Shown here in pieces: positions 1-64,000 of a stretch of DNA of 64,000 nucleotides. A program made the translations under genes and the position numbers. Source of the DNA: Paracoccaceae bacterium (GTDB lineage Bacteria > Pseudomonadota > Alphaproteobacteria > Rhodobacterales > Rhodobacteraceae); the NCBI GenBank assembly GCA_026989355.1, contig JALSJM010000005.1:124001-188000 (forward strand). The letters are read 5' to 3'. How positions within the stretch are numbered: the stretch's first letter is position 1; the number at the start of each line of letters is the position of its first letter. The notes beneath the pieces were generated by a model. It was not told the DNA's origin. It searched no databases and saw only the letters and a program-made list of their open reading frames with translations.

Positions 1-909
1 GTTATCCATGCCGCGGGCCTGACCGACGGCACCCGCAGCCATTTCGACGCCGAAGACCGCATGGAACGCGCTGCCCGCAGCGGCGCGGCCGGCGGCTGGC
101 TGGGGCGCTGGCTGAAACAGGCGGCGCCCGAGGGGATCCTGCCGGCGCTCGCGGTGGGAGCGGCGGCGCCCGAAAGCGTGGCGGGGGCTGCGGATGCGGT
201 GGCGGTCGCAGAAGAGCTCGAACAGCTGATCCCGGCGGCGGGTTATGATGTCTCGCCGCTGCTGCGCCAGCGCCTGCGCGCGGGTTTCGGCCGCCACCCG
301 GTGCTGGGCGCACCGGTGGAGCGGCTGATCTCGCTCAGCGAAGCGCTGGAATCGCGGCTGTGGAACCGCGAGACCGGGGAACTCGGCGCTTATGTACCCG
401 ATGTCGATTACCCCGAGGACAGCCCCCTTTCGCAAAGCCTGATGATGGTGGCGCAGGCGGCCAAGCTTGGCCTGGGGCTGCGGGTGGCTACGGTGGATTA
501 CGGCGGCTGGGATACCCATTACGATCAGGCCGGCGAATTCGCCACGCTGACCGAAGGCCTGTCCTCGGCGCTCATGGCTTTCTGGCGCGATCTCGGCGCG
601 ATACGGGCCCGCACCACCGTGGTGATCATGAGCGAATTCGGCCGCCGCCTGCGCGCCAACCGCTCGGGCGGAACCGACCACGGCTATGGCAATGCGATGA
701 TGGTTCTGGGCGGTGAAGTCTCCGGCGGACGGATGCTGGGGCGCTGGCCGGGGCTTTCCAACGATGCCCTGGACAGCGGTACCGATCTGGCGATCACCAC
801 CGATTACCGCCACGTGCTGGCCGAAATCATGGCCCGCCACATGGGGGTGGAAGACACGGCCGCGATCTTCCCCGATTTCAGCCCCGCCTTTCCCGGCCTG
901 TTCGCCTGA
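1..909 (+). CDS. DUF1501 family protein, 5'-truncated by the window edge
   Basis: The frame is open from base 1 and ends at the TGA at 907-909, so the N-terminus lies outside the window. The visible 302 residues carry features I associate with DUF1501 (sulfatase-like, alkaline-phosphatase-fold) proteins: an early HAAGL...RSHFDAEDRME segment, the GGWDTH block, and a late SEFGRR...GTDHGYGNAMMVLGG segment. Members are often exported by the Tat system and encoded next to a DUF1800 protein; neither can be checked here. The substrate is unknown. An internal ATG at 61 exists, but family-like sequence continues upstream of it, so it is not the start. Confidence 0.85.
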   Translation, partial: VIHAAGLTDGTRSHFDAEDRMERAARSGAAGGWLGRWLKQAAPEGILPALAVGAAAPESVAGAADAVAVAEELEQLIPAAGYDVSPLLRQRLRAGFGRHPVLGAPVERLISLSEALESRLWNRETGELGAYVPDVDYPEDSPLSQSLMMVAQAAKLGLGLRVATVDYGGWDTHYDQAGEFATLTEGLSSALMAFWRDLGAIRARTTVVIMSEFGRRLRANRSGGTDHGYGNAMMVLGGEVSGGRMLGRWPGLSNDALDSGTDLAITTDYRHVLAEIMARHMGVEDTAAIFPDFSPAFPGLFA

Positions 910-997
910 TCCCCTTCGTCTGGGCTCCATCACCGGTTCGCAAATATCCCCGCCGGGCAGGAATCCGGCTGTGCCGGCATCTGCCGCCAGAGCCCGG

Positions 998-2539
998 TCA
1001 GGGCGCGCGCCCCTCGCGCCCCGCAAGATATGCCTGCACCGCCTCGCGCTGACCGGCATTCATGTGCAGTCCAAGCCGGGTGCGCCGGTAAAGCACGTCA
1101 TCGGCCTCGCGGGCCCATTCCTGATCCACCAGATAGCGGATCTCGGCCTCATGCAGCCCGGCGCCGAAATCCCGTCCCAGATCCCCGGGGCCCGTGGCCC
1201 GCCCCAGGAAACGGCGGGCTCGGGTGCCGTAAAGACGGACAAGACGGGTGGCCAGCGGCTGACCGAGAAAGGGGAAATCGTTCAGCAGACACGCCACCTG
1301 GGAATCGAATTCCCGGGGCCCGAATTCACCGCCGGGCAAGTGGCTGTCGGCCGTCCAGGGCTGCCCCTTCCTGCCGATCGCCCCGCCCAGCCTTTCCAGC
1401 GCCGCCTCCGCCAGCCGCCGGTAGGTGGTGATCTTGCCGCCGAAGATGTTGAGCAGCGCTGCCTCGCCCGCCCCGCCCTCGAGTTTCAGCACGTAATCGC
1501 GGGTGGCTTCCTGGGCCTTGCTGGCGCCGTCGTCATAAAGCGGGCGCACGCCGGAATAGGTCCAGACCACATCCTCCTGCCGCACCGGCGCGGCAAAATA
1601 CTCGCTGGCCGCAGCACAGAGATAGGCGATTTCCTCGGGGGTAATCCTCACGTTTTCCGGATCATGCCCCTGATCGCAGTCGGTGGTGCCGATCAGGGTG
1701 AAATCCCCTTCGAAGGGGATGGCAAAGATGATGCGCCCGTCGGCATTCTGGAAGATATAGGCCCGGTCATGCGCGAACAGCCGCGGCACCACGATATGGC
1801 TGCCGCGCACCAGGCGCACATTATGCGGATCCGGGCGGGCAAACACATCGCGCAGCACCTGATCCACCCAGGGCCCCGCGGCATTGACGATGGCGCGTGC
1901 CCGCAGGGTTTCGCGTGCCCCCCCCTGCCCCTCGATCTCGGCCAGCCACAGGTTGCCCTCGCGCCGCGCGCGCAGAACCCGGGTGCGGGGGCGGATGTCG
2001 GCCCCCTTCTGCGCCGCGTCAAGCGCGTTCAGGATCACCAGTCGCGCATCCTCGACCCAGCAATCGGAATATTCGAACCCCTTGCGGAACAGCGGCTTCA
2101 GGGGCTTTCCGAGCGGACCTGCGGAAAGCTTCACGGTTTTCGTGGGCGGCAGCAGCCGGCGCCCGCCCAGGTGATCGTAAAGAAACAGCCCCAGCCGCAG
2201 CATCCAGGCGGGGCGCAGGCCCTTGTGAACGGGCAGCACGAAACGCAGCGGACGAATGACATGCGGGGCCATGCGCCACAGGACCTCGCGCTCTTTCAGC
2301 GCCTCGCGCACCAGGCGGAATTCGTAATATTCCAGATAGCGCAGACCGCCGTGGATGAGCTTGGTCGAGGCAGACGAGGTGCCCCGGGCAAAATCGCCGG
2401 CCTCGCACAGGCAGACCGAATGGCCCCGCCCCGCCGCATCGCGCGCGATGCCGGCACCGTTGATGCCGCCGCCGATGATCAGAAGATCGAATACCGCACC
2501 GGGCGCCCCCGGCGCAGCCCTGCCTGCCTGCCTGCTCAT
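998..2539 (-). CDS. glpD: Aerobic glycerol-3-phosphate dehydrogenase GlpD
   Basis: FAD-dependent enzyme that oxidises sn-glycerol 3-phosphate to dihydroxyacetone phosphate and passes electrons to quinone at the inner membrane. The 513-residue product has the N-terminal dinucleotide fold LLIIGGGINGAGIARDA, the GlpD block GTSSASTKLIHGGLRYLE, and the C-terminal helical domain typical of the family. The ATG at 2539 is preferred over an upstream in-frame extension (to 2629) because it has a GGGAGCAGGGAA ribosome site and overlaps the glpR stop by ATGA. It is the second gene of a glpR-glpD unit divergent from the glycerol transporter genes, so imported glycerol can be channelled here once phosphorylated. 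No glycerol kinase gene is in the window. Confidence 0.95.
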   Translation of the reverse strand: MSRQAGRAAPGAPGAVFDLLIIGGGINGAGIARDAAGRGHSVCLCEAGDFARGTSSASTKLIHGGLRYLEYYEFRLVREALKEREVLWRMAPHVIRPLRFVLPVHKGLRPAWMLRLGLFLYDHLGGRRLLPPTKTVKLSAGPLGKPLKPLFRKGFEYSDCWVEDARLVILNALDAAQKGADIRPRTRVLRARREGNLWLAEIEGQGGARETLRARAIVNAAGPWVDQVLRDVFARPDPHNVRLVRGSHIVVPRLFAHDRAYIFQNADGRIIFAIPFEGDFTLIGTTDCDQGHDPENVRITPEEIAYLCAAASEYFAAPVRQEDVVWTYSGVRPLYDDGASKAQEATRDYVLKLEGGAGEAALLNIFGGKITTYRRLAEAALERLGGAIGRKGQPWTADSHLPGGEFGPREFDSQVACLLNDFPFLGQPLATRLVRLYGTRARRFLGRATGPGDLGRDFGAGLHEAEIRYLVDQEWAREADDVLYRRTRLGLHMNAGQREAVQAYLAGREGRAP

Positions 2540-3375
2540 TTCCCTGCTCCCTTTCCGAAAGGCCCGCCGACCGGCGCGCCACCTTCTTCTTCCGCGGCCA
2601 CGATCACGCGCGTGCGCGCGGCCTCGCAAAGCGTGGCGATCTCTTCGGACAGGGGGGCATCGGTGATGAACACATCGATTGCATCGAGATCGGCGATCCG
2701 CACCGGTGCGCGGCGCTCGAACTTCATGGAATCGGCCACCAGGATGCGCTGGCGGGCCTGCTCCAGAATGGCCTTTGAAACCTGCACCTCGCGATAGTCA
2801 AAATCCAGAAGCGTGCCGTCGCCGTCGATCGCCGAAGCGCCGATCACTGCGAAATCCACCTTGAACTGGCTCATGAAATCCACCGCCGCGGCCCCCAGAA
2901 GGCCACCGTCGCCCTTGCGCACCAGGCCACCCGAGATTGCCACATCCACTCCCGGTGCGTCTGACAGGATCGCTGCCACCTTCAGGTTGTTGGTCACCAC
3001 CATCAGGCGGTCATGGCGCAGCAGTTCATGGGCCACGGCCTCGGTGGTAGTGCCTATGTTGAGGATCAGCGAGGAATTGTCGGGAATGAGAGACGCCGCG
3101 GCGCGGGCGATTCGCGCCTTGCCCTCGGCGGCAAGGCTGCGGCGCTGCTGCCAGGCCAGATTCACCGTATGCGACGGAAAGACCGCCCCCCCATGCACCC
3201 GGTGGAGTTTGTCCATATCGCACAACTCGTTGAGATCCTTGCGGATTGTCTGGGGGGTAACGGCAAAACGGGCGGCCAGCCCTTCCACCTCCACCCGACC
3301 TTCACGCCGTGCGATTTCCAGTATGTCGGCCTGACGGGGCGGCAGCATTACCATCGAATCACCATTCACATTCAT
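2536..3375 (-). CDS. glpR: DeoR-family repressor, GlpR-like
   Basis: A 279-residue DeoR/GlpR-type repressor. An N-terminal winged HTH (about residues 12-65, LAARFAVTPQTIRKDLNEL, then the HRVHGGAV signature) is followed by the DeoR C-terminal sensor domain with the LNIGTTTEAVAHEL phosphosugar-binding motif. Family knowledge and position suggest it senses glycerol 3-phosphate and represses both glpD and the divergent transporter operon. The start is uncertain: the ATG at 3375 has no good ribosome site, and ATG at 3354 (weak GGTGA upstream) or 3348 would still keep the whole HTH. The stop overlaps the glpD start by 4 nt. Confidence 0.9.
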   Translation of the reverse strand: MNVNGDSMVMLPPRQADILEIARREGRVEVEGLAARFAVTPQTIRKDLNELCDMDKLHRVHGGAVFPSHTVNLAWQQRRSLAAEGKARIARAAASLIPDNSSLILNIGTTTEAVAHELLRHDRLMVVTNNLKVAAILSDAPGVDVAISGGLVRKGDGGLLGAAAVDFMSQFKVDFAVIGASAIDGDGTLLDFDYREVQVSKAILEQARQRILVADSMKFERRAPVRIADLDAIDVFITDAPLSEEIATLCEAARTRVIVAAEEEGGAPVGGPFGKGAGK

Positions 3376-3508
3376 TTTTTATTCGCTTTATTTCGATTTC
3401 TTTTCGATTAACAAGCTTGATTTTCTATTTTTTTCGTATTCACATCGGAATCACGGAAACCGCGACAACTTGAAACAACAGGCGCGTCCGTAACAGGGAG
3501 GAACAGCA
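3376..3508. promoter_or_regulatory. Divergent glpR/glpV control region with TTTCGATT repeats
   Basis: This 133-bp divergent intergenic region is strikingly AT-rich against the GC-rich surroundings. It carries two direct TTTCGATT copies 11 bp apart (3391-3398 and 3402-3409) plus related ATTCG and TTTCGTATT sequences nearby (about 3381 and 3433). T-rich direct repeats with a central TCG resemble operators bound by DeoR/GlpR repressors, so they probably place glpRD and glpVSTPQU under GlpR. A GGGAGGAACAG ribosome site precedes the glpV ATG. The operator assignment is inference. Confidence 0.55.
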
Positions 3509-5245
3509 ATGCAGAAGATGTTGATGGCGTCAGCCGCTGCGCTGGCGTTATGCGCTTCGGCGATACCGGGGCTTGCCGGAATCGAAGAGGCGAAGAAGTG
3601 GATCGACGAGGAATTCCAGCCCTCGGCGCTCAGCAGGGAAGAACAGCTGCAGGAGATGCAGTGGTTCATCGATGCGGCAAGGCCCTTTGCCGGCATGGAA
3701 ATCAACGTGCTTTCGGAAACCATCCCCACGCATGCCTATGAATCCAAGGTGCTGGCCAGGGCGTTCGAGGAGATCACCGGGATCAAGGTCAATCACCAGT
3801 TGCTGGGCGAAGGCGAGGTGGTGCAGGCGGTGCAGACCCAGATGCAGACCGGGCGCAACCTTTACGATGCCTATATCAACGACAGCGATCTGATCGGCAC
3901 CCATTCGCGCCTGCAGCTGGCCGTCAACCTGACCGACTGGATGGCCGGCGAAGGCAAGGATGTGACCAACCCGATGCTGGACGTGGACGATTTCATCGGC
4001 AAGTCCTTCACCACCGGCCCCGACGGCAAGCTTTATCAGCTGCCCGACCAGCAGTTCGCCAATCTCTACTGGTTCCGCAAGGACTGGTTCGACCGCCCCG
4101 ATCTGAAGGAACGCTTCAAGGCGAAATACGGCTATGATCTGGGCGTGCCGGTCAACTGGTCGGCCTATGAGGACATAGCCGAATTCTTCAGCGAAGACGT
4201 GAAGGAAATCGACGGCGTGCGCGTCTATGGCCACATGGATTACGGCAAGCGCGCGCCCGATCTGGGCTGGCGGATGACCGATGCCTGGCTTTCCATGGCC
4301 GGTGCCGGAGACAAGGGCCTGCCCAACGGCCGCCCGGTGGACGAATGGGGTATCCGCATGGAGGAAGGCTCGTGCAACCCGGTTGGGGCCTCGGTTTCGC
4401 GAGGCGGGGCGGCCAACGGCCCGGCGGCCGTCTATGCCATTCGCAAATGGGATGAATGGCTGCGCAAATATGCGCCCCCCGGCGCTGCGGATTACGATTT
4501 CTACCAGTCGCTTCCCGCACTGAGCCAGGGCAATGTGGCCCAGCAGATCTTCTGGTATACCGCCTTTACCGCCGACATGGTGAAGCCGAAATCCGAGGGC
4601 AACAACACCGTGGATGACGAAGGCATGCCCCTGTGGCGCATGGCCCCGAGCCCCCACGGCCCCTATTGGGAAGAGGGCCAGAAGCTTGGCTATCAGGACG
4701 CGGGCAGCTGGACGCTGTTCAAGTCCACCCCGGTTGACCGGCGCAAGGCGGCCTGGCTCTATGCCCAGTTCGTGGTGTCCAAGACGGTGGACGTGAAGAA
4801 AAGCCATGTGGGGCTTACCTTCATCCGCGAAAGCACCATCAACCATGAAAGTTTCACCGAGCGCGCGCCGAAGCTTGGCGGCCTGGTCGAGTTCTACCGC
4901 TCGCCCGACCGCGTGCTGTGGACACCCACCGGTGTCAACGTGCCCGATTATCCCAAGCTGGCCCAGCTGTGGTGGCAGAACATCGGCGATGTGAACTCGG
5001 GCGCCTTCACCCCTCAGGAAGCAATGGATCGCCTTGCCGAGCAGATGGACCAGGTGATGGCGCGGATGCAGCGCGCCGATGAGGCCGCCGGCACCTATGG
5101 CGGCTGTGGGCCACGCCTCAACGATCCGATGGATCCGCAGGTATGGCTTGACAGGCCGGGCGCGCCCAAGCCGAAGCTTGCCAACGAAAAGCCCCAGGGC
5201 GAAACCATCGCCTATGAGGAACTGATCAAGCGCTGGCAGCAATAG
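3509..5245 (+). CDS. glpV: Glycerol ABC transporter substrate-binding protein GlpV
   Basis: Periplasmic substrate-binding protein, 578 residues, first gene of the transporter operon. It has a Sec signal peptide (residues 1-23, hydrophobic MLMASAAALALCASAIPGLA) and a large type I extracellular solute-binding fold. Segments such as EINVLSETIPTHAYES are characteristic of the binding protein of the GlpSTPQUV glycerol uptake system described in Rhizobium leguminosarum. The substrate call rests on the syntenic glpD/glpR/glpU genes rather than on binding-site residues. A hairpin follows the stop and could let this highly needed component be made in excess over the membrane subunits. Confidence 0.9.
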   Translation: MQKMLMASAAALALCASAIPGLAGIEEAKKWIDEEFQPSALSREEQLQEMQWFIDAARPFAGMEINVLSETIPTHAYESKVLARAFEEITGIKVNHQLLGEGEVVQAVQTQMQTGRNLYDAYINDSDLIGTHSRLQLAVNLTDWMAGEGKDVTNPMLDVDDFIGKSFTTGPDGKLYQLPDQQFANLYWFRKDWFDRPDLKERFKAKYGYDLGVPVNWSAYEDIAEFFSEDVKEIDGVRVYGHMDYGKRAPDLGWRMTDAWLSMAGAGDKGLPNGRPVDEWGIRMEEGSCNPVGASVSRGGAANGPAAVYAIRKWDEWLRKYAPPGAADYDFYQSLPALSQGNVAQQIFWYTAFTADMVKPKSEGNNTVDDEGMPLWRMAPSPHGPYWEEGQKLGYQDAGSWTLFKSTPVDRRKAAWLYAQFVVSKTVDVKKSHVGLTFIRESTINHESFTERAPKLGGLVEFYRSPDRVLWTPTGVNVPDYPKLAQLWWQNIGDVNSGAFTPQEAMDRLAEQMDQVMARMQRADEAAGTYGGCGPRLNDPMDPQVWLDRPGAPKPKLANEKPQGETIAYEELIKRWQQ

Positions 5246-5270
5246 CCGCCCCCCGTGCTTCGCAAGAACG

Positions 5271-5297
5271 ACCGGCCCGGACAGGCTCCGGGCCGGT
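5271..5297 (+). terminator. Intra-operon hairpin between glpV and glpS
   Basis: A perfect 11-bp stem (5271-5281 with 5287-5297) and a 5-nt loop lie 26 nt after the glpV stop; no T-run follows. Hairpins in this position after binding-protein genes commonly protect the upstream mRNA or cause partial termination, giving more binding protein than permease. The differential role is inferred. Confidence 0.6.
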
Positions 5298-5368
5298 GAT
5301 CACGCAGGCCGGCCGCCGGCGGCGGCGGCGGAACCGGCAGGAGCATCCCGAAAGGCCGGAAGGGTTTC

Positions 5369-6457
5369 ATGACACTCGAACTGAAACAGATAGGCAAGAC
5401 CGTGGGCGGAGACACCCACATATATCCGACCGACCTTGTGCTTGAACCCGGGCGTTTCAACATCCTGCTCGGCACCACCCTTGCCGGCAAGACCACGCTG
5501 ATGACACTGATGGCCGGGCTTGAGAAGCCCGGTTCCGGGCAGATCTTCTTCAATGGCCGCAACGTCACGGGACAGCCCGTTCAGAAGCGCAACGTATCGA
5601 TGGTCTATCAGCAGTTCATCAACTATCCCAGCTTCACCGTTTACGAAAACATCGCCTCGCCACTCAGGGTGGCGCGCCTGCCCGAACCCGAGGTGCGGGC
5701 CCGGGTGGAGCGGATTGCCGAACTGCTGCGCATCAGCGGGCTGCTCGAACGCCGCCCCGACGAGCTGTCGGGCGGCCAGCAGCAGCGCTGCGCCATGGCC
5801 CGCGCACTGGTGAAGGACAGCGATCTGATCCTGCTGGACGAACCGCTGGCCAATCTCGATTTCAAGCTGCGCGAGGAACTGCGCGAAGAACTTCCGCGCC
5901 TGTTTGCCGAACGCGACCGGGTGATCGTCTATGCCACGACCGAGCCCACCGAAGCCCTGCTGCTGGGGGGCTTCACAGCCACCATGCACGAGGGGCGCAT
6001 CACCGATTTCGGCCCCACCGGGCGGGTTTACCGCCAACCGCGCGACCTGGGCACCGCGCGGGTGTTTTCCGAGCCCCCCCTCAACACCGCCGAGGTGCTG
6101 GTGCTGGACGGCTGCTGCCGCCTGGCCGGAAACCTGACATGGCCCGCCCCGGCAGGTCTGGGCAACGGCCCCCATGTGCTGGGCCTGAGGCCGCATCATG
6201 TTTCGCCTCGCCGCGAACAGGCGGATCGGGTGGCGCTCGAAAGCCGGATCAGGGTGGCCGAGATCGCCGGATCCGAAAGCATCATCCATTTCGATGTCCA
6301 CGGCGCGCACTGGATTTCGCAGGTGCACGGGGTGCACCCTTTCGAACCCGGCTCTGCCGCCGTCCTTTACGCCGACATGAGCCGTGCCTTCTATTTCACC
6401 CCCGACGGAAAGCTGGCCTCCGCGCCCGCCGGGCACCGGCCGGCAGGAGGGCTCTGA
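5369..6457 (+). CDS. glpS: Glycerol ABC transporter ATPase GlpS
   Basis: Cytoplasmic nucleotide-binding subunit, 362 residues. Walker A is GTTLAGKTT (35-43), the Q-loop lies near YQQF (80-83), the signature is a canonical LSGGQQQR (133-140), and Walker B is LILLDE (153-158), followed by a C-terminal MalK/TOBE-like regulatory region. The switch (H-loop) histidine is replaced by Thr191 in YATTEPTEAL, where the partner GlpT has YVTHDQTEAL. GlpS therefore supplies the good signature motif but an impaired catalytic half, while GlpT is the mirror image. It is followed after one base by glpT. Confidence 0.9.
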   Translation: MTLELKQIGKTVGGDTHIYPTDLVLEPGRFNILLGTTLAGKTTLMTLMAGLEKPGSGQIFFNGRNVTGQPVQKRNVSMVYQQFINYPSFTVYENIASPLRVARLPEPEVRARVERIAELLRISGLLERRPDELSGGQQQRCAMARALVKDSDLILLDEPLANLDFKLREELREELPRLFAERDRVIVYATTEPTEALLLGGFTATMHEGRITDFGPTGRVYRQPRDLGTARVFSEPPLNTAEVLVLDGCCRLAGNLTWPAPAGLGNGPHVLGLRPHHVSPRREQADRVALESRIRVAEIAGSESIIHFDVHGAHWISQVHGVHPFEPGSAAVLYADMSRAFYFTPDGKLASAPAGHRPAGGL

Positions 6458-6458
6458 G

Positions 6459-7544
6459 ATGGCGAAGATCACCCTCGAAAACCTCGGCCACAGCTATCTG
6501 CCCGCCCCCGCCGCGCCTGCGGACTGGGCGCTGAAGGAAATGACACTGGAGTGGCAGGACGGCGGCGCCTATGCGCTGCTCGGCCCTTCGGGCTGTGGCA
6601 AGACAACGCTGCTCAACATCATTTCGGGGCTGCTGCGGCCCTCTCGCGGGCGGGTGCTGTTCGACGGGCGCGACGTTACCGCCCTGCCCCCCGAAGAGCG
6701 CCATATCGCCCAGATATTCCAGTTTCCGGTGGTTTATGACACGATGACGGTTTTCGACAATCTGGCCTTCCCGCTGCGCAACCGCGGCCTGCCCGAACCC
6801 GAGGTGCGCGCCCGCGTTCACGAAATTGCCGAGATGACCGATCTTTCCGCCCTGCTTGCCACCCGCGCCCGCGGCCTGACGGCAGACGGCAAGCAGAAGA
6901 TCTCGCTCGGGCGGGGGCTGGTGCGCGAAGACGTGAACGCGATCCTGTTCGACGAACCTCTGACGGTGATCGATCCGCATCTGAAATTCCAGCTGCGCTC
7001 GAAACTGAAAGAACTGCACCACCGGGTGCCGAAAACCATGATCTATGTCACCCACGACCAGACCGAGGCCCTGACATTTGCCGATACCGTGGTCGTGATG
7101 AACATGGGCGAGGTGGTGCAGACGGGCACGCCCGAAGAACTGTTCGCGCGCCCGCGCCACACCTTTGTAGGCCATTTCATCGGTTCGCCGGGCATGAACG
7201 TGATCCCCTGCACGCCGGAAAACGGCCGTGTCCTGATCGGGGGCGAGCCCTTCGAAACTGCCAATCCGCCCCCCTCCGGCGGCAGGCCTGAAGGGCGTTT
7301 CGAACTGGGCATCCGGCCGGAGTTCCTGCGCATCGTTCCCGATGGCATACCTGCGCGGCTTGAAAACGTGGCCGATGCCGGACGCTTTCGCATCGCCGAT
7401 GTCACCTGCCTCGGGCACCGGCTGAAACTTCTGGCGCCCGAAGGGCAGGAAATTCCGGCAGACGAGCTGAAGCTGGCCTTCGATCCTGCCCACAGCTGGC
7501 TTTACCGCAACGGCTGGCTTTTCGAAGAAGGGGAAAGCCCATGA
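6459..7544 (+). CDS. glpT: Glycerol ABC transporter ATPase GlpT
   Basis: Second nucleotide-binding subunit, 361 residues. Walker A GPSGCGKTT (42-50), Walker B ILFDE (162-166) and the switch histidine His199 are intact, but the ABC signature is degenerate: LTADGKQ (140-146) in place of LSGGQ. The ATG at 6459 follows a GGAGG and lies just after the glpS TGA; the frame extends 75 nt upstream without a better start. The stop overlaps the glpP ATG (ATGA). Together with GlpS it should form an asymmetric ATPase heterodimer. Confidence 0.9.
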   Translation: MAKITLENLGHSYLPAPAAPADWALKEMTLEWQDGGAYALLGPSGCGKTTLLNIISGLLRPSRGRVLFDGRDVTALPPEERHIAQIFQFPVVYDTMTVFDNLAFPLRNRGLPEPEVRARVHEIAEMTDLSALLATRARGLTADGKQKISLGRGLVREDVNAILFDEPLTVIDPHLKFQLRSKLKELHHRVPKTMIYVTHDQTEALTFADTVVVMNMGEVVQTGTPEELFARPRHTFVGHFIGSPGMNVIPCTPENGRVLIGGEPFETANPPPSGGRPEGRFELGIRPEFLRIVPDGIPARLENVADAGRFRIADVTCLGHRLKLLAPEGQEIPADELKLAFDPAHSWLYRNGWLFEEGESP

Positions 7545-8407
7545 ACGGCAAGATCGTGAATCAGAAGGCATGGTTCTTCGTGATACCGGTGCTGCTGCTG
7601 GTATCCTTCAACGCCATCGTGCCGCTGATGACGGTGATCAATTACTCGGTGCAGGAAACCTTCGGCGACAACGTGTTCTTCTGGTCGGGGCTCACATGGT
7701 TTCAGGAGATCCTGCGCTCCGAGCGGTTTCACGCCGCGCTCACCCGCCAGGCGATCTTCACCGGCGCGATCCTGGCGATCGAGGTGCCGCTTGGCGTTGC
7801 CATCGCGCTTGCCATGCCCCGCAAGGGGATCTGGGTTTCGGTCTGCCTCGTGCTGATGGCCCTGCCGCTGCTGATCCCGTGGAACGTGGTTGGCGCCATG
7901 TGGAACATCTTTGCCCTGCCCAACATCGGCCTGCTGGGCAAGGGGCTGAATGCGCTTGGCTTCGACTACAACTATACCCGCCAGGTGGGCGATGCCTGGT
8001 TCACTCTGATCCTGATGGATGTCTGGCACTGGACATCGCTGGTGGTGCTGCTGGCCTATGCCGGGCTTGTCTCGATCCCCGATGCCTATTACCAGGCCGC
8101 CCGGATCGACGGCGCCAGCCGCTGGGCGGTGTTCCGCCATATCCAGCTGCCCAAGATGAGGCGCGTGCTGACCATTGCCATCCTGCTGCGCTTCATGGAC
8201 AGTTTCAACATCTATACCGAACCCGTGGTGCTGACGGGCGGCGGGCCCGGCAATGCCACCACTCTGCTGTCCATCGATCTGGTGAAGATCGCGCTTGGCC
8301 AGTTCGATCTGGGACCGGCAGCGGCGATGTCGCTGATCTATTTCCTGATCATCCTGGCGCTGAGCTGGATCTTCTACGCGGTGATGACGCGCAACGAGGA
8401 GCAATGA
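7541..8407 (+). CDS. glpP: Glycerol ABC transporter permease GlpP
   Basis: Inner-membrane permease of the carbohydrate-uptake (MalF-like) class, 288 residues with about six hydrophobic helices. The cytoplasmic EAA coupling loop is visible as YYQAARIDGASRWAVFRHI near residue 185-203. It starts with a 4-nt overlap (ATGA) with glpT and ends one base before glpQ, so translation is probably coupled. It forms the channel with GlpQ. Confidence 0.92.
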   Translation: MNGKIVNQKAWFFVIPVLLLVSFNAIVPLMTVINYSVQETFGDNVFFWSGLTWFQEILRSERFHAALTRQAIFTGAILAIEVPLGVAIALAMPRKGIWVSVCLVLMALPLLIPWNVVGAMWNIFALPNIGLLGKGLNALGFDYNYTRQVGDAWFTLILMDVWHWTSLVVLLAYAGLVSIPDAYYQAARIDGASRWAVFRHIQLPKMRRVLTIAILLRFMDSFNIYTEPVVLTGGGPGNATTLLSIDLVKIALGQFDLGPAAAMSLIYFLIILALSWIFYAVMTRNEEQ

Positions 8408-8408
8408 G

Positions 8409-9209
<801 letters not shown>

Positions 9210-9224
9210 ACAGGAGATCCCGTC

Positions 9225-9548
9225 ATGTCCGATCCCGTTCTGTTCAGCCCCGGATGGTGGACCGAGCCCCTGGGCACCTGGATGGCCTGGACACGGGCCA
9301 CCATCGCCTTTTTCCTGTTCATCGCCGCCGCGATTGCCAGTATGGGGGTGTGGGAATACTTCCGCCCCGGCGGCGATCCGCGGATCGGGATCCTCGGGCT
9401 GGAAACCACCCGTGGCGACCGACTGTTCATCAGCCTTCTGGGAAGCGCCTGGATCTATCTGGCCTGGCTCTGGGCCTTTGGCGCGCCGATCTGGTGGCCC
9501 ACGGCAATCGCCATCGTCTGGGCGGCATTCGTGTTTCGCACCGTCTGA
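9225..9548 (+). CDS. glpU: Small membrane protein of the glycerol transporter, GlpU (DUF2160-like)
   Basis: A 107-residue protein with two to three hydrophobic segments (about 22-40, 68-85, 88-103). A small predicted membrane protein (GlpU, DUF2160) sits at this position in the rhizobial glycerol transport operon; its function is unknown. It begins 15 nt after glpQ with an AGGAG ribosome site. Size, topology and neighbourhood support the call more than any catalytic motif. Confidence 0.8.
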   Translation: MSDPVLFSPGWWTEPLGTWMAWTRATIAFFLFIAAAIASMGVWEYFRPGGDPRIGILGLETTRGDRLFISLLGSAWIYLAWLWAFGAPIWWPTAIAIVWAAFVFRTV

Positions 9549-9577
9549 GGCGAACCGGAGCGAAAGGAAAGGGAGAT

Positions 9578-9654
<77 letters not shown>

Positions 9655-9762
9655 GTTCGTGCGTGCTGGCCCGAAGGCCGGCGCAGGGGCATCTTATCCC
9701 CGGTTTCGGCAGCCCTGTCCAGCCCTTGCCGGGCGCTGCTGCCCACTGCCATGCCCCTGGCT

Positions 9763-10074
9763 TCAGTGTGTCCAGACGATGCGCCGTCCGGGCGCGAAAT
9801 TCTCGCCATAACCGCCCGGACGAAGATTGAGCCTGCGCTGCCTGTCCTTCAGCACCACCGCATCGATCCCGTGTTCCTGTGCATAGCCGAGCGCAGCCTC
9901 TTTCGTGGCAAAACGCATCTTCACCTGGCTGCGCGTATCGCGACTGCCGGTCCACCCCATGAGCGGATCGATCTCGGGCGGTGTCCGGGGAACGAATTCC
10001 AGAATCCATTCCCGGGTGCCCGCCATGCCGGACTGCATTGCATTTCGGGCTGGGCGGTAGATACGGGCGCGCAT
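9763..10074 (-). CDS. ETC complex I subunit, NDUFS4-like
   Basis: A 103-residue protein of the family homologous to mitochondrial complex I accessory subunit NDUFS4. It shows the family pattern [40 protein letters not shown] and [12 protein letters not shown]. In alphaproteobacteria such proteins bind NADH dehydrogenase on the cytoplasmic side and aid its assembly or stability. The gene stands alone on the minus strand. It is unrelated to the glycerol genes beyond the general link of GlpD and complex I feeding quinone. Confidence 0.9.
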
Positions 10075-10203
10075 CGGTTTTCCTCTTGCTTGCCGGGCTG
10101 ACAGGTGTTGTCAGCCATATATCCCGGATATGGCCCCGCAGCACAAGATGGCAATGCGGCCCAAACGCCGCACTGCCATCCCGGGAAGTAAACGAAGAAG
10201 GTC

Positions 10204-10264
10204 GGTTACCGGCCTCACGCGAGGGAGCGAGGGGTGGGGTGGGTGGTGCGCCTGGCCGGTAACC
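10204..10264. repeat. 11-bp inverted repeat enclosing a G-quadruplex motif
   Basis: GGTTACCGGCC (10204-10214) and its exact reverse complement (10254-10264) flank 39 nt. The interior contains four G-runs of three or more (10223-10225, 10231-10234, 10236-10239, 10241-10243) separated by 5, 1 and 1 nt, which meets the usual intramolecular G-quadruplex pattern. The function is unknown. Confidence 0.65.
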
Positions 10265-10445
10265 TTTTCTGCTGCTTGCCATTGCAGGATACGATGAGGA
10301 CTGGCCCGAAGCAACGAAAAAACGCCACAAGGTTGTATTATTTTCGGTTGAATTCTTCTTAAAGTGTTAACGAGGTAATAATCAAATCTGCAAGGTGCTG
10401 AATTTGAAGGATATTCAATGATTCGGGCAAACAGGGGTTGCGGCA

Positions 10446-10460
10446 GAACAAAAACGGATC
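10446..10460 (+). promoter_or_regulatory. Candidate LexA (SOS) box upstream of uvrB
   Basis: GAAC-N7-GATC, one mismatch from the alphaproteobacterial LexA consensus GAAC-N7-GAAC, lies about 30 nt before the uvrB start. uvrB is a classic SOS gene, which makes the site plausible, but a single imperfect match is weak evidence. Confidence 0.35.
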
Positions 10461-10490
10461 AAATCTGATGCGAAGTCACGGGAGCACATG

Positions 10491-12674
<2,184 letters not shown>

Positions 12675-12840
12675 GACCGGAACTGCCCGAAGCCGCGCGG
12701 CGCGGTGCCGGAGGGGCGAAATGCCGATTGCCCCTGTTGCAGCCATTTGCCGATGGCCGTCCGGCGGGCGCATCCGTGCCCTGCTGCCCGATCCCTGAAT
12801 ATCCCCTGCTGCCCGGCTTTTCCGCCGCGATCCCGCCGCC

Positions 12841-13560
12841 CTATGCGCCGCTCACGGCCATGCCCACGCCAAAGGCGACAACGGCGCAGATTCCCCCCAC
12901 GAGCAATGTTTCGCCAAGTGCCCGTGGCAGGCTGATCCGTGTTGCATACCAGCGCAGCACCCCCAGAACCGCCAGCGCCGCGAAGGTGGCGATTGCCGAG
13001 GCGCGCGCACCCTCTCCGCCGGTCAGGCCAAGCAGGAACGGCACCAGCGGAATCACCCCGAACGCGATGAAGGAAAAGAAAGTGAACAGGCCGTTCACCA
13101 GCGCACCGCGCACATCCTCGCCGTCGGAAAGACCGAATTTCTCTCGCAGCACGAAATCGATCGCGAAATCCGCGTTCTCCAGCATTTCCCCGGCCAGCAC
13201 CCTTGCCCGGCCGGCTGCAAATCCTCGCTCCTGCAGGATGTCCACCAGCAGGCGGTGCAGCGTTTCGGGGCTGGCCTGCAGGGCACCTGCCCTTTCCCGG
13301 CGCCTGGCCTCCAGAGCATCGGCCTCGGCACGCGAAGACAGGAATTCGCCCAGCCCCATCGAGGTGGCATCGGCAATCAGGTTGGCAAGCCCGAACAGCA
13401 GCACCGCGATCACCCCCACCTGGGCGGTGCCTTCGGCCTCGGCCCCGGCAAAGCCCGCCACCACGGCAAATGTGGTCACGATACCATCGTTGCCACCATA
13501 GGTGATCTGGCGCAGAAACTCGCGCACCCGCGCAATGGCCGTACTGGTGTTTTCTTCCAT
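12841..13560 (-). CDS. VIT1/CCC1-family Fe(II)/Mn(II) transporter-like membrane protein
   Basis: A 239-residue polytopic protein with the family pattern: an N-terminal YGGNDGIVTTFAVVAGFAG helix, a second helix with ANLIADATSMGLGEFLSSRAE, a charged cytoplasmic insert, then a hydrophobic C-terminal half with three helices. Members move ferrous iron or manganese out of the cytosol. The metal cannot be told from the sequence. It is monocistronic, on the opposite strand to uvrB. Confidence 0.88.
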   Translation of the reverse strand: MEENTSTAIARVREFLRQITYGGNDGIVTTFAVVAGFAGAEAEGTAQVGVIAVLLFGLANLIADATSMGLGEFLSSRAEADALEARRRERAGALQASPETLHRLLVDILQERGFAAGRARVLAGEMLENADFAIDFVLREKFGLSDGEDVRGALVNGLFTFFSFIAFGVIPLVPFLLGLTGGEGARASAIATFAALAVLGVLRWYATRISLPRALGETLLVGGICAVVAFGVGMAVSGA

Positions 13561-13676
13561 GTCTGCCGACCCTTCCCTGTGGCCATGTGCCGCTGCCTGC
13601 CCGCCACGACATCCCCGACACGTGGAGCCACGAAGATCACGGGCCCGGCATCCGGAAACGCAACCGGCGGGCGGAT

Positions 13677-13997
13677 TCAGCCGTAAACGGCCTCTACATC
13701 ATACATGACAGGCGCAAATCCCTTGCACAGTTCGTTGATCTTCCGGTTGCGGCGGCGCATTTCGGGAGTGCGCAGCATGGCCTGGAAATCCTCACGCCTT
13801 TGCCATTGCGAATAGCTGCAGATGCGGGTCCGGGCATCGTTTGCATGGATCGCAGCACCGATGAAACCATGCTGGTGGCGGATTACTTCGTCATAGGCCG
13901 ATTGCAGCAGTTCCAGCAGATCATCGCATGTGCCCGGCGTCACCTCGAAAGTGGTGATGACCGTCTGAAGCTCGGCTCCCCTGATGATTTTCGGCAT
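13677..13997 (-). CDS. Antibiotic biosynthesis monooxygenase (ABM)-like small protein
   Basis: A 106-residue single-domain protein with the dimeric alpha/beta-barrel look of ABM/Dabb proteins: a beta strand with VITTFEVTPGTCDDLLELL, then HQHGFIGAAIHANDARTRICSYSQW, then REDFQAML. Members range from heme-degrading enzymes to quinol monooxygenases and structural folds without known activity. A GGAGAAAGCG ribosome site supports the ATG at 13997. It lies 22 nt downstream of the rhodanese gene and may share its mRNA. Confidence 0.7.
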   Translation of the reverse strand: MPKIIRGAELQTVITTFEVTPGTCDDLLELLQSAYDEVIRHQHGFIGAAIHANDARTRICSYSQWQRREDFQAMLRTPEMRRRNRKINELCKGFAPVMYDVEAVYG

Positions 13998-14019
13998 CGC
14001 TTTCTCCAGCTGTGGTCTG

Positions 14020-14622
14020 TCAGTCCTTCGGCTTGATCACGGTCAGGCCCAGCAGACGCCATACCTGCATGCCGCCCCGGTAATAGCTGATCCTGTCGGC
14101 CGGATAGCCGGCGTTGATCATCGCCCGGATCGCCGTGGGCGACTGCCCGCACCACGGGCCGTTGCAGAACAGCGCCACCGGTCTTGCCTGATCGCAGATC
14201 CAGCCGTCGAAATCGGGCTCGCAACCCAGTTCGTCCAGCCGGTCGGCCGTTTCCGTATAGGGAATGTGGACAGCCCCGGGAATGGTGCCATCCTTGTACC
14301 ACTTGTAGACCCGGCTATCGACAACCACCGCCTGCGGATCCTGAAGCATCTCGAGCAGTTCCAGTTCACCGATCGTGGACACCCCTTCGGCCGGCCGCAT
14401 CGGCTGGATGCAGAAATTCGGACACGGGCGGGATGTCTTTGCCCAGTCACCGGTCAGCATGTTGTCATTGTCCTGGATGCGCCTGATCTCGACCGGACCG
14501 GTTTCGGTTTCCACCGTAACCGACGGCAGATCGGGGCGGATGTTGACCGGCTTGTTTTCGGCCCGGCCGACAGCGGCGGCGGCAAGGGCAAGAATGGCGG
14601 CAAGGATTGCGGTTTTCTGCAT
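14020..14622 (-). CDS. Periplasmic rhodanese-like protein
   Basis: A 200-residue protein with a Sec signal peptide (MQKTAILAAILALAAAAVGRAE) followed by one rhodanese domain. The active-site loop is LFCNGPWCGQSPTA, with the first Cys as probable sulfur carrier, preceded by VVVDSRVYKWYKDGTIPGAVHIPY. A further Cys pair near residue 77-81 (RPCPNFC) could form a disulfide. The ATG at 14622 is chosen because upstream in-frame sequence lacks coding character and a GGGAAGC ribosome site precedes it. The sulfur acceptor is unknown. Confidence 0.82.
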   Translation of the reverse strand: MQKTAILAAILALAAAAVGRAENKPVNIRPDLPSVTVETETGPVEIRRIQDNDNMLTGDWAKTSRPCPNFCIQPMRPAEGVSTIGELELLEMLQDPQAVVVDSRVYKWYKDGTIPGAVHIPYTETADRLDELGCEPDFDGWICDQARPVALFCNGPWCGQSPTAIRAMINAGYPADRISYYRGGMQVWRLLGLTVIKPKD

Positions 14623-14762
14623 GATCGTGCTTCCCTGATCGGCTTGTGTCACAACGCGGGCGGCGGCCGTTGCCGGATCGCCAGCGGCGGCGCAGGCCCA
14701 CTTCCTTTCCGGTTGTAGCTTGGACCGCTCCGATATTCCAGAACCAACCCCCGAGCATGCGG

Positions 14763-14789
14763 AACGGGGCCCGGAACCCGGGCCCCGTT
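14763..14789 (-). terminator. Strong hairpin after the pectate-lyase-fold gene
   Basis: A perfect 12-bp stem (14763-14774 with 14778-14789) with a 3-nt loop starts 20 nt beyond the stop of the upstream minus-strand gene. There is no U-tract on the minus strand. It separates that gene from the rhodanese gene, so it probably terminates or processes the transcript. Confidence 0.65.
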
Positions 14790-14809
14790 TCGCCACTGCG
14801 GGACGCAGA

Positions 14810-17101
14810 TCAGGTGGGGTTGTCTACCCTGGCCGTTACCATCACCTTGCCCCGGCAGGGCTGATCCCATGTGATCTGCACCTGGTTCTGCCCCGCTCCG
14901 GCGCGCGGCGTGGCATGGGGCATGGTGTGCACCTGTCCCGAGCCCCCCGCCGTGATCGGCCCCACCGGCACGATCGCCGTCACATTGCGGGCAAAGCCGC
15001 CAAACGGCATGTGGCGCGCGAAATCCACCGTCCAGATCTGGGCATCGGAGCTTTCCTGATGCTCCAGGGAAACCGGGCTCTGGAAAGCATCGGCCACGCC
15101 GTTGAAACTGTTGCCCTCGACAACCACGTTGCGCATCCGCCCGAAATCGAGCGTTGCATAGGTGGTATCCACGCTTTCCGCCCGTGTCACCGAACCGTTG
15201 ACCGACCGGAAGCTGTTGCCGGTGATCGAGAGCCCGTGCAGGAAATGGCCGGCGCCATAAGGCTTGACCACGACCCAGGTGAACCAGTCGGCCGTGTTGC
15301 TGGCCATGAACACATTGCCCTGGACAACAAGCCCGCCGAAGGAAAGCTCGGCGGCGAAACCGGGATCACTGTCGTGTTCGTTGTTGATCTCGATGAAGCA
15401 GTTGTCCACGTAATTTCCGGTGATCGTGGTGCGCATGTTCTTCGCACTCAGGATCAGGCCGGCCGTGCGCAGGCCGTTGGTTTCATTGTCGCCCTGAAAG
15501 AAATGATTGCCGGAAATCACGTTTCCGGTGCCGCCGAGAATGGCGAAATGGGCGAAACGCGAAGCCATGTTGTCACGCAGCTTCACATCGTTCTTGTTGG
15601 CGTTCAGGGCAATGGTGCTGCGATCCTGGGCGCGGGCGGCCTGTTCGTCGGAAAGGAAGCGGCAGCGATCCACCAGCATGCCCTGGCAGCCGATCCCGTG
15701 CGAAGTGATCGCACGATCCTTCGGCCTGGTGAAGAAGCAGTCGCGAATATGCATCAACTGCCCGTCGGGCGGCAGCAGCACACCACTGCCCACGCCATTC
15801 AGAAGGAATTCCACATTGTCAAGCGTAAGCTTGGAAAGCTTCACGAAACCGCTGAAATCAAGCGCATAGCGGAAACGGGTGAAAGTGAAGGTCTGGGTGC
15901 CGACCGCATCATGCAGTTCGCGGCTGAGGGTCAGGGTCTGTGCACCCACATTGCGCGCCGTCACGTAAACCTCGCGCCCCACGCCATTGCCCGACACCAG
16001 CGCACCCACCTCGACATTGGCCACATTGACCACATTGCTCAGCGTTTTCGGCGCGCTGGTTGCATAGGTGGCCTGCGATGTCACCGGGGCCACGGTCCAG
16101 CCGGGGCCGGCCACCGCATCGATCTGACCGTTGCGGATGGTACGGCGCACCTCGAAGGTGGTCTTGTTGGCAACTGCGGCCTGCACATCGATCGGGCCGT
16201 CAAGCTGGATGCGCCGGCCGCTGAGATCAAGCGCATCGTGATCGGTATAGTTGAACAACGCCTGAAGGGCCTTTTTCAACGCCAGCTTCTCGTCGCCGAA
16301 GGCATCTACATACTGGTCAAGCTCGAAGTTGCGCGTCAGCAGCAGGCGCTTGTCATCGGGCATCACCAGGGTGCCCTCGAAGCGCACGCGGTTTTCGAAG
16401 GTCACGTGATCGCCCAGGAAATAGGTTCCGGCCGGCACCAGCACATCGCGCCCGGCAGCCGCGGCATCGGCAGCCTCGAAGGCGGCGCTGTCGTCGCTCA
16501 CCCCATCGCCGAGCGCGCCGAAATCCTTCACATCCACCCAATCCAGCATCTTGCGGTGGAAGTAATGGGTTACATCCTCGATCTCGATGTCATCGATCCG
16601 CACCACGCCGCCGTTGGGGCCGGTCAGGTCAAGGCCGAAATGGCCGAATACAGGTTGCGTGCCCCAGGGCATGTCAACCCCGGTGCGGGTGCCGGTGCCG
16701 ACAATGGCGCGTACTTCCATCACCTCTCCATAGGTGGTCAGCGCCACGCTCGGGCCGGTTTCGGCAAGGCCTGCCACATGCGCACCTCCCGCGCCCCCCG
16801 CCCAGCCGGCAATCCGCACGCTGGGCAGGTTGCCGCTCACCGCCTTTACCCGCGCCCGGATCATCAGGTAGCAGCCCGGCAGAATCGGGGTTTCGCCCAT
16901 CCAGCGCAGCTTCTGCACAGTGTCGATCTTGGAAAGTTCGAGGCAGCCGCCGAAGTCCTGGTCGGCGGGCACGAAGGCCGCATTGGCAGCGTTCTGATAG
17001 GTGTCCGACCCCGGCGTGCCATCCTGGCTGGACCAGACATCAAGCCCGTTCGCGAAAGGGGGCGGCATCAGCTGCAGCCCGTCGGTGATTGCCTTGTTCA
17101 T
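14810..17101 (-). CDS. Large pectate-lyase-superfamily (GH28-related) right-handed beta-helix protein
   Basis: A 763-residue protein. After an N-terminal beta-rich region (about 1-210) comes the pectate_lyase_3-type entry motif VKDFGALGDGVSDDSAAFEAA (first repeat of the helix, residues about 214-234). Many parallel-beta-helix rungs follow, rich in N-x-F/V patterns such as ITGNYVDNCFIEINNEHD, then a C-terminal beta domain. Such folds occur in polysaccharide lyases, hydrolases and phage tail spikes. No signal peptide is visible at the chosen ATG (17101, AGGGAT upstream), so export would need another route. No phage genes lie nearby; a role in exopolysaccharide handling is possible but unproven. 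Confidence 0.75.
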   Translation of the reverse strand: MNKAITDGLQLMPPPFANGLDVWSSQDGTPGSDTYQNAANAAFVPADQDFGGCLELSKIDTVQKLRWMGETPILPGCYLMIRARVKAVSGNLPSVRIAGWAGGAGGAHVAGLAETGPSVALTTYGEVMEVRAIVGTGTRTGVDMPWGTQPVFGHFGLDLTGPNGGVVRIDDIEIEDVTHYFHRKMLDWVDVKDFGALGDGVSDDSAAFEAADAAAAGRDVLVPAGTYFLGDHVTFENRVRFEGTLVMPDDKRLLLTRNFELDQYVDAFGDEKLALKKALQALFNYTDHDALDLSGRRIQLDGPIDVQAAVANKTTFEVRRTIRNGQIDAVAGPGWTVAPVTSQATYATSAPKTLSNVVNVANVEVGALVSGNGVGREVYVTARNVGAQTLTLSRELHDAVGTQTFTFTRFRYALDFSGFVKLSKLTLDNVEFLLNGVGSGVLLPPDGQLMHIRDCFFTRPKDRAITSHGIGCQGMLVDRCRFLSDEQAARAQDRSTIALNANKNDVKLRDNMASRFAHFAILGGTGNVISGNHFFQGDNETNGLRTAGLILSAKNMRTTITGNYVDNCFIEINNEHDSDPGFAAELSFGGLVVQGNVFMASNTADWFTWVVVKPYGAGHFLHGLSITGNSFRSVNGSVTRAESVDTTYATLDFGRMRNVVVEGNSFNGVADAFQSPVSLEHQESSDAQIWTVDFARHMPFGGFARNVTAIVPVGPITAGGSGQVHTMPHATPRAGAGQNQVQITWDQPCRGKVMVTARVDNPT

Positions 17102-17296
17102 CTCGAAATCCCTTTTCCCATCATGGGATGCGCCGGGTTCCGCCGTCCTGCGGCGGCACCATGCGCCGGCAGGGTTCTCGAATGTGGCTCGCGGGGAAGT
17201 CCGTGGCGCATGTCCCGGATGCAAAGAGAAATATCAACGAAACATTAAGCCGGGCTTATGCCAGCGTGACGGTGGGTGTTGCACCCCACCTGCCGG

Positions 17297-17887
17297 TCAG
17301 GGACGGCGACGCACCGCAAAGGCCTGTTTCAGGCGCTCCGAGCCATCCATGCACACCCTTGGATATGCGCGCTCTTCGAGGATTTCGAAATCATCCCCGA
17401 AAAATGCGCCAAGCTCACCCGGCTTCAGCAGATGCGCCGGGTTCATCGCCACAGCCCGGCTGGCCGGATCGTCAAGGAAGGTGTCGATCAGCAGAAGCCC
17501 GCCGGGGCACAGGGCTGCCGCCAGCCGCGGAATCAGCCGCCGCTCAAGATAGTTCGCCATGATGACCAGATCGTAAATGGCCTTTCCGGGGGCGTGAACC
17601 TCAAGATCCACCACCACCGTGCGCACCCTGTCGGCCAGCCCCGCGGCCGCCGCGGCGCGTTCCAGGTGGGCCAGCCCGACAGGCGAGATGTCAAGCGCAT
17701 CCACTGCAAACCCGTGTCGTGCAAGATAAAGCGCGTTGCGTCCCATGCCCGCCGCCACATCCATGGCCCGGCCCCGGCGGGCGGCGCCCATGTGGCGGAC
17801 AAGAATGGCGCTTGGCGCCCCCTCCTCGATCAGGAAGTTGCCCGAAGCATAGCGCGCATCCCATTTCCGGCGGTCGGCCTCGGCCAT
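17297..17887 (-). CDS. Class I SAM-dependent methyltransferase, TehB-like
   Basis: A 196-residue Rossmann-fold methyltransferase. Motif I is AMDVAAGMGRNALYLARHG, followed by VDALDISPVGL (acidic residue binding the SAM ribose) and the later YDLVIMANYL block. The start RKWDARYASG is typical of TehB/thiopurine-methyltransferase-like proteins. The substrate is unknown; family members act on tellurite, thiols or small metabolites. It begins 10 nt after the lysK stop, so the two are probably cotranscribed. Confidence 0.8.
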   Translation of the reverse strand: MAEADRRKWDARYASGNFLIEEGAPSAILVRHMGAARRGRAMDVAAGMGRNALYLARHGFAVDALDISPVGLAHLERAAAAAGLADRVRTVVVDLEVHAPGKAIYDLVIMANYLERRLIPRLAAALCPGGLLLIDTFLDDPASRAVAMNPAHLLKPGELGAFFGDDFEILEERAYPRVCMDGSERLKQAFAVRRRP

Positions 17888-17897
17888 CCGGCTGGCC

Positions 17898-19493
17898 TCA
17901 GCCCTGTTTCCCGGCCAGATCTCCGGCCAGCGCACGCTCGATCAGGCCGACGGTTTCGTCAATGCCGTACAAGGCGATGAAACCACCGAAACGGGGGCCC
18001 TGGCTTGCGCCCAGAAGCACCTCGTAAAGCGCCTTGAACCAGTCGCGCAGAGGGTCGAAGCCGTGTTCCTTGCCAATCGCGAACACCATGCTCTGCAAGG
18101 CTTCGGCATCGGCCTCCCCCTCCCATGCCTGCAGCCGCGACAGCAGATCCTTCATCGCCGCGCGTTCCTTTTCGTCGGGCAGGCGGTAAGTCTTCTTCGG
18201 CTTCACGAAATCCTCGTAATAGCGAAGCGCATATTCGGCGGCGGCATCCTGATCCGGGTGGGTTTCGGGGCTGGCTTCGGGGGCGTAGCGGCGCAGGAAA
18301 CCCCAGAGGGTTTCCTTGTCATGAGCGCCCGAAACGGAAGCCAGATTGAGCAGCATCGCAAAGGGCACCACCATGCGGCTTTCGGGCGGATTGCCATTGT
18401 GGATGTGCCACACCGGATTGTTGAGCCGCGCCTTCGTATCCTGCCCGGGAAAGGCCCGCAACTGCTGATGATATTCGTCCACCGCCCTGGGGATCACGTC
18501 AAAGTAGAGCCGCTTGGCGGTTTTCGGCTTCTGATACATGAAATAACTCAGACTCTCGGGCGGGGCATAGCGCAGCCATTCCTCCATCGTCAGCCCGTTG
18601 CCCCTGGATTTCGAAATCTTCTGGCCATGCTCGTCATTGAACAGCTCGTAGGAAAGGCTGACGGGCGGTGCCTTGCCCAGGGCCTTGCAGATCTTGCCGG
18701 AAACGGTCACGCTGTCGATCAGATCCTTGCCCGACATTTCATAATCAACCCCGAGCGCCGCCCAGCGCAGGGCCCAGTCGGGCTTCCACTGCATCTTCAC
18801 ATGACCGCCGGTCACGGGGATCTCGATCTTCTCGCCATCAGGTTCCTGATAGACAATGGTGCCTCTTGCCGGGTTGCGCTCAAGGGTGGGCACCTGCAGC
18901 ACATGGCCGCTTTTCGGGCTGATCGGCAGGAAGGGGCTGTAGGTCCTGCGGCGCTCGGGGCCAAGCGTGGGCAGCATGATCGCCATGATCTCGTCAAAGC
19001 GCTCAAGCGCGCGCAACAGCATTTCATCGAAACGCCCCGTAGTGTAATATTCGGTGGCCGAGGCGAATTCGTAATCGAAACCGAACTGATCGAGAAAAGC
19101 GCACAGGCGCGCATTGTTGTGGGCGGCGAAGCTTTCATGCGTGCCGAAGGGATCGCGCACCCGGCTGAGCGGCAGGTGCAGATCTTCTTCCAGCATCTCG
19201 CGATTGGGCAGGTTGCCAGGCACCTTGCGCAACCCGTCCATGTCATCGGAAAAGGCGATGAGCCTGGTCGGAATGTCGCTCAGCAGTTCGAAGGCATGGC
19301 GCACCATCGTGGTGCGCGCCACCTCGCCGAAAGTGCCGATATGAGGCAGGCCGCTCGGGCCGTATCCCGTCTGGAACAGCACATGGCCCTTCCCGGGCGG
19401 TTTCGGCCCGAGGCGCTTCAGTATCCGGCGGGCCTCCTCGAAGGGCCAGGCCCTGGACTGCATCGCGATTTCCCGAATGTCCTGATCAGTCAT
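17898..19493 (-). CDS. lysK: Lysyl-tRNA synthetase, class I
   Basis: Charges tRNA-Lys with lysine. This 531-residue enzyme is the class I form, found in archaea and alphaproteobacteria, unrelated to the class II LysRS of E. coli. The HIGH-type motif is [10 protein letters not shown] (about 45-54) and the KMSKS-type motif is KISKSRG (about 285-291). The C-terminal helical anticodon-binding domain follows. It is expected to be the essential lysine charging enzyme. The class I gene is a useful taxonomic marker for this window. Confidence 0.96.
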
Positions 19494-19612
19494 GTCAGCA
19501 TACTTCCGCCCTTGCGGCGGAATGATCCCGCCAGCCTGTGGGTCTCCTATTGCCCCGCCCTGCGCGCGTCAATATTGTGGGCAGGCAAAACCGCACCAGA
19601 AAGCCGTATCCG

Positions 19613-20035
19613 ATGAACGATCTGCCTCACCCGCTCACCCCGCAGGATTGTCTGGTGGCCCTGATGATTGCTGTTTCCGCCTCGGACGAGGTGATGCGCA
19701 CATCGGAACTGGTCACGATCCAGCGCATCGTCAATCACCTGCCCGTGTTCGAGGGCTTCGACAACGAACGGATCACCCGCACAAGCCAGATCGTGTTCGA
19801 CCTTCTCGAAGAAGACGACGGGCTTGACGCCCTGTTCGGCCTGATCCGCGGCAACATGCCTGAAAAGCTTTACGAAACAGCCTATGCGCTGGCCTGCGAC
19901 GTGGCGGCGGCCGACGGGCAGATCGATGCGCCCGAACTCAGGATGCTCGAGGAAATCCGCCATGAACTCGACATTGACCGCCTGCACGCCGCGGCCATCG
20001 AACGCGGCGCAAGAGCGCGCCACATGACCGTGTGA
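19613..20035 (+). CDS. TerB-family protein
   Basis: A 140-residue all-helical acidic protein of the TerB/DjlA-N-terminal type. It shows two repeated helical halves with acidic metal-binding-like stretches (ASDEVMRTSELVTIQRIV and CDVAAADGQIDAPELRML). TerB proteins are linked to tellurite resistance and membrane stress, but many stand alone with no known role. The ATG at 19613 is preferred over an in-frame start 75 nt upstream, where sequence is not family-like. It lies between lysK and rplY. Confidence 0.8.
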   Translation: MNDLPHPLTPQDCLVALMIAVSASDEVMRTSELVTIQRIVNHLPVFEGFDNERITRTSQIVFDLLEEDDGLDALFGLIRGNMPEKLYETAYALACDVAAADGQIDAPELRMLEEIRHELDIDRLHAAAIERGARARHMTV

Positions 20036-20179
20036 CCTCAGCCCCGCGCCACCGGTGCCGGACCTGCCATGCGCCGCACCGGAAACACCCTTCACATCCG
20101 TTCCGATTCCGTCTATATGCGCGGCTTCACGCGGGCATACACCCTTGGAGGATGCCCGCCCCAACCAAGGAGAAACCAA

Positions 20180-20839
20180 ATGGCCGGAAAGATCCCGGAT
20201 CTGACTGCCGAGGTACGCGCGGGGACAGGCAAGGGGGCCGCCCGCCAGACACGCCGCGAAGGCTTCGTACCCGGTGTCGTCTATGGGGGCGGAGCCGATC
20301 CGCTGCCCATCAAGATTCCCTTCAACATCCTTTACAAGCACCTCAAGGCAGGCCGTTTCCTGTCAACCCTGTTCAACCTCAGGATCAAGGGCCAGGACGA
20401 CGTTCGGGTGATCTGCCGCGACGTGCAGCGCCACCCGGTGAAGGATCTGCCTCTGCATCTTGATCTGCTGCGCCTGAAGCGCGACAGCAAGATCGCCCTT
20501 GAAATCCACGTGGAATTCATCAACGAGGACGAAGCTCCCGGCATCAAGCGCGGCGGGGTTCTGACCGTGGTGCGCCCCGAGGTCGAGCTTGAAGTGACCG
20601 CCGGCAACATTCCCGAAAAGATCGTTGTCGATCTGGCCGGGCTTGACGTGGGCGATACCATCACCATCTCGGATGTCGATCTGCCCGAGGGCGCCCGCCC
20701 CACGATCGAACGCGACTTCGTGATTGCCAACATCACCGCGCCTTCGGGGCTGCGCTCGGCCGCAGACGAGGCAGACGAAGCCGAAGCCGGCGAAGACGCC
20801 GGCGAAACCGAAGGCACCGAAGAGAAAACCGAGGAGTGA
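20180..20839 (+). CDS. rplY: 50S ribosomal protein L25/Ctc
   Basis: Binds 5S rRNA in the large subunit. The 219-residue long (Ctc-type) form has the L25 N-terminal domain (residues 1-about 95, starting [21 protein letters not shown]) and the C-terminal TL5/Ctc beta domain (about 100-190). An acidic tail of Asp/Glu/Ala follows. An AAGGAGA ribosome site lies 6 nt before the ATG at 20180. It is followed by two hairpins and then pth, a common rplY-pth order. Confidence 0.96.
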
Positions 20840-20849
20840 TCCCGGTCTT

Positions 20850-20910
20850 CCGGGCAGCCCATCTGCCCGGCATGCAAACACACGCGGGGCCGGTATCCGG
20901 CCCCGCATTT
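20850..20910 (+). terminator. Tandem hairpin terminator between rplY and pth
   Basis: Two hairpins occur in a row. The first has an 8-bp stem (20850-20857 with 20863-20870). The second has a 10-bp GC-rich stem (20884-20893 with 20897-20906), a 3-nt loop and an ATTT tail. The second fits an intrinsic terminator. Some read-through into pth 50 nt later is likely given the conserved gene order. Confidence 0.7.
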
Positions 20911-20960
20911 GCGTTTTGCGCACCGCCCCCCTAGATTTCCGAGAAAGAAGGAGCCTGCCC

Positions 20961-21680
20961 ATGAAGCTTTTCGTCGGCCTTGGAAATCCCGGCGCAAAAT
21001 ACGTGCGCAACCGGCACAATGTCGGTTTCATGGCGGTTGAGCGGATCGCCGAAGATCACGGGTTTTCACCCTGGCGCAGCAAGTTCCAGGGGCTGGTCAG
21101 CGAAGGGCGGCTGGGGGGCGAGAAGGTGATCCTTCTGAAACCCCAGACCTTCATGAATCACTCGGGGCAGTCGGTGGGCGAAGCCCTGCGCTTCTACAGG
21201 CTCTCGCCCGGGGATGTCACGGTATTCCACGACGAACTTGACCTCGCGCCCGGCAAGCTGCGCGTAAAGCAGGGTGGCGGGCACGCCGGCCACAACGGGC
21301 TGCGCTCGATCCACCGGCATATCGACTCCGATCATGCCCGCGTGCGCATCGGCATCGGCCATCCCGGCCACAGGGACCGGGTGGCGCAATATGTTCTGCA
21401 TGATTTCGCCCGCGCCGATCAGGAATGGCTTGATGATCTGCTGCGCGCCATCAGTGAAGCGGCACCTGAACTTGCCCGAGGCGACACCGCGCGTTTCATG
21501 AATGCAGTCGGCCGCCACCTGACACCGCAGCGCCCTCCGGCACCGAAGGTTGCCCCGCATGCCAAGGAAAACGCGCCCTGCGAAAACGCCGCGCAAACAC
21601 AAGCCAACCCCCTGCCGGAGCAGGCCGAACCCGAAGGCCCTCTCGCCCCCCTGCAGAAACTGATCGACAGGTTCCGCTGA
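20961..21680 (+). CDS. pth: Peptidyl-tRNA hydrolase
   Basis: Releases tRNA from prematurely dropped peptidyl-tRNA. The 239-residue protein has the family core: FVGLGNPGAKYVRNRHNVGF (catalytic His in RHNVGF), KPQTFMNHSG, VFHDELDLAPGKLRVKQGGG and GHNGLRS. Length beyond residue 190 is a proline/glutamate-rich extension, longer than in E. coli Pth and common in Rhodobacterales. AAGAAGGAG precedes the ATG at 20961. Confidence 0.96.
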   Translation: MKLFVGLGNPGAKYVRNRHNVGFMAVERIAEDHGFSPWRSKFQGLVSEGRLGGEKVILLKPQTFMNHSGQSVGEALRFYRLSPGDVTVFHDELDLAPGKLRVKQGGGHAGHNGLRSIHRHIDSDHARVRIGIGHPGHRDRVAQYVLHDFARADQEWLDDLLRAISEAAPELARGDTARFMNAVGRHLTPQRPPAPKVAPHAKENAPCENAAQTQANPLPEQAEPEGPLAPLQKLIDRFR

Positions 21681-21878
21681 CAACATGCACACGGCCAGAG
21701 GCTGCCTGCCGGCAATGCGGGGCAGCCCGTTGAAGAGGGCTGTAGCGCATGCAGACGAAATCTGCTATCCGATAACAGTCTGCTGATATTGTCTGACGAG
21801 ATCGCATTTGTCATTTTCCCTGCAGCAGTCATATCCGATTGCAACCATTGAAAGATCATATTCAGAGGAATTATCCAG

Positions 21879-22580
21879 ATGTTTGCAAAAGTTACCGTGA
21901 AACCCCGCAGGACCCTGTTTCTTGCTGCATTCTTCTGGGGCGCGGCCTTGGGGGCCGGCAGCGCCACGGCTGCGGAAGTCAACTGCCCGCTTTCCCAGAT
22001 CCGGCGCGAAGTCGTTACCCCCCTGCCCCCGGGCTGGTGGCAGACGCCGATCATCAACCGTCTGACCGATACCCGCATCATTACCTTCGGCGATGGTTCG
22101 AAAGCCCTGCAATGCATCTATGGCGAATCCGGATCGATCATGCGCAGGCCCCCGCGCGGCCAGAGATGCGATGCCCGCCGGGGGGGATTCACCTGCCGCC
22201 CGGCAAACAGAGCCACACCGGCACCGGGAATATACTCGCAGGGGCGCACCACCCTTTCACAGACCTATACCATCGACCTTGATCGCCTCAGCCGCGAGCG
22301 CAATGATGCCGATCTGTGGTTCCAGGCCGAAACCCGGGACCGGATGTATCTGGTGCCGTGGAACGGCGCCCGAATCGCCCTGGGAGATCTGCGGGCCAAC
22401 AGCTATGCCAGTTGCCGCGATGCACGCTATACCAGCAGCCGGGTTTCTCTGCGCGACTTGCGGCCAGGCGCACGTTTCTGCGTACGCACCAACCAGGGGC
22501 TCTATTCCCTGGTGCGGATCCAGAACATCTCGCGCGGCATCCCAAGGCAGTTGCGCCTGCAATACACCACCTGGCGCTGA
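21879..22580 (+). CDS. Secreted protein of unknown function
   Basis: A 233-residue protein with a clear signal peptide (basic TVKPRRTL, hydrophobic FLAAFFWGAALGAGSA, cleavage near ATAAE). The mature part has several Cys (for example NCPLSQIRRE, ALQCIYG, QRCDARRGGFTCRP, SCRDARY, RFCVRTNQG), suggesting disulfides in the periplasm. I do not recognise the N-terminal domain. The C-terminal segment ALGDLRANSYASCRDARYTS through CVRTNQGLYSLVRI looks like a small repeated surface-binding module, but I cannot name it. It is convergent with the LuxR-type gene. Confidence 0.65.
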   Translation: MFAKVTVKPRRTLFLAAFFWGAALGAGSATAAEVNCPLSQIRREVVTPLPPGWWQTPIINRLTDTRIITFGDGSKALQCIYGESGSIMRRPPRGQRCDARRGGFTCRPANRATPAPGIYSQGRTTLSQTYTIDLDRLSRERNDADLWFQAETRDRMYLVPWNGARIALGDLRANSYASCRDARYTSSRVSLRDLRPGARFCVRTNQGLYSLVRIQNISRGIPRQLRLQYTTWR

Positions 22581-22602
22581 TCCCGCGAAGCACCCGGCGG
22601 AA

Positions 22603-22631
22603 AAGGCCCTGCTCTCTTCTGGCAGGGCCTT
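22603..22631. terminator. Bidirectional hairpin between convergent genes
   Basis: A perfect 10-bp stem AAGGCCCTGC/GCAGGGCCTT with a 9-nt loop sits between the secreted-protein gene (plus) and the LuxR-type gene (minus). On the minus strand the stem is followed by a short T-run, so it is a good terminator in that direction. Confidence 0.7.
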
Positions 22632-22681
22632 CTGCATGACATGTGCAACAGGAATGGTAAGGTGGCGGCAACAGCCCCCTT

Positions 22682-23176
22682 TCAGACCAGAGAACCATCC
22701 ATCAGATCATCGATGAACAGGCTCAGAAGCTGAGGTCTGCTCGTGACACCGGCCTTCCGGTAAATCGCATTGGTCTGGGCCTTTACCGTGCCTTCCGATG
22801 TGTTGCGAAGACGCGCGATCTCGGCCGTGGAGAGACCCTTGATCGCGAAAACCGCCACATCGCGTTCGGCTTCTGTCAGCTCCCACTCACGGAAACGTTC
22901 CTCCATCAGGTCGGCAAAGGCGCCCTGTGCCACCCGCAGGCGGTTTTCGGCCCTGCGGGCCCGACGAAAGCTGCTCCACAACGCGATCGCGCCAAGCAGC
23001 ACACCAAGTACCAGCCCGACCGCCGCGCCAAGCTCCAGATATTCCCGTGTCTGCCAGCTGATCGGATGGCTGCGCAGTCCCAAAACGGTGATGGCGATAT
23101 CAGACACAAAAAAAACGGTGCAAAGCACCTGGATGACAAGAATCAGGACGAGCAGGAGATTTTTTTGCATCAACAC
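22682..23176 (-). CDS. Membrane-anchored LuxR-type transcription regulator
   Basis: A 164-residue protein with two hydrophobic helices (about 5-30 and 48-67), a short charged linker, and a C-terminal LuxR/GerE HTH (about 98-160, ELTEAERDVAVFAIKGLSTAEIARL then NTSEGTVKAQTNAIYRKAGV). There is no receiver or autoinducer domain, so sensing must come from the membrane part or a partner. It lies just downstream of two PepSY-like secreted acidic-repeat proteins on the same strand, its most likely regulatory context. The DNA target is unknown. Confidence 0.8.
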   Translation of the reverse strand: MLMQKNLLLVLILVIQVLCTVFFVSDIAITVLGLRSHPISWQTREYLELGAAVGLVLGVLLGAIALWSSFRRARRAENRLRVAQGAFADLMEERFREWELTEAERDVAVFAIKGLSTAEIARLRNTSEGTVKAQTNAIYRKAGVTSRPQLLSLFIDDLMDGSLV

Positions 23177-23213
23177 AGTTCTCTGGATTACCGGAAAAAC
23201 AAGGGATCAGGTG

Positions 23214-23729
23214 TCAATCATCGTCGTCGTCATCCCCGTCGTCGTCGTCGTCACCTCCGTCGTCGTCGTCCCCGTCGTCGTCGTCACCTCCGTCGTCGTC
23301 GTCACCTCCGTCGTCGTCGTCACCTCCGTCGTCGTCGTCCCCGTCGTCGTCGTCCCCGTCGTCGTCGTCATCCCCGTCGTCGTCGTCATCATGACCGTTA
23401 TCGTGATTTTCGGAATCTTCCCCCGAAACTCCATTCCCGGAAGGGCCATTGTCAAGGATATGTCCCCCATCACCAGAAGCATCCCCTACCCTTTCCCAAT
23501 AGTCGCGCAGGATTTCTCCGGTGCGGGGGTTGAGGATGATCTCGCGGCGAACCGTTGCACTGCGGGCAATGATCCGGGTACGACCAAGGAAGGTCCGACC
23601 GATACGGATATCCTCGTATCCCTGCTGTCGCAATTGGGAAATCACGACATCCCTGATGTCCGCATGCAGCATGCCTCCTGTCACGATCGTGACGGCAAGC
23701 GCCGATATGAATATCCGTCTGTTCATCAT
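23214..23729 (-). CDS. Secreted PepSY-like protein with Asp/Gly-repeat tail
   Basis: A protein of about 171 residues: a signal peptide (NRRIFISALAVTIVTGGMLHA), a short PepSY/YpeB-like unit (DIRDVVISQLRQQGYEDIRIGRTFLGRT, then ATVRREIILNPRTGEILRDYWE), and a C-terminal tail of about 60 residues. The tail is almost entirely Asp with Gly interruptions. It could bind calcium or other cations in the periplasm. The start is ATG 23729 or 23726; no strong ribosome site. It is a paralogue of the next upstream gene, with the same architecture but a different repeat. Confidence 0.7.
   Translation of the reverse strand: MMNRRIFISALAVTIVTGGMLHADIRDVVISQLRQQGYEDIRIGRTFLGRTRIIARSATVRREIILNPRTGEILRDYWERVGDASGDGGHILDNGPSGNGVSGEDSENHDNGHDDDDDGDDDDDGDDDDGDDDDGGDDDDGGDDDDGGDDDDGDDDDGGDDDDDGDDDDDD
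23217..23393. repeat. GTC-based microsatellite encoding the Asp/Gly tail
   Basis: Nearly uninterrupted trinucleotide repeats of GTC with ATC, CCC and ACC/TCC interspersed (plus strand), which read as Asp and Gly codons on the minus strand. Units are multiples of three, so slippage would change tail length without breaking the frame. Confidence 0.85.
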
Positions 23730-23824
23730 GTCATCATATGACAATACGGTTTCCGATTCGGCAAAGAAAATTGCCGTTGGGGGCCTGCCTGTCCCACGCG
23801 GAGACAGGCAGGTCATGATGGCGA

Positions 23825-24292
23825 TCAGTCGTCGTCGTGATCATCGTCGTCGTCATCATCGTGATCATCATCGTGATCATCATCGTGATCATCATCGTGA
23901 TCATCATCGTGATCATCGTCGTCGTGATCATCATCATCGCGATCATCGTGATCATCATCATGATCATCATCGTCGTCGTCATAGGAGCTGCCGCCCCCCA
24001 TGCCACCGCCGGTTCCCGAGCCCATGCCGCCACGATCATCGTCGTCGTCATCCCAGTCGATCTCACGCTTCAGAAGATCGCCGTTTTCCCGGTTGTAGAC
24101 AACTTCGAGTTCCTCTCCGTTGGGGCCATAGGCCTCGACCTTGATGCGCGTCATGCCGGCCTTGACCTCGCGAACGGTATAGCCTTCACCCTCAAGCGCC
24201 TGCACCACCTCTTCGGGGGTGATTGCCTGAGCGCCGGCCATGGTGCTGCCAAGGGTGAGAAGCGCGGTGGTTGTCAGAAGCTTCTTCAGCAT
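23825..24292 (-). CDS. Secreted PepSY-like protein with Asp/His-repeat tail
   Basis: A 155-residue protein: a signal peptide (MLKKLLTTTALLTLGSTMAGAQ), a PepSY-type domain (residues about 23-80: ITPEEVVQALEGEGYTVREV, then IKVEAYGPNGEELEVVYNRENGDLLKREI), a Gly-rich linker, and a tail of repeated DDDHDD units. The His/Asp alternation suggests binding of transition metals or calcium outside the cytoplasm. An AAAGGACAC ribosome site precedes ATG 24292. With its paralogue and the membrane LuxR protein it probably forms one functional unit. Confidence 0.75.
   Translation of the reverse strand: MLKKLLTTTALLTLGSTMAGAQAITPEEVVQALEGEGYTVREVKAGMTRIKVEAYGPNGEELEVVYNRENGDLLKREIDWDDDDDDRGGMGSGTGGGMGGGSSYDDDDDDHDDDHDDRDDDDHDDDDHDDDHDDDHDDDHDDDHDDDDDDDHDDD
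23826..23985. repeat. 12-bp-unit repeat (GATCATCATCGT) encoding the Asp/His tail
   Basis: Several near-perfect tandem copies of a 12-bp unit GATCATCATCGT between about 23858 and 23920, continuing as degenerate GTC/ATC/GATC repeats on both sides. The repeat is independent in sequence from the one in the neighbouring paralogue. Confidence 0.8.
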
Positions 24293-24457
24293 GCTGTGTC
24301 CTTTCTTCATTCGGTTCCATTTCTGCCTGCCCGGCCCATCTGGCAGTGTTCGGGTGTGGGTGTGTGGTTGGTTTCGGTGTGGGCCGATGCAAGGAGATAT
24401 GCCGGACATCCGCCGAAATGCCATTGCCCCCAAGGTTATTCGGCGCCTTCTAGACAG

Positions 24458-24483
24458 CCGGTTTAACCCCATAAACCGGGGTT
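24458..24483. promoter_or_regulatory. Palindrome CCGGTTTA-N6-TAAACCGG between trpB and the PepSY-like gene
   Basis: An 8-bp perfect inverted repeat (24458-24465 with 24472-24479). A competing pairing AACCCC/GGGGTT (24465-24470 with 24478-24483) overlaps it. It lies 80 nt past the trpB stop and about 165 nt before the PepSY-like start, so it is either the trpB terminator or an operator for the downstream unit. Confidence 0.45.
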
Positions 24484-24565
24484 TACAGAGCTGAAATCCA
24501 CCCGGTAGTCCGAAGAAACCGGAAACGGCCTGAATACGGGCGCGCGTCGCAGCGGCAGGAAAGAA

Positions 24566-25795
24566 TCAGGCGCCCGAGCCCATTTCGAAACCGAGATGCC
24601 GGGCCACGGTGAAGATGTCCTTGTCGCCGCGGCCGCACATGTTCATGCAGATCAGGTGATCTGCCGGAAGTTCGGGCGCGATCTTCATCACATGGGCCAG
24701 GGCATGGGAAGGTTCGAGCGCCGGGATGATCCCCTCGGTCGCACAGCACAGCTGGAAAGCCTCAAGCGCTTCGGCATCGGTGATTGCCACATATTCGGCA
24801 CGCCCCGTCTCGTGCAGCCAGGCGTGTTCGGGGCCGATGCCGGGGTAATCGAGCCCGGCCGAGATCGAGAACCCTTCGAGGATCTGGCCGTCATCGTCCT
24901 GCAGCAGGTAGGTGCGGTTGCCATGCAGCACACCGGGCCGCCCGCCGGTGAGCGAGGCACAGTGCTGCATCTTTTCATCCACCCCCTTGCCGCCGGCCTC
25001 AACCCCGATGATCCGCACGCTTTCGTCATCCAGGAAGGGATGGAACAACCCCATGGCGTTGGATCCGCCACCGATCGCCGCCACCAGCGTGTCGGGCAGG
25101 CGGCCCTCGGCCTCCTGCATCTGGGCCTTTGCCTCCTTCCCGATGATGCTCTGGAAATCGCGCACCATCGCCGGATAGGGGTGCGGGCCGGCCACGGTGC
25201 CGATACAGTAGAAGGTATCACGCACATTGGTCACCCAGTCGCGCAAGGCATCGTTCATGGCGTCTTTCAGGGTGCCACGCCCCGAGGTGACCGGGATCAC
25301 CTCGGCCCCCAGCAGCCGCATGCGGAACACGTTGGGCGCCTGACGCTCCACGTCATGCGCCCCCATGTAGACCACGCATTTCAGCCCGAACCGGGCGCAG
25401 ACGGTGGCGGTGGCCACCCCGTGCTGTCCGGCACCCGTTTCGGCGATGATGCGGCTCTTGCCCATGCGGCGCGCCAGCAGGATCTGGCCCAGCACGTTGT
25501 TGATCTTGTGGGCGCCGGTATGGTTCAGTTCGTCGCGCTTGAGATAGATCTTCGCACCGCCCAGATGTTCGGTCAGCCGCTCGGCAAAATAGAGCGGGCT
25601 GGGGCGGCCCACGTAATGCGTCCACAGGTCATCCATCTCGGCCCAGAAGCTTTCGTCGGTTCTGGCGCGCTCGTATTCCTCCTCAAGCTGCAGGATCAGC
25701 GGCATCAGGGTTTCGCTCACGAAACGGCCGCCGAAAATGCCGAAACGGCCCTTTTCGTCGGGGGCGTTCATGAAACTGTTGAAAAGATCGTTCAT
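24566..25795 (-). CDS. trpB: Tryptophan synthase beta chain
   Basis: PLP enzyme that condenses indole and serine to tryptophan. The 409-residue protein has the PLP lysine in [15 protein letters not shown], the [13 protein letters not shown] block and the [10 protein letters not shown] phosphate-binding loop. It overlaps the trpF stop by 4 nt (ATGA), so trpF-trpB are cotranslated. The partner trpA is not adjacent; trpB is followed by unrelated genes. Confidence 0.98.
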
Positions 25796-26457
25796 GACAT
25801 TTCTCCCTGCTCCGCCCCCTGCGCCGCCGCGATGAAGGCACGAATCAGCCCTTCATCCTTCATCCCCGGTGCGGTTTCAACCCCGCTTGACACATCCACC
25901 TGCCGTGCGCCGGTAAGGCGGATCGCATCGGCCACGTTTTCGGGGGCAAGACCTCCCGCAAGCATCCAGGGGCAGGTCCAGCGACGGTTCGCGATCAGGT
26001 TCCAGTCAAAGGCAAGGGCATTACCGCCAGGAAGGGCCGCGCCTGCCGGCGGCTTTGCATCCACCAGCAGCTGGTCGGCCACGCGCGCATGATCGTCAAG
26101 CGCGGCCAGATCCGAAACATCACGCAGCCCCACCGCCTTCATCACCGGCAGGCCGAAACGCGCCTTCACCGCAGCCACGCGCGCGGGGCTTTCCCGGCCG
26201 TGAAGCTGAAGCATGTCGAGCGGCACGGTATCGAGGATGGCAGATATCTCGGCATCGGAGGCATCTACCACCAATCCCACCCGGGCCACCCCGGGCGGCA
26301 CTTCAAGCGCCAGGATCCGGGCCGCGTCAGGGCTGACGTTACGTGGCGATCTTGCATAGAATACAAAGCCGAGATAGCCCGCCCCTGCCGCCACGGCAGC
26401 AGCCACATGCTGCGGCCTGCACAGGCCGCAGATCTTTACCCGGATGTCGCGTGCCAT
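25792..26457 (-). CDS. trpF: Phosphoribosylanthranilate isomerase
   Basis: Catalyses the Amadori rearrangement of phosphoribosylanthranilate in tryptophan synthesis. It is a 221-residue TIM barrel with [14 protein letters not shown] (catalytic Cys), [18 protein letters not shown] and the phosphate-binding [10 protein letters not shown]. The ATG at 26457 is used because the family starts at VKICG; the frame extends upstream to 26502 without family sequence. Confidence 0.96.
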
Positions 26458-26467
26458 TTCATTCGCC

Positions 26468-26836
26468 CTAGCGCGTGGTCGCACCATCCTCAAGCAGGGC
26501 AAGGATTTCGTCCTCCGGCCTGCCCGTCTGCCCCTTGCCCTTCAGACGTCTGATCTCCTGCTCCAGCCTGCGCGCCTCGCGCTTCACCCGTGCCGCTTCG
26601 GCGCGGATGCGGTATTCGCGCAGCCATTCCCACACGAAGCCGATCAGCAGACCGGCAACGATCCCGCCGAACACCACCAGGAACAGCGGCAGTTCGATCG
26701 TGTTCGGCGTTCCCGCCAGATCGGCAAGATCGCCGGGCAGAAGGTGCATGCGCACCGTCTGCCGATTGGCCAGTGCAAAGGTGATCAGGACAATGGCCAG
26801 AACGGCAAGAAAGCCATAGCGAAGATAGCGCATCAT
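26468..26836 (-). CDS. LapA-domain inner-membrane protein
   Basis: A 122-residue protein with two transmembrane helices (about 4-24 and 49-69) and a basic coiled-coil C-terminus, matching the lipopolysaccharide assembly protein A (DUF1049) pattern RYGFLAVLAIVLITFALANRQTV. In E. coli LapA works with LapB to control LpxC and LPS supply. Here it follows ihfB by 4 nt, an arrangement also seen in proteobacterial rpsA-ihfB-lapA strings. Confidence 0.85.
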   Translation of the reverse strand: MMRYLRYGFLAVLAIVLITFALANRQTVRMHLLPGDLADLAGTPNTIELPLFLVVFGGIVAGLLIGFVWEWLREYRIRAEAARVKREARRLEQEIRRLKGKGQTGRPEDEILALLEDGATTR

Positions 26837-26840
26837 GCGG

Positions 26841-27125
26841 TCAGGCCTTCCCGTTCAGCCGGTCACGCAGAAGCTTTCCCGTCTTGAAGAAGGGCACGTA
26901 TTTCTCTTCCACGTGAACCGCCTCTCCGGTGCGCGGATTGCGCCCGATCCGGGCTTCGCGCTTCTTCACCGAAAAGGCACCGAAGCCGCGCAACTCAACC
27001 CTGTTGCCATTGGCCAGAGCCTCGATGATCTCTTCGAATATGGTATTCACGATCCGTTCGACATCCCGCTGGTAAAGGTGCGGATTGTCGTCTGCGATCT
27101 TCTGGATCAGTTCTGACCGGATCAT
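26841..27125 (-). CDS. ihfB: Integration host factor beta subunit
   Basis: DNA-bending HU-family protein, 94 residues, that pairs with IhfA. The family pattern is visible: [40 protein letters not shown] and [10 protein letters not shown] (the intercalating proline in the arm). The ATG at 27125 is preferred over a GTG-type extension to 27140. It sits about 300 nt downstream of rpsA, in the usual rpsA-ihfB order. Confidence 0.96.
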
Positions 27126-27422
27126 CTGGCCTACCCCCACAGAATTGAAACACCGGAAAACACGAAAGAAACTAGCACGTCAACTATACGCTGAAAACGG
27201 CACATAAGGAATAAGCAGAGATTCGCCGAACCCGGACAGTTTACCGGAAAATCTCTGATTTCCGTTGAAAATCATTGCCCTGCGCGGGTGTATCAGCCGC
27301 ATTTCCCAACTGCCCGGCGGCGAATGTGCCCAGTCCGGCCCACGTGCACACCGTGATTCGCAACGACAGGGCGGCCCGGTATCCGCCCGGCCGCCCTGCT
27401 GCATACCAGCCCTGACGGGCGG
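27126..27422 (-). other. rpsA-ihfB intergenic region with terminator-like hairpin
   Basis: About 300 bp without a gene. Near the rpsA end is a perfect 10-bp stem (27367-27376 with 27389-27398), loop 12 nt, no T-run, likely marking the rpsA transcript end. The ihfB-proximal part is AT-richer and probably holds the ihfB promoter. Confidence 0.55.
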
Positions 27423-29120
27423 TTACTTCTTCTCGCCCTCCTTGTCTTCCACCTTGAGGGCGGCACCAAGGATATCGCCGAGCGAGGCCCCCGCATCGGT
27501 CGAGCCGTATTGGGCAACGGCCTCCTTCTCCTCGGCGATTTCACGCGCCTTGATCGAAAGGCCCAGCTTGCGCGTTTTCGCATCGACATTGGTCACGCGG
27601 GCATCCACCTTGTCGCCCACCTGGAAACGCTCGGGGCGCTGCTCGGAGCGGGTGCGCGAAAGATCGGAACGGCGAATGAAGCTTTTCATGCCTTCGTGTT
27701 CCACCTCGATCCCGCCATCCTCGATGGCGGTCACGGTCACGGTGATCACATCGCCGCGCTTCACCCCCTGCACCGCCTCGGCGAAGGGATCGCCGTCAAG
27801 CGCCTTGATCGAAAGACTGATGCGTTCCTTCTCGGTATCCACCTCGGTAACGACAGCCTTCACCACATCGCCCTTCTGGTAGTTGCCGATCACGTCCTCG
27901 CCGCGTCCTTCCCAGGTCAGATCGGAAAGGTGCACCATGCCGTCGATATCGCCGTCGAGGCCGATGAACAGGCCGAATTCGGTAATGTTCTTCACCTCTC
28001 CCTCGATCTCGGTGCCCGACGGATGCGTTTCGGCGAATACCTCCCACGGGTTGCGCTGTGTCTGTTTCAGGCCAAGCGAAACGCGGCGCTTGGCAGTATC
28101 GATATCCAGCACCATCACTTCCACTTCCTGGCTGGTCGAAACGATCTTGCCGGGATGGATGTTCTTCTTGGTCCAGGACATTTCCGAAACGTGCACCAGC
28201 CCTTCCACGCCGGGCTCCAGCTCCACGAAAGCGCCGTAATCGGTGATGTTGGTCACACGCCCCTTGTGCACGGTGCCCACCGGGTATTTCTCGGTGACAG
28301 CGCTCCACGGATCATCCTGCAACTGCTTCATGCCCAGGCTGATGCGGTGGGTTTCCTTGTTGATCTTGATCACCTGCACCTTCACGGTTTCGCCAACCGA
28401 AAGGATTTCCGACGGGTGATTGACGCGGCGCCATGCCATGTCGGTCACGTGCAGCAGACCGTCAACTCCGCCCAGATCCACGAAGGCGCCGTAATCGGTG
28501 ATATTCTTCACCACGCCTTCCACCACATCGCCTTCCTTCAGCTTGGCAATGATTTCGGCGCGCTGCTCGGCGCGGCTTTCCTCAAGGATGGCGCGGCGGC
28601 TGACCACGATATTGCCGCGGCGGCGGTCCATCTTGAGTATCTGGAACGGCTGCTTGAGGCCCATCAGCGGGCCGGCATCACGCACCGGGCGCACATCCAC
28701 CTGGCTGCCGGGCAGGAATGCAACCGCGCCCCCCAGATCCACGGTAAAGCCGCCCTTGACGCGGCCGAAGATGGCGCCTTCCACGCGTTCATCGTTGGCA
28801 TAGGCCTTCTCGAGGCGGTCCCAGGCCTCTTCCCGCCGGGCCAGTTCCCGCGAAAGCACGGCCTCGCCGCGGGCGTTTTCCACCTGGCGCAGATAGACTT
28901 CCACCTCGTCGCCCACCTTCACGTCGGGCTCTTCTCCGGGATTTGCGAATTCCTTCAGATCGACCCGGCCTTCCATCTTGTAGCCCACGTCGATGATGGC
29001 CTGGCCGTTCTCGATCGCGATGACCTTGCCCTTGACAACACGGCCTTCCTGCGGCGTGTCCACTTCGAAGCTTTCTTCAAGGAGGGCTTCGAATTCCTCC
29101 AGTGATGCTGACTGAGCCAT
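27423..29120 (-). CDS. rpsA: 30S ribosomal protein S1
   Basis: mRNA-binding ribosomal protein, 565 residues with six S1/OB repeats. The later repeats show the common ITDYGAFVDLGGVDGLLHVTD-like and ITDYGAFVELEPGVEGLVHVSE-like sequence; the first two are divergent and bind the ribosome through S2. It lies downstream of cmk in the conserved cmk-rpsA-ihfB order. A 244-nt leader lies between cmk and rpsA, consistent with S1 autoregulating its own translation in other bacteria. Confidence 0.98.
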   Translation of the reverse strand: MAQSASLEEFEALLEESFEVDTPQEGRVVKGKVIAIENGQAIIDVGYKMEGRVDLKEFANPGEEPDVKVGDEVEVYLRQVENARGEAVLSRELARREEAWDRLEKAYANDERVEGAIFGRVKGGFTVDLGGAVAFLPGSQVDVRPVRDAGPLMGLKQPFQILKMDRRRGNIVVSRRAILEESRAEQRAEIIAKLKEGDVVEGVVKNITDYGAFVDLGGVDGLLHVTDMAWRRVNHPSEILSVGETVKVQVIKINKETHRISLGMKQLQDDPWSAVTEKYPVGTVHKGRVTNITDYGAFVELEPGVEGLVHVSEMSWTKKNIHPGKIVSTSQEVEVMVLDIDTAKRRVSLGLKQTQRNPWEVFAETHPSGTEIEGEVKNITEFGLFIGLDGDIDGMVHLSDLTWEGRGEDVIGNYQKGDVVKAVVTEVDTEKERISLSIKALDGDPFAEAVQGVKRGDVITVTVTAIEDGGIEVEHEGMKSFIRRSDLSRTRSEQRPERFQVGDKVDARVTNVDAKTRKLGLSIKAREIAEEKEAVAQYGSTDAGASLGDILGAALKVEDKEGEKK

Positions 29121-29364
29121 CTGGTCTCGTGTTCCTTTTCACATGTTGCTGGCCGTGCGGTTGTCTCCGCCGGTCTTTGGGGGTTGCGTTGGTCGCCCGA
29201 TCGCCCGAAGCCCGGCGACAACAGAAACAGAGGGCCGGTGTGATCCGACCCTGCCCGCTGTTGTCACATGGCTCTGAACGGCCTTTTCGACGGGGGCTGT
29301 ATAGGGCGGGAAGGCACGCGGCGCAAGGGCCAACAGGCGCATGGGCCGGGTCATCCCCGTCCGG

Positions 29365-29979
29365 CTATCCGCCCTTTCGCCTTTCCTCGATCACAGCCAC
29401 CGCCCGGGCCACGGCTTCGTCGATGCCAAGCCCCGTGGTGTCAAGCATCACGGCATCCTCGGCCGGCTTCAGGGGGGCAGTGGCACGGGCGCTGTCGCGC
29501 GCATCGCGCGCGCGCAGGTCTTCGAGCACCTCGTCATGGCTCACGGTCTCCCCCCGTGCCAGCCGCTCCTTCAGGCGGCGTTCGGCACGCACCGCATCCG
29601 AGGCAGTCACATAAAGCTTCACATCCGCATCCGGACAGATCACCGTACCGATGTCGCGGCCGTCCAGAACCGCCCCGCCGGCGCGTCGGGCAAAGGCACG
29701 CTGGAAATCCAGCAGCGCCGCACGCACCTCGGGGATCGCCGCCACCCGGCTGGCCGCCTGGGCCACCTCGGCATTGCGCAGGTTCCCGGCCTCAAGATCC
29801 GCGGCGGTCAGCGCGCGCGCCGCAGCCACCGGGTCTGCTCCTTCCAGCACCTGCCGGGCCACGGCGCGGTAAAGCAGCCCGGTATCAAGGTGGGCAAAGC
29901 CGAAATGCCGGGCCACCGCCCGCCCGATCGTGCCCTTGCCCGAAGCCGCCGGACCATCGATTGCCACCGTGAAGCTCAT
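29365..29979 (-). CDS. cmk: Cytidylate kinase
   Basis: Phosphorylates CMP and dCMP with ATP. The 204-residue protein has the P-loop [17 protein letters not shown] at the N-terminus, [12 protein letters not shown], and the CMP-binding [20 protein letters not shown], followed by a LID-like [11 protein letters not shown]. The ATG at 29979 has an AGGGGGC ribosome site; upstream extension to 30012 is not family-like. It precedes rpsA. Confidence 0.97.
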
Positions 29980-30129
29980 GCCTGCCCCCTGAATGCTCCT
30001 GCCTCTTCCCAACCGCTTCGCGGGGCAGGCAAAAGCCCGTCATCGCTTCTGCCGGATGATGCCGCCGGGATGACGCGGTGGCGATCATGGCAGTTCATCG
30101 ACAGCTGCCGGCGCATCCCTCACATCCGG

Positions 30130-31482
30130 CTAGTGGTTGACGCGCACAATCCGTGCGCCAAGGCCCGCCATCAGCGCTTCGAAACCGGGGAACGAGGTGG
30201 CGATCGGTGCGCTATCGTCCACCTTCACAGGCACTCTTGCCGCCAGCCCCAGCACCAGAAACGACATGGCGATACGGTGATCCAGCCGGGTTTCGCAGGT
30301 GGCTCCGCCGGGCACCCTGCCCGCACCAAGGCCCTGAATGCGCATGCTGTCATCCGTTTCCGCCACCGCCACGCCACAGGCGCGCAGGCCGCGCGCCATG
30401 GTGTCGATCCGGTCACTCTCCTTCACCCGCAGCTCGCCGATTCCTTCCATCACCGTTTCGCCTGCCGCATTGGCCGCGACAACCGAAAGAACCGGATATT
30501 CATCAATCATGCTGGCCGCCCGGCCGGCCGGCACCACCACGCCGCGCATGCGGGGGGAAAATCGCGCCCGCAGGTCGGCCACCGGTTCGCCGCCGGCCTC
30601 GCGCGCATTCTCATATGTCAGATCCGCACCCATTTCGCGCAACGTCTCGAACAGGCCGGCACGGGTGGGGTTGAGCGATATCCCCGGCACCAGAACCTCG
30701 GACCCCGGCACGATCAGCGCCGCGCAGACGGGAAATGCCGCCGAGGAAGGATCCCGCGGCACGGCGATTTCCTGCGCCACCAGTTCGGGCTGCCCCCGCA
30801 GCGTGATGACCCGGCCCTCGCCGGTTTCCTCCACGAAGATATCCGCGCCGAAACCCTCCAGCATCCGCTCGGTGTGATCGCGTGTTGCCACCCGCTCGAT
30901 CACCACGGTTTCACCGGGGGCGTTCAGCCCCGCCAGCAACACCGCCGATTTCACCTGCGCCGACGCCACCGGCAGTTCATAACGCACCGGCACCGGATCG
31001 GATGCGCCGGTGATCGTCATCGGCAGGCGCCCCCCCGCCCGTCCCACCGCCCGCGCCCCGAACAGCGCCAGCGGATCGGTGATACGCTCCATGGGGCGGG
31101 CACGCAGGCTGGCATCGCCCGTGAAGGTGGCGGTGATCGGGGTGGTTGCCATTGCGCCCATCACAAGGCGCACGCCCGTGCCGGAATTGCCGCAGTCGAT
31201 CACGTTGTCGGGCTCGCCGAAACCGCCGACGCCAACGCCATGCACGCTCCACTCTCCCGGGCCATGCTGCACCACCTCCGCCCCGAAGGCGCGCATCGCG
31301 GCAGCGGTATCAAGTATATCCTGCCCTTCGAGCAGGCCGGTAATGCGGGTTTTCCCCACCGCCAGAGCTCCGAGGATCAGCGCCCGGTGCGAAATCGACT
31401 TGTCGCCCGGCACCTCGGCCGTGCCGGCAAGCGGCGCGCCCGCGCATGCTGTCATGGGAACGGGAATATCATGAGCACTCAT
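30130..31482 (-). CDS. aroA: 3-phosphoshikimate 1-carboxyvinyltransferase (EPSP synthase)
   Basis: Shikimate pathway enzyme joining PEP and shikimate 3-phosphate. The 450-residue protein shows [16 protein letters not shown], the active-site loop [16 protein letters not shown], and [12 protein letters not shown]. In the active-site loop a Gly occupies the position where glyphosate-insensitive class II enzymes such as CP4 carry Ala, by my alignment from memory. It is upstream of cmk on the same strand (150-nt gap). Confidence 0.97.
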
Positions 31483-31572
31483 GCCGGGCTCCTCTGGTTG
31501 CCGCCCGGTAATAGCGCAGCGCGTCTTCAGGGTCCAGACACACGCCCCGCGGCATGCTGCGGCGACAGGAAC

Positions 31573-32292
31573 TCAAAGGCGGCGGAAGGTCAGGTAATGG
31601 GGCCGTCGCCCCTCGCGCAGGGCCTTCCTCTCGTAACGGGTGGGCTGCCAGTCATCCCAGGGAACGCGCCAGTCGGCCGGCCCCCGGGCCAGCCATTCGA
31701 AACCGTGGCGAGGCACCTGTTCCAGCGTCTGACGCACGTAATCGGGAATATCGGTGGCCACCCGCAGGACAGCCCCGGGGCACATCACCCGGGAAAGCGG
31801 CTCCAGATGTTCGGGCGTCACGAAACGGCGCCTGTGGTGCTTCTTCTTCGGCCAGGGATCCGGATAAAGCAGGAAGGCACGCGCAATGCCGGCATCGGGC
31901 AGCACGTCGAACAGATCGCGCACATCCCCCGGATGCACCCGAAGGCGGTCGGGCCCAGCCCCCCCCCTGCGGATCTTGCCAAGCAGCATCGCCACACCGT
32001 TGATGAAGGGCTCGCAGCCGATGATTCCCACGTCGGGGTTGAGAGTTGCCTGATGCACCATGTGCTCACCCCCTCCGAAGCCGATCTCGAGCCATACCGG
32101 CCGCTTTCCGAACAGCGCCTGCAGATCAAGAGGAACACGTTCGGGATTTTCCTCCCAGCTCACCGGCCCGGGCGAAAAGCGGCCCAGATCTTCTTCAAGA
32201 AAAGCCTTCTGGCTGGCACGCAGCGTCTTGCCGCGAATGCGGCCATAGAAATTGCGCCGCGGACGGATGGGGGGATCCTTGCTTTCGCTCAT
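31573..32292 (-). CDS. trmB: tRNA (guanine-N7-)-methyltransferase TrmB
   Basis: Forms m7G46 in tRNA using SAM. The 239-residue Rossmann-fold protein has motif I WLEIGFGGGEHM, the family signature LYPDPWPKKKHHRRRFV, and a C-terminal WQPTRYERKALREGR that contacts tRNA. It lies 90 nt upstream of aroA on the same strand. Confidence 0.96.
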   Translation of the reverse strand: MSESKDPPIRPRRNFYGRIRGKTLRASQKAFLEEDLGRFSPGPVSWEENPERVPLDLQALFGKRPVWLEIGFGGGEHMVHQATLNPDVGIIGCEPFINGVAMLLGKIRRGGAGPDRLRVHPGDVRDLFDVLPDAGIARAFLLYPDPWPKKKHHRRRFVTPEHLEPLSRVMCPGAVLRVATDIPDYVRQTLEQVPRHGFEWLARGPADWRVPWDDWQPTRYERKALREGRRPHYLTFRRL

Positions 32293-32448
32293 GGGCGCTC
32301 ATCTAGGGCTTTTCCCCCTCCGCTTCCAGCCCTTCTTCTTCTCATCCTGGGGAAATGCTCCGGAAGTCGGGGGCAGAGCTCCCGCTTCTGCCGCATCATA
32401 TGCTATCATGGCGCCATCCGACCAGACCCGGCAACACCGAGGCGCATC

Positions 32449-32781
32449 ATGGCTGAAAAGCTGCACGCAAGACACTGCACCCCTTGTCAGGGCGGCGCCA
32501 CGCCGCTTTCCCCGGCAGCCGCGCGCCGGCTGATGAAGGCCCTGCACCCCGACTGGGAACTGACCGGCCGGACGATCCGCCGCCGGCTGGCCTTCAAGGG
32601 ATTTGCCAGGGCGGTTTACCACGCGAATCTGGCCGCCTGGCTGGGCGACAGCCAGGGTCATCATCCCGATATCCGCTTCGGCTGGGGCTATTGCGAGGTG
32701 GTCTTTACCACCCACGATGCCGGCGGGCTGACGGAAAACGATTTCATCTGCGCCGCACGGTTCGACAGGCTGATCGGCTGA
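32449..32781 (+). CDS. phhB: Pterin-4a-carbinolamine dehydratase
   Basis: Dehydrates 4a-hydroxytetrahydropterin; in bacteria it supports phenylalanine hydroxylase or moonlights as a regulator. The 110-residue protein has the expected WELTGRTIRRRLAFKGFARA and HHPDIRFGWGYCEVVFTTHDAGGLTENDF, with the catalytic His residues in the HHPD and TTHDAGG segments. The gene is the C-terminal end of a very long open frame antisense to the minus-strand genes; the real start is ATG 32449. It is convergent with metK, 8 nt between the stops. Confidence 0.92.
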   Translation: MAEKLHARHCTPCQGGATPLSPAAARRLMKALHPDWELTGRTIRRRLAFKGFARAVYHANLAAWLGDSQGHHPDIRFGWGYCEVVFTTHDAGGLTENDFICAARFDRLIG

Positions 32782-32789
32782 ACCGCCCC

Positions 32790-33971
32790 TCAAAGCGCCT
32801 TCTTCAGTGCTTCCGTCAGATCGGTGCGCTCCCAGCTGAAACCGCCATCCGGTTCCGGATCACGGCCGAAATGGCCATAGGCCGCGGTGCGTGCATAGAT
32901 CGGACGATTGAGGCCGAGATGCTTGCGGATGCCGCGCGGCGTGAGATCCATCACCTGCCCCACGGCACGTTCGATCTCGGCATCCGGCACGGCGCAGGTG
33001 CCGTCGGTGTCCACATAGATCGACAGCGGATGCGCGATGCCGATCGCATAGGACAGCTGCAGCGTGCAGCGCTCGGCCAGCCCCGCGGCCACGATGTTCT
33101 TGGCAAGATAACGCGCAGCATAGGCGGCCGAACGGTCCACCTTGGTGGGATCCTTGCCGGAAAACGCCCCGCCACCATGCGGTGCGGCGCCGCCATAGGT
33201 ATCAACGATGATCTTGCGTCCGGTCAGCCCCGCATCGCCATCCGGCCCGCCGATCACGAAGGTGCCGGTCGGGTTGATCCACCATTCGGTGCGCGCGGTG
33301 ATCCATTCCGCCGGCAGCACCTCGCGGATATAGGGTTCGACGATCTCGCGGATGTCGGCCGAAGTCTGGTGCTCATGAGCATGCTGGGTGGAAAGCACGA
33401 TCGATGTCACTTCTACCGGCTTGCCGTCTTCATAGCGCAGGCTGACCTGCGATTTCGCATCGGGGCCCAGGTCGGGTTCGGCACCCGACTTGCGCGCCTC
33501 GGCCAGCCGGCGCAGAACCGCATGGGCATAAAGGATCGGAGCAGGCATCAGCGCCTCGGTTTCGCTGGTGGCATAACCGAACATGATGCCCTGGTCGCCG
33601 GCGCCCTCGTCCTTGCCTTCGGCGGCGTCCACCCCTTGCGCGATATGGGCCGATTGCTCGTGCAGCAGGTTGGTGATCTTCACATCGTTCCAGTGGAACT
33701 TGTCCTGCTCATAGCCGATGTCACGAATGCAGTCGCGGGTGATTTCCTCGACCTTCCCGAGCATCTCGCCAAGACGTGACTTGTCGGAAAGCCCCACCTC
33801 GCCACCGATGATCACCCGGTTGGTGGTGGCAAAGGTCTCGCAAGCCACACGGGCCTCGGGCTGTTCGGCGATGAACGCATCGAGGATCGAATCCGAAATG
33901 CGATCGCATACCTTGTCGGGATGCCCCTCCGAGACGGACTCCGAGGTGAAGACATAGTTCTTTCGTGACAT
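32790..33971 (-). CDS. metK: S-adenosylmethionine synthetase
   Basis: Makes SAM from ATP and methionine. The 393-residue protein has [12 protein letters not shown] (N-terminal catalytic His), [32 protein letters not shown] (the Gly-rich loop) and [14 protein letters not shown]. Its mRNA leader carries a SAM/SAH riboswitch that overlaps the Shine-Dalgarno sequence, so product should repress translation. Confidence 0.98.
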
Positions 33972-33977
33972 GAAAAG

Positions 33978-34024
33978 TGCTCCATTGATGCCGGCCCGCC
34001 ACGCCAGGAAGCCGTTGTGGCGGT
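33978..34024 (-). promoter_or_regulatory. SAM/SAH riboswitch in the metK leader
   Basis: On the minus strand a CCGCCAC/GTGGCGG stem (34023-34017 with 34002-33996) encloses AACGGCTTCCTGGC. It is followed by CAATGGAGCA, whose GGAGC can pair with the loop GGCTTCC to form a pseudoknot. ACAACGGCTTCCTGGCGTG and TGGAGCA match the conserved core of the SAM/SAH class known from Rhodobacterales metK leaders. The GGAG that pairs is also the ribosome site, 8 nt before the metK ATG, so ligand binding should shut off translation. Confidence 0.88.
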
Positions 34025-34027
34025 GAT

Positions 34028-34050
34028 CCGCTCCCGATAGCCGGGAGCGG
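34028..34050 (-). terminator. Hairpin between lnt and the metK riboswitch
   Basis: A 9-bp perfect GC-rich stem CCGCTCCCG/CGGGAGCGG with a 5-nt loop lies just after the lnt stop (34059) and before the riboswitch. No U-tract follows. It probably ends or attenuates the phoH-ybeY-corC-lnt transcript; alternatively it belongs to the metK leader. Confidence 0.55.
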
Positions 34051-34058
34051 CGGAGCGG

Positions 34059-35675
34059 TCAATCGCTTTTTCGAAAACGCCCGGAAAGAAACCGGAAAAG
34101 ACCGGCCGCCAGCAACAGCCACATGGGCAGATCGCCGCTGTGGCCATAGGGCGTGGCAGGAAGAGGCGCAGGCAGGGGGGCATCCAGATATCCGTCCGTG
34201 CCCAGAGGCAGCGCAGCCAGCACCTTCCCGCGCGGACCGATCATTGCCGAAATCCCGGTATTGGCAACCCGCACCATGGGCAGACCCTGCTCGATCGCGC
34301 GAAACCGAGCCTGGGCAAGGTGCTGCCAGGGCCCGGAAAACGTGCCGAACCAGGCATCGTTCGTGATCTGCATCAGGAAATCGGGGCGTTCGGGCGCGGC
34401 ATTCACGCCCTGCGGGAAGATTGCCTCGTAACAGATCAGCGGCAGGGCGCGCCCGACTCCCGGCACCGCGATCAGCTGCGGGCCGGGCCCCGGCGCGAAA
34501 CGCCCCCCCTGCGCCACCAGCGCGCCAAGCCCGATCCGGCGGGCATAGGTGCCGAAGGGCACGTATTCGCCGAAGGGCACGAGGTGGTGCTTGTCATAGA
34601 CGGCATCGATCCTTCCATCGCCCGACACAAGGAAAAGGCTGTTGCGCAGGCTTTCTCCCGCCTCGCGCAGGGCTCCGGTTGCCACCGGACGCCCCCCGGA
34701 CGCCCCGGCAATGCGCCGCGCTACCTCGCCACCTTCCCACAGCGGGTAAGGCACCGCCGTTTCGGGCCAGACGACAAGATCCGGAAGCGCCGCCCCCGCG
34801 CTGCGGGGCGGGGCGGCGGTAAATGCAAGCTGCCGGCGAAAGAATACCGGAATCATCGCCGGATCCCACTTCAGGTGTTGCTCGGCATTGGGCTGAACCA
34901 GACGCACCATCGGGCGGTTCTCCCGTTCCGGTCCGACTGCCGCACGCAAAAGGCCAAGACCGGCCGCCGCCGACACCGCCAGCATGACAGTTCCCGCAGC
35001 CAGCACAGGCCGTGGCCCGGAAAGCGCCAGCCGCAGCACCCAGGCCAGCAGAAGCGTCAGAAACGTCAACCCGTGCGGGCCAACCAGCGCCGCCGCCTGA
35101 TCCAGCCCCCAGCCAAGCCAGACATACCCGACAAGCGCCCAGGGAAAGCCGGTCAGGACATGGGCGCGCAGCAATTCGGCAAGCGCCCAGCAAAAGACCA
35201 GGGCGCGCCCCCCGGCGCCACGGTGAAAGCCCCCTTCCGCACCATGCACCGCCACCACATCTTCCGCGTGCCGTTGCACCGGCAGAACCGGCCAGAGCCA
35301 GCGCGCCAGCGCGAAAGCCGCTGCCCAGAACAGCGCCAGCCCCCCGGCAAGGCCGATCAGCGCGAAAGGCGCCATCCAGCCATGGCGCGCCATGTCCACC
35401 ATGAACGGCGAAACGATCCAGACCAGCGCAACCCCGAAATACCCCGCCCCGAGCGCCCAGCCCACTCGCGCGGCCTCGCGGGGGCCGGCAGTCCGTTCCC
35501 AGAGCATGAAGCCGGCCAGAAGGCCGGCCAGCGCCACCGGCAGCACCCCGAAGGGCGCCTGCCCGAGCGCCGCAAGCCCGCCCGCAACCAGCGCCATGCG
35601 AACCAGCGGCACATCAGAAGATCGGGCTGCCCCCCCTTCCGGCCGCGGGGCAACGCCCGGGGCGGTTTCAGCCAT
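34059..35675 (-). CDS. lnt: Apolipoprotein N-acyltransferase
   Basis: Adds the third acyl chain to lipoproteins in the inner membrane. The 538-residue protein has an N-terminal set of about six helices and a periplasmic nitrilase domain with the Glu-Lys-Cys triad: VWPETAVPYPL (Glu), YDKHHLVPFGEYVPF (Lys) and PLICYEAIFP (Cys). The ATG at 35675 overlaps the corC stop by 8 nt and has a CAGGA site; the frame extends to 35759 without support. Last gene of the phoH-ybeY-corC-lnt string. Confidence 0.96.
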   Translation of the reverse strand: MAETAPGVAPRPEGGAARSSDVPLVRMALVAGGLAALGQAPFGVLPVALAGLLAGFMLWERTAGPREAARVGWALGAGYFGVALVWIVSPFMVDMARHGWMAPFALIGLAGGLALFWAAAFALARWLWPVLPVQRHAEDVVAVHGAEGGFHRGAGGRALVFCWALAELLRAHVLTGFPWALVGYVWLGWGLDQAAALVGPHGLTFLTLLLAWVLRLALSGPRPVLAAGTVMLAVSAAAGLGLLRAAVGPERENRPMVRLVQPNAEQHLKWDPAMIPVFFRRQLAFTAAPPRSAGAALPDLVVWPETAVPYPLWEGGEVARRIAGASGGRPVATGALREAGESLRNSLFLVSGDGRIDAVYDKHHLVPFGEYVPFGTYARRIGLGALVAQGGRFAPGPGPQLIAVPGVGRALPLICYEAIFPQGVNAAPERPDFLMQITNDAWFGTFSGPWQHLAQARFRAIEQGLPMVRVANTGISAMIGPRGKVLAALPLGTDGYLDAPLPAPLPATPYGHSGDLPMWLLLAAGLFRFLSGRFRKSD

Positions 35676-36666
35676 CGGTCCTGCCGGTCCCGGCACCGGC
35701 CGAGCCCTCTGCGCCGGCTGGCATGACCGGAGCAGAGGGAGAGATATCCGCAGTGCCATCTCCGGCCGCTTCGTCGCACGGCCCGGGCAAGCGCACCCTG
35801 AGCCGCTTGATGCGGCGCGGATCGGCCTCGATCACCTCGAATTCGGGCCCCCTGGGGTGAACCACCACCTCGCCGCGTGCCGGCACATGGCCCAGCAGCA
35901 GGAAAACCAGCCCCCCCAGCGTATCGACTTCCTCCTCGCTGTCGGCATCGGTCAGCTTCATGCCGATCTCGGCTTCGAACTCGTCAAGCGGCGCGCGTGC
36001 CTTGACCAGATAACAGCCCGGCGCCTCCCTGATCCAGGCGCGGCCTTCCTCGATATCGTGCTCGTCCTCGATCTCGCCGATCACCTGCTCGATCAGGTCC
36101 TCGATCGTCACCAGCCCGTCAACCCCGCCATATTCATCAACCACCAATGCCATGTGAATACGCCCGTTCTGCATCTTCTGCAGCAGCACGCCGATCGGCA
36201 TCGAAGGCGGCACGAACAGCAACGGCCGCAGCAGTTTCTTCAGCGAGAAACGCCCCTTTCCACCGTTGAACCCATGCTTCAGGGCAAGATCCTTCAGGTG
36301 GACCATGCCCACCGGATTGTCGAGCGTGCCCTCGTAAACCGGCAGGCGCGACAGTCCGGTTTCACGGAACATTTTCACCAGTTCATCCTTCTGGATGTTC
36401 ATGGGCACCGCCTTGATTTCGGCCCGCGGCACCGCAACGTCCTCGACCCGCAGGTTGAGAAGATTCATCATGCCGGGGCGGGACACGCCCGGAGGAGCGG
36501 GCTCCGGGGAAGCGCCGGCATCCGGCTCATCTCTCCCGCGCGGGGCTGCAAACAGGTTCACCAACCGCTTCAGGAAACCGTCCGAGGCCTCTTTTCTTGC
36601 GGAATCGCCGGCGGGGCCCTGCGCGCGTTGCGCCGCCCCGGAAGATCCGTCAGAAGAATCGCCCAT
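35668..36666 (-). CDS. corC: CorC-type CBS-domain protein (hemolysin/transporter-associated family)
   Basis: A 332-residue soluble protein with paired CBS domains (about 70-190: [43 protein letters not shown] and [30 protein letters not shown]) and a C-terminal CorC_HlyC domain. The family is linked to magnesium/cobalt efflux and to ribosome-associated YbeY clusters; the exact role is unknown. The ATG at 36666 is preceded by GGAAAGG. It has neighbours ybeY upstream and lnt downstream, as in many proteobacteria. Confidence 0.92.
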
Positions 36667-36758
36667 CTTTCCTTTCCATGTCCATGCCGGCCGGCATCGG
36701 CCGTCTGGCACCCGCCTGACGTTCGAAACCGTCTTCACCCGCGTATTTCCCTGCGCGT

Positions 36759-37292
36759 TCACTCCGCATCCCGGCCCCCGGTATCTTCATATGGATCGGC
36801 GATTCCCAGGCGCGCAAGGGCCGCAACCTCGATCCGTTCCATCAATGTGGCATCCCGGTCGCAGACGTGATCATAACCCAGAAGATGCAGCAAGGCATGT
36901 ATCAGCAGATGCGCCGCATGGTCGCGCAGGGAAAGTCCGGCATTCTCGGCCTCGGCCGCGATCGTTTCATGGGCAATCGCAATGTCACCCAGTTCAAGCG
37001 GCGGCGCCCCCTCCGGCACCTGCGGCAGCGGCGGTGACAGGCCCGGCGCGGGCGGGCGGCGCGTTTCGGCCGGCCACGACAACACGTTCGTGGCCACGGG
37101 CCTGCCCCTGAATTCGGCATTCAGACCGGCAATGCGCGCATCATCGCAGGCCAGCAGGCTGACCGCAAAACGCGCCGGATCAAGCCCGAGTTCGCGCAGC
37201 GCCGCGGCGAATGCCTGCTCGGCAAGCGCCTGCAGACCGAGCCCCTGCCAGCGCGCGTCCTCGATCAGCAGATCGGTTTCAGGTCCGCTCAT
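36759..37292 (-). CDS. ybeY: Endoribonuclease YbeY
   Basis: Zinc-dependent RNase for 16S rRNA 3'-end maturation and ribosome quality control. The 177-residue protein carries the metal motif HALLHLLGYDH followed by D(RDATLME), and NVLSWPAE earlier. The ATG at 37292 overlaps the phoH stop (37279) by 14 nt, suggesting coupling. Confidence 0.95.
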   Translation of the reverse strand: MSGPETDLLIEDARWQGLGLQALAEQAFAAALRELGLDPARFAVSLLACDDARIAGLNAEFRGRPVATNVLSWPAETRRPPAPGLSPPLPQVPEGAPPLELGDIAIAHETIAAEAENAGLSLRDHAAHLLIHALLHLLGYDHVCDRDATLMERIEVAALARLGIADPYEDTGGRDAE

Positions 37293-38364
37293 CGCCCTCC
37301 CGCCCGGGTTTTTTCCCTGCCGGGGTTTCATTGCCCGAGGCTGGCCGGCCGGCGGCCCGATCGCGCGCCTCGTAGGCCTCGATGATTCGGGCTACCAGCG
37401 GGTGGCGCACCACATCGGCAGCGGTGAAATAGCTGAACGAGATATTCCCGATCCCCTTCAGCAGCCTTTCGGCATCCTGCAGCCCCGAGGCGGTGCCGCG
37501 GGGCAGGTCCACCTGGCTGCGGTCGCCGGTCACCACCATGCGCGACCCTTCGCCAAGGCGGGTCAGGAACATCTTCATCTGCATGGTGGTGGCGTTCTGG
37601 GCCTCGTCAAGCAGCACGAAAGCGTTGCTCAGCGTGCGTCCGCGCATGAAGGCCAGCGGCGCGATCTCGATCTTTCGGTCCTCGATCAGCCGTGCCAGTT
37701 GCTTGCCGGGCAGGAAATCGCCCAACGCATCGTAAAGCGGCTGCATGTAGGGATCGATCTTCTCCTTCATGTCGCCGGGCAGGAAACCCAGCCGCTCGCC
37801 CGCCTCCACGGCGGGGCGCGACAGGATGATGCGATCGATCAGCCCGTTCATGAACAGATTCACGCCCACGGCCACGGCAAGATAGGTCTTGCCGGTGCCG
37901 GCGGGGCCGATTCCGAAGGCCAGATCGCTGGCGAACAGCGCCTCGACATAGGCCTTCTGCGCCGCGCTGCGGGGGGCAACCTGTTTCCTGCGGGTCTTGA
38001 TCAGCAGCTGCGCGCCGCCGAACATCTCCATCTGCCTGCCGCCGCGAAATCCGATGTCCGCGCCGGCACCACCGACACGGATCGCGCCGTCGATGTCTCC
38101 CGCCTCAAGAGGCTGGCCGCTTTCGAGCCGCGCATAGAGCTCCTGCAGCACGGCTGCGGCATGCGCGCCGACATCTTCGGGGCCGTGAATGGCCAGGCGG
38201 TTGCCCCGGCGCGCAATGTTCACGCCAAGCTCGCGTTCGATTCTGGAAAGGTTGCGGTCATATTCGCCGCACAGATCGATCAGCAGGCGATTGTCGGGGA
38301 ATTCCAGCAGGACCGTATCCTGTTCCGATTCTGCGGCCTGTGCCTTGGCGGAGGATGTGCCCAA
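37279..38364 (-). CDS. phoH: PhoH-like ATPase, TTG start
   Basis: A 361-residue PhoH-family ATPase: an N-terminal KH-like region, then GIGPAGTGKTYLAVAVGV (Walker A), IILSRPAVEAGERLGFLPGD, FVLLDEAQNAT (Walker B) and VVTGDRSQVDLP (sensor). Family members are thought to act in RNA metabolism together with YbeY. There is no ATG at the N-terminus: the only start fitting family length is TTG at 38364, six bases after AGGAG (38371-38375). The gene begins the phoH-ybeY-corC-lnt string. Confidence 0.93.
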   Translation of the reverse strand: MGTSSAKAQAAESEQDTVLLEFPDNRLLIDLCGEYDRNLSRIERELGVNIARRGNRLAIHGPEDVGAHAAAVLQELYARLESGQPLEAGDIDGAIRVGGAGADIGFRGGRQMEMFGGAQLLIKTRRKQVAPRSAAQKAYVEALFASDLAFGIGPAGTGKTYLAVAVGVNLFMNGLIDRIILSRPAVEAGERLGFLPGDMKEKIDPYMQPLYDALGDFLPGKQLARLIEDRKIEIAPLAFMRGRTLSNAFVLLDEAQNATTMQMKMFLTRLGEGSRMVVTGDRSQVDLPRGTASGLQDAERLLKGIGNISFSYFTAADVVRHPLVARIIEAYEARDRAAGRPASGNETPAGKKPGREGDERT

Positions 38365-38501
38365 GTAATTCTCCTGACGATTGCCCTTGTGCGAAAGCCA
38401 CACCTGCGCGCTTTCGCGGGGATGGTGCCAAGTCTTGCCGCCGGGCGCAAGCCATGAATGGCGCAGAATGCAGGGAAACACCGTATCGCCAGCGGCCGCC
38501 C

Positions 38502-38969
38502 TCAGCCGCGCCTTTCGGCAAAGAACGCCCGCAGCAGGGCGGCGGCCTCTTCTTCGCCGATACCGTCGTAAACCTCGGGCACATGATGCGCCTGGGGATG
38601 GGTGAACATCCGTGGCCCCTGCAGAACGCCGCCCGATTTCGGATCGGGCGCAGCGAAATAGAGGCGGCGGATGCGCGCGGACGAAATCGCCATGGCACAC
38701 ATCGGGCAGGGCTCGAGCGTAACATGAAGATCATGCCCCGAGAGGCGCTCGCTGCCAAGCTGCGCGCAGGCCGCACGGATCGCCAGAATCTCGGCATGGG
38801 CCGTGGGATCGGCCAGCTCCCGGGTGCGGTTGCCGGCCCGTGCCACCACCTCGCCCGAAGGCGCCACGATCACCGCGCCTACCGGCACCTCGCCGCGCAT
38901 GGCCGCGGTGCGGGCTTCGGCCAGGGCGGCCTTCATATGGCTGCTGAAGGGACTGTCGGACAGGCTCAT
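38502..38969 (-). CDS. tadA: tRNA-specific adenosine deaminase TadA
   Basis: Converts the wobble A34 of tRNA-Arg(ACG) to inosine. The 155-residue protein has the zinc and proton-shuttle motif TAHAEILAIRAA and PCPMCAMAI typical of deaminases of this family. It is divergent from rluB (start 39042) with a 72-bp gap. Confidence 0.95.
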   Translation of the reverse strand: MSLSDSPFSSHMKAALAEARTAAMRGEVPVGAVIVAPSGEVVARAGNRTRELADPTAHAEILAIRAACAQLGSERLSGHDLHVTLEPCPMCAMAISSARIRRLYFAAPDPKSGGVLQGPRMFTHPQAHHVPEVYDGIGEEEAAALLRAFFAERRG

Positions 38970-39041
38970 GCCCCCTCATGCCCTGCCCCGGCGGCTCTGC
39001 CAAGCCTTTTCAAAACATCCCGCAGGGGGTAGAGGCGAGGC

Positions 39042-39902
39042 ATGAACAAATCCGGCAGCACGACAGGGCAGCGCCCTCCCCCGCACCCCCCCCACGAGGG
39101 GCAGCGCATCGCCAAGGTGCTTTCGCGGGCCGGCATCGCCAGCCGGCGCGCGGCCGAACGCATGATCGCCGCCGGCCGCGTGGCGGTGAACGGTCGGGTA
39201 ATCGACAGCCCCGCGCTCAATGTCACCGGAACCGACAGGATCACCGTTGACGGCATCCCCCTTGCCCCGCCCGAACCGCCGCGCCTGTGGCTTTATCACA
39301 AGCCCGCCGGGCTGGTGACGACCACGCGCGACGAGAAGGGGCGCCCCACGGTATTCGACGCCCTGCCCGAGGACATGCCCCGGGTGATGAGCATCGGCCG
39401 GCTTGATCTTGCCTCCGAGGGGCTCTTGCTGCTCACCAACGACGGCGCCATCAAGCGTCGTCTGGAACTGCCCGACACCGGCTGGCTGCGCAAGTATCGG
39501 GTGCGTCTCAGGGGGCGGCCGAAGGATGCGGATTTCGATCCCCTCAGAAAGGGCCTTGCGATCGGAAACGAACGCTTCCAGCCCATGGAGGTCAGCCTTG
39601 ACCGCCAGCAGGGAGCCAATGCCTGGCTGACGGTAGGTCTGCGCGAGGGCAGGAACCGCGAGATCCGCCGCGCGATGGCGTATCTGGGGCTTGTCGTCAA
39701 CCGTCTGATCCGCATTTCCTACGGCCCCTTTCGTCTGGGCGATCTGAAGCCGGGCGCGGTGGAGGAAGTGAAACCGCGGATCCTGCGCGATCAGCTGGGG
39801 CTTGCCGCTCCCGGGAACGAAGGGCCGGAACCCCGGCCCAAGCCCCGCCGCAAGCCACGGCAGCGCCGGCCGCGGAACCGGCCCCGTCCGGCCCGGCAAT
39901 GA
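39042..39902 (+). CDS. rluB: Pseudouridine synthase of the RsuA/RluB/RluE family
   Basis: Isomerises a uridine in 23S (or 16S) rRNA. The 286-residue protein has an N-terminal S4 domain (RIAKVLSRAGIASRRAAERM) and the catalytic domain with the motif GRLDLASEGLLLLTNDG (catalytic Asp in GRLD) and GRNREIRRAM. The C-terminal 40 residues are basic Arg/Pro-rich. RluB rather than RsuA is inferred from length and the extension, not from substrate evidence. Confidence 0.9.
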   Translation: MNKSGSTTGQRPPPHPPHEGQRIAKVLSRAGIASRRAAERMIAAGRVAVNGRVIDSPALNVTGTDRITVDGIPLAPPEPPRLWLYHKPAGLVTTTRDEKGRPTVFDALPEDMPRVMSIGRLDLASEGLLLLTNDGAIKRRLELPDTGWLRKYRVRLRGRPKDADFDPLRKGLAIGNERFQPMEVSLDRQQGANAWLTVGLREGRNREIRRAMAYLGLVVNRLIRISYGPFRLGDLKPGAVEEVKPRILRDQLGLAAPGNEGPEPRPKPRRKPRQRRPRNRPRPARQ

Positions 39903-40032
39903 CGATTCGCGTTAGGGCTGGCCACAGCCCATTCCTTCGCCTAAAGTCGCCCCAATCCGGCCGCGCGCCGCCCGGCAAGCCGGTCGTCCGGCCGAAGGCG
40001 GGGCGTGAAGCCGATCGTGTATGAGGTAGCTG

Positions 40033-40119
40033 ATGTCGGAAACGGGCTTGCGCAGAATGGCATTCTTTCTGCTGATCGCGCTGATCCTCTATGTTTCGGC
40101 ACAGGCCGGAGGCCACTGA
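40033..40119 (+). CDS. 28-residue membrane microprotein preceding xpaC
   Basis: A short frame (ATG 40033, TGA 40117-40119) encodes a charged N-terminus MSETGLRRM, a single hydrophobic helix (AFFLLIALILYVSA) and a short tail QAGGH. GAGG stands at the right distance before the ATG. The stop overlaps the next start (TGATG), and the ribosome site of xpaC (GGAGG) lies inside its last codons, so translation of the two should be coupled. That coupling and the clean helix make it likely to be real. I do not recognise the protein. Confidence 0.6.
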   Translation: MSETGLRRMAFFLLIALILYVSAQAGGH

Positions 40120-41036
40120 TGGCACGGCGCTATGGCAGAAGATACAGCCCCCCCGACAATAGCGGGGATACCCGTGCGGAGCACCGGTGCACCAACCGCC
40201 GCCCCTGCCGGCGTACGCCCCGGGAACGCTGGGCCAACCTCCTGTTCTTCGCGCCCGTGCCCCTTGCTCTGCAGGCCTTTTCCCAACCGCCCGCGCGGAT
40301 GACCGAGATGCTTTTCGCCTTTTTTCTCCTGGTGCTTGCCGCCTGGCTTGCCCGCGAAGGGCTGGCGGCTGAAGCCGCCTACAATGCCCGCCGGATCGCA
40401 CGTCGCCCGGCCATTCCGCGCAAGATGTTCGCCACCGTTCTGACAGCGGCGGGGCTGTTCGCCGCGGGGACTGCGGCCGGTCAGGGGCTGATGACGCCAA
40501 CCCTTTATGCCCTTCTGGGGGCGGGGCTGCATTTCTTCGCCTTCGGCCCCGATCCGCTGAAGCACAAGGGCATGGATGGCATCGATGCCTTCCAGTCCGA
40601 GCGCGTGGCCCGCGCCCTGGAAGAAGCCGAAAAACTGCTGACAGGAATGACACGGGCTGCCGCGCGGTCCGGCGATCGCGAAATCGAGGCGCGCGTGGTC
40701 CGTTTCCAGGATACCGTGCGCGGCATGTTTCGCACCATCGAGGACGACCCGCGCGACCTGACCGGCGCGCGCCGCTATCTTTCCGTCTATCTGATGGGCG
40801 CGCGCGACGCGGCGGTGAAATTCGCCGATATCCATACCCGCAGCCGCGACATGCAGGCAAAGGCCGATTTCCTGGCGCTTCTGGATGATCTCGAACAGAA
40901 TTTCGCCGCCCGCACCCGTGCCATGCTGCTTGACGACACAAGCGATTTCGAAGTGGAAATCGAGGTTCTGCGCGAACGACTCGCGCGCGAGGGGCTTTCG
41001 GACCTTCCGTCCGGGGCCCGCAATCCGACCGGTTGA
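40119..41036 (+). CDS. xpaC: XpaC-family protein (5-bromo-4-chloroindolyl phosphate hydrolysis family)
   Basis: A 305-residue protein with two to three hydrophobic helices (about 38-78 and 100-140) and a long helical cytoplasmic C-terminal part (YLSVYLMGARDAAVKFADIHTR is a recognisable stretch). The XpaC name derives from an old Bacillus phosphatase assay; the biochemical function is unclear. XpaC is commonly paired with TelA, as here (21-nt gap). A GGAGG precedes the ATG at 40119; the frame extends to 40005 but that part overlaps the microprotein. Confidence 0.82.
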   Translation: MARRYGRRYSPPDNSGDTRAEHRCTNRRPCRRTPRERWANLLFFAPVPLALQAFSQPPARMTEMLFAFFLLVLAAWLAREGLAAEAAYNARRIARRPAIPRKMFATVLTAAGLFAAGTAAGQGLMTPTLYALLGAGLHFFAFGPDPLKHKGMDGIDAFQSERVARALEEAEKLLTGMTRAAARSGDREIEARVVRFQDTVRGMFRTIEDDPRDLTGARRYLSVYLMGARDAAVKFADIHTRSRDMQAKADFLALLDDLEQNFAARTRAMLLDDTSDFEVEIEVLRERLAREGLSDLPSGARNPTG

Positions 41037-41057
41037 CGAGGAAAGGGGAAACACCCG

Positions 41058-42251
41058 ATGCAGGAACAGATCAGACAACAGGCGCTGGAAAGCAGGACCG
41101 AGATCGAAAAACTGGCCGCCGTGGTGCTGCCCGAACCGAAGGAAGACGCGATCACGCTCAAAACCGCGAAAAAGCCGCTTGCCGCCGAAATCCGCAAGCG
41201 AATGCAGGAGCTCGACCTTTCGGACACCGGATCGATCATCAGCTTCGGCAGCCACGCCCAGGCCGAACTTCAGGAAATCAGCCAGTCCATGTTGCAGGGC
41301 GTGCGCAACAAGGATGTGGGCCCCGCCGGCGACAGCCTGCGCGAGATCGTCACCACCATCCGCGGCTTTTCGGTAAGCGAACTCGACATGCGCCGCAAGC
41401 GTTCCTGGTGGGAACGCCTTCTGGGGCGCGCCGCGCCCTTTGCCCAGTTCCTGGCCCGCTACGAACGGGTGCAGGGCCAGATCGACAAGGTGACGGACAA
41501 CCTTCTGAAACACGAGCACAGGCTGCTGAAAGACATCAAGGCGCTCGACAAGCTCTACGAACGCACCCTTGATTTCTACGACGAACTGGCGCTTTACATC
41601 GCCGCCGGCGAGGAAAAGCTGAAGGAACTTGATGAAAAGGACATCCCGGCCCTCGAAAAGGCGGTGGAAAAGGCCCCCGAGAAGAACCAGGTAATGAAGG
41701 CGCAGGAACTGCGCGACCTGCGCGCCGCGCGCGACGATCTCGAACGGCGCGTGCATGACCTGAAGCTCACGCGCCAGGTCACCATGCAGTCGCTGCCCTC
41801 GATCCGCCTTGTGCAGGAAAACGACAAGTCTCTGGTGACCAAGATCAACTCGACATTGGTCAACACCGTGCCGCTGTGGGAACACCAGCTGGCCCAGGCA
41901 GTGGCGATCCAGCGCTCGTCCGAGGCCGCGGCAGCGGTGAAGGATGCCAGCGACCTGACCAACGAACTGCTGACCGCCAACGCCGAAAACCTGCGCCAGG
42001 CCAATCGGGCCGTGCGCGAGGAAATGGAGCGCGGCGTGTTCGATATCGAAGCGGTCAGAAAGGCCAATGCCGAACTGATCGCCACGATCGAGGAAAGCCT
42101 TGCCATCGCCGACGAGGGCAAGCGCAAGCGCGCCGAGGCCGAGGCGGAACTGAAAAAGATGGAAACCGAACTGCGCGATACCCTGAGCGCGGCACGGGCG
42201 CGCGCGCAGCAGGGCGGCGCGGCGGTTTCCGCAACGGCCGGCAGCGAGTAA
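41058..42251 (+). CDS. telA: TelA-family (toxic anion resistance) coiled-coil protein
   Basis: A 397-residue, almost wholly alpha-helical, highly charged protein with no signal peptide or membrane helix. Recognisable TelA features include WWERLLGRAAPFAQFLARYERVQGQID, LKLTRQVTMQSLPSIRLVQENDKSL and NTVPLWEHQLAQAVAI. The family was named for tellurite and other toxic anions, but many members work in membrane stress or cell-envelope processes. It is translated right after xpaC and before a lipoprotein gene. Confidence 0.93.
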   Translation: MQEQIRQQALESRTEIEKLAAVVLPEPKEDAITLKTAKKPLAAEIRKRMQELDLSDTGSIISFGSHAQAELQEISQSMLQGVRNKDVGPAGDSLREIVTTIRGFSVSELDMRRKRSWWERLLGRAAPFAQFLARYERVQGQIDKVTDNLLKHEHRLLKDIKALDKLYERTLDFYDELALYIAAGEEKLKELDEKDIPALEKAVEKAPEKNQVMKAQELRDLRAARDDLERRVHDLKLTRQVTMQSLPSIRLVQENDKSLVTKINSTLVNTVPLWEHQLAQAVAIQRSSEAAAAVKDASDLTNELLTANAENLRQANRAVREEMERGVFDIEAVRKANAELIATIEESLAIADEGKRKRAEAEAELKKMETELRDTLSAARARAQQGGAAVSATAGSE

Positions 42252-42255
42252 GCCC

Positions 42256-43215
42256 ATGCGGTGGCGGGGGCACGGCACAAAGGGCCTGCTGGCTGCAGCA
42301 GCGGCGCTGGCGCTGAGCGGCTGCGAACTGCTTGCCCCGCCCCCGCCCGAGGCCGCGCCCAGGCCGCGCGCGCCCGAAGCCCCGAAGCCCGCACCGCCCA
42401 GCCAGAGCCAGCAAAGCCGCCTGCTTGCCGCCTATTACCAGCGCGTGCAGGACGATCTTCTGGCCCTCGGCCTGCTGCGTCAGGGCGGCGGCGGGCCGGA
42501 CACGCCCTTCTCGGCCCGCCAGCTGGCCGAAAACTTCACCCGTATTGCGCTTTACGACGAGTTCACAATCGAAAACGGGCGCGTGTCGCAACGCGAAACC
42601 CCAAGCCGCCTGCGCCGCTGGGAACAGCCGGTGCGCCTGCGCCTGATCTACAGCCGAACCATGCCGCATGCCCGGCACCTGAAGGACCGCGCCATCCTTC
42701 AGGCCTATGCGGCCCGCCTTTCGCGGCTGACCGACCTGCCTGTCCGGCTGGTCCCGCAAGGGGGCAACTTTCATGTGCTGATCCTTGACGAAGACGAACG
42801 CCGCGCCGTGGGGCCGCTGGTGCGCAAGCTGGTACCGGGGGTTGGCAACGGGGTGCTGCGGGCCATCACCGACATGCCGCGCGATACCCGTTGTCTGGTC
42901 TTCGCCTTTCCCGAAGCAACCGGCTCCAACCGCTATGCCAGCGCCATCGCCGTGATCCGGGCCGAACATCCCGACCTGCTGCGCATCGCCTGCATCCACG
43001 AGGAAATCGCCCAGGGGCTGGGCCTGGCCAATGACAGCCCGCATGCACGGCCATCGATCTTCAATGACGACGAAGAATTCGGCCGCCTCACCACGATGGA
43101 CGAACTGATGCTGAAGATGCTTTACGACAAGCGCCTGCGGCCGGGAATGACGCCGGAACAGGCGCGTCCGATCGTCGAGCGGATTGCCCGCGAACTGACG
43201 GGCGGAAGCGCATGA
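42256..43215 (+). CDS. DUF2927 lipoprotein
   Basis: A 319-residue protein with a lipobox (ALALSGC) after a short hydrophobic stretch, a proline-rich linker, and a C-terminal domain I associate with DUF2927. That domain includes IACIHEEIAQGLGLANDSP, an HE-containing helix that looks like a zinc-protease active site but lacks a confirmed third ligand. It should sit on the periplasmic face of the inner or outer membrane. It lies 4 nt after telA and is the only extracytoplasmic member of the cluster. Confidence 0.75.
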   Translation: MRWRGHGTKGLLAAAAALALSGCELLAPPPPEAAPRPRAPEAPKPAPPSQSQQSRLLAAYYQRVQDDLLALGLLRQGGGGPDTPFSARQLAENFTRIALYDEFTIENGRVSQRETPSRLRRWEQPVRLRLIYSRTMPHARHLKDRAILQAYAARLSRLTDLPVRLVPQGGNFHVLILDEDERRAVGPLVRKLVPGVGNGVLRAITDMPRDTRCLVFAFPEATGSNRYASAIAVIRAEHPDLLRIACIHEEIAQGLGLANDSPHARPSIFNDDEEFGRLTTMDELMLKMLYDKRLRPGMTPEQARPIVERIARELTGGSA

Positions 43216-43277
43216 ACGGCCACGAAACACCCCCCCGCCCGAAGGCGGCGGATGCAAAGTGCAAAGGAAATGAAGCG

Positions 43278-44438
43278 ATGGGTATTCTCGATTTTCTGAC
43301 CGGCGAATTCATCGATGTCATCCACTGGACGGACGACACCCGCGATACCATGGTGTGGCGTTTCGAGCGCGAAGGCCATGAAATCAAGTATGGTGCCAAG
43401 CTGACGGTGCGCGAAGGCCAGGCGGCGGTATTCGTGCACGAAGGGGTGATCGCCGATGTATTCACCCCCGGTCTCTATTTCCTTGAAACCAACAACATGC
43501 CGGTGCTCACCACACTGCAACACTGGGATCACGGCTTCCGCTCGCCCTTCAAGTCGGAAATCTACTTCGTGAACACCACCCGTTTCGGCAATCGGAAGTG
43601 GGGCACCAGAAACCCGGTGATCCTGCGTGATCCCGAATTCGGTCCGATGCGCATCCGCGCCTATGGCACCTATGCGATCAAGGTCACCGATCCGGCGCTG
43701 TTCCTGCGCGAAATCGTCGGCACCGACGGCGAATTCACCATGGACGAGATCAGCTTCCAGATCCGCAACATCATCGTCCAGGAATTTTCGCGGGTGATCG
43801 CGCAAAGCGGCATTCCGGTGCTCGACATGGCCGCCAATACCGACGAACTGGGCAAGATCGTTGCCGAACAGATCTCGGGAACGCTGGCACAATACGGCCT
43901 TTCCATCCCCGAGCTCTATGTCGAGAACATCAGCCTGCCGGCAGCGGTCGAGGACGCACTCGACAAACGCAGTTCAATGGGCGTGATCGGCGACCTGCGC
44001 CGCTATACCGAATTTTCGGTAGGCGAGGCGCTGAATGCTTCCGGCGGCACGATCGGAGCGGGGCTTGGCGCGGGAATGGGCATCGGCATGGGAATGGCCG
44101 CCGGCACCCAGATGGCGGGGCAGGCTGCCCCCGGCCTCTGGGGCCCCTGGGGCACGCGGCCCGCCGCCAGCCCCCCGGCGGAAACCGCCGTTGCCGGCGC
44201 AGGCGCCCTGCCGCCGCCGCCCCCGCCGGCGGTTGAAAGGCTGTGGCACATCGCCGAAAACGGCAAGAGCCATGGCCCCTACTCGCGCGCGGCCCTGGGG
44301 CGGATGGCGAATGAGGGTGCGCTTTCGCGCGATACCCTTGTCTGGAGCGCCGGGCTTGACGGCTGGCAACGGGCCGGCGACATTACCGAACTGGCCCAAC
44401 TGTTCACGGTGCTGCCCCCGCCCCCGCCCGAAAGCTGA
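43278..44438 (+). CDS. SPFH-domain protein with C-terminal GYF_2 domain
   Basis: A 386-residue protein of the YdjI-like SPFH (stomatin/flotillin-related) group starting MGILDFLTGEFIDVIHW. Residues 1-250 form the SPFH part (KLTVREGQAAVFVHEG, DPEFGPMRIRAYGTYAIKV). A Gly-rich GAGLGAGMGIGMGM linker and Pro-rich stretch lead to a GYF_2 domain (about 325-380, LWHIAENGKSHGPYSRAALG). SPFH proteins form membrane-associated oligomers. The ATG at 43278 with AAAGGAAA is preferred over 43212, which overlaps the upstream stop by ATGA. Confidence 0.85.
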   Translation: MGILDFLTGEFIDVIHWTDDTRDTMVWRFEREGHEIKYGAKLTVREGQAAVFVHEGVIADVFTPGLYFLETNNMPVLTTLQHWDHGFRSPFKSEIYFVNTTRFGNRKWGTRNPVILRDPEFGPMRIRAYGTYAIKVTDPALFLREIVGTDGEFTMDEISFQIRNIIVQEFSRVIAQSGIPVLDMAANTDELGKIVAEQISGTLAQYGLSIPELYVENISLPAAVEDALDKRSSMGVIGDLRRYTEFSVGEALNASGGTIGAGLGAGMGIGMGMAAGTQMAGQAAPGLWGPWGTRPAASPPAETAVAGAGALPPPPPPAVERLWHIAENGKSHGPYSRAALGRMANEGALSRDTLVWSAGLDGWQRAGDITELAQLFTVLPPPPPES

Positions 44439-44444
44439 GCCGGC

Positions 44445-45539
44445 ATGAAACGGGCGGCCGAGGAACACCGCTTTCCCTGCGATGCCTGCGGATCGGACCT
44501 GCGGTTCGATCCGGCCGAAGGCGTGCTGCAGTGCGACCACTGCGGCAACCGGCAACCCATCACGCGCGGCTTCTGGCAGGGCGGCGCGCTGCGCGAACGG
44601 GATTTCCGCGAGGCACTGCTGAAGATCTCGGACAAGGCCGAGCTGCAGGAAACCCGTTACGTCACCTGCACAAACTGCGGTGCGCGGATCGAGATGACCG
44701 GCCCCGACCACGCCCTCGAATGCCCCTTCTGCGCCACCCCCATCGTGGCCGATTCCGGCACCTTCCGCCAGATCCGGCCACACGGCCTGCTGCCCTTCGC
44801 CCTTACCGAACGCCAGGCCCGGCGCGCCATGAACGAATGGCTGGGCAGCCTGTGGTTCGCGCCATCCGGGCTGCAGCGCTATGCCCGCAAGGGGCGGCGG
44901 ATGCGGGGCGTCTATGTGCCCTACTGGACCTATGACGCCAGCACCAGAACCCGCTATCGCGGCATGCGCGGCACCGTTCATCACGAAAGCCGCACCGTCA
45001 CCCGCAACGGGCGCCGCGAAACGGTGCGCGTGGCAAGAATTCGCTGGGCTCCGGTCAGCGGCCGCGTGGCACGTTTCTTCGACGATATCCTGGTGCTGGC
45101 CTCGCGCACCCTGCCCCGCCGCCATACCCAGGCGCTGGAACCCTGGGATCTTTCGGCCCTCGAACCCTATAACCCGCAATATCTGGCCGGCTTCGCTGCC
45201 GAGGGCTATACCGTGCCCCTTGACGAGGGATTCGCCGAAGCCCGCGCCTTCATGGACCGGATGATCGCGCGCGACGTGAAATTCGACATCGGTGGCGACC
45301 GCCAGCGCATCACCGAACTTGATACCGCAGTTTCCGACATTACCTTCAAGCATGTCCTGCTGCCGGTATGGCTGGCCGCCTACAGGTATCGGGGCAAGTC
45401 ATACCGCTTCGTGGTCAACGGGCGCTCGGGGCAGGTGCAGGGCGAACGGCCCTGGTCGGTCTGGAAGATCGCCCTTGCGCTGCTTGCGCTGGCGGTGGTT
45501 GCCGGCGCGATCGGCTGGTTTGCGGCCATGCAGCAGTGA
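44445..45539 (+). CDS. Zinc-ribbon membrane protein, YdjG-like
   Basis: A 364-residue protein with two zinc ribbons near the N-terminus (CDACG...CDHCG and CTNCG...CPFC), a central beta-rich domain (VYVPYWTYDASTRTRYRGM) and one C-terminal transmembrane helix (KIALALLALAVVAGAIGWFAA). Similar proteins are often misannotated as primosomal or helicase-related because of the zinc ribbon; no helicase motif exists. In Bacillus subtilis the ydjFGHI operon joins PspA, a zinc-ribbon protein and an SPFH protein at the membrane. Last gene of the XpaC-TelA cluster. Confidence 0.8.
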   Translation: MKRAAEEHRFPCDACGSDLRFDPAEGVLQCDHCGNRQPITRGFWQGGALRERDFREALLKISDKAELQETRYVTCTNCGARIEMTGPDHALECPFCATPIVADSGTFRQIRPHGLLPFALTERQARRAMNEWLGSLWFAPSGLQRYARKGRRMRGVYVPYWTYDASTRTRYRGMRGTVHHESRTVTRNGRRETVRVARIRWAPVSGRVARFFDDILVLASRTLPRRHTQALEPWDLSALEPYNPQYLAGFAAEGYTVPLDEGFAEARAFMDRMIARDVKFDIGGDRQRITELDTAVSDITFKHVLLPVWLAAYRYRGKSYRFVVNGRSGQVQGERPWSVWKIALALLALAVVAGAIGWFAAMQQ

Positions 45540-46010
45540 GGCCGCCCGCCAGGCCGGCAGCGGCGGCGGCGGCGGCGGCAGGGCACCTGCCCGCTCAGGT
45601 TCCAGCCGGGCATGACAATGCCATGACGATCCTGCCGACACGCTTTCCGGAAGGCATCCGCTTCCGGATCGGGGTTGCCGGCCGCGATCGTGTGAGATCG
45701 GGGAAGCCGGCGGTTTCTGCCCGCCTGACCACGGTCGGCAGACCCCGGTGCAGCGGCGGTGCAGCGTCCGGCACGGGGTGACGGGATCACCCATTGTTCC
45801 CCGCGCCAGAGGCAAAAGGGCGGTGCCCCCGTGCAGGCCTTCACGGCAGCCGGCCAGATCACCGGCAGCACTCTCGTCAGGTGGAACAGGCACCCGGTTC
45901 CACCCCCTTCCGGCGCTCTGCCGGATGCTTCCCCGCCGCGATGTGCCGGTCAGGCCGCTGCCCGCGCGCTTTTCCTTCTGCCCGCATCAGGCCCCGCATC
46001 AGGCCCCGCA
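45540..46010. other. Gene-free spacer with simple repeats
   Basis: About 470 bp between the zinc-ribbon gene and hsp20 (convergent). It has a GCG/GGC simple repeat near 45555-45585 and the triplicated 12-mer near hsp20. Open frames exist on both strands, but none has a recognisable product or a good start, so I call no gene here. Confidence 0.5.
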
Positions 46011-46016
46011 TCAGGC
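45981..46016. repeat. Three tandem copies of CCCGCATCAGGC at the hsp20 3' end
   Basis: Three perfect 12-bp copies (45981-45992, 45993-46004, 46005-46016). The last overlaps the hsp20 stop codon (46011-46013). It looks like a slippage expansion of the gene's end; each copy carries a TCA stop on the minus strand, so only the first met matters. Confidence 0.8.
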
Positions 46017-46430
46017 CTTGGTGATCTTCACCCGCTTGCCGCCTTCGGGGGTCGTGTCCTTTCTCATCGGAACGGTAACGTAAAGCACCCCGTCCTTCAG
46101 CTCGGCCTCGGCCTTCTCGCCATCGGCATCGGGTGGCAGGCGAAAGGTGCGGCTGAAGGCACCATACTGGCGTTCGCTGAAATACCAGGTGCGGCCCTCC
46201 CGCTCGACTTCCGAGTGTTTCTCGCCCTTGATGGTCAGGGTATCGTCCTGGACCAGAAGCTCGATGTCGTCTTCGGCAACCCCGGGCAGTTCGATCGCGA
46301 TCCTGTAGGCGTTTTCATCCGACGAGGCCTCGGATGGCGGCGCGATCCATTCGGCCAGCCGTGCTGTCAGGCTGCGGAAGGGCTCATAGAGCGAAGGCCA
46401 CAGATTGCTGAGATGATTCTTTTCTACCAT
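46011..46430 (-). CDS. Small heat-shock protein, Hsp20/alpha-crystallin family
   Basis: ATP-independent chaperone, 139 residues. The alpha-crystallin domain spans about 38-130, with AYRIAIELPGVAEDDIELLVQ, TWYFSERQYGAFSRTFRLP and AELKDGVLYVTVP. The C-terminal IxI-type anchor is represented by VKITKA, which lacks the classic I-x-I. GGAGAACGAGC precedes ATG 46430; the frame continues upstream to 46871 but overlaps the divergent kinase gene. Target genes or heat-shock promoters are not evident. Confidence 0.93.
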   Translation of the reverse strand: MVEKNHLSNLWPSLYEPFRSLTARLAEWIAPPSEASSDENAYRIAIELPGVAEDDIELLVQDDTLTIKGEKHSEVEREGRTWYFSERQYGAFSRTFRLPPDADGEKAEAELKDGVLYVTVPMRKDTTPEGGKRVKITKA

Positions 46431-46593
46431 GCTCGTTCTCCTTTTCCGTTTGCAGCACATATGGGGTGTCCAACGCCGGCTTGAACCCCCCCGGCATTTT
46501 TTCACGCCGGGATTGCGCTTCCCCCTGCAGGGCGCCACAATCGGCCGCGATCCCCGCAAGCGCCCGGAGATTCCGGCAGAGAAGGAACAGGAC

Positions 46594-47544
46594 GTGAAGG
46601 AAAAAACCGCCATCCTGTGTTGCGGCGAGGCGCTGATCGACATGCTGCCCGCAACCACCGCCGACGGACGCGCCGCCTTCCTGCCGGCCTGCGGCGGATC
46701 GGTGTTCAACACCGCCGTGGCGCTTGGACATCTGGGCAGCCGGGTGCTGTTCTTCGGCGGGCTTTCGGATGACATGTTCGGCCGGATGCTGCGCAAACGC
46801 CTTTCCCGGGCCGGGGTTGACAGTGCCCTCGCTCCGACATCCGCCCGCCCGACCACGCTTGCCTTCGTCAAACTGACCGAAGGCGAAGCAGGCTATGCCT
46901 TCTTCGATGAAAACACCGCCGGGCGGATGCTCGCCCCCGGTGATCTGCCTCCGGTCCTGCCCGAAAGCGTGCAGACGCTGTTCTTCGGCGGCATTTCGCT
47001 GGCGCTCGAACCCTGCGCGGAAAGCCTTGAAACCCTGCTGCTGCGCGAGGCCGGGCACCGGCTGATCATGCTTGATCCCAACATCCGCCCCGCTGTCATC
47101 GCCGACGCAGCACGCTATCGCGCGCGCCTTGAACGGCTGATGCGCCAGTGCGACATCCTCAAGCTGTCGGACGACGATCTGGCCTGGTGGTCCGGCCGGG
47201 GAGACCCCGCCGAACAGGCACGGGCGATGCTGGATATGGGGCCACGGGCCGTGTTCCTGACCCAGGGTGCAAGAGGCGCCCGGCTTTTCACCCGCCACGG
47301 CACGCTGTTCCGCCCCGCCCCGAAGATGCGGGTGGTCGATACGGTGGGGGCGGGCGATGCGTTCAACGCCGGTGTCCTGCACGGGCTGGGCCGGGCCGGG
47401 GCGCTTGGCAAATCCGCCCTTGCACGAGATCCCGAAAGCGTGCTCTGCCCCGCACTCGAACCGGGAATCGCCGTGGCGGCGACAACTGTAACACGGGCAG
47501 GCGCCGAACCGCCCCGGGCAGAGGAGATCACATGCGCGCACTGA
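46594..47544 (+). CDS. PfkB-family carbohydrate kinase, GTG start
   Basis: A 316-residue ribokinase-fold sugar kinase (fructokinase or KDG-kinase-like). It has the N-terminal [15 protein letters not shown] substrate signature and the ATP/anion-hole motif [14 protein letters not shown], with catalytic Asp in GAGD. The substrate is not predictable. The likely start is GTG 46594, seven bases after AAGGA; the frame is open upstream to 46429 into hsp20. It overlaps dtd by 13 nt, suggesting coupled translation. Confidence 0.88.
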
Positions 47545-47969
47545 TACAGAGGGTCAGCGAAGCCTCGGTCAGCGTTGATGGCCGGTTAACCGGAAAATGC
47601 GGGCCGGGTCTGCTGATCCTGGTCTGCGCCATGCGGGGCGATACCGAAGAAATCGCCCGCAGCCTGGCCGCAAAGATCGCCCGGCTGCGGATCTTCCGCG
47701 ACACTGAAGGGCGCATGAACCGTTCGCTGCGCGATACCGGCGGCGAAGCGCTGGTGGTAAGCCAGTTCACCCTGGCTGCCGACACCCGCCGCGGCAACCG
47801 CCCCGGTTTTTCATCCGCAGCGCCGCCCGATGAAGGCAAGCGCCTTTATCTGACCTTCGCCGACGCCCTGCGCAAGGAAGGGATTGCCACCGAAACCGGG
47901 ATCTTCGGCGCCGACATGCAGGTGGCGCTGGTGAATGACGGCCCGGTGACGATCTGGATGGAACAATAG
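47532..47969 (+). CDS. dtd: D-aminoacyl-tRNA deacylase
   Basis: Removes D-amino acids (and glycine mischarged on tRNA-Ala) from tRNA. The 145-residue DTD-fold protein has the conserved SQFTLAAD and the Gly-cisPro motif in [11 protein letters not shown]. It starts inside the end of the PfkB gene. The pairing with a sugar kinase has no obvious biochemical logic. Confidence 0.95.
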
Positions 47970-47979
47970 CCCGGAAACC

Positions 47980-48813
47980 TCAGAGCCGTCGGCGCAGTTC
48001 CTGTGCAATGCGCTGCATCAGTTGCGGATCATCGCCGCCGATCACCACGAAACCGTGACTCGGGCTGCGCCAGGAAGCCGCGGCAAGGCCAAGCAGCACA
48101 TCGGTTTCCACCTGCCGTTCCGGGCCCGGCCGGCGCAGGATGCAGAAAGCCACCGGCGTGCCGTCGGGCAGGGTGAAGGCGATCTGGACAAGCGGCATCC
48201 CGGCAAAGCCCAGCACCTGTGCACGGCGCAGCCGAAGATCGCCGATTTCCGTAAAATCATCGGGATCGAGATCAATTCCCAAAGCCCTGCCTGCACGGGA
48301 AAATTCCTCTTTCAGGCGGGTCGGATCCGAAGGGATCGGCGTCAGCGTTTCCGGCACGTAAAGCGCCTGGTAATGGGCAACCTCCATGCGCCAGTCGGCA
48401 CTCTGCCCCGGCAGCCCGGGGCCGGGCACGACCGATCTGTCGGAACCGGCCGAGGACAGGATCCAGACAAGCGCCGCACCGGCAATCAGCGCCACCGCAT
48501 GAGACGCTATCCCTGCCCGTTCCCACAGCTGCCACTTCCGGACAGGGCGCTCGGGGCGGCCGCAGGTGTCCCGCGCTTCGGCAGCATTGGCAAGGAAACG
48601 CCCGAGATCGCGCTGCCCGGCCATGTCGAGCAGCGGCGCGAAGCCCCCCCGCAACGTGTCGGGATCAAGCCTCAGCATCGCGATGCGCCGCGCCAGCGCC
48701 CGGTCCCTGTCAAGCGCCGCGCGAATGCGCGTCATGGCCTCGGGCGCCAGTTCCCCATCAAGGAAGGCGGTCAGCTCCTCGTCGCTGAAGCGCCTGTCGT
48801 GCTGCCTGCTCAT
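47980..48813 (-). CDS. Anti-sigma factor, transmembrane
   Basis: A 277-residue protein with an N-terminal anti-sigma-like helical domain (FSDEELTAFLDGELAPEAMTR, but without the HxxxCxxC zinc motif), one transmembrane helix (about 103-121, GIASHAVALIAGAALVWIL), and a periplasmic domain. It overlaps the ECF sigma gene by ATGA, the usual sigma/anti-sigma arrangement, and presumably holds the sigma factor at the membrane. The inducing signal is unknown. Confidence 0.82.
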   Translation of the reverse strand: MSRQHDRRFSDEELTAFLDGELAPEAMTRIRAALDRDRALARRIAMLRLDPDTLRGGFAPLLDMAGQRDLGRFLANAAEARDTCGRPERPVRKWQLWERAGIASHAVALIAGAALVWILSSAGSDRSVVPGPGLPGQSADWRMEVAHYQALYVPETLTPIPSDPTRLKEEFSRAGRALGIDLDPDDFTEIGDLRLRRAQVLGFAGMPLVQIAFTLPDGTPVAFCILRRPGPERQVETDVLLGLAAASWRSPSHGFVVIGGDDPQLMQRIAQELRRRL

Positions 48814-49439
48814 GTGTCTTTTCCCGTTCCGGTTTCCCTTCCTTCTTCGGCAGGCGCCGCGGGCGTTCCCACAGAGGCCCCGCCTGTCTGCTTGCGGGTT
48901 TTCCCGCGGGCACCTTCTGCCCCCGCATCCCCGAAGCGCGCCAGACGACGCCGCGCTGTCGCAAGGCGGCTCATCACGGTTCCGAGCGGAACCTGCATGA
49001 TCCCGGCCGCCTCGCGATAGGAGAAACCTTCCACATAGACCAGCATCACCGCCTCGCGCTGCCCCCTGGGCAGGGCCATCACCTGTTCAACAATCTCGCG
49101 GGCCAGAATATTCATCTCCACACCCGGCGACGGATCGACGATATCCGTCTCTTCCATCGGCACCTGCCCGTTCCCGCGGCGCAGCCTGCGCGCCCGCAGA
49201 TCGTTCAGCCAGAGCGAACGGCAGATGCAGAAGGCCCATCGGTCAAGCCGGCTGCCGGGGGTAAACTGGCTGGCCTTCTCAAGTGCCCTCAGGCAAGTGG
49301 CCTGCACCAGATCATCGGCCAGATCGGGCGCCCCCGACAGCGCCCAGGCAAAACGCCACAGCCGGGGCAGGATCGCGGGCAGCCCCGCGGCCACGGCGCG
49401 CCGGGCCGCGGCATGATCCCTGCCGGACAACGTCTTCAT
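48810..49439 (-). CDS. ECF-family RNA polymerase sigma factor
   Basis: A 209-residue ECF sigma: region 2 (ALSGAPDLADDLVQATCLRAL, SRLDRWAFCICRSLWLNDL) and region 4 HTH (ALPRGQREAVMLVYVEGFSYREAAGIMQVPLGTVMSRL), then a long disordered basic/Pro tail. The translation most likely starts at ATG 49439; two codons upstream is a GTG at 49445. The cotranslated anti-sigma follows. It is divergent from the YceI-like gene, a likely target. Confidence 0.92.
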   Translation of the reverse strand: MKTLSGRDHAAARRAVAAGLPAILPRLWRFAWALSGAPDLADDLVQATCLRALEKASQFTPGSRLDRWAFCICRSLWLNDLRARRLRRGNGQVPMEETDIVDPSPGVEMNILAREIVEQVMALPRGQREAVMLVYVEGFSYREAAGIMQVPLGTVMSRLATARRRLARFGDAGAEGARGKTRKQTGGASVGTPAAPAEEGRETGTGKDT

Positions 49440-49489
49440 GCGCACACTTTCATGCGAATAATTTCACCGCCCGCGTGTTTCCCTTTCTG

Positions 49490-49509
49490 ACGGTTCCAAA
49501 AGGAACCGT
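49490..49509. promoter_or_regulatory. Perfect palindrome ACGGTTCC-AAAA-GGAACCGT upstream of the yceI-like gene
   Basis: A perfect 8-bp inverted repeat with 4-nt centre lies between the sigma-factor gene and the YceI-like gene. The GGAACC half resembles an ECF -35 element for the gene on the right, and its mirror serves the sigma gene on the left. That would suit a divergent autoregulated ECF promoter, but no convincing -10 is seen. Confidence 0.45.
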
Positions 49510-49548
49510 GCACCAAAACGACATGTGAACCATACGGGAGGAACAGAA

Positions 49549-50148
49549 ATGCGCAAAATGTTTATCGGCCTGGCAGCGGCGGTCATGCTCGGGCTTGGCG
49601 GCGGGGCCATACAGGCCGGCAGCCATGGTGGCAACTGGACGCTGGATGGTGCGGCCTCAAGCCTGGCCTTCGGATCGGTAAAGAAGGATACCGTGGGCGA
49701 AACCCATTTCTTCCGCAAGCTTTCGGGCACGGTCAGCCCCGAAGGCAACGTTGCGGTGACGATCGATCTCGGTTCGGTCGATACACTGATCGAGATCCGC
49801 GACGAGCGGATGATCGAGCACGTGTTTGCCAACGCTCCCGAGGCCAGCTTCTCGGCCAGTATCGACATCGGACCGCTGAGCGAACTTCCGGCAGGCGAGG
49901 TGAAGATCGTGGAGGTAAGCGGCGCGCTGACGTTCCTCGGTCGCGAGGTTCCGGTTGATTCCGAGGTGGCGGTAACGCGGCTTGGCGAAAACCGGGTGAT
50001 GGTGGTGAGCGAAGGAATGATCTGGCTGACCACCGAGGAAATGGGCATCGACGAGGGTATCACCAAGCTGCAGGAAATCGCCGAACTGCCGGGTATCACC
50101 CGGGCCTTCCCGGTAACCTTCCGGCTGGTCTTCGATCACGGGATGTAA
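49549..50148 (+). CDS. YceI-family periplasmic protein
   Basis: A 199-residue protein with signal peptide (MRKMFIGLAAAVMLGLGGGAIQA) and the YceI lipocalin-like barrel starting NWTLDGAASSLAFGSVKKDTVGETHFF, with VTIDLGSVDTLIEIRDERM after it. YceI proteins bind isoprenoid-type lipids and respond to envelope stress. GGAGGAACAG lies before ATG 49549; the frame extends to 49525 with no support. Probably controlled by the adjacent ECF pair. Confidence 0.88.
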   Translation: MRKMFIGLAAAVMLGLGGGAIQAGSHGGNWTLDGAASSLAFGSVKKDTVGETHFFRKLSGTVSPEGNVAVTIDLGSVDTLIEIRDERMIEHVFANAPEASFSASIDIGPLSELPAGEVKIVEVSGALTFLGREVPVDSEVAVTRLGENRVMVVSEGMIWLTTEEMGIDEGITKLQEIAELPGITRAFPVTFRLVFDHGM

Positions 50149-50173
50149 GCGCCGGAAATCCCCGGGCCCGATC

Positions 50174-50215
50174 ATGCCGGAAACGCGGGAAGCGCAACAA
50201 CCGGGTTTCCGGCAT
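50174..50215. terminator. Bidirectional hairpin between yceI-like gene and cbbR
   Basis: A perfect 11-bp stem (50174-50184 with 50205-50215), 20-nt loop, with a short TTT after it on the plus strand, between two convergent genes. A likely terminator for the YceI-like transcript and, less well, cbbR. Confidence 0.7.
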
Positions 50216-50222
50216 TTCCCGG

Positions 50223-51269
50223 TCAGCCGGGGCGGCCGGCGGGATCCGCCGAAGCGACAACGGAGGCGCATCCGTCATCTGCCGCCCCTGTTTCCGCAGG
50301 CATGTGCCCGACTGCGCCGGTCGAAGCGGCCGGACCGGCGAGGATGCGGTCGCTTTCGGTCAGGATGAAGTCCAGAAAGCTGCGCGCGGCCAGCGAAAGC
50401 TCCTTGCCGCGGGGATGCACCGCATACCACTGCCGTTCGATCGGAAAACCCTGCACGTCCAGTTCCACGACCGACCCCGCCGCCAGTTCCTGCACGATGT
50501 TGCGCCGCGAAAGAACCGAAACGCCGAGCCCCGCCATCACCCCCTGCTTGATCGCCTCGGCCGAGCCCAGCTCCATCCACGGGCGGATGGTCACCCCGGC
50601 ATCGGCAAACAGCCGCTCGGCCGCCTGCCGCGTGCCCGAGCCCGGCTCGCGCACGAGGAACTTCTCCTCCGCCAGCCGGACGAGCGGGATCGCCCTTTCC
50701 GCGGCCAGCGCATGGCCCGGCGGCGCCACCACCACGATCCGGTTGCCGATGAAGGGATAGGCCTCGACCGGCATCTCGCGCGGCGCCTGGCCCATGATCA
50801 GCAGATCGTCGAGGTTTTCACGCAGGCGCCTGAGCACGGTCGCGCGGTTGGTGACCACCAGCTGCGGCACCACCCGCGCATGGCGCTCGGCAAAGGCACC
50901 CAGCAGCGCCGGCATGAAATAGATCGCCGAGGAAATCACCCCCAGCCGCAGATCGCCCTGCACCACGCCGCGCGCCGCGTCGGCGTAATCGCGCAGCGCT
51001 GCCATCCGCCCCAGCACGTCAACCGCCGCGCGATAAACCTCGCGCCCCGCATCGGTGGGATGCACCCGCCCCCCCACCTGCTCGAGCAGCGGCAGGCCGA
51101 TGGTGTCGGTCAGCTTGCGGATCTGCATCGAAACCGTGGGCTGGGTCAGGTGCAGTGCCTCGGCCGCGCGCGTGAAACCGCCCAGCCGCACGACCGTTTC
51201 AAGGATCTGCAGCTGCCGCAGCGTGATGCTTTGCAGGAACAGCTTCCCGGCCGGCTCATTCATAGTCAT
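50223..51269 (-). CDS. cbbR: LysR-type regulator CbbR of the RuBisCO genes
   Basis: A 348-residue LysR protein: N-terminal HTH (LRQLQILETVVRLGGFTRAAEALHLTQPTVSMQIRKL) and a C-terminal effector domain. Its position, divergent from cbbL with a 143-bp gap, and sequence features such as LRLGVISSAIYFMPALLGAF identify CbbR. Family members sense metabolites such as RuBP or NADPH and activate cbb transcription. A second in-frame ATG (51263) is possible. The last 30 residues are low-complexity. Confidence 0.93.
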   Translation of the reverse strand: MTMNEPAGKLFLQSITLRQLQILETVVRLGGFTRAAEALHLTQPTVSMQIRKLTDTIGLPLLEQVGGRVHPTDAGREVYRAAVDVLGRMAALRDYADAARGVVQGDLRLGVISSAIYFMPALLGAFAERHARVVPQLVVTNRATVLRRLRENLDDLLIMGQAPREMPVEAYPFIGNRIVVVAPPGHALAAERAIPLVRLAEEKFLVREPGSGTRQAAERLFADAGVTIRPWMELGSAEAIKQGVMAGLGVSVLSRRNIVQELAAGSVVELDVQGFPIERQWYAVHPRGKELSLAARSFLDFILTESDRILAGPAASTGAVGHMPAETGAADDGCASVVASADPAGRPG

Positions 51270-51412
51270 TGATCTATGATCCTGATAGAAACTATTGATT
51301 TCCCCTTATATCGAGAGCAGTGCATACTGTCCACACGCTGCCAGATCCGGCTTCGCCCGGGGAGGAGGGCAGGATTCGAAATTGCAACCACTGAAAACGC
51401 GAAGGAAGCGCA
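51270..51412. promoter_or_regulatory. cbbR-cbbL divergent promoter/operator region
   Basis: 143 bp, AT-rich in the cbbR half. It contains ATAG-AAA-CTAT (51285-51295) within TGATAGAAACTATTGA and further TGATC/GATC copies (51270-51280), consistent with LysR-type T-N11-A binding. The cbbL ribosome site GGAAG lies before ATG 51413. Operator limits are inferred. Confidence 0.5.
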
Positions 51413-52831
51413 ATGGCCAAATCATACAAGGCGGGTGTGAAGGAATACCGCGATACATACTGGGAGCCGGATTATACGCCGAAGGACAGCGACATCCTGG
51501 CCTGTTTCAAGATCACGCCCCAGCCGGGCGTGCCGCGCGAAGAGGCCGCCGCCGCGGTGGCCGCCGAAAGCTCTACCGGCACCTGGACGACCGTGTGGAC
51601 CGACCTGCTGACCGATCTGGACTACTACAAGGGCCGCGCCTACGCGATCGAGGACGTGCCCGGTGACGACGATGCCTTCTACGCCTTCATCGCCTATCCG
51701 ATGGGGCTGTTCGAGGAAGGCTCGGTGGTCAACGTCTTCACCTCGCTGGTGGGCAACGTGTTCGGCTTCAAGGCGGTGCGCGGACTCAGGCTGGAGGACG
51801 TGCGCTTCCCGCTGTGGTTCGTGGCCACCTGCCATGGCCCCCCGCACGGGATCTACGTGGAGCGGGATCTGCTCGACAAATACGGCCGCCCGCTTCTGGG
51901 CTGCACCATCAAGCCCAAGCTGGGCCTTTCGGCCAAGAACTACGGCCGGGCAGTCTATGAATGCCTGCGCGGCGGGCTCGACTTCACCAAGGACGACGAG
52001 AACGTGAACTCGCAGCCCTTCATGCGCTGGCGCGACCGCTTCCTGTTCTGCCAGGAGGCGATCGACAAGTCCGAAGCCGAGACCGGCGAGAAGAAGGGCC
52101 ACTACATGAACGTCACCGCGCCGGATGTGGAAGAGATGTTCAAGCGGGCCGAGTTCGCCAAGGAGGTCGGCTCCAAGATCATCATGTCGGACTATCTGAC
52201 GCTCGGCTGGGCGGCGCATAACAGCCTGTCGCGCTGGTGCCGCGACAACGGGCTGCTGCTGCATGTGCACCGGGCGATGCATGCGGTGATCGACCGCTCG
52301 CCCACCCACGGCATCAATTTCCGTGTGCTGGCCAAGCTGCTGCGGCTTCTGGGCGGCGACCACCTGCATTCGGGCACCGTGGTCGGCAAGCTGGAAGGCG
52401 ACCGCGCCGCAACCCTGGGCTGGATCGACCTTATGCGCGACAAATACGTCAAGGAAGACCGCTCGCGCGGGATCTTCTTCGATCAGGACTGGGGGCAGAT
52501 GCCGGGGGTGTTCCCGGTGGCCTCGGGCGGCATCCATGTATGGCACATGCCGGCGCTGGTCTCGATCTTCGGCGACAATTCGGTGCTGCAGTTCGGCGGC
52601 GGCACGCTGGGCCACCCCTGGGGCAACGCGGCCGGCGCCGCGGCCAACCGGGTGGCGCTGGAGGCCTGCGTCAAGGCCCGCAACGAGGGCCGCGAGCTGG
52701 AGAAGGAAGGCAAGGAGATCCTGACCGCAGCCGCCAAGCACAGCCCCGAACTGAAGATTGCCATGGAAACGTGGAAAGAGATCAAGTTCGAGTTCGACAC
52801 CGTCGACAAGCTCGACGTTCAGCACCGCTGA
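51413..52831 (+). CDS. cbbL: RuBisCO large subunit, form I (green-like, IA type)
   Basis: Fixes CO2 onto ribulose 1,5-bisphosphate. The 472-residue subunit keeps the active-site residues: TIKPKLG (Lys175/177 equivalents), [17 protein letters not shown] (carbamylated Lys and Mg ligands Asp, Glu), [28 protein letters not shown] (loop 6 Lys) and SGGIHVWH. Features such as [25 protein letters not shown] place it with form IA proteobacterial enzymes. Part of the central region ([20 protein letters not shown]) deviates from the usual HD(F/Y) sequence, a variant that could be clade-specific. Confidence 0.97.
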
Positions 52832-52898
52832 TCGCCATCCATCCCGCCCCCGGCCCGGCGCCGGGGGCAACCGAGATACTTTGACAAGGAATGAAACC

Positions 52899-53258
52899 AT
52901 GAGCGACGTGCAAGACTATCCTTCCCGCCTGTCGGATCCCAATTCCCGCAAGCTGGGCACGTTTTCCTATCTGGAACCGATGACCGGCGACGAGATCCGC
53001 AAGCAGGTGGAATACATCATCAACCAGGGCTGGAATCCCGGCATCGAACATACCGAACCGGAAAATGCCTTCGGCAACTACTGGTACATGTGGAAGCTGC
53101 CGATGTTCGGCGAAACCGATGTGGATGCGGTGCTGAAGGAAATCGACCTGTGCCGCGAAAACAACCCCGGCAATCACGTGCGCCTGATCGGCTACGACAA
53201 CTACAACCAGACCCAGGGCACCGCGATGCTGGTGCACCGGGCCGAGATCAGGGCCTGA
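52899..53258 (+). CDS. cbbS: RuBisCO small subunit
   Basis: A 119-residue small subunit for an L8S8 holoenzyme. Features: [38 protein letters not shown] and [16 protein letters not shown]. It starts 67 nt after cbbL; ATG 52899 has an AAGGAATG-type site. It is followed by a hairpin before cbbQ. Confidence 0.97.
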
Positions 53259-53264
53259 TCCTTG

Positions 53265-53294
53265 CGGGGCGCCTCTGCCGACAGCGGCGCCCCG
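53265..53294 (+). terminator. Hairpin between cbbS and cbbQ
   Basis: A perfect 9-bp stem CGGGGCGCC/GGCGCCCCG (53265-53273 with 53286-53294) with a 12-nt loop starts 7 nt after the cbbS stop; no U-tract follows. It likely gives partial termination or mRNA stabilisation so that cbbLS is expressed above the activase genes. Confidence 0.65.
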
Positions 53295-53319
53295 ACAATC
53301 CCCAACCGACGAGGCCGAG

Positions 53320-54129
53320 ATGAGCACCCCCGCCCGCGAAGATTTCATCGTCAAGGACGAGCCCTACTACCGCCCGGTCGCCGACGAGGTGGAGCGTTTC
53401 GACGCCGCCTATGACGTGCGCATGCCGGTGATGCTGAAGGGGCCCACCGGCTGCGGCAAGTCGCGTTTCGTGGAATACATGGCCTGGAAGCTGGGCCGCC
53501 CGCTGATCACCGTGGCCTGCAACGAGGACATGACCGCCGCCGATCTGGTGGGCCGCTTCCTGCTGGATATCAACGGCACGAAATGGCAGGACGGCCCGCT
53601 GACCGTGGCCGCGCGCATCGGCGCCATCTGCTATCTGGACGAGGTGGTAGAGGCACGCCAGGACACCACCGTGGTAATTCACCCGCTCACCGATCACCGC
53701 CGGGTGCTGCCGCTCGACAAGAAGGGCGAGCTCGTGGAGGCGCATCCCGATTTCCAGATCGTGATTTCCTACAACCCCGGCTACCAGTCGATGATGAAGG
53801 ATCTGAAACAGTCCACCAAGCAGCGCTTCGGCGCCATGAGCTTCGACTACCCGGATCCGCAGGTGGAGGCCGAGATCGTCGCCCATGAATCGGGTGTGGC
53901 GTCCGAGATGGCGGCGAAGCTCGTGCAGGTGGCACAGAGCTCGCGCAACCTCAAGGGCCACGGGCTGGACGAAGGCATGTCCACCCGGCTGCTGATCTAT
54001 GCCGGCCAGCTGATCGAAAAGGGCATCCCGGCCACGGCCGCCTGCCGCATGGCGCTGGTGGAGCCGATCACCGACGATCCCGACATGCGCGAGACGCTGG
54101 ATGCCGCCGTCACCACCTTTTTCGGGTGA
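53320..54129 (+). CDS. cbbQ: RuBisCO activase AAA+ subunit CbbQ
   Basis: A 269-residue MoxR-type AAA+ ATPase that, with CbbO, removes inhibitory sugar phosphates from RuBisCO. Walker A is [18 protein letters not shown], Walker [15 protein letters not shown], sensor [10 protein letters not shown], and [18 protein letters not shown] near the end. It forms hexamers docking on CbbO. Located between cbbS and cbbO. Confidence 0.96.
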
Positions 54130-54258
54130 CGCCATGAACGGGGCCGGCTTCAACACCGCCCGGGGCGCGCAGCGGCCCGGGCAGCGCCCGACCGCCCCCC
54201 CGGGCGGGCGCTTCGCTTCCGCCCGCGGTCGGGCACTCCCCTGCGTTCGGACCTGATC

Positions 54259-56589
54259 ATGACCGTCAACCTCGACGACTACCGCGAAGATCTGATCGCC
54301 GCCGCGCCCGAGCTGGCCGAAACGCTGGACGCGAGCTTCGCCGAGGCCGCCCGGGTGATGTCCCCGGCCGCGCTCAAGGACTGGCTCGACGGCGCCCGCG
54401 GCATCGTCTCCCTGCGCAAGGGGCCCGAACTGCTGCTGACCTGGCTCGACGAGATGCCGCTGGTGGTCAAGGACTGCGGCGAAGACATCATCCGCGACGT
54501 GGCCGAGGCCGCCTTCAGGCTGTCCTCGATGGTCTCGGGCCAGGTGCTGGAACGGATGATCGCCACCCTTCCGGCGGTCTCGGCCCGGCTGGGCGACCCG
54601 GACCTCTTGCGCGCCTATCTGCAGCTGCTGCACCGGCTTTCGGCACGCGCCCCCCGGGGCCTGCGCCCCATGTTCCGGGTGATCGACGAGTTGCTGGGCA
54701 AGCTCACGCTCACGGGGCTGCGCCGCTGGGCCGATTTCGGCGCCGAGGCCTATCGCCGGGATCTCGCCCGCCAGGCCGCCTATTTCGGGCTGGAAACCGA
54801 AGACAGCCGCGCGGTACTGAAACGCGAACGCAAGGGCACGCTGTTCATCGACAGCCAGCGGCGGCTGAACTTCTACCTGCGCGCCTTCTGGGGGCGCGAC
54901 TTCTTCCTGCGCCCGGCCGCGGCCGACAGCGCCGGCTTCCGCCCCTTCATCGAAGAGGGCGCGCTGCACCTGGCGGATGCGGTGGACGGAATCGGCGACG
55001 TTTCCGGCATCGACCTCTACCGCGCCATGGCCGCCCACATGGCCGCCCATGTCTCCTACACCGACATGCCGCAATCGGCCGGCACGCTGGCCCCGGCCGA
55101 GAAATTCATGATCGGACTGATGGAAGACGCCCGCGTGGAATGGTGCGCGGCACGCGATTTTCCGGGGCTGCGCCGGCTGTGGCTTTCGCTGGCCGAAGCA
55201 GCACCCGCGGCGGATTACGAGCACGAAAGCATGGCACTGCTGGAACGCACCGCGCTGGCGCTGCTCGACCCCGCCCGCAAGACCGGCGACGGCCCGCTCG
55301 ACGATCTGGCCGCCCGCTTCCATGCGCACGTGGCCGATCACGCCCGCGATGGCGCCTTTTCCGCCGATCTCGGGCGCGAGCTTTACGGAATCTTCTCCCA
55401 CCGCCGCGCCCTGCCCTCCCTGCGCATCCTCGAAAGCCTTGCCCTGCCCTGGCGCGACGACAACCGCTTCGTCTGGAACCTTGACGAATTCGACTGGGTG
55501 CAGGACACGGCCTATATCCCGGCCTCGCAAAGGCAGGTCCGCAAGCATGTCAGCCTGATGGAATTCGTCAACGAGGTCGAGGTGGAAACCGCCGGCGACG
55601 ACGCCCAGGAAATCTGGGTGCTGGGAAGCGAACTGTTCCCTTACGAAGACGAGGGCATTTCCTACAACGAGATGGAGGGGAAAGAGCCCGTCACCGGCCC
55701 CTTCCACTATCCGGAATTCGACTATCGCGTGCAGCTGCACCGCCCGGCCTGGACCACCGTCTACGAGCGCCGCCAGGGCCGCGGCGACCCGGAAGCGATC
55801 AACCGGCTGCTGAGCGAACACAAGGGCATCAGCCACCGCATCCGCCAGATCATCGACCGCCTGCGCCCGCAGGGCACCATGCGCCAGCGCAAGCTGGAAG
55901 ACGGCGACGAGCTTGACCTCAACGCCGCGGTGGATGCCATGGTGATGCTGCGCCTCGGTCTGCAGCCCGACATGCGCATCACCATGCGCAGCGTCATCAA
56001 CCGGCGCGATCTTGCGGTGGTGGTGCTGCTCGACCTGTCGGAAAGCACCAACGAAACCGTGCGCGGCACCGAAAAGACGGTGCTTGACCTCACCCGCGAG
56101 GCAGCGGCACTGGTGGCGGCGGCGATCGACGGTATCGGCGATCCGTTCGCCATTCACGGCTTTGCCTCCGACGGGCGCCACGACGTGCAGTATTACCGTT
56201 TCAAGGATTTCGAACAGAACCTTGACGCAGAAGCGAAATCACGGCTTGCCGGCATGCGGGGCGGGCTTTCGACCCGGATGGGCGCGGCGATGCGCCACGC
56301 CGGCCATCACCTGAAGATGCGCCCCGAGCGCCACAAGCTGCTTCTGGTGGTTACCGACGGCGAACCCGCCGATATCGACGAGCGCGACCCCCAGTATCTG
56401 CGCATGGACACCAGAAGGGCGGTGCAGGAACTGCACAAGGAAGGCATCCACAGCTACTGCCTGACGCTGGACCCCGAGGCCGACCGCTACGTGGCGCGCA
56501 TCTTCGGCGAAAACAATTACACCATCGTCGATCAGGTCGAACGCCTGCCGGAAAAGCTGCCGCGCCTGTTCGCAGCCCTCACGGCCTGA
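54259..56589 (+). CDS. cbbO: RuBisCO activase adaptor CbbO (VWA protein)
   Basis: A 776-residue protein with a long helical N-terminal part (about 1-590) and a C-terminal von Willebrand factor A domain. The MIDAS metal site is visible as VVVLLDLSESTNET (D-x-S-x-S) and VVTDGEPADIDERD. The VWA domain binds RuBisCO through the large subunit. A 129-nt gap separates it from cbbQ. It completes cbbLSQO; no other Calvin-cycle or carboxysome genes follow. Confidence 0.95.
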   Translation: MTVNLDDYREDLIAAAPELAETLDASFAEAARVMSPAALKDWLDGARGIVSLRKGPELLLTWLDEMPLVVKDCGEDIIRDVAEAAFRLSSMVSGQVLERMIATLPAVSARLGDPDLLRAYLQLLHRLSARAPRGLRPMFRVIDELLGKLTLTGLRRWADFGAEAYRRDLARQAAYFGLETEDSRAVLKRERKGTLFIDSQRRLNFYLRAFWGRDFFLRPAAADSAGFRPFIEEGALHLADAVDGIGDVSGIDLYRAMAAHMAAHVSYTDMPQSAGTLAPAEKFMIGLMEDARVEWCAARDFPGLRRLWLSLAEAAPAADYEHESMALLERTALALLDPARKTGDGPLDDLAARFHAHVADHARDGAFSADLGRELYGIFSHRRALPSLRILESLALPWRDDNRFVWNLDEFDWVQDTAYIPASQRQVRKHVSLMEFVNEVEVETAGDDAQEIWVLGSELFPYEDEGISYNEMEGKEPVTGPFHYPEFDYRVQLHRPAWTTVYERRQGRGDPEAINRLLSEHKGISHRIRQIIDRLRPQGTMRQRKLEDGDELDLNAAVDAMVMLRLGLQPDMRITMRSVINRRDLAVVVLLDLSESTNETVRGTEKTVLDLTREAAALVAAAIDGIGDPFAIHGFASDGRHDVQYYRFKDFEQNLDAEAKSRLAGMRGGLSTRMGAAMRHAGHHLKMRPERHKLLLVVTDGEPADIDERDPQYLRMDTRRAVQELHKEGIHSYCLTLDPEADRYVARIFGENNYTIVDQVERLPEKLPRLFAALTA

Positions 56590-56675
56590 GACGCAAGGCG
56601 CGCGAAAACAGGGAACGAATACCGGAACCGGCCCCTGTCGATCCCCCTGTCGGCCCCCGTCAATGCCGATCGATG

Positions 56676-57515
56676 TCAGCCCTCGGCAATCACCTGCTGG
56701 CGCTGGCGGCCGAGCCCCTCGATCCCCAGTTCCACCACGTCACCCGCCTTCAGATAGCGCGGCGGGTTCTTGCCCATGCCGACGCCCGGAGGGGTGCCGG
56801 TCGAGATCACGTCGCCCGGTTCGAGCGTGAAGAACCGGCTGAGATAGCTGATCAGATGGGCAACGCCGAAAACCATCGTGGCGGTGCTGCCCTCCTGCAT
56901 GCGCACGCCATTCACCTCAAGCCACATGGTCAGGTTCTGAACATCCTCCAGCTCGTCGGGCGTGACCAGCCAGGGCCCCAGAGGACCGAAGTTGTCGCAT
57001 GACTTGCCCTTGGTCCATTGCCCCTCGTGCTCGATCTGAAAAGCGCGTTCGGACACATCGTTCACCACGCAATAGCCGGCCACATGCACAAGCGCATCGG
57101 CCTCGGCAATGTATTTTCCGCGCCGCCCGATCACCACGCCCAGTTCGACCTCCCAGTCGGTTTTCCGCGAATCGCGCGGAATGATGATCGGATCGTCGGG
57201 GCCGCAGATGGCGCTGGTGGCCTTCATGAACAGCACCGGCTCGGACGGCACGGCCAGGCCGCTTTCGGCGGCATGATCCGAATAGTTCAGGCCGATGCAC
57301 ATGAACTTTCCCGTGCCTCCGACACAGGGCCCAAGCCGTGGGTTGCCGGTGACTTCGGGCAAGGTTTCGGGGTCGAGCGCGCGCAGCCTGTCCAGATCGG
57401 CAAGTGCCTCGCCGGCAATATCGCCGGTCACACCGGACAGATCCCGCAGCCGCCCCCCCGCATCCACAAGGCCCGCCTTCTCGGCGCCACGCCTGCCATA
57501 TCGCACCAGTTTCAT
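56676..57515 (-). CDS. Fumarylacetoacetate hydrolase-family protein
   Basis: A 279-residue FAH-fold enzyme. The N-terminal domain is followed by KFMCIGLNYSDHAAESGL, FMKATSAICGPDDPIIIP, and the metal site DWEVELGVVIGRRGKYI (Glu pair binding divalent metal), then ISTGTPPGVGMG. Members cleave C-C bonds or hydrate enols in sugar-acid and aromatic catabolism. The product is often annotated as ureidoglycolate lyase, which I do not adopt. An AGGGGGAA site precedes ATG 57515. Confidence 0.88.
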   Translation of the reverse strand: MKLVRYGRRGAEKAGLVDAGGRLRDLSGVTGDIAGEALADLDRLRALDPETLPEVTGNPRLGPCVGGTGKFMCIGLNYSDHAAESGLAVPSEPVLFMKATSAICGPDDPIIIPRDSRKTDWEVELGVVIGRRGKYIAEADALVHVAGYCVVNDVSERAFQIEHEGQWTKGKSCDNFGPLGPWLVTPDELEDVQNLTMWLEVNGVRMQEGSTATMVFGVAHLISYLSRFFTLEPGDVISTGTPPGVGMGKNPPRYLKAGDVVELGIEGLGRQRQQVIAEG

Positions 57516-57774
57516 GCCGTTCCCCCTGTGCTGTGCATCTGCTCATCCATTCATTTCACGGCCTGTCCGTTGATCGCCCGCCCGCCAACCGCTCCGAAAC
57601 AGGCAGGCGAAACAGACATAGCACCCGGTATCCTGAAACACCATCATCCGCCACCGCCCACGCCCATGTTCCCCGTATGGCCCGATCCCGGAAGCGGCAG
57701 ATTGTGCCACTCCTCCGCAGACGCTATCAATTGATGACGCACCGGGGAAATCCCGCAAGGCAGGAGAACCGAGC

Positions 57775-58704
57775 ATGGGCAGACGCATTCTGATCCTTGG
57801 CGTATTCGTGGCCGATGCGGCCTATCGGGCCGCGCGCCAGCCACATATGGGCGAAACGCTTCTGGGGCGCGAATTCCGCCTTGGCCCCGGCGGCAAGGGA
57901 TCAAACCAGGCGGTGGCGGCGGCAAGGGCCGGAGGCACGGTCCACCTGATCACCCGCATAGGCCGCGATCCCTTCGGAGAAATGGCTCTTGATACCTGGC
58001 GTGCAGCCGGTGTCACCCCCGAGATCATCCGCCCCGAGGACAGCGTTACCGGCGCCGCCTGCATCTTCATCGAAGATGACACCGGCGACAACGCGATCGT
58101 CATCTGTCCGGGTGTCGGTGGCGATATGGGCCCCGCAGACATCGACCGCGCCACAGCCCTGTTCGATGACGCCGGGGTATTCATGACACAGCTCGAACAG
58201 CCGCTTGCGGCCGCCATGCACGGGCTGCAGACCGCCCGCGCCAGGGGTGTCGTCACCATTCTCAATCCCGCCCCGGCCGCCGACCTCCCCGAAGGCATGC
58301 TGGCACTGTGCGATTACGTCACTCCCAACGAAACCGAGGCCGAAGGCCTGACCGGCATTGCCGTGACCTCTCTGGAAGACGCCCGCCACGCGGCCGGGGC
58401 ACTGCTTGCGCAGGGGGCGGGCGCGGCAATCATCACCCTTGGCGAAAACGGCGCGCTTTATCACGATGGAAAGACAAGCAAGCATGTCCCGGCCTTTGAT
58501 GCGGGGCCGGTCGTGGAAACCACCGGCGCCGGCGATGCCTTCAACGGCGCTTTCGCAGCGGCACTTTCGGAAGGCATTGCCCCCGTCGATGCCGTGCGCT
58601 TCGGCTGCGCGGCGGCCGGAATCTCTGTCACCCGGCCGGGCACCGCCCCCTCGATGCCCGAACGCACCGAAATCCAGGCCTTGCTGAACAGCCGCCCACG
58701 CTGA
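57775..58704 (+). CDS. rbsK: Ribokinase-like PfkB kinase
   Basis: A 309-residue ribokinase-family protein with GGKGSNQAVAAARAGG near the N-terminus (ribokinase signature), ILNPAPAADLPE, CDYVTPNETEAEGLTG and the catalytic ETTGAGDAFNGAFAAAL. Its N-terminal DAAYRAARQPHMGETLLG differs from classical ribokinase, so another nucleoside or sugar substrate is possible. AGGAGAACCGAGC precedes the ATG. No transporter is adjacent. Confidence 0.88.
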   Translation: MGRRILILGVFVADAAYRAARQPHMGETLLGREFRLGPGGKGSNQAVAAARAGGTVHLITRIGRDPFGEMALDTWRAAGVTPEIIRPEDSVTGAACIFIEDDTGDNAIVICPGVGGDMGPADIDRATALFDDAGVFMTQLEQPLAAAMHGLQTARARGVVTILNPAPAADLPEGMLALCDYVTPNETEAEGLTGIAVTSLEDARHAAGALLAQGAGAAIITLGENGALYHDGKTSKHVPAFDAGPVVETTGAGDAFNGAFAAALSEGIAPVDAVRFGCAAAGISVTRPGTAPSMPERTEIQALLNSRPR

Positions 58705-59182
58705 CTGCCATCCTGTCAGCGGTTGACATCGCCGTAAATGATGATTGTGGAAACTTCATGCATCTGCTGCGCGATGGCAGGCAACGCGTCAGCAAACGCC
58801 ATGGGCGTGTCCCGCAGCCTGCATCACATCGAAAAACAGCTGGACGCGTTGATGCCACGTTCGCAAAACAGATGCGCGGCGGCGGCACGGTATGGAAACC
58901 GGATGTTCAGGGCATTCCGTTACGGGGCCCGAACATCCCGCTTGGCCCTGATCGGGCCGAAGAACCAGTTTCAGGCAAAGAACGCGATGCCTGCGACAAC
59001 GAGGAACGGCCACACAGCGCGATCGGGAACAAGTCGCCGATCATGCCGAGAAAATCGGGGAACGCAGCCAGCCCGTTATCCCGAGAAGCCGGAAAACTCT
59101 GGCCAACGCTGGCCGAAAGATGGGTGGCGCATCAGCCTCGGGCCAGCCTCTGATCCCGGCTGGAGGGAAATCCCGCGGCAGG
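58705..59182. other. Degraded region with IS remnant, no intact gene
   Basis: 478 bp between rbsK and the LysR gene. Only the part described as the IS remnant is recognisable; the left half (58705-58958) shows no feature I can name. It may be more of the same decayed element. Confidence 0.5.
58959..59153 (+). pseudogene. IS3-family transposase (OrfB C-terminus) remnant
   Basis: The frame ending at 59153 reads EEPVSGKERDACDNEERPHSAIGNKSPI, the unmistakable C-terminal signature of IS3-family OrfB integrases (normally ...WRxxYNEERPHSAIG...), with a small internal deletion. The DDE core is missing, so it is non-functional. Confidence 0.8.
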
Positions 59183-60121
59183 TCAGCCATGATCCAGATC
59201 ACCGAGAATTTCGGCGATCTGCCGGCGCAGCCATTTGTGGGCCGGATCGGCATTCACGCGCCGGTGCCAGACCATCATGATCTGTGTCGAGGGCACCTTT
59301 ACAGGGGGCAGAAAGATGTCGAGCCCGGCCGACGGGGCCACCTGACGCGCCAGCGCGACAGGCAGCAGGGCGATCAGCTCCGATCCGGCAACCACCCGAT
59401 AGACGCCCGAGAACACCGGCAGCGTCATCACCACCCGACGTTCGCGCCCGATGGCGGCCAGAGCCATATCTCCTTGTGCCTGCCTCTTGCCGTCAGCCGA
59501 AAACAGGACATGGCCGATATCGCAGAACAGGTCGATCGGAATGACATCGCCCGGCCTGACACCGGCGCTCGCCAGCCTTTGATGCCCCGAGCGCGCGATG
59601 ACGCAGAAGTCGGAGGTGAGAACCCGCTGCTGTTCCGCCCAGCCGGGCAGGTCCATTTCGGGGTTCAGCACCAGATCGACATCATAGAGTGTCAGAGCCT
59701 CGAAGGGTTTGCTCGGCACCATGTTGACGAGATGCGTTCGCATGGATGGTGCCATGGCCTGCAGGCGTTCCGTGAGGACCGGCATCAGGAGTTCGGCAAA
59801 GTAATCCGCCCCCGAGATGCGGAACCTGGCATCCGAGGTCGCCGGATCAAAGGCACCGGGCCCGGAGATCAGCTCTTCCAACTGCACCAGCAGGTTGCGC
59901 AGCGGAGCCTCGAGCGACAGCGCGAACTGCGTCGGCTCGAAGGTCTTGCCGCTGCGAAAGAACAGCTCATCCCCGAGCGACAGGCGCAACCGCGCCAGTG
60001 CCGCGGAAACCGCCGGCTGCGAAAGGCCGATCCGCTTGCCGGCTTTCACGGTCGAGCGTTCGCGCAAGAGCGCATCGAGCACCCGCAGCAGGTTCAGGTC
60101 GAAGGCATTCAGATTTGTCAT
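59183..60121 (-). CDS. LysR-family regulator, NodD-like subgroup
   Basis: A 312-residue LysR protein with FDLNLLRVLDALLRERSTVKAGKRIGLSQPAVSAALARLR (HTH about 6-50) and a C-terminal effector domain (RFRISGADYFAELLMPVL). The LNAFDLNLLRVLDALL start is typical of the NodD/SyrM-like subgroup. ATG 60121 is used; the frame runs upstream to 60199 into AT-rich DNA. It is divergent from the cupin gene (84-bp gap) and probably controls it. Confidence 0.9.
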   Translation of the reverse strand: MTNLNAFDLNLLRVLDALLRERSTVKAGKRIGLSQPAVSAALARLRLSLGDELFFRSGKTFEPTQFALSLEAPLRNLLVQLEELISGPGAFDPATSDARFRISGADYFAELLMPVLTERLQAMAPSMRTHLVNMVPSKPFEALTLYDVDLVLNPEMDLPGWAEQQRVLTSDFCVIARSGHQRLASAGVRPGDVIPIDLFCDIGHVLFSADGKRQAQGDMALAAIGRERRVVMTLPVFSGVYRVVAGSELIALLPVALARQVAPSAGLDIFLPPVKVPSTQIMMVWHRRVNADPAHKWLRRQIAEILGDLDHG

Positions 60122-60134
60122 GCAAATACAAATA

Positions 60135-60158
60135 ATACAAATAATCGATTTTTCGTAT
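60135..60158. promoter_or_regulatory. 24-bp imperfect palindrome, candidate LysR operator
   Basis: ATAC...GTAT arms around a central ATCGAT match at 10 of 12 pairs (60135-60146 against 60147-60158). It lies in the AT-rich gap between the LysR and cupin genes, where a LysR protein would bind. It fits the T-N11-A type arrangement. Confidence 0.55.
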
Positions 60159-60205
60159 GAATATTTTTCTGCCAACGTCGCGCGAAAGTCGCGAGGCAAC
60201 CTAAG

Positions 60206-60673
60206 ATGCAGATGAACGAATTCTTGCTTGGCCCCAGTGCGATCGAATGGGGCGGGACATTTTACAAGACCATCCTGTCCACATCGGCAACCGGCGGTGC
60301 GATGTCGATCGTCGATTCCGTTTCACCGCCCGACAGCGGCCCGCCGCGCCATGTCCACCATGATGCCGACGAGGCCTTTCTGATCCTGACCGGAGACTGC
60401 GAATTCTGGATCGAGGGCGCGCGGTTCACCCGCGGACCCGGACAATCCGCGTTCGTCCCCCGCGGTCAGGAGCACACGTTTCGCGTGGTCAGCACGATCC
60501 CGTGCCGCCACCTGATCATCCTGACGCCGGGGGGCCTTGAAGGGTTCTTCGGGGAAATGGCCGCAGGCCAATACCGCATCCCCGACGACATGGCGAAAAT
60601 CGATGAAATTGCCAGCCGGTTCCGCATGAAATTTACCGGGCCGCCGCTTGGCGCATCCGATGGCAACACATGA
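60206..60673 (+). CDS. Cupin-domain protein
   Basis: A 155-residue single cupin. Motif 1 is PPRHVHHDADEAFLILTGD (metal His and Glu), motif 2 is GPGQSAFVPRGQEHTFRV (third His). This is a mononuclear metal-binding barrel seen in dioxygenases and sugar-binding proteins; the function is unknown. The start lacks a strong ribosome site; ATG 60212 is an alternative. It overlaps the next gene by ATGA and is divergent from the LysR regulator. Confidence 0.85.
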   Translation: MQMNEFLLGPSAIEWGGTFYKTILSTSATGGAMSIVDSVSPPDSGPPRHVHHDADEAFLILTGDCEFWIEGARFTRGPGQSAFVPRGQEHTFRVVSTIPCRHLIILTPGGLEGFFGEMAAGQYRIPDDMAKIDEIASRFRMKFTGPPLGASDGNT

Positions 60674-61068
60674 CAACACGAGATGGAAAGATGAAATCGG
60701 TACCGACAATGTTTCTTGCAACCGCAGCATTTTTCGTGCTTCTGGGCATGATCTGGGGCATCCAGATGTCGGCCACCGGAAACCATGACCTGTCGCCGGC
60801 CCATGGCCACCTCAACCTTGTCGGTTTCGTCACCATGTCGGTCATGGGCATCTATTACGCCCTGACCCCGGCCGCGGCCGCCAGCAAATGGGCCTGGCCG
60901 CACTATTTCCTGGCCCTCGGGGCTGTCGTCATCCTGGTGCCGGGGATCGTGATGGCGCTGACCGGAAAGGGAGAAGCGCTGGCAAAGGCGGGCTCGGTCC
61001 TTTCGGTCGTGTCGGTGGTAGCCTTTCTGGCCATGATCCTGAAATTCGGTTTCGGAAACCAGAAGTAG
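60670..61068 (+). CDS. Four-helix membrane protein resembling heme-copper oxidase subunit I
   Basis: A 132-residue protein with four hydrophobic helices. The second carries LSPAHGHLNLVGFVTMSVMG, similar to the first heme-ligand helix of cbb3/NorB-type subunit I. Small proteins of this kind (annotated as cytochrome-c oxidase-like) occur alone in many alphaproteobacteria; the role is unknown. The ATGA overlap with the cupin stop supports 60670, but ATG 60691 is also possible. Confidence 0.7.
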   Translation: MTTRDGKMKSVPTMFLATAAFFVLLGMIWGIQMSATGNHDLSPAHGHLNLVGFVTMSVMGIYYALTPAAAASKWAWPHYFLALGAVVILVPGIVMALTGKGEALAKAGSVLSVVSVVAFLAMILKFGFGNQK

Positions 61069-61172
61069 CGGCAGCCGCCCGGCGGGAATTCCCATGTGTT
61101 GCCCTCCGCCCGCTGCCCGCTGTCCGGACAGGTTTCAGCGGTGAAAGCGCCGTCCGGTCGCAGGGCGCCGCC

Positions 61173-61863
61173 ATGAATTCAACCAACCTGAAGATGGAAA
61201 AGAAAATGAACAGGATTGACGATTGCAAACGGCTGGCAGTGCCGGAAGCACGCCCCGCGCACGAGATCGGCACCATCCGCGGCCGGCTGCGCTTCTGGCC
61301 AGGAACTGCGACGCGACGCATGCGGCATGCCCTTCGGCTTGCTGGCGCCACCCTGACGGCGATGGCTCTGCTGTCGGCCACGCCGGCCATGGCGCAGAAC
61401 CTGGGGCTGACCATCGGCCAGCTTATCGAACGGCTTGGTGCGGCGGCAGATGCCGCCGGCACGCCGCTGGAATTCAGGGAACCGAGCTGTCTGGAGAACG
61501 ACAAGCCGGGCAGCCCGGGCGAGAAGATCGTCAGTTGCACCCATATGATGGGGGACGGACGCCTGCTGATCAGCAATGCCGAGCCCGAAAGACCATTGAC
61601 CGACATCGCGACCCGGCCCTGGGGGCGGTGAAAACGGCCCCGCCGCCATCAATGAGGGCGAACCCGGCGAATACGGCCCGGAGGCGAATGCGCCGGTCGA
61701 AGCGGTCGCCTCTGCCGGTGACGGCAGTGCAAGCATCGGGAAGGTCGGGTTTTTCGTTCTCGATCCGGGCGAAAACCTGACCATTACCGCCCAGGCGCAA
61801 TGGCAAATCAGCCGACACCTGCATTTTCAGGAGGAAAAAAACGGAATTGTTCACGAATTTTGA
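61173..61863 (+). pseudogene. Secreted protein gene broken by a frameshift
   Basis: The first frame (ATG 61173, 61194, 61206 or 61320, stop 61629-61631) encodes a signal peptide (RHALRLAGATLTAMALLSATPAMAQ) and about 75 mature residues ending in GRLLISNAEPERPLTDIA. Directly after, the next frame over (from about 61621 to the stop 61861-61863) continues as plausible protein: GEPGEYGPEANAPVEAVAS, then ASIGKVGFFVLDPGENLTIT. The two read as one original gene with a one-base shift near 61615-61630. I do not recognise the protein. Confidence 0.5.
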
Positions 61864-62329
61864 CGGACGCATTTCGCGCAAGGGATTCTGGATGGGGTTT
61901 CTCGGCCTGATCGTGGCCGTGCTCATTGCCGGGCGGGGCATGATATCGATCCTGCCCGGCGGCATCGTGCCGATGCTGGCACAGATCGTCGTGTCCGTGG
62001 GGAGCCTCTACATCTGGTCGGCCGTGGTGGTGAAGCGGCTGCATGACCGCGACAAACCGGCAATGCCATGGGCGGTTCTCTTTCTGGCCCCCGGCGTTCT
62101 CCTGCAGATCATGAGCATGTTCAAGATCGGCTACAGGGCTGTCAAAGTGGCAGGTGCCCAGTTCATGGTTCCGGGCACCGGCGCCACAATGGTCATGTGG
62201 CTGTCCATGGCCGTGGGGCTGTGGATGTTCGTCGAACTGGGATTCCTCAAGGGCACGCCGGGTGAAAACAGCTATGGCCCCGATCCGGCTGGCGGCACCG
62301 CCCCCCGCGAAGGCCAGGCGGAAGCATAG
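61847..62329 (+). CDS. DUF805-like membrane protein, TTG start
   Basis: A 160-residue protein starting LFTNFDGRISRKGFWMGFLGL, the usual opening of DUF805 proteins, with three to four membrane helices and VVVKRLHDRDKPAMPW (the conserved RLHDxxx motif). No ATG exists near the family start; TTG 61847 is preceded at 12 nt by AGGAGG. It overlaps the end of the broken upstream gene by 17 nt. The function of DUF805 is unknown. Confidence 0.75.
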   Translation: MFTNFDGRISRKGFWMGFLGLIVAVLIAGRGMISILPGGIVPMLAQIVVSVGSLYIWSAVVVKRLHDRDKPAMPWAVLFLAPGVLLQIMSMFKIGYRAVKVAGAQFMVPGTGATMVMWLSMAVGLWMFVELGFLKGTPGENSYGPDPAGGTAPREGQAEA

Positions 62330-62333
62330 GGCC

Positions 62334-62833
62334 ATGGGGCAGATGGAACCGGAGGAAGCGGAATATTTCACGATCAGCTGGGCAAAGCTGATCGCCATTT
62401 CCGGCGTCTTCGTGCTGATCGGGGCCATCGTGATCGCGGTCGGCTACCGGATGGGCAGCCAGGCGCGATGCCTTTGGTGTGGAAACGCAGGCAAGGGTGA
62501 TTTCAAGATACACCGGCCAAGTGGGCAATGCACGTTCTCGCGCCTACTACAGAATGCAGGTTGAATTCAGCGTGGACAACAGGTTGCACCGGGGGCTTGT
62601 GGATACACCCGGCGATTTTTCAAGCGCCACGATGCCCCGGATCGCGTGCCGATCCGCTACCTTCGGGAAGATCCGAAAATTCGTGAGCTGGCCCCGGGTT
62701 TGCGCCGCAGATCGGTGAAAACAGCATCGTCATCGTCGTCACCTTTCTGCTCATCGGCCTTGCCAATGGCGGCATGGGGATCGGCAAGGAGGAAGGCAGG
62801 CGCATTCAGGCAAAGGGAGAAGAGGAACAATGA
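62334..62833 (+). pseudogene. DUF3592-like membrane protein gene broken by three frameshifts
   Basis: Four successive reading frames give pieces of one protein: a membrane helix (LIAISGVFVLIGAIVIAVGYRMG, from ATG 62334); ETQARVISRYTGQVG then YYRMQVEFSVDN (frame +1 from about 62466); VPIRYLREDPKIRELAPG (from about 62646); and GENSIVIVVTFLLIGLANGGMGIG to the TGA at 62831-62833. The order helix, beta domain, helix matches DUF3592. Three shifts in 500 bp mean a dead gene or local sequence error. Confidence 0.65.
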
Positions 62834-62939
62834 CGGTTCATGGTGTCCCGATAAACGAAATTCCGTGGACGACCTGATGCTTGCCGGGCTTCTTTTCCAT
62901 GTCCTGTTCCGGATCTATGCCGCCAATTACCTGGTGGAC

Positions 62940-63394
62940 TGACGGCAGACGATACAAGTAAAACCGGATCCCCGGAAGCGATCGGGCGCATCCACATGCG
63001 AATTCCCGGTTCAGCGTATTGTCCACCACGACCGACGGCTCGCCGCCATGCTTGCCCGGGCGGCGTCCATGGCCGATCCGGGCCTGGATGCCCGCCAGCC
63101 GGGCCAGTCGCGCCACGCGGTTCGCACCACAGCTCTTGCCCTGATCCGGAAGGTCATCGTGCAGCTTGCGATACCCGTGAACCTTGCCAGCGCGCGTTTC
63201 AGCCGCCGGTTTTCTGCGGCATGATCTTCCCCCGCCTTCCCGGGAGACGGGATCGAAAACTTCCTTGTCCAGACGTGCCGCGAATATGTGCTGGCGCCCA
63301 ATCGCTGTGAAACCTCGCGCACAGGATACCCCCGCACCGTAATCTGGCACACTGCATCATGCTTGGAATCGTCACTGTGATCTGCCTTCCCCAC
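62940..63394 (-). pseudogene. IS3-family OrfA-OrfB remnant with deletion and frameshifts
   Basis: On the minus strand a frame from 63394 reads like IS3-group OrfA (VRGYPVREVSQRLGAS, AENRRLKRALARFTG). A second frame (63182 down to about 63000) reads like OrfB (VHGYRKLHDDLPDQGKSCGA, NRVARLARLAGIQARIGHGR, PSVVVDNTLNREF), and the VDAPDR that should follow lies in a third frame. The segment joining OrfA to OrfB is missing. The element is inactive. Terminal repeats were not found. Confidence 0.82.
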
Positions 63395-63525
63395 AAGGCC
63401 CTCCTTGCCTCATTTTCAGGAAGAAGGTGACTGCAAATCTGGGGGCCATTCACAGGCCGCGCTCCCTCTGGGCACAACGCGACAGGGCAAACCGGGCACA
63501 GGGGCAGTCTCGCGATCCGTTCCCG

Positions 63526-64000
63526 TCAGCCGGAAGCCGCGGCGCGTGCGGCGGCGGGCATGGCTGCCGCGATTTCCTCTGCATGGGGGCGCCATCCCAT
63601 CCTGCGATAGAGTTTCCGCAGACAGGTCTGCCATGTATCACTGTCGAAATAGGCGGCATGGCGCTCGGAAGCCACGAAACGGATGCCGCCGCTCAGATCA
63701 GGACGATCTTCACGGATCAGTCGTGCCATTTCGGCCGCTGCCACCGCTTCTTCCAGTTGATCCTTCAGGTGATTGGCCATGGCAAAGGCCATCATGTCGA
63801 ACAGCCGGAAAGCACCGGAATTGGTTTCGATGAAACTGGGCGCGAACAGGTTTTCGTGCTCGCGCGAAAACATCTGCAGATAAAGATCCGGCCGCCCGCC
63901 CGCATAGGTGAAATAATCGCGCGCATAAGGCTGTATCTGGGTATAACCGGTTGCCAGCAGGATCAGATCGAACACCTCGCGCGAACCGTCGCGAAACAGC
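63526..64000 (-). CDS. Flavin-containing monooxygenase-like protein, 5'-truncated by the window edge
   Basis: The C-terminal 158 residues are visible; the frame remains open to 64000. VFDLILLATGYTQ matches the ATGY motif of FMO and Baeyer-Villiger-type flavoenzymes, preceded in frame by LFRDGSRE. The rest (HENLFAPSFIETNSGAFRLFD and a helical tail) is consistent with the substrate-entry half of an FAD/NADPH monooxygenase. The FAD-binding GxGxxG lies outside the window. Confidence 0.8.
   Translation of the reverse strand, partial: LFRDGSREVFDLILLATGYTQIQPYARDYFTYAGGRPDLYLQMFSREHENLFAPSFIETNSGAFRLFDMMAFAMANHLKDQLEEAVAAAEMARLIREDRPDLSGGIRFVASERHAAYFDSDTWQTCLRKLYRRMGWRPHAEEIAAAMPAAARAAASG

Follow-up and report, generated by a model that had tools for sequence, protein, structure and literature searches.

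The genes for XpaC, TelA, a YdjI-type SPFH protein and a double zinc-ribbon protein are co-inherited and co-ordered across alphaproteobacterial families, and TelA and the SPFH protein are gained or lost together. The locus described here occupies positions 40033-45539 of the window (the whole 64,000-nucleotide stretch of DNA that was analysed). Inspection of open reading frames gave six plus-strand genes in the order microprotein, XpaC, TelA, DUF2927, SPFH+GYF_2 and zinc-ribbon protein, with intergenic gaps of -1, 21, 4, 62 and 6 nt. This agrees with the sequence-only reading, which had described six same-strand genes with gaps from an overlap to about 60 nt. The six-gene arrangement is beyond chance. 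A consensus scan of the locus returned no sigma-70-like promoter and no plus-strand terminator-like site. Judged by their spacing, the six genes would form a single transcript.

Gene neighbourhoods were compared in two samples, 385 alphaproteobacterial genomes for the class and 63 genera for the Rhodobacteraceae. TelA adjoins SPFH in 12 of the 385 genomes, spread over six families, and synteny is therefore conserved past close relatives. The earlier proposal that two pairs (XpaC-TelA and SPFH-zinc ribbon) are joined here holds up well: they form one module that is kept in six families with unrelated flanks, and co-retention of TelA and SPFH is perfect in the 63 Rhodobacteraceae genera. Outside the Rhodobacteraceae, the order XpaC-TelA-SPFH-zinc ribbon was found in all seven cases, and the flanks hold no genes common to different families. 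Strong YdjI-type SPFH proteins are encoded in 17 of the 385 genomes, 16 of which also encode TelA (Fisher p = 1.2e-18; 2.9e-13 without the home family). SPFH-zinc-ribbon pairs without adjacent TelA occur in three genomes (G432, G600 and G510) and on plasmids, and TelA is found alone in many genomes.

Within the Rhodobacteraceae, gene order alone is weak evidence because synteny there largely extends to the flanks (rluB, pfkB) as well. TelA and YdjI-type SPFH are both present in the same 55 of 63 genera and both missing from the same 8 (p = 2.6e-10, a value that ignores phylogeny). The two genes are adjacent in 52 of the 55 genomes that have both and lie apart, yet are both kept, in the other 3. 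A single deletion that removed linked genes could account for the co-loss, and the 8 genomes without the pair may represent non-independent losses. One genome, G334, has lost microprotein-XpaC-TelA and is without YdjI-type SPFH, and retains TerC and DUF2927 side by side. TerC and cytochrome-b561-like genes are both frequent members of the locus in relatives that the sequence-only reading had overlooked. In 30 Rhodobacteraceae loci the TerC gene shares the strand of the microprotein and precedes it by 18-215 nt, and the cytochrome-b561-like genes lie inside the locus in many Rhodobacteraceae relatives.

The first gene (40033..40119, plus strand) encodes a 28-aa single-pass membrane microprotein, MSETGLRRMAFFLLIALILYVSAQAGGH, and its stop codon overlaps the XpaC ATG by 1 nt. 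In 76 of 78 Rhodobacteraceae loci, xpaC is immediately preceded by a homologous short hydrophobic reading frame (24-30 aa) that overlaps or abuts it. At control positions, short hydrophobic reading frames preceded TelA in 0/79, SPFH in 0/80, DUF2927 in 0/80 and the zinc-ribbon gene in 10/68 loci. Values for differences at codon positions 1, 2 and 3 were 0.46, 0.30 and 0.59. Conservation and the control positions rule out a chance reading frame; together with the codon-position pattern, they bear out the earlier call of this short frame as a real gene. The membrane microprotein is locked to xpaC and has been overlooked so far; it is conserved across Rhodobacteraceae and below the size that gene finders usually report. 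XpaC itself (305 aa; 40119..41036, plus strand; Pfam 2.2e-25) belongs to PF10112, a family now named Halogen_Hydrol, scoring 90.2 bits against a curated cut-off of 29.8. It has N-terminal hydrophobic segments followed by a helical domain (residues 109-284), and is kept in 79 of 80 Rhodobacteraceae loci.

The last two genes of the run are a ydj-type couple, made up of a PF13421 SPFH protein and, after it, a protein that combines two zinc ribbons with a membrane segment. The SPFH/Band_7_1 protein of YdjI type (386 aa; 43278..44438, plus strand; Pfam SPFH 4.3e-99, GYF_2 6.2e-20) carries its Pfam GYF_2 domain (44244-44393, plus strand) at the C-terminus, after a proline-rich linker. An alternative upstream start at 43212 would overlap DUF2927. 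A sequence search of solved structures matched the SPFH protein only to a gliding protein, in the GYF region of the latter. The zinc-ribbon protein (364 aa; 44445..45539, plus strand) was assigned from its sequence and from sub-threshold zinc-ribbon Pfam matches. It has two CxxC...CxxC sets (ribbons C12-C33 and C75-C96), a central domain without an assigned fold and a C-terminal hydrophobic segment at about residues 339-361. It occupies the equal position in 7 of 7 non-Rhodobacteraceae core loci, and the pair is kept in all core loci.

The comparison drawn earlier with the B. subtilis ydj operon is correct (PMC8581546, PMC11237479). The pspA-ydjGHI operon is likewise a small same-strand unit in which a YdjI-type SPFH protein adjoins a double zinc-ribbon protein that has a membrane segment, and the ydj side has an envelope-stress context (PMC8581546, PMC9239133, PMC11237479). 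Its link between SPFH, zinc-ribbon protein, PspA and the membrane is experimental (PMC8581546, PMC11237479); the membrane partners let the SPFH protein draw a cytoplasmic effector to the membrane, a recruitment shown for B. subtilis only (PMC8581546). The module differs in that XpaC-TelA stands in PspA's place, a microprotein and DUF2927 are added, and the TPM-domain partner YdjH is not seen as a separate gene. As the sequence-only reading had noted for the operon, PspA is absent; a search with PF04012 (PspA/Vipp1), which defines the PSP system, gave no match in the whole home genome.

TelA proteins owe their name to tellurite resistance. The TelA of the module (397 aa; 41058..42251, plus strand; Pfam 5e-110) belongs to PF05816 (toxic anion resistance), exceeding the curated cut-off and covering profile positions 3-331 of 332. 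Its AlphaFold2 model is all-helical, with two very long helices (127-205 and 208-324), at a mean pLDDT of 68.3. Profile-profile comparison with a shallow PspA profile detected no homology (0.2% probability). Foldseek, run on this low-confidence model (pLDDT 68), returned generic long-helix proteins, with no significant fold match and no PspA among the 50 matches listed. TelA as a PspA/ESCRT-III relative is thus unsupported by these comparisons. Nor is there an anticorrelation of PspA with the module that would mark the latter as a PspA replacement among the 385 genomes: PspA was found in 63 of them, including 3 of the 12 that have the module, and in these it always lay away from it. "TelA replaces PspA" remains an analogy. 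A literature search found no paper joining TelA with SPFH. Through its strict co-retention with YdjI-type SPFH, TelA acquires a named partner system and, by analogy with PspA-YdjI, a testable hypothesis as a membrane scaffold.

DUF2927 (PF11150; 319 aa; 42256..43215, plus strand; Pfam 1.1e-58) is a predicted lipoprotein with lipobox LSGC at residues 20-23. It is a Rhodobacteraceae addition outside the class-wide core, and the earlier six-part membership is corrected on this point. No paper mentioning DUF2927 was found in a literature search, and sequence searches of solved structures gave no match for it or for TelA. The AlphaFold2 model is confident (mean pLDDT 90.8) and, by this predicted model, has the metzincin fold: all 50 top Foldseek matches listed are metzincins, MMP catalytic domains being best (best E 2.1e-3, probability 1.00, TM-score normalised by target up to 0.66). 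The likeness extends to the general-base Glu position and to the active-site helix ending at a conserved Gly. In contrast, none of the three zinc-binding His is kept (E249, Q253 and N259 stand in their place), so that the motif EEIAQGLGLAND at residues 249-260 (43000..43035, plus strand) reads EExxQxxGxxND where metzincins carry HExxHxxGxxH. Residues E249, E250, Q253, G256 and D260 are invariant in 77 Rhodobacteraceae homologues, and EExxQxxGxxND occurs in 30 of 31 homologues of a wider sample. The zinc site HExxHxxGxxH/D was found neither in the 77 aligned family members nor in those 30. A reading as an active zinc protease is rejected, because the zinc ligands are replaced throughout. DUF2927, a likewise overlooked family with no assigned function, acquires a predicted metzincin-like fold whose altered metal site is kept throughout the phylum sample.

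The reading we prefer, to which we give equal credence and doubt, is that the core XpaC-TelA-SPFH-zinc ribbon works as a single unit guarding the inner membrane in envelope or oxyanion stress. Adjacent XpaC and TelA family genes are known in Firmicutes (xpaC-yaaN, lmo1966-lmo1967, llmg_1115-telA1), where induction by cell-envelope stress is described in PMC12791056 and PMC3139573. In L. lactis, XpaC- and telA-like genes rise under membrane-protein overproduction stress (PMC3139573). Unlike those pairs, the one described here shares an operon with SPFH-zinc ribbon and a membrane microprotein, and lies in Alphaproteobacteria. XpaC would sit in the inner membrane and anchor the cytoplasmic, long-helical TelA, possibly tuned by the microprotein. 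The SPFH protein would oligomerise on the inner face of the membrane, held by the C-terminal membrane segment of the zinc-ribbon protein as YdjG/H hold YdjI in Bacillus, and the two halves would join into one scaffold stabilising damaged membrane. DUF2927, on the periplasmic side, may serve as a sensor or scaffold that binds a ligand or metal, not as a peptidase. The module would act like PspA-YdjGHI yet fall outside the PSP systems, with TelA taking the position of the helical effector in the cytoplasm. In its fullest form the proposal is a PspA-independent alphaproteobacterial membrane-maintenance machine, in which a TelA helical effector works on an SPFH scaffold with a zinc-ribbon anchor via XpaC and the translationally coupled 28-aa microprotein, and a lipoprotein of a new pseudo-metzincin class (EExxQxxGxxND) reports on the periplasm; this we offer tentatively, as possible and somewhat unlikely.

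A dedicated locus for resistance to tellurite (toxic oxyanions), with TelA and XpaC shielding the membrane and the other genes accessory, is rather improbable. Plasmid telA/klaB genes are widespread, and in some loci cytochrome b561-like genes could provide the electron transport for reduction. The R. sphaeroides telA locus and RK2 kilA-telA-telB (klaABC) share the TelA family with the module. R. sphaeroides is in the same broad group as the host, and its telA is presumably the same gene. It is listed as a tellurite-resistance determinant in the review PMC6955997, which describes it for tellurite resistance only. However, near-universal vertical retention (55/63 Rhodobacteraceae genera) suggests a housekeeping stress role, and plasmid tellurite TelAs are distant, at only ~24-28% identity. 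Disruption of Listeria TelA (lmo1967), as reported in PMC12791056, gives sensitivity to nisin as well as tellurite. This, like the R. sphaeroides listing, also speaks for the preferred reading of inner-membrane protection.

It is also doubtful that XpaC-TelA and DUF2927 act with TerC (a manganese transporter or Sec-translocon metal chaperone) in delivering metal at the membrane or removing it, with SPFH as scaffold. The TerC genes upstream of the microprotein and the persistence of TerC beside DUF2927 in G334 speak for such a metal-export or metalation module, as does B. subtilis, where exported enzymes receive their metal from TerC proteins, with which flotillins co-purify (PMC10550928). Against it, the home genome has no TerC and an intact module, and none of the seven non-Rhodobacteraceae loci showed a TerC gene next to the core. 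An anti-phage defence system is very improbable; SPFH and membrane proteins are known in some defence systems, but PADLOC gave no credible match to any defence model for any component, and the module is retained vertically, as a single copy whose gene order is stable, with no patchy distribution in islands. Two independent pairs and a lipoprotein merely sharing an operon would account for the SPFH-zinc-ribbon pairs without adjacent TelA and for solitary TelA genes. We consider this unlikely, given the identical presence and absence of TelA and SPFH in 63 genera, including the 3 genomes in which the genes lie apart, and their repeated occurrence side by side in six families whose flanks differ.

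Six same-strand genes occupy 40033-45539 on the + strand, at the coordinates of the sequence-only reading, with successive intergenic gaps of -1, 21, 4, 62 and 6 nt. They encode a microprotein, XpaC (Pfam PF10112, now named Halogen_Hydrol), TelA (PF05816), a DUF2927 protein (PF11150) with an N-terminal lipobox, LSGC, identified by inspection of the sequence, an SPFH protein matching Band_7_1 (PF13421) plus a C-terminal GYF_2 domain and, last, ZnR, which carries two zinc ribbons, judged from the cysteines, and a C-terminal hydrophobic segment. An S4/pseudouridine-synthase gene lies upstream on the same strand, and an Hsp20 gene (opposite strand) and a PfkB kinase gene lie downstream. The home genome (2.59 Mb) holds a single TelA copy. 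A 729-aa open frame on the minus strand (40089-42278), antisense to microprotein-XpaC-TelA, is regarded as a shadow ORF from GC-rich coding DNA rather than a gene.

Whole-genome tests gave stronger evidence for the module than did locus synteny within Rhodobacteraceae. Among 385 genomes sampled across Alphaproteobacteria, TelA exceeded its cut-off in 32 and strong YdjI-type SPFH (over 240 bits) was found in 17; TelA is present in 16 of these 17, and in 12 of them the two genes are neighbours. The co-occurrence test was rerun without the home family. Seven TelA-SPFH-adjacent cases fall outside Rhodobacteraceae, in five families; DUF2927 is missing from all seven, and all have the order XpaC-TelA-SPFH-ZnR, with flanks unrelated from family to family. 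The sequence-only reading is upheld as an observation, and synteny past close relatives, its main prediction, holds. For co-retention, 63 genomes were used, each from a different Rhodobacteraceae genus. TelA and SPFH are both present in the same 55 and both missing from the same 8; in 52 of the 55 they share a strand and are no more than 3 kb from each other, and in 3 they are separated yet both kept. Note that the Fisher values take no account of phylogeny, and that one deletion can remove linked genes. In a further Rhodobacteraceae genome (G334; G334:C19, locus L205), microprotein, XpaC and TelA were lost jointly and TerC lies directly 5' of DUF2927, which ends near a contig edge; no YdjI-type SPFH was found in that genome.

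Scanning genome contigs with a TelA alignment yielded 80 Rhodobacteraceae loci, several truncated by contig ends. DUF2927 and SPFH were each found at 80/80, XpaC at 79/80 and ZnR at 70/80, in identical order except for one inverted SPFH match at a locus edge. Because flanking genes are conserved too (rluB is kept at 66/80), order within the family is weak evidence alone. One genome has a second XpaC-TelA pair (L004, G064:C289), whose TelA carries an in-frame TAG.

The microprotein is coupled to xpaC. A hydrophobic ORF of 20-60 aa ending no more than 12 nt from the candidate start precedes XpaC at 76/78 Rhodobacteraceae loci; by the same criterion, control counts were 0/79 for TelA, 0/80 for SPFH, 0/80 for DUF2927 and 10/68 for ZnR. 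The peptides are alignable (core L-Q-K-x-[AS]-[FY]-x-x-L, one Leu invariant in 77), and differences at codon positions 1/2/3 are 0.46/0.30/0.59, the pattern that coding DNA would show. Short hydrophobic ORFs also lie immediately 5' of XpaC at three loci outside the family (L158, L159 and L160).

PspA was absent from the whole home genome. It was found in 63/385 class genomes, among them 3 of 12 module genomes, and in no case near the module. The predicted TelA structure has long helices at low confidence and gave no significant structural match, and the TelA profile did not match the PspA profile, which is shallow. The likeness to B. subtilis pspA-ydjGHI is therefore read as functional analogy: the SPFH/zinc-ribbon couple (PMC8581546, PMC9239133, PMC11237479) is common to both, whereas the cytoplasmic partner differs.

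In the mechanism that we propose, XpaC would anchor TelA, and ZnR the SPFH oligomer, within one membrane scaffold guarding the membrane during envelope or oxyanion stress; on the periplasmic side, DUF2927 would act as sensor or scaffold. We give this an even chance; the supporting phenotypes come solely from relatives, namely nisin and tellurite for Listeria lmo1967 (PMC12791056), tellurite for R. sphaeroides telA (PMC6955997) and induction for Lactococcus XpaC/telA1 (PMC3139573). The main rivals are a metal function linked to TerC, a locus dedicated to oxyanion resistance and two independent gene pairs in a common operon. A TerC gene (PF03741) lies between rluB and the microprotein at 30 loci of L014-L093, on the same strand and 18-215 nt upstream (e.g. 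L057:5085-5987), and none was found in the whole home genome. About 26 loci have one or two cytochrome-b561-like membrane genes between SPFH and ZnR (e.g. L022:10399-10992, L057:10365-10841, L044:11392-11814), of three sequence types, two over the PF01292 cut-off and the third below it and merely similar to them. On the 1.46-Mb plasmid pFER4 of Paracoccus ferrooxidans (L152), to which the module has moved, the order is TelA-DUF2927-SPFH-ZnR-carbohydrate kinase, and XpaC was not detected at that locus.

With 77 sequences as input, AlphaFold2 modelled DUF2927 confidently, at a mean pLDDT of 90.8. Among the 50 PDB matches listed by Foldseek, all are metzincins, mostly MMP catalytic domains (best E-value 2.1e-3, probability 1.00, target-normalised TM-score up to 0.66), which is good but not overwhelming support for a metzincin-like predicted fold. 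The active-site helix reads E249-E250-x-x-Q253-x-x-G256-x-x-N259-D260 where metzincins have HExxHxxGxxH; none of the residues E249, E250, Q253, G256 and D260 varies among 77 family members, and the pattern is kept in 30/31 homologues of a wider sample. Given this conserved replacement, a normal zinc peptidase is unlikely, and the motif is likely a conserved binding site. The sole deviant motif of the wider sample, EELAQGLVLAND (Gly to Val), occurs in L208:1234-2190 (genome G328), at an intact-looking locus. A second DUF2927 gene of the home genome (G000:C13:78387-78992) lies inside a long ORF elsewhere, and most sampled Rhodobacteraceae genomes have a second copy of this sort.
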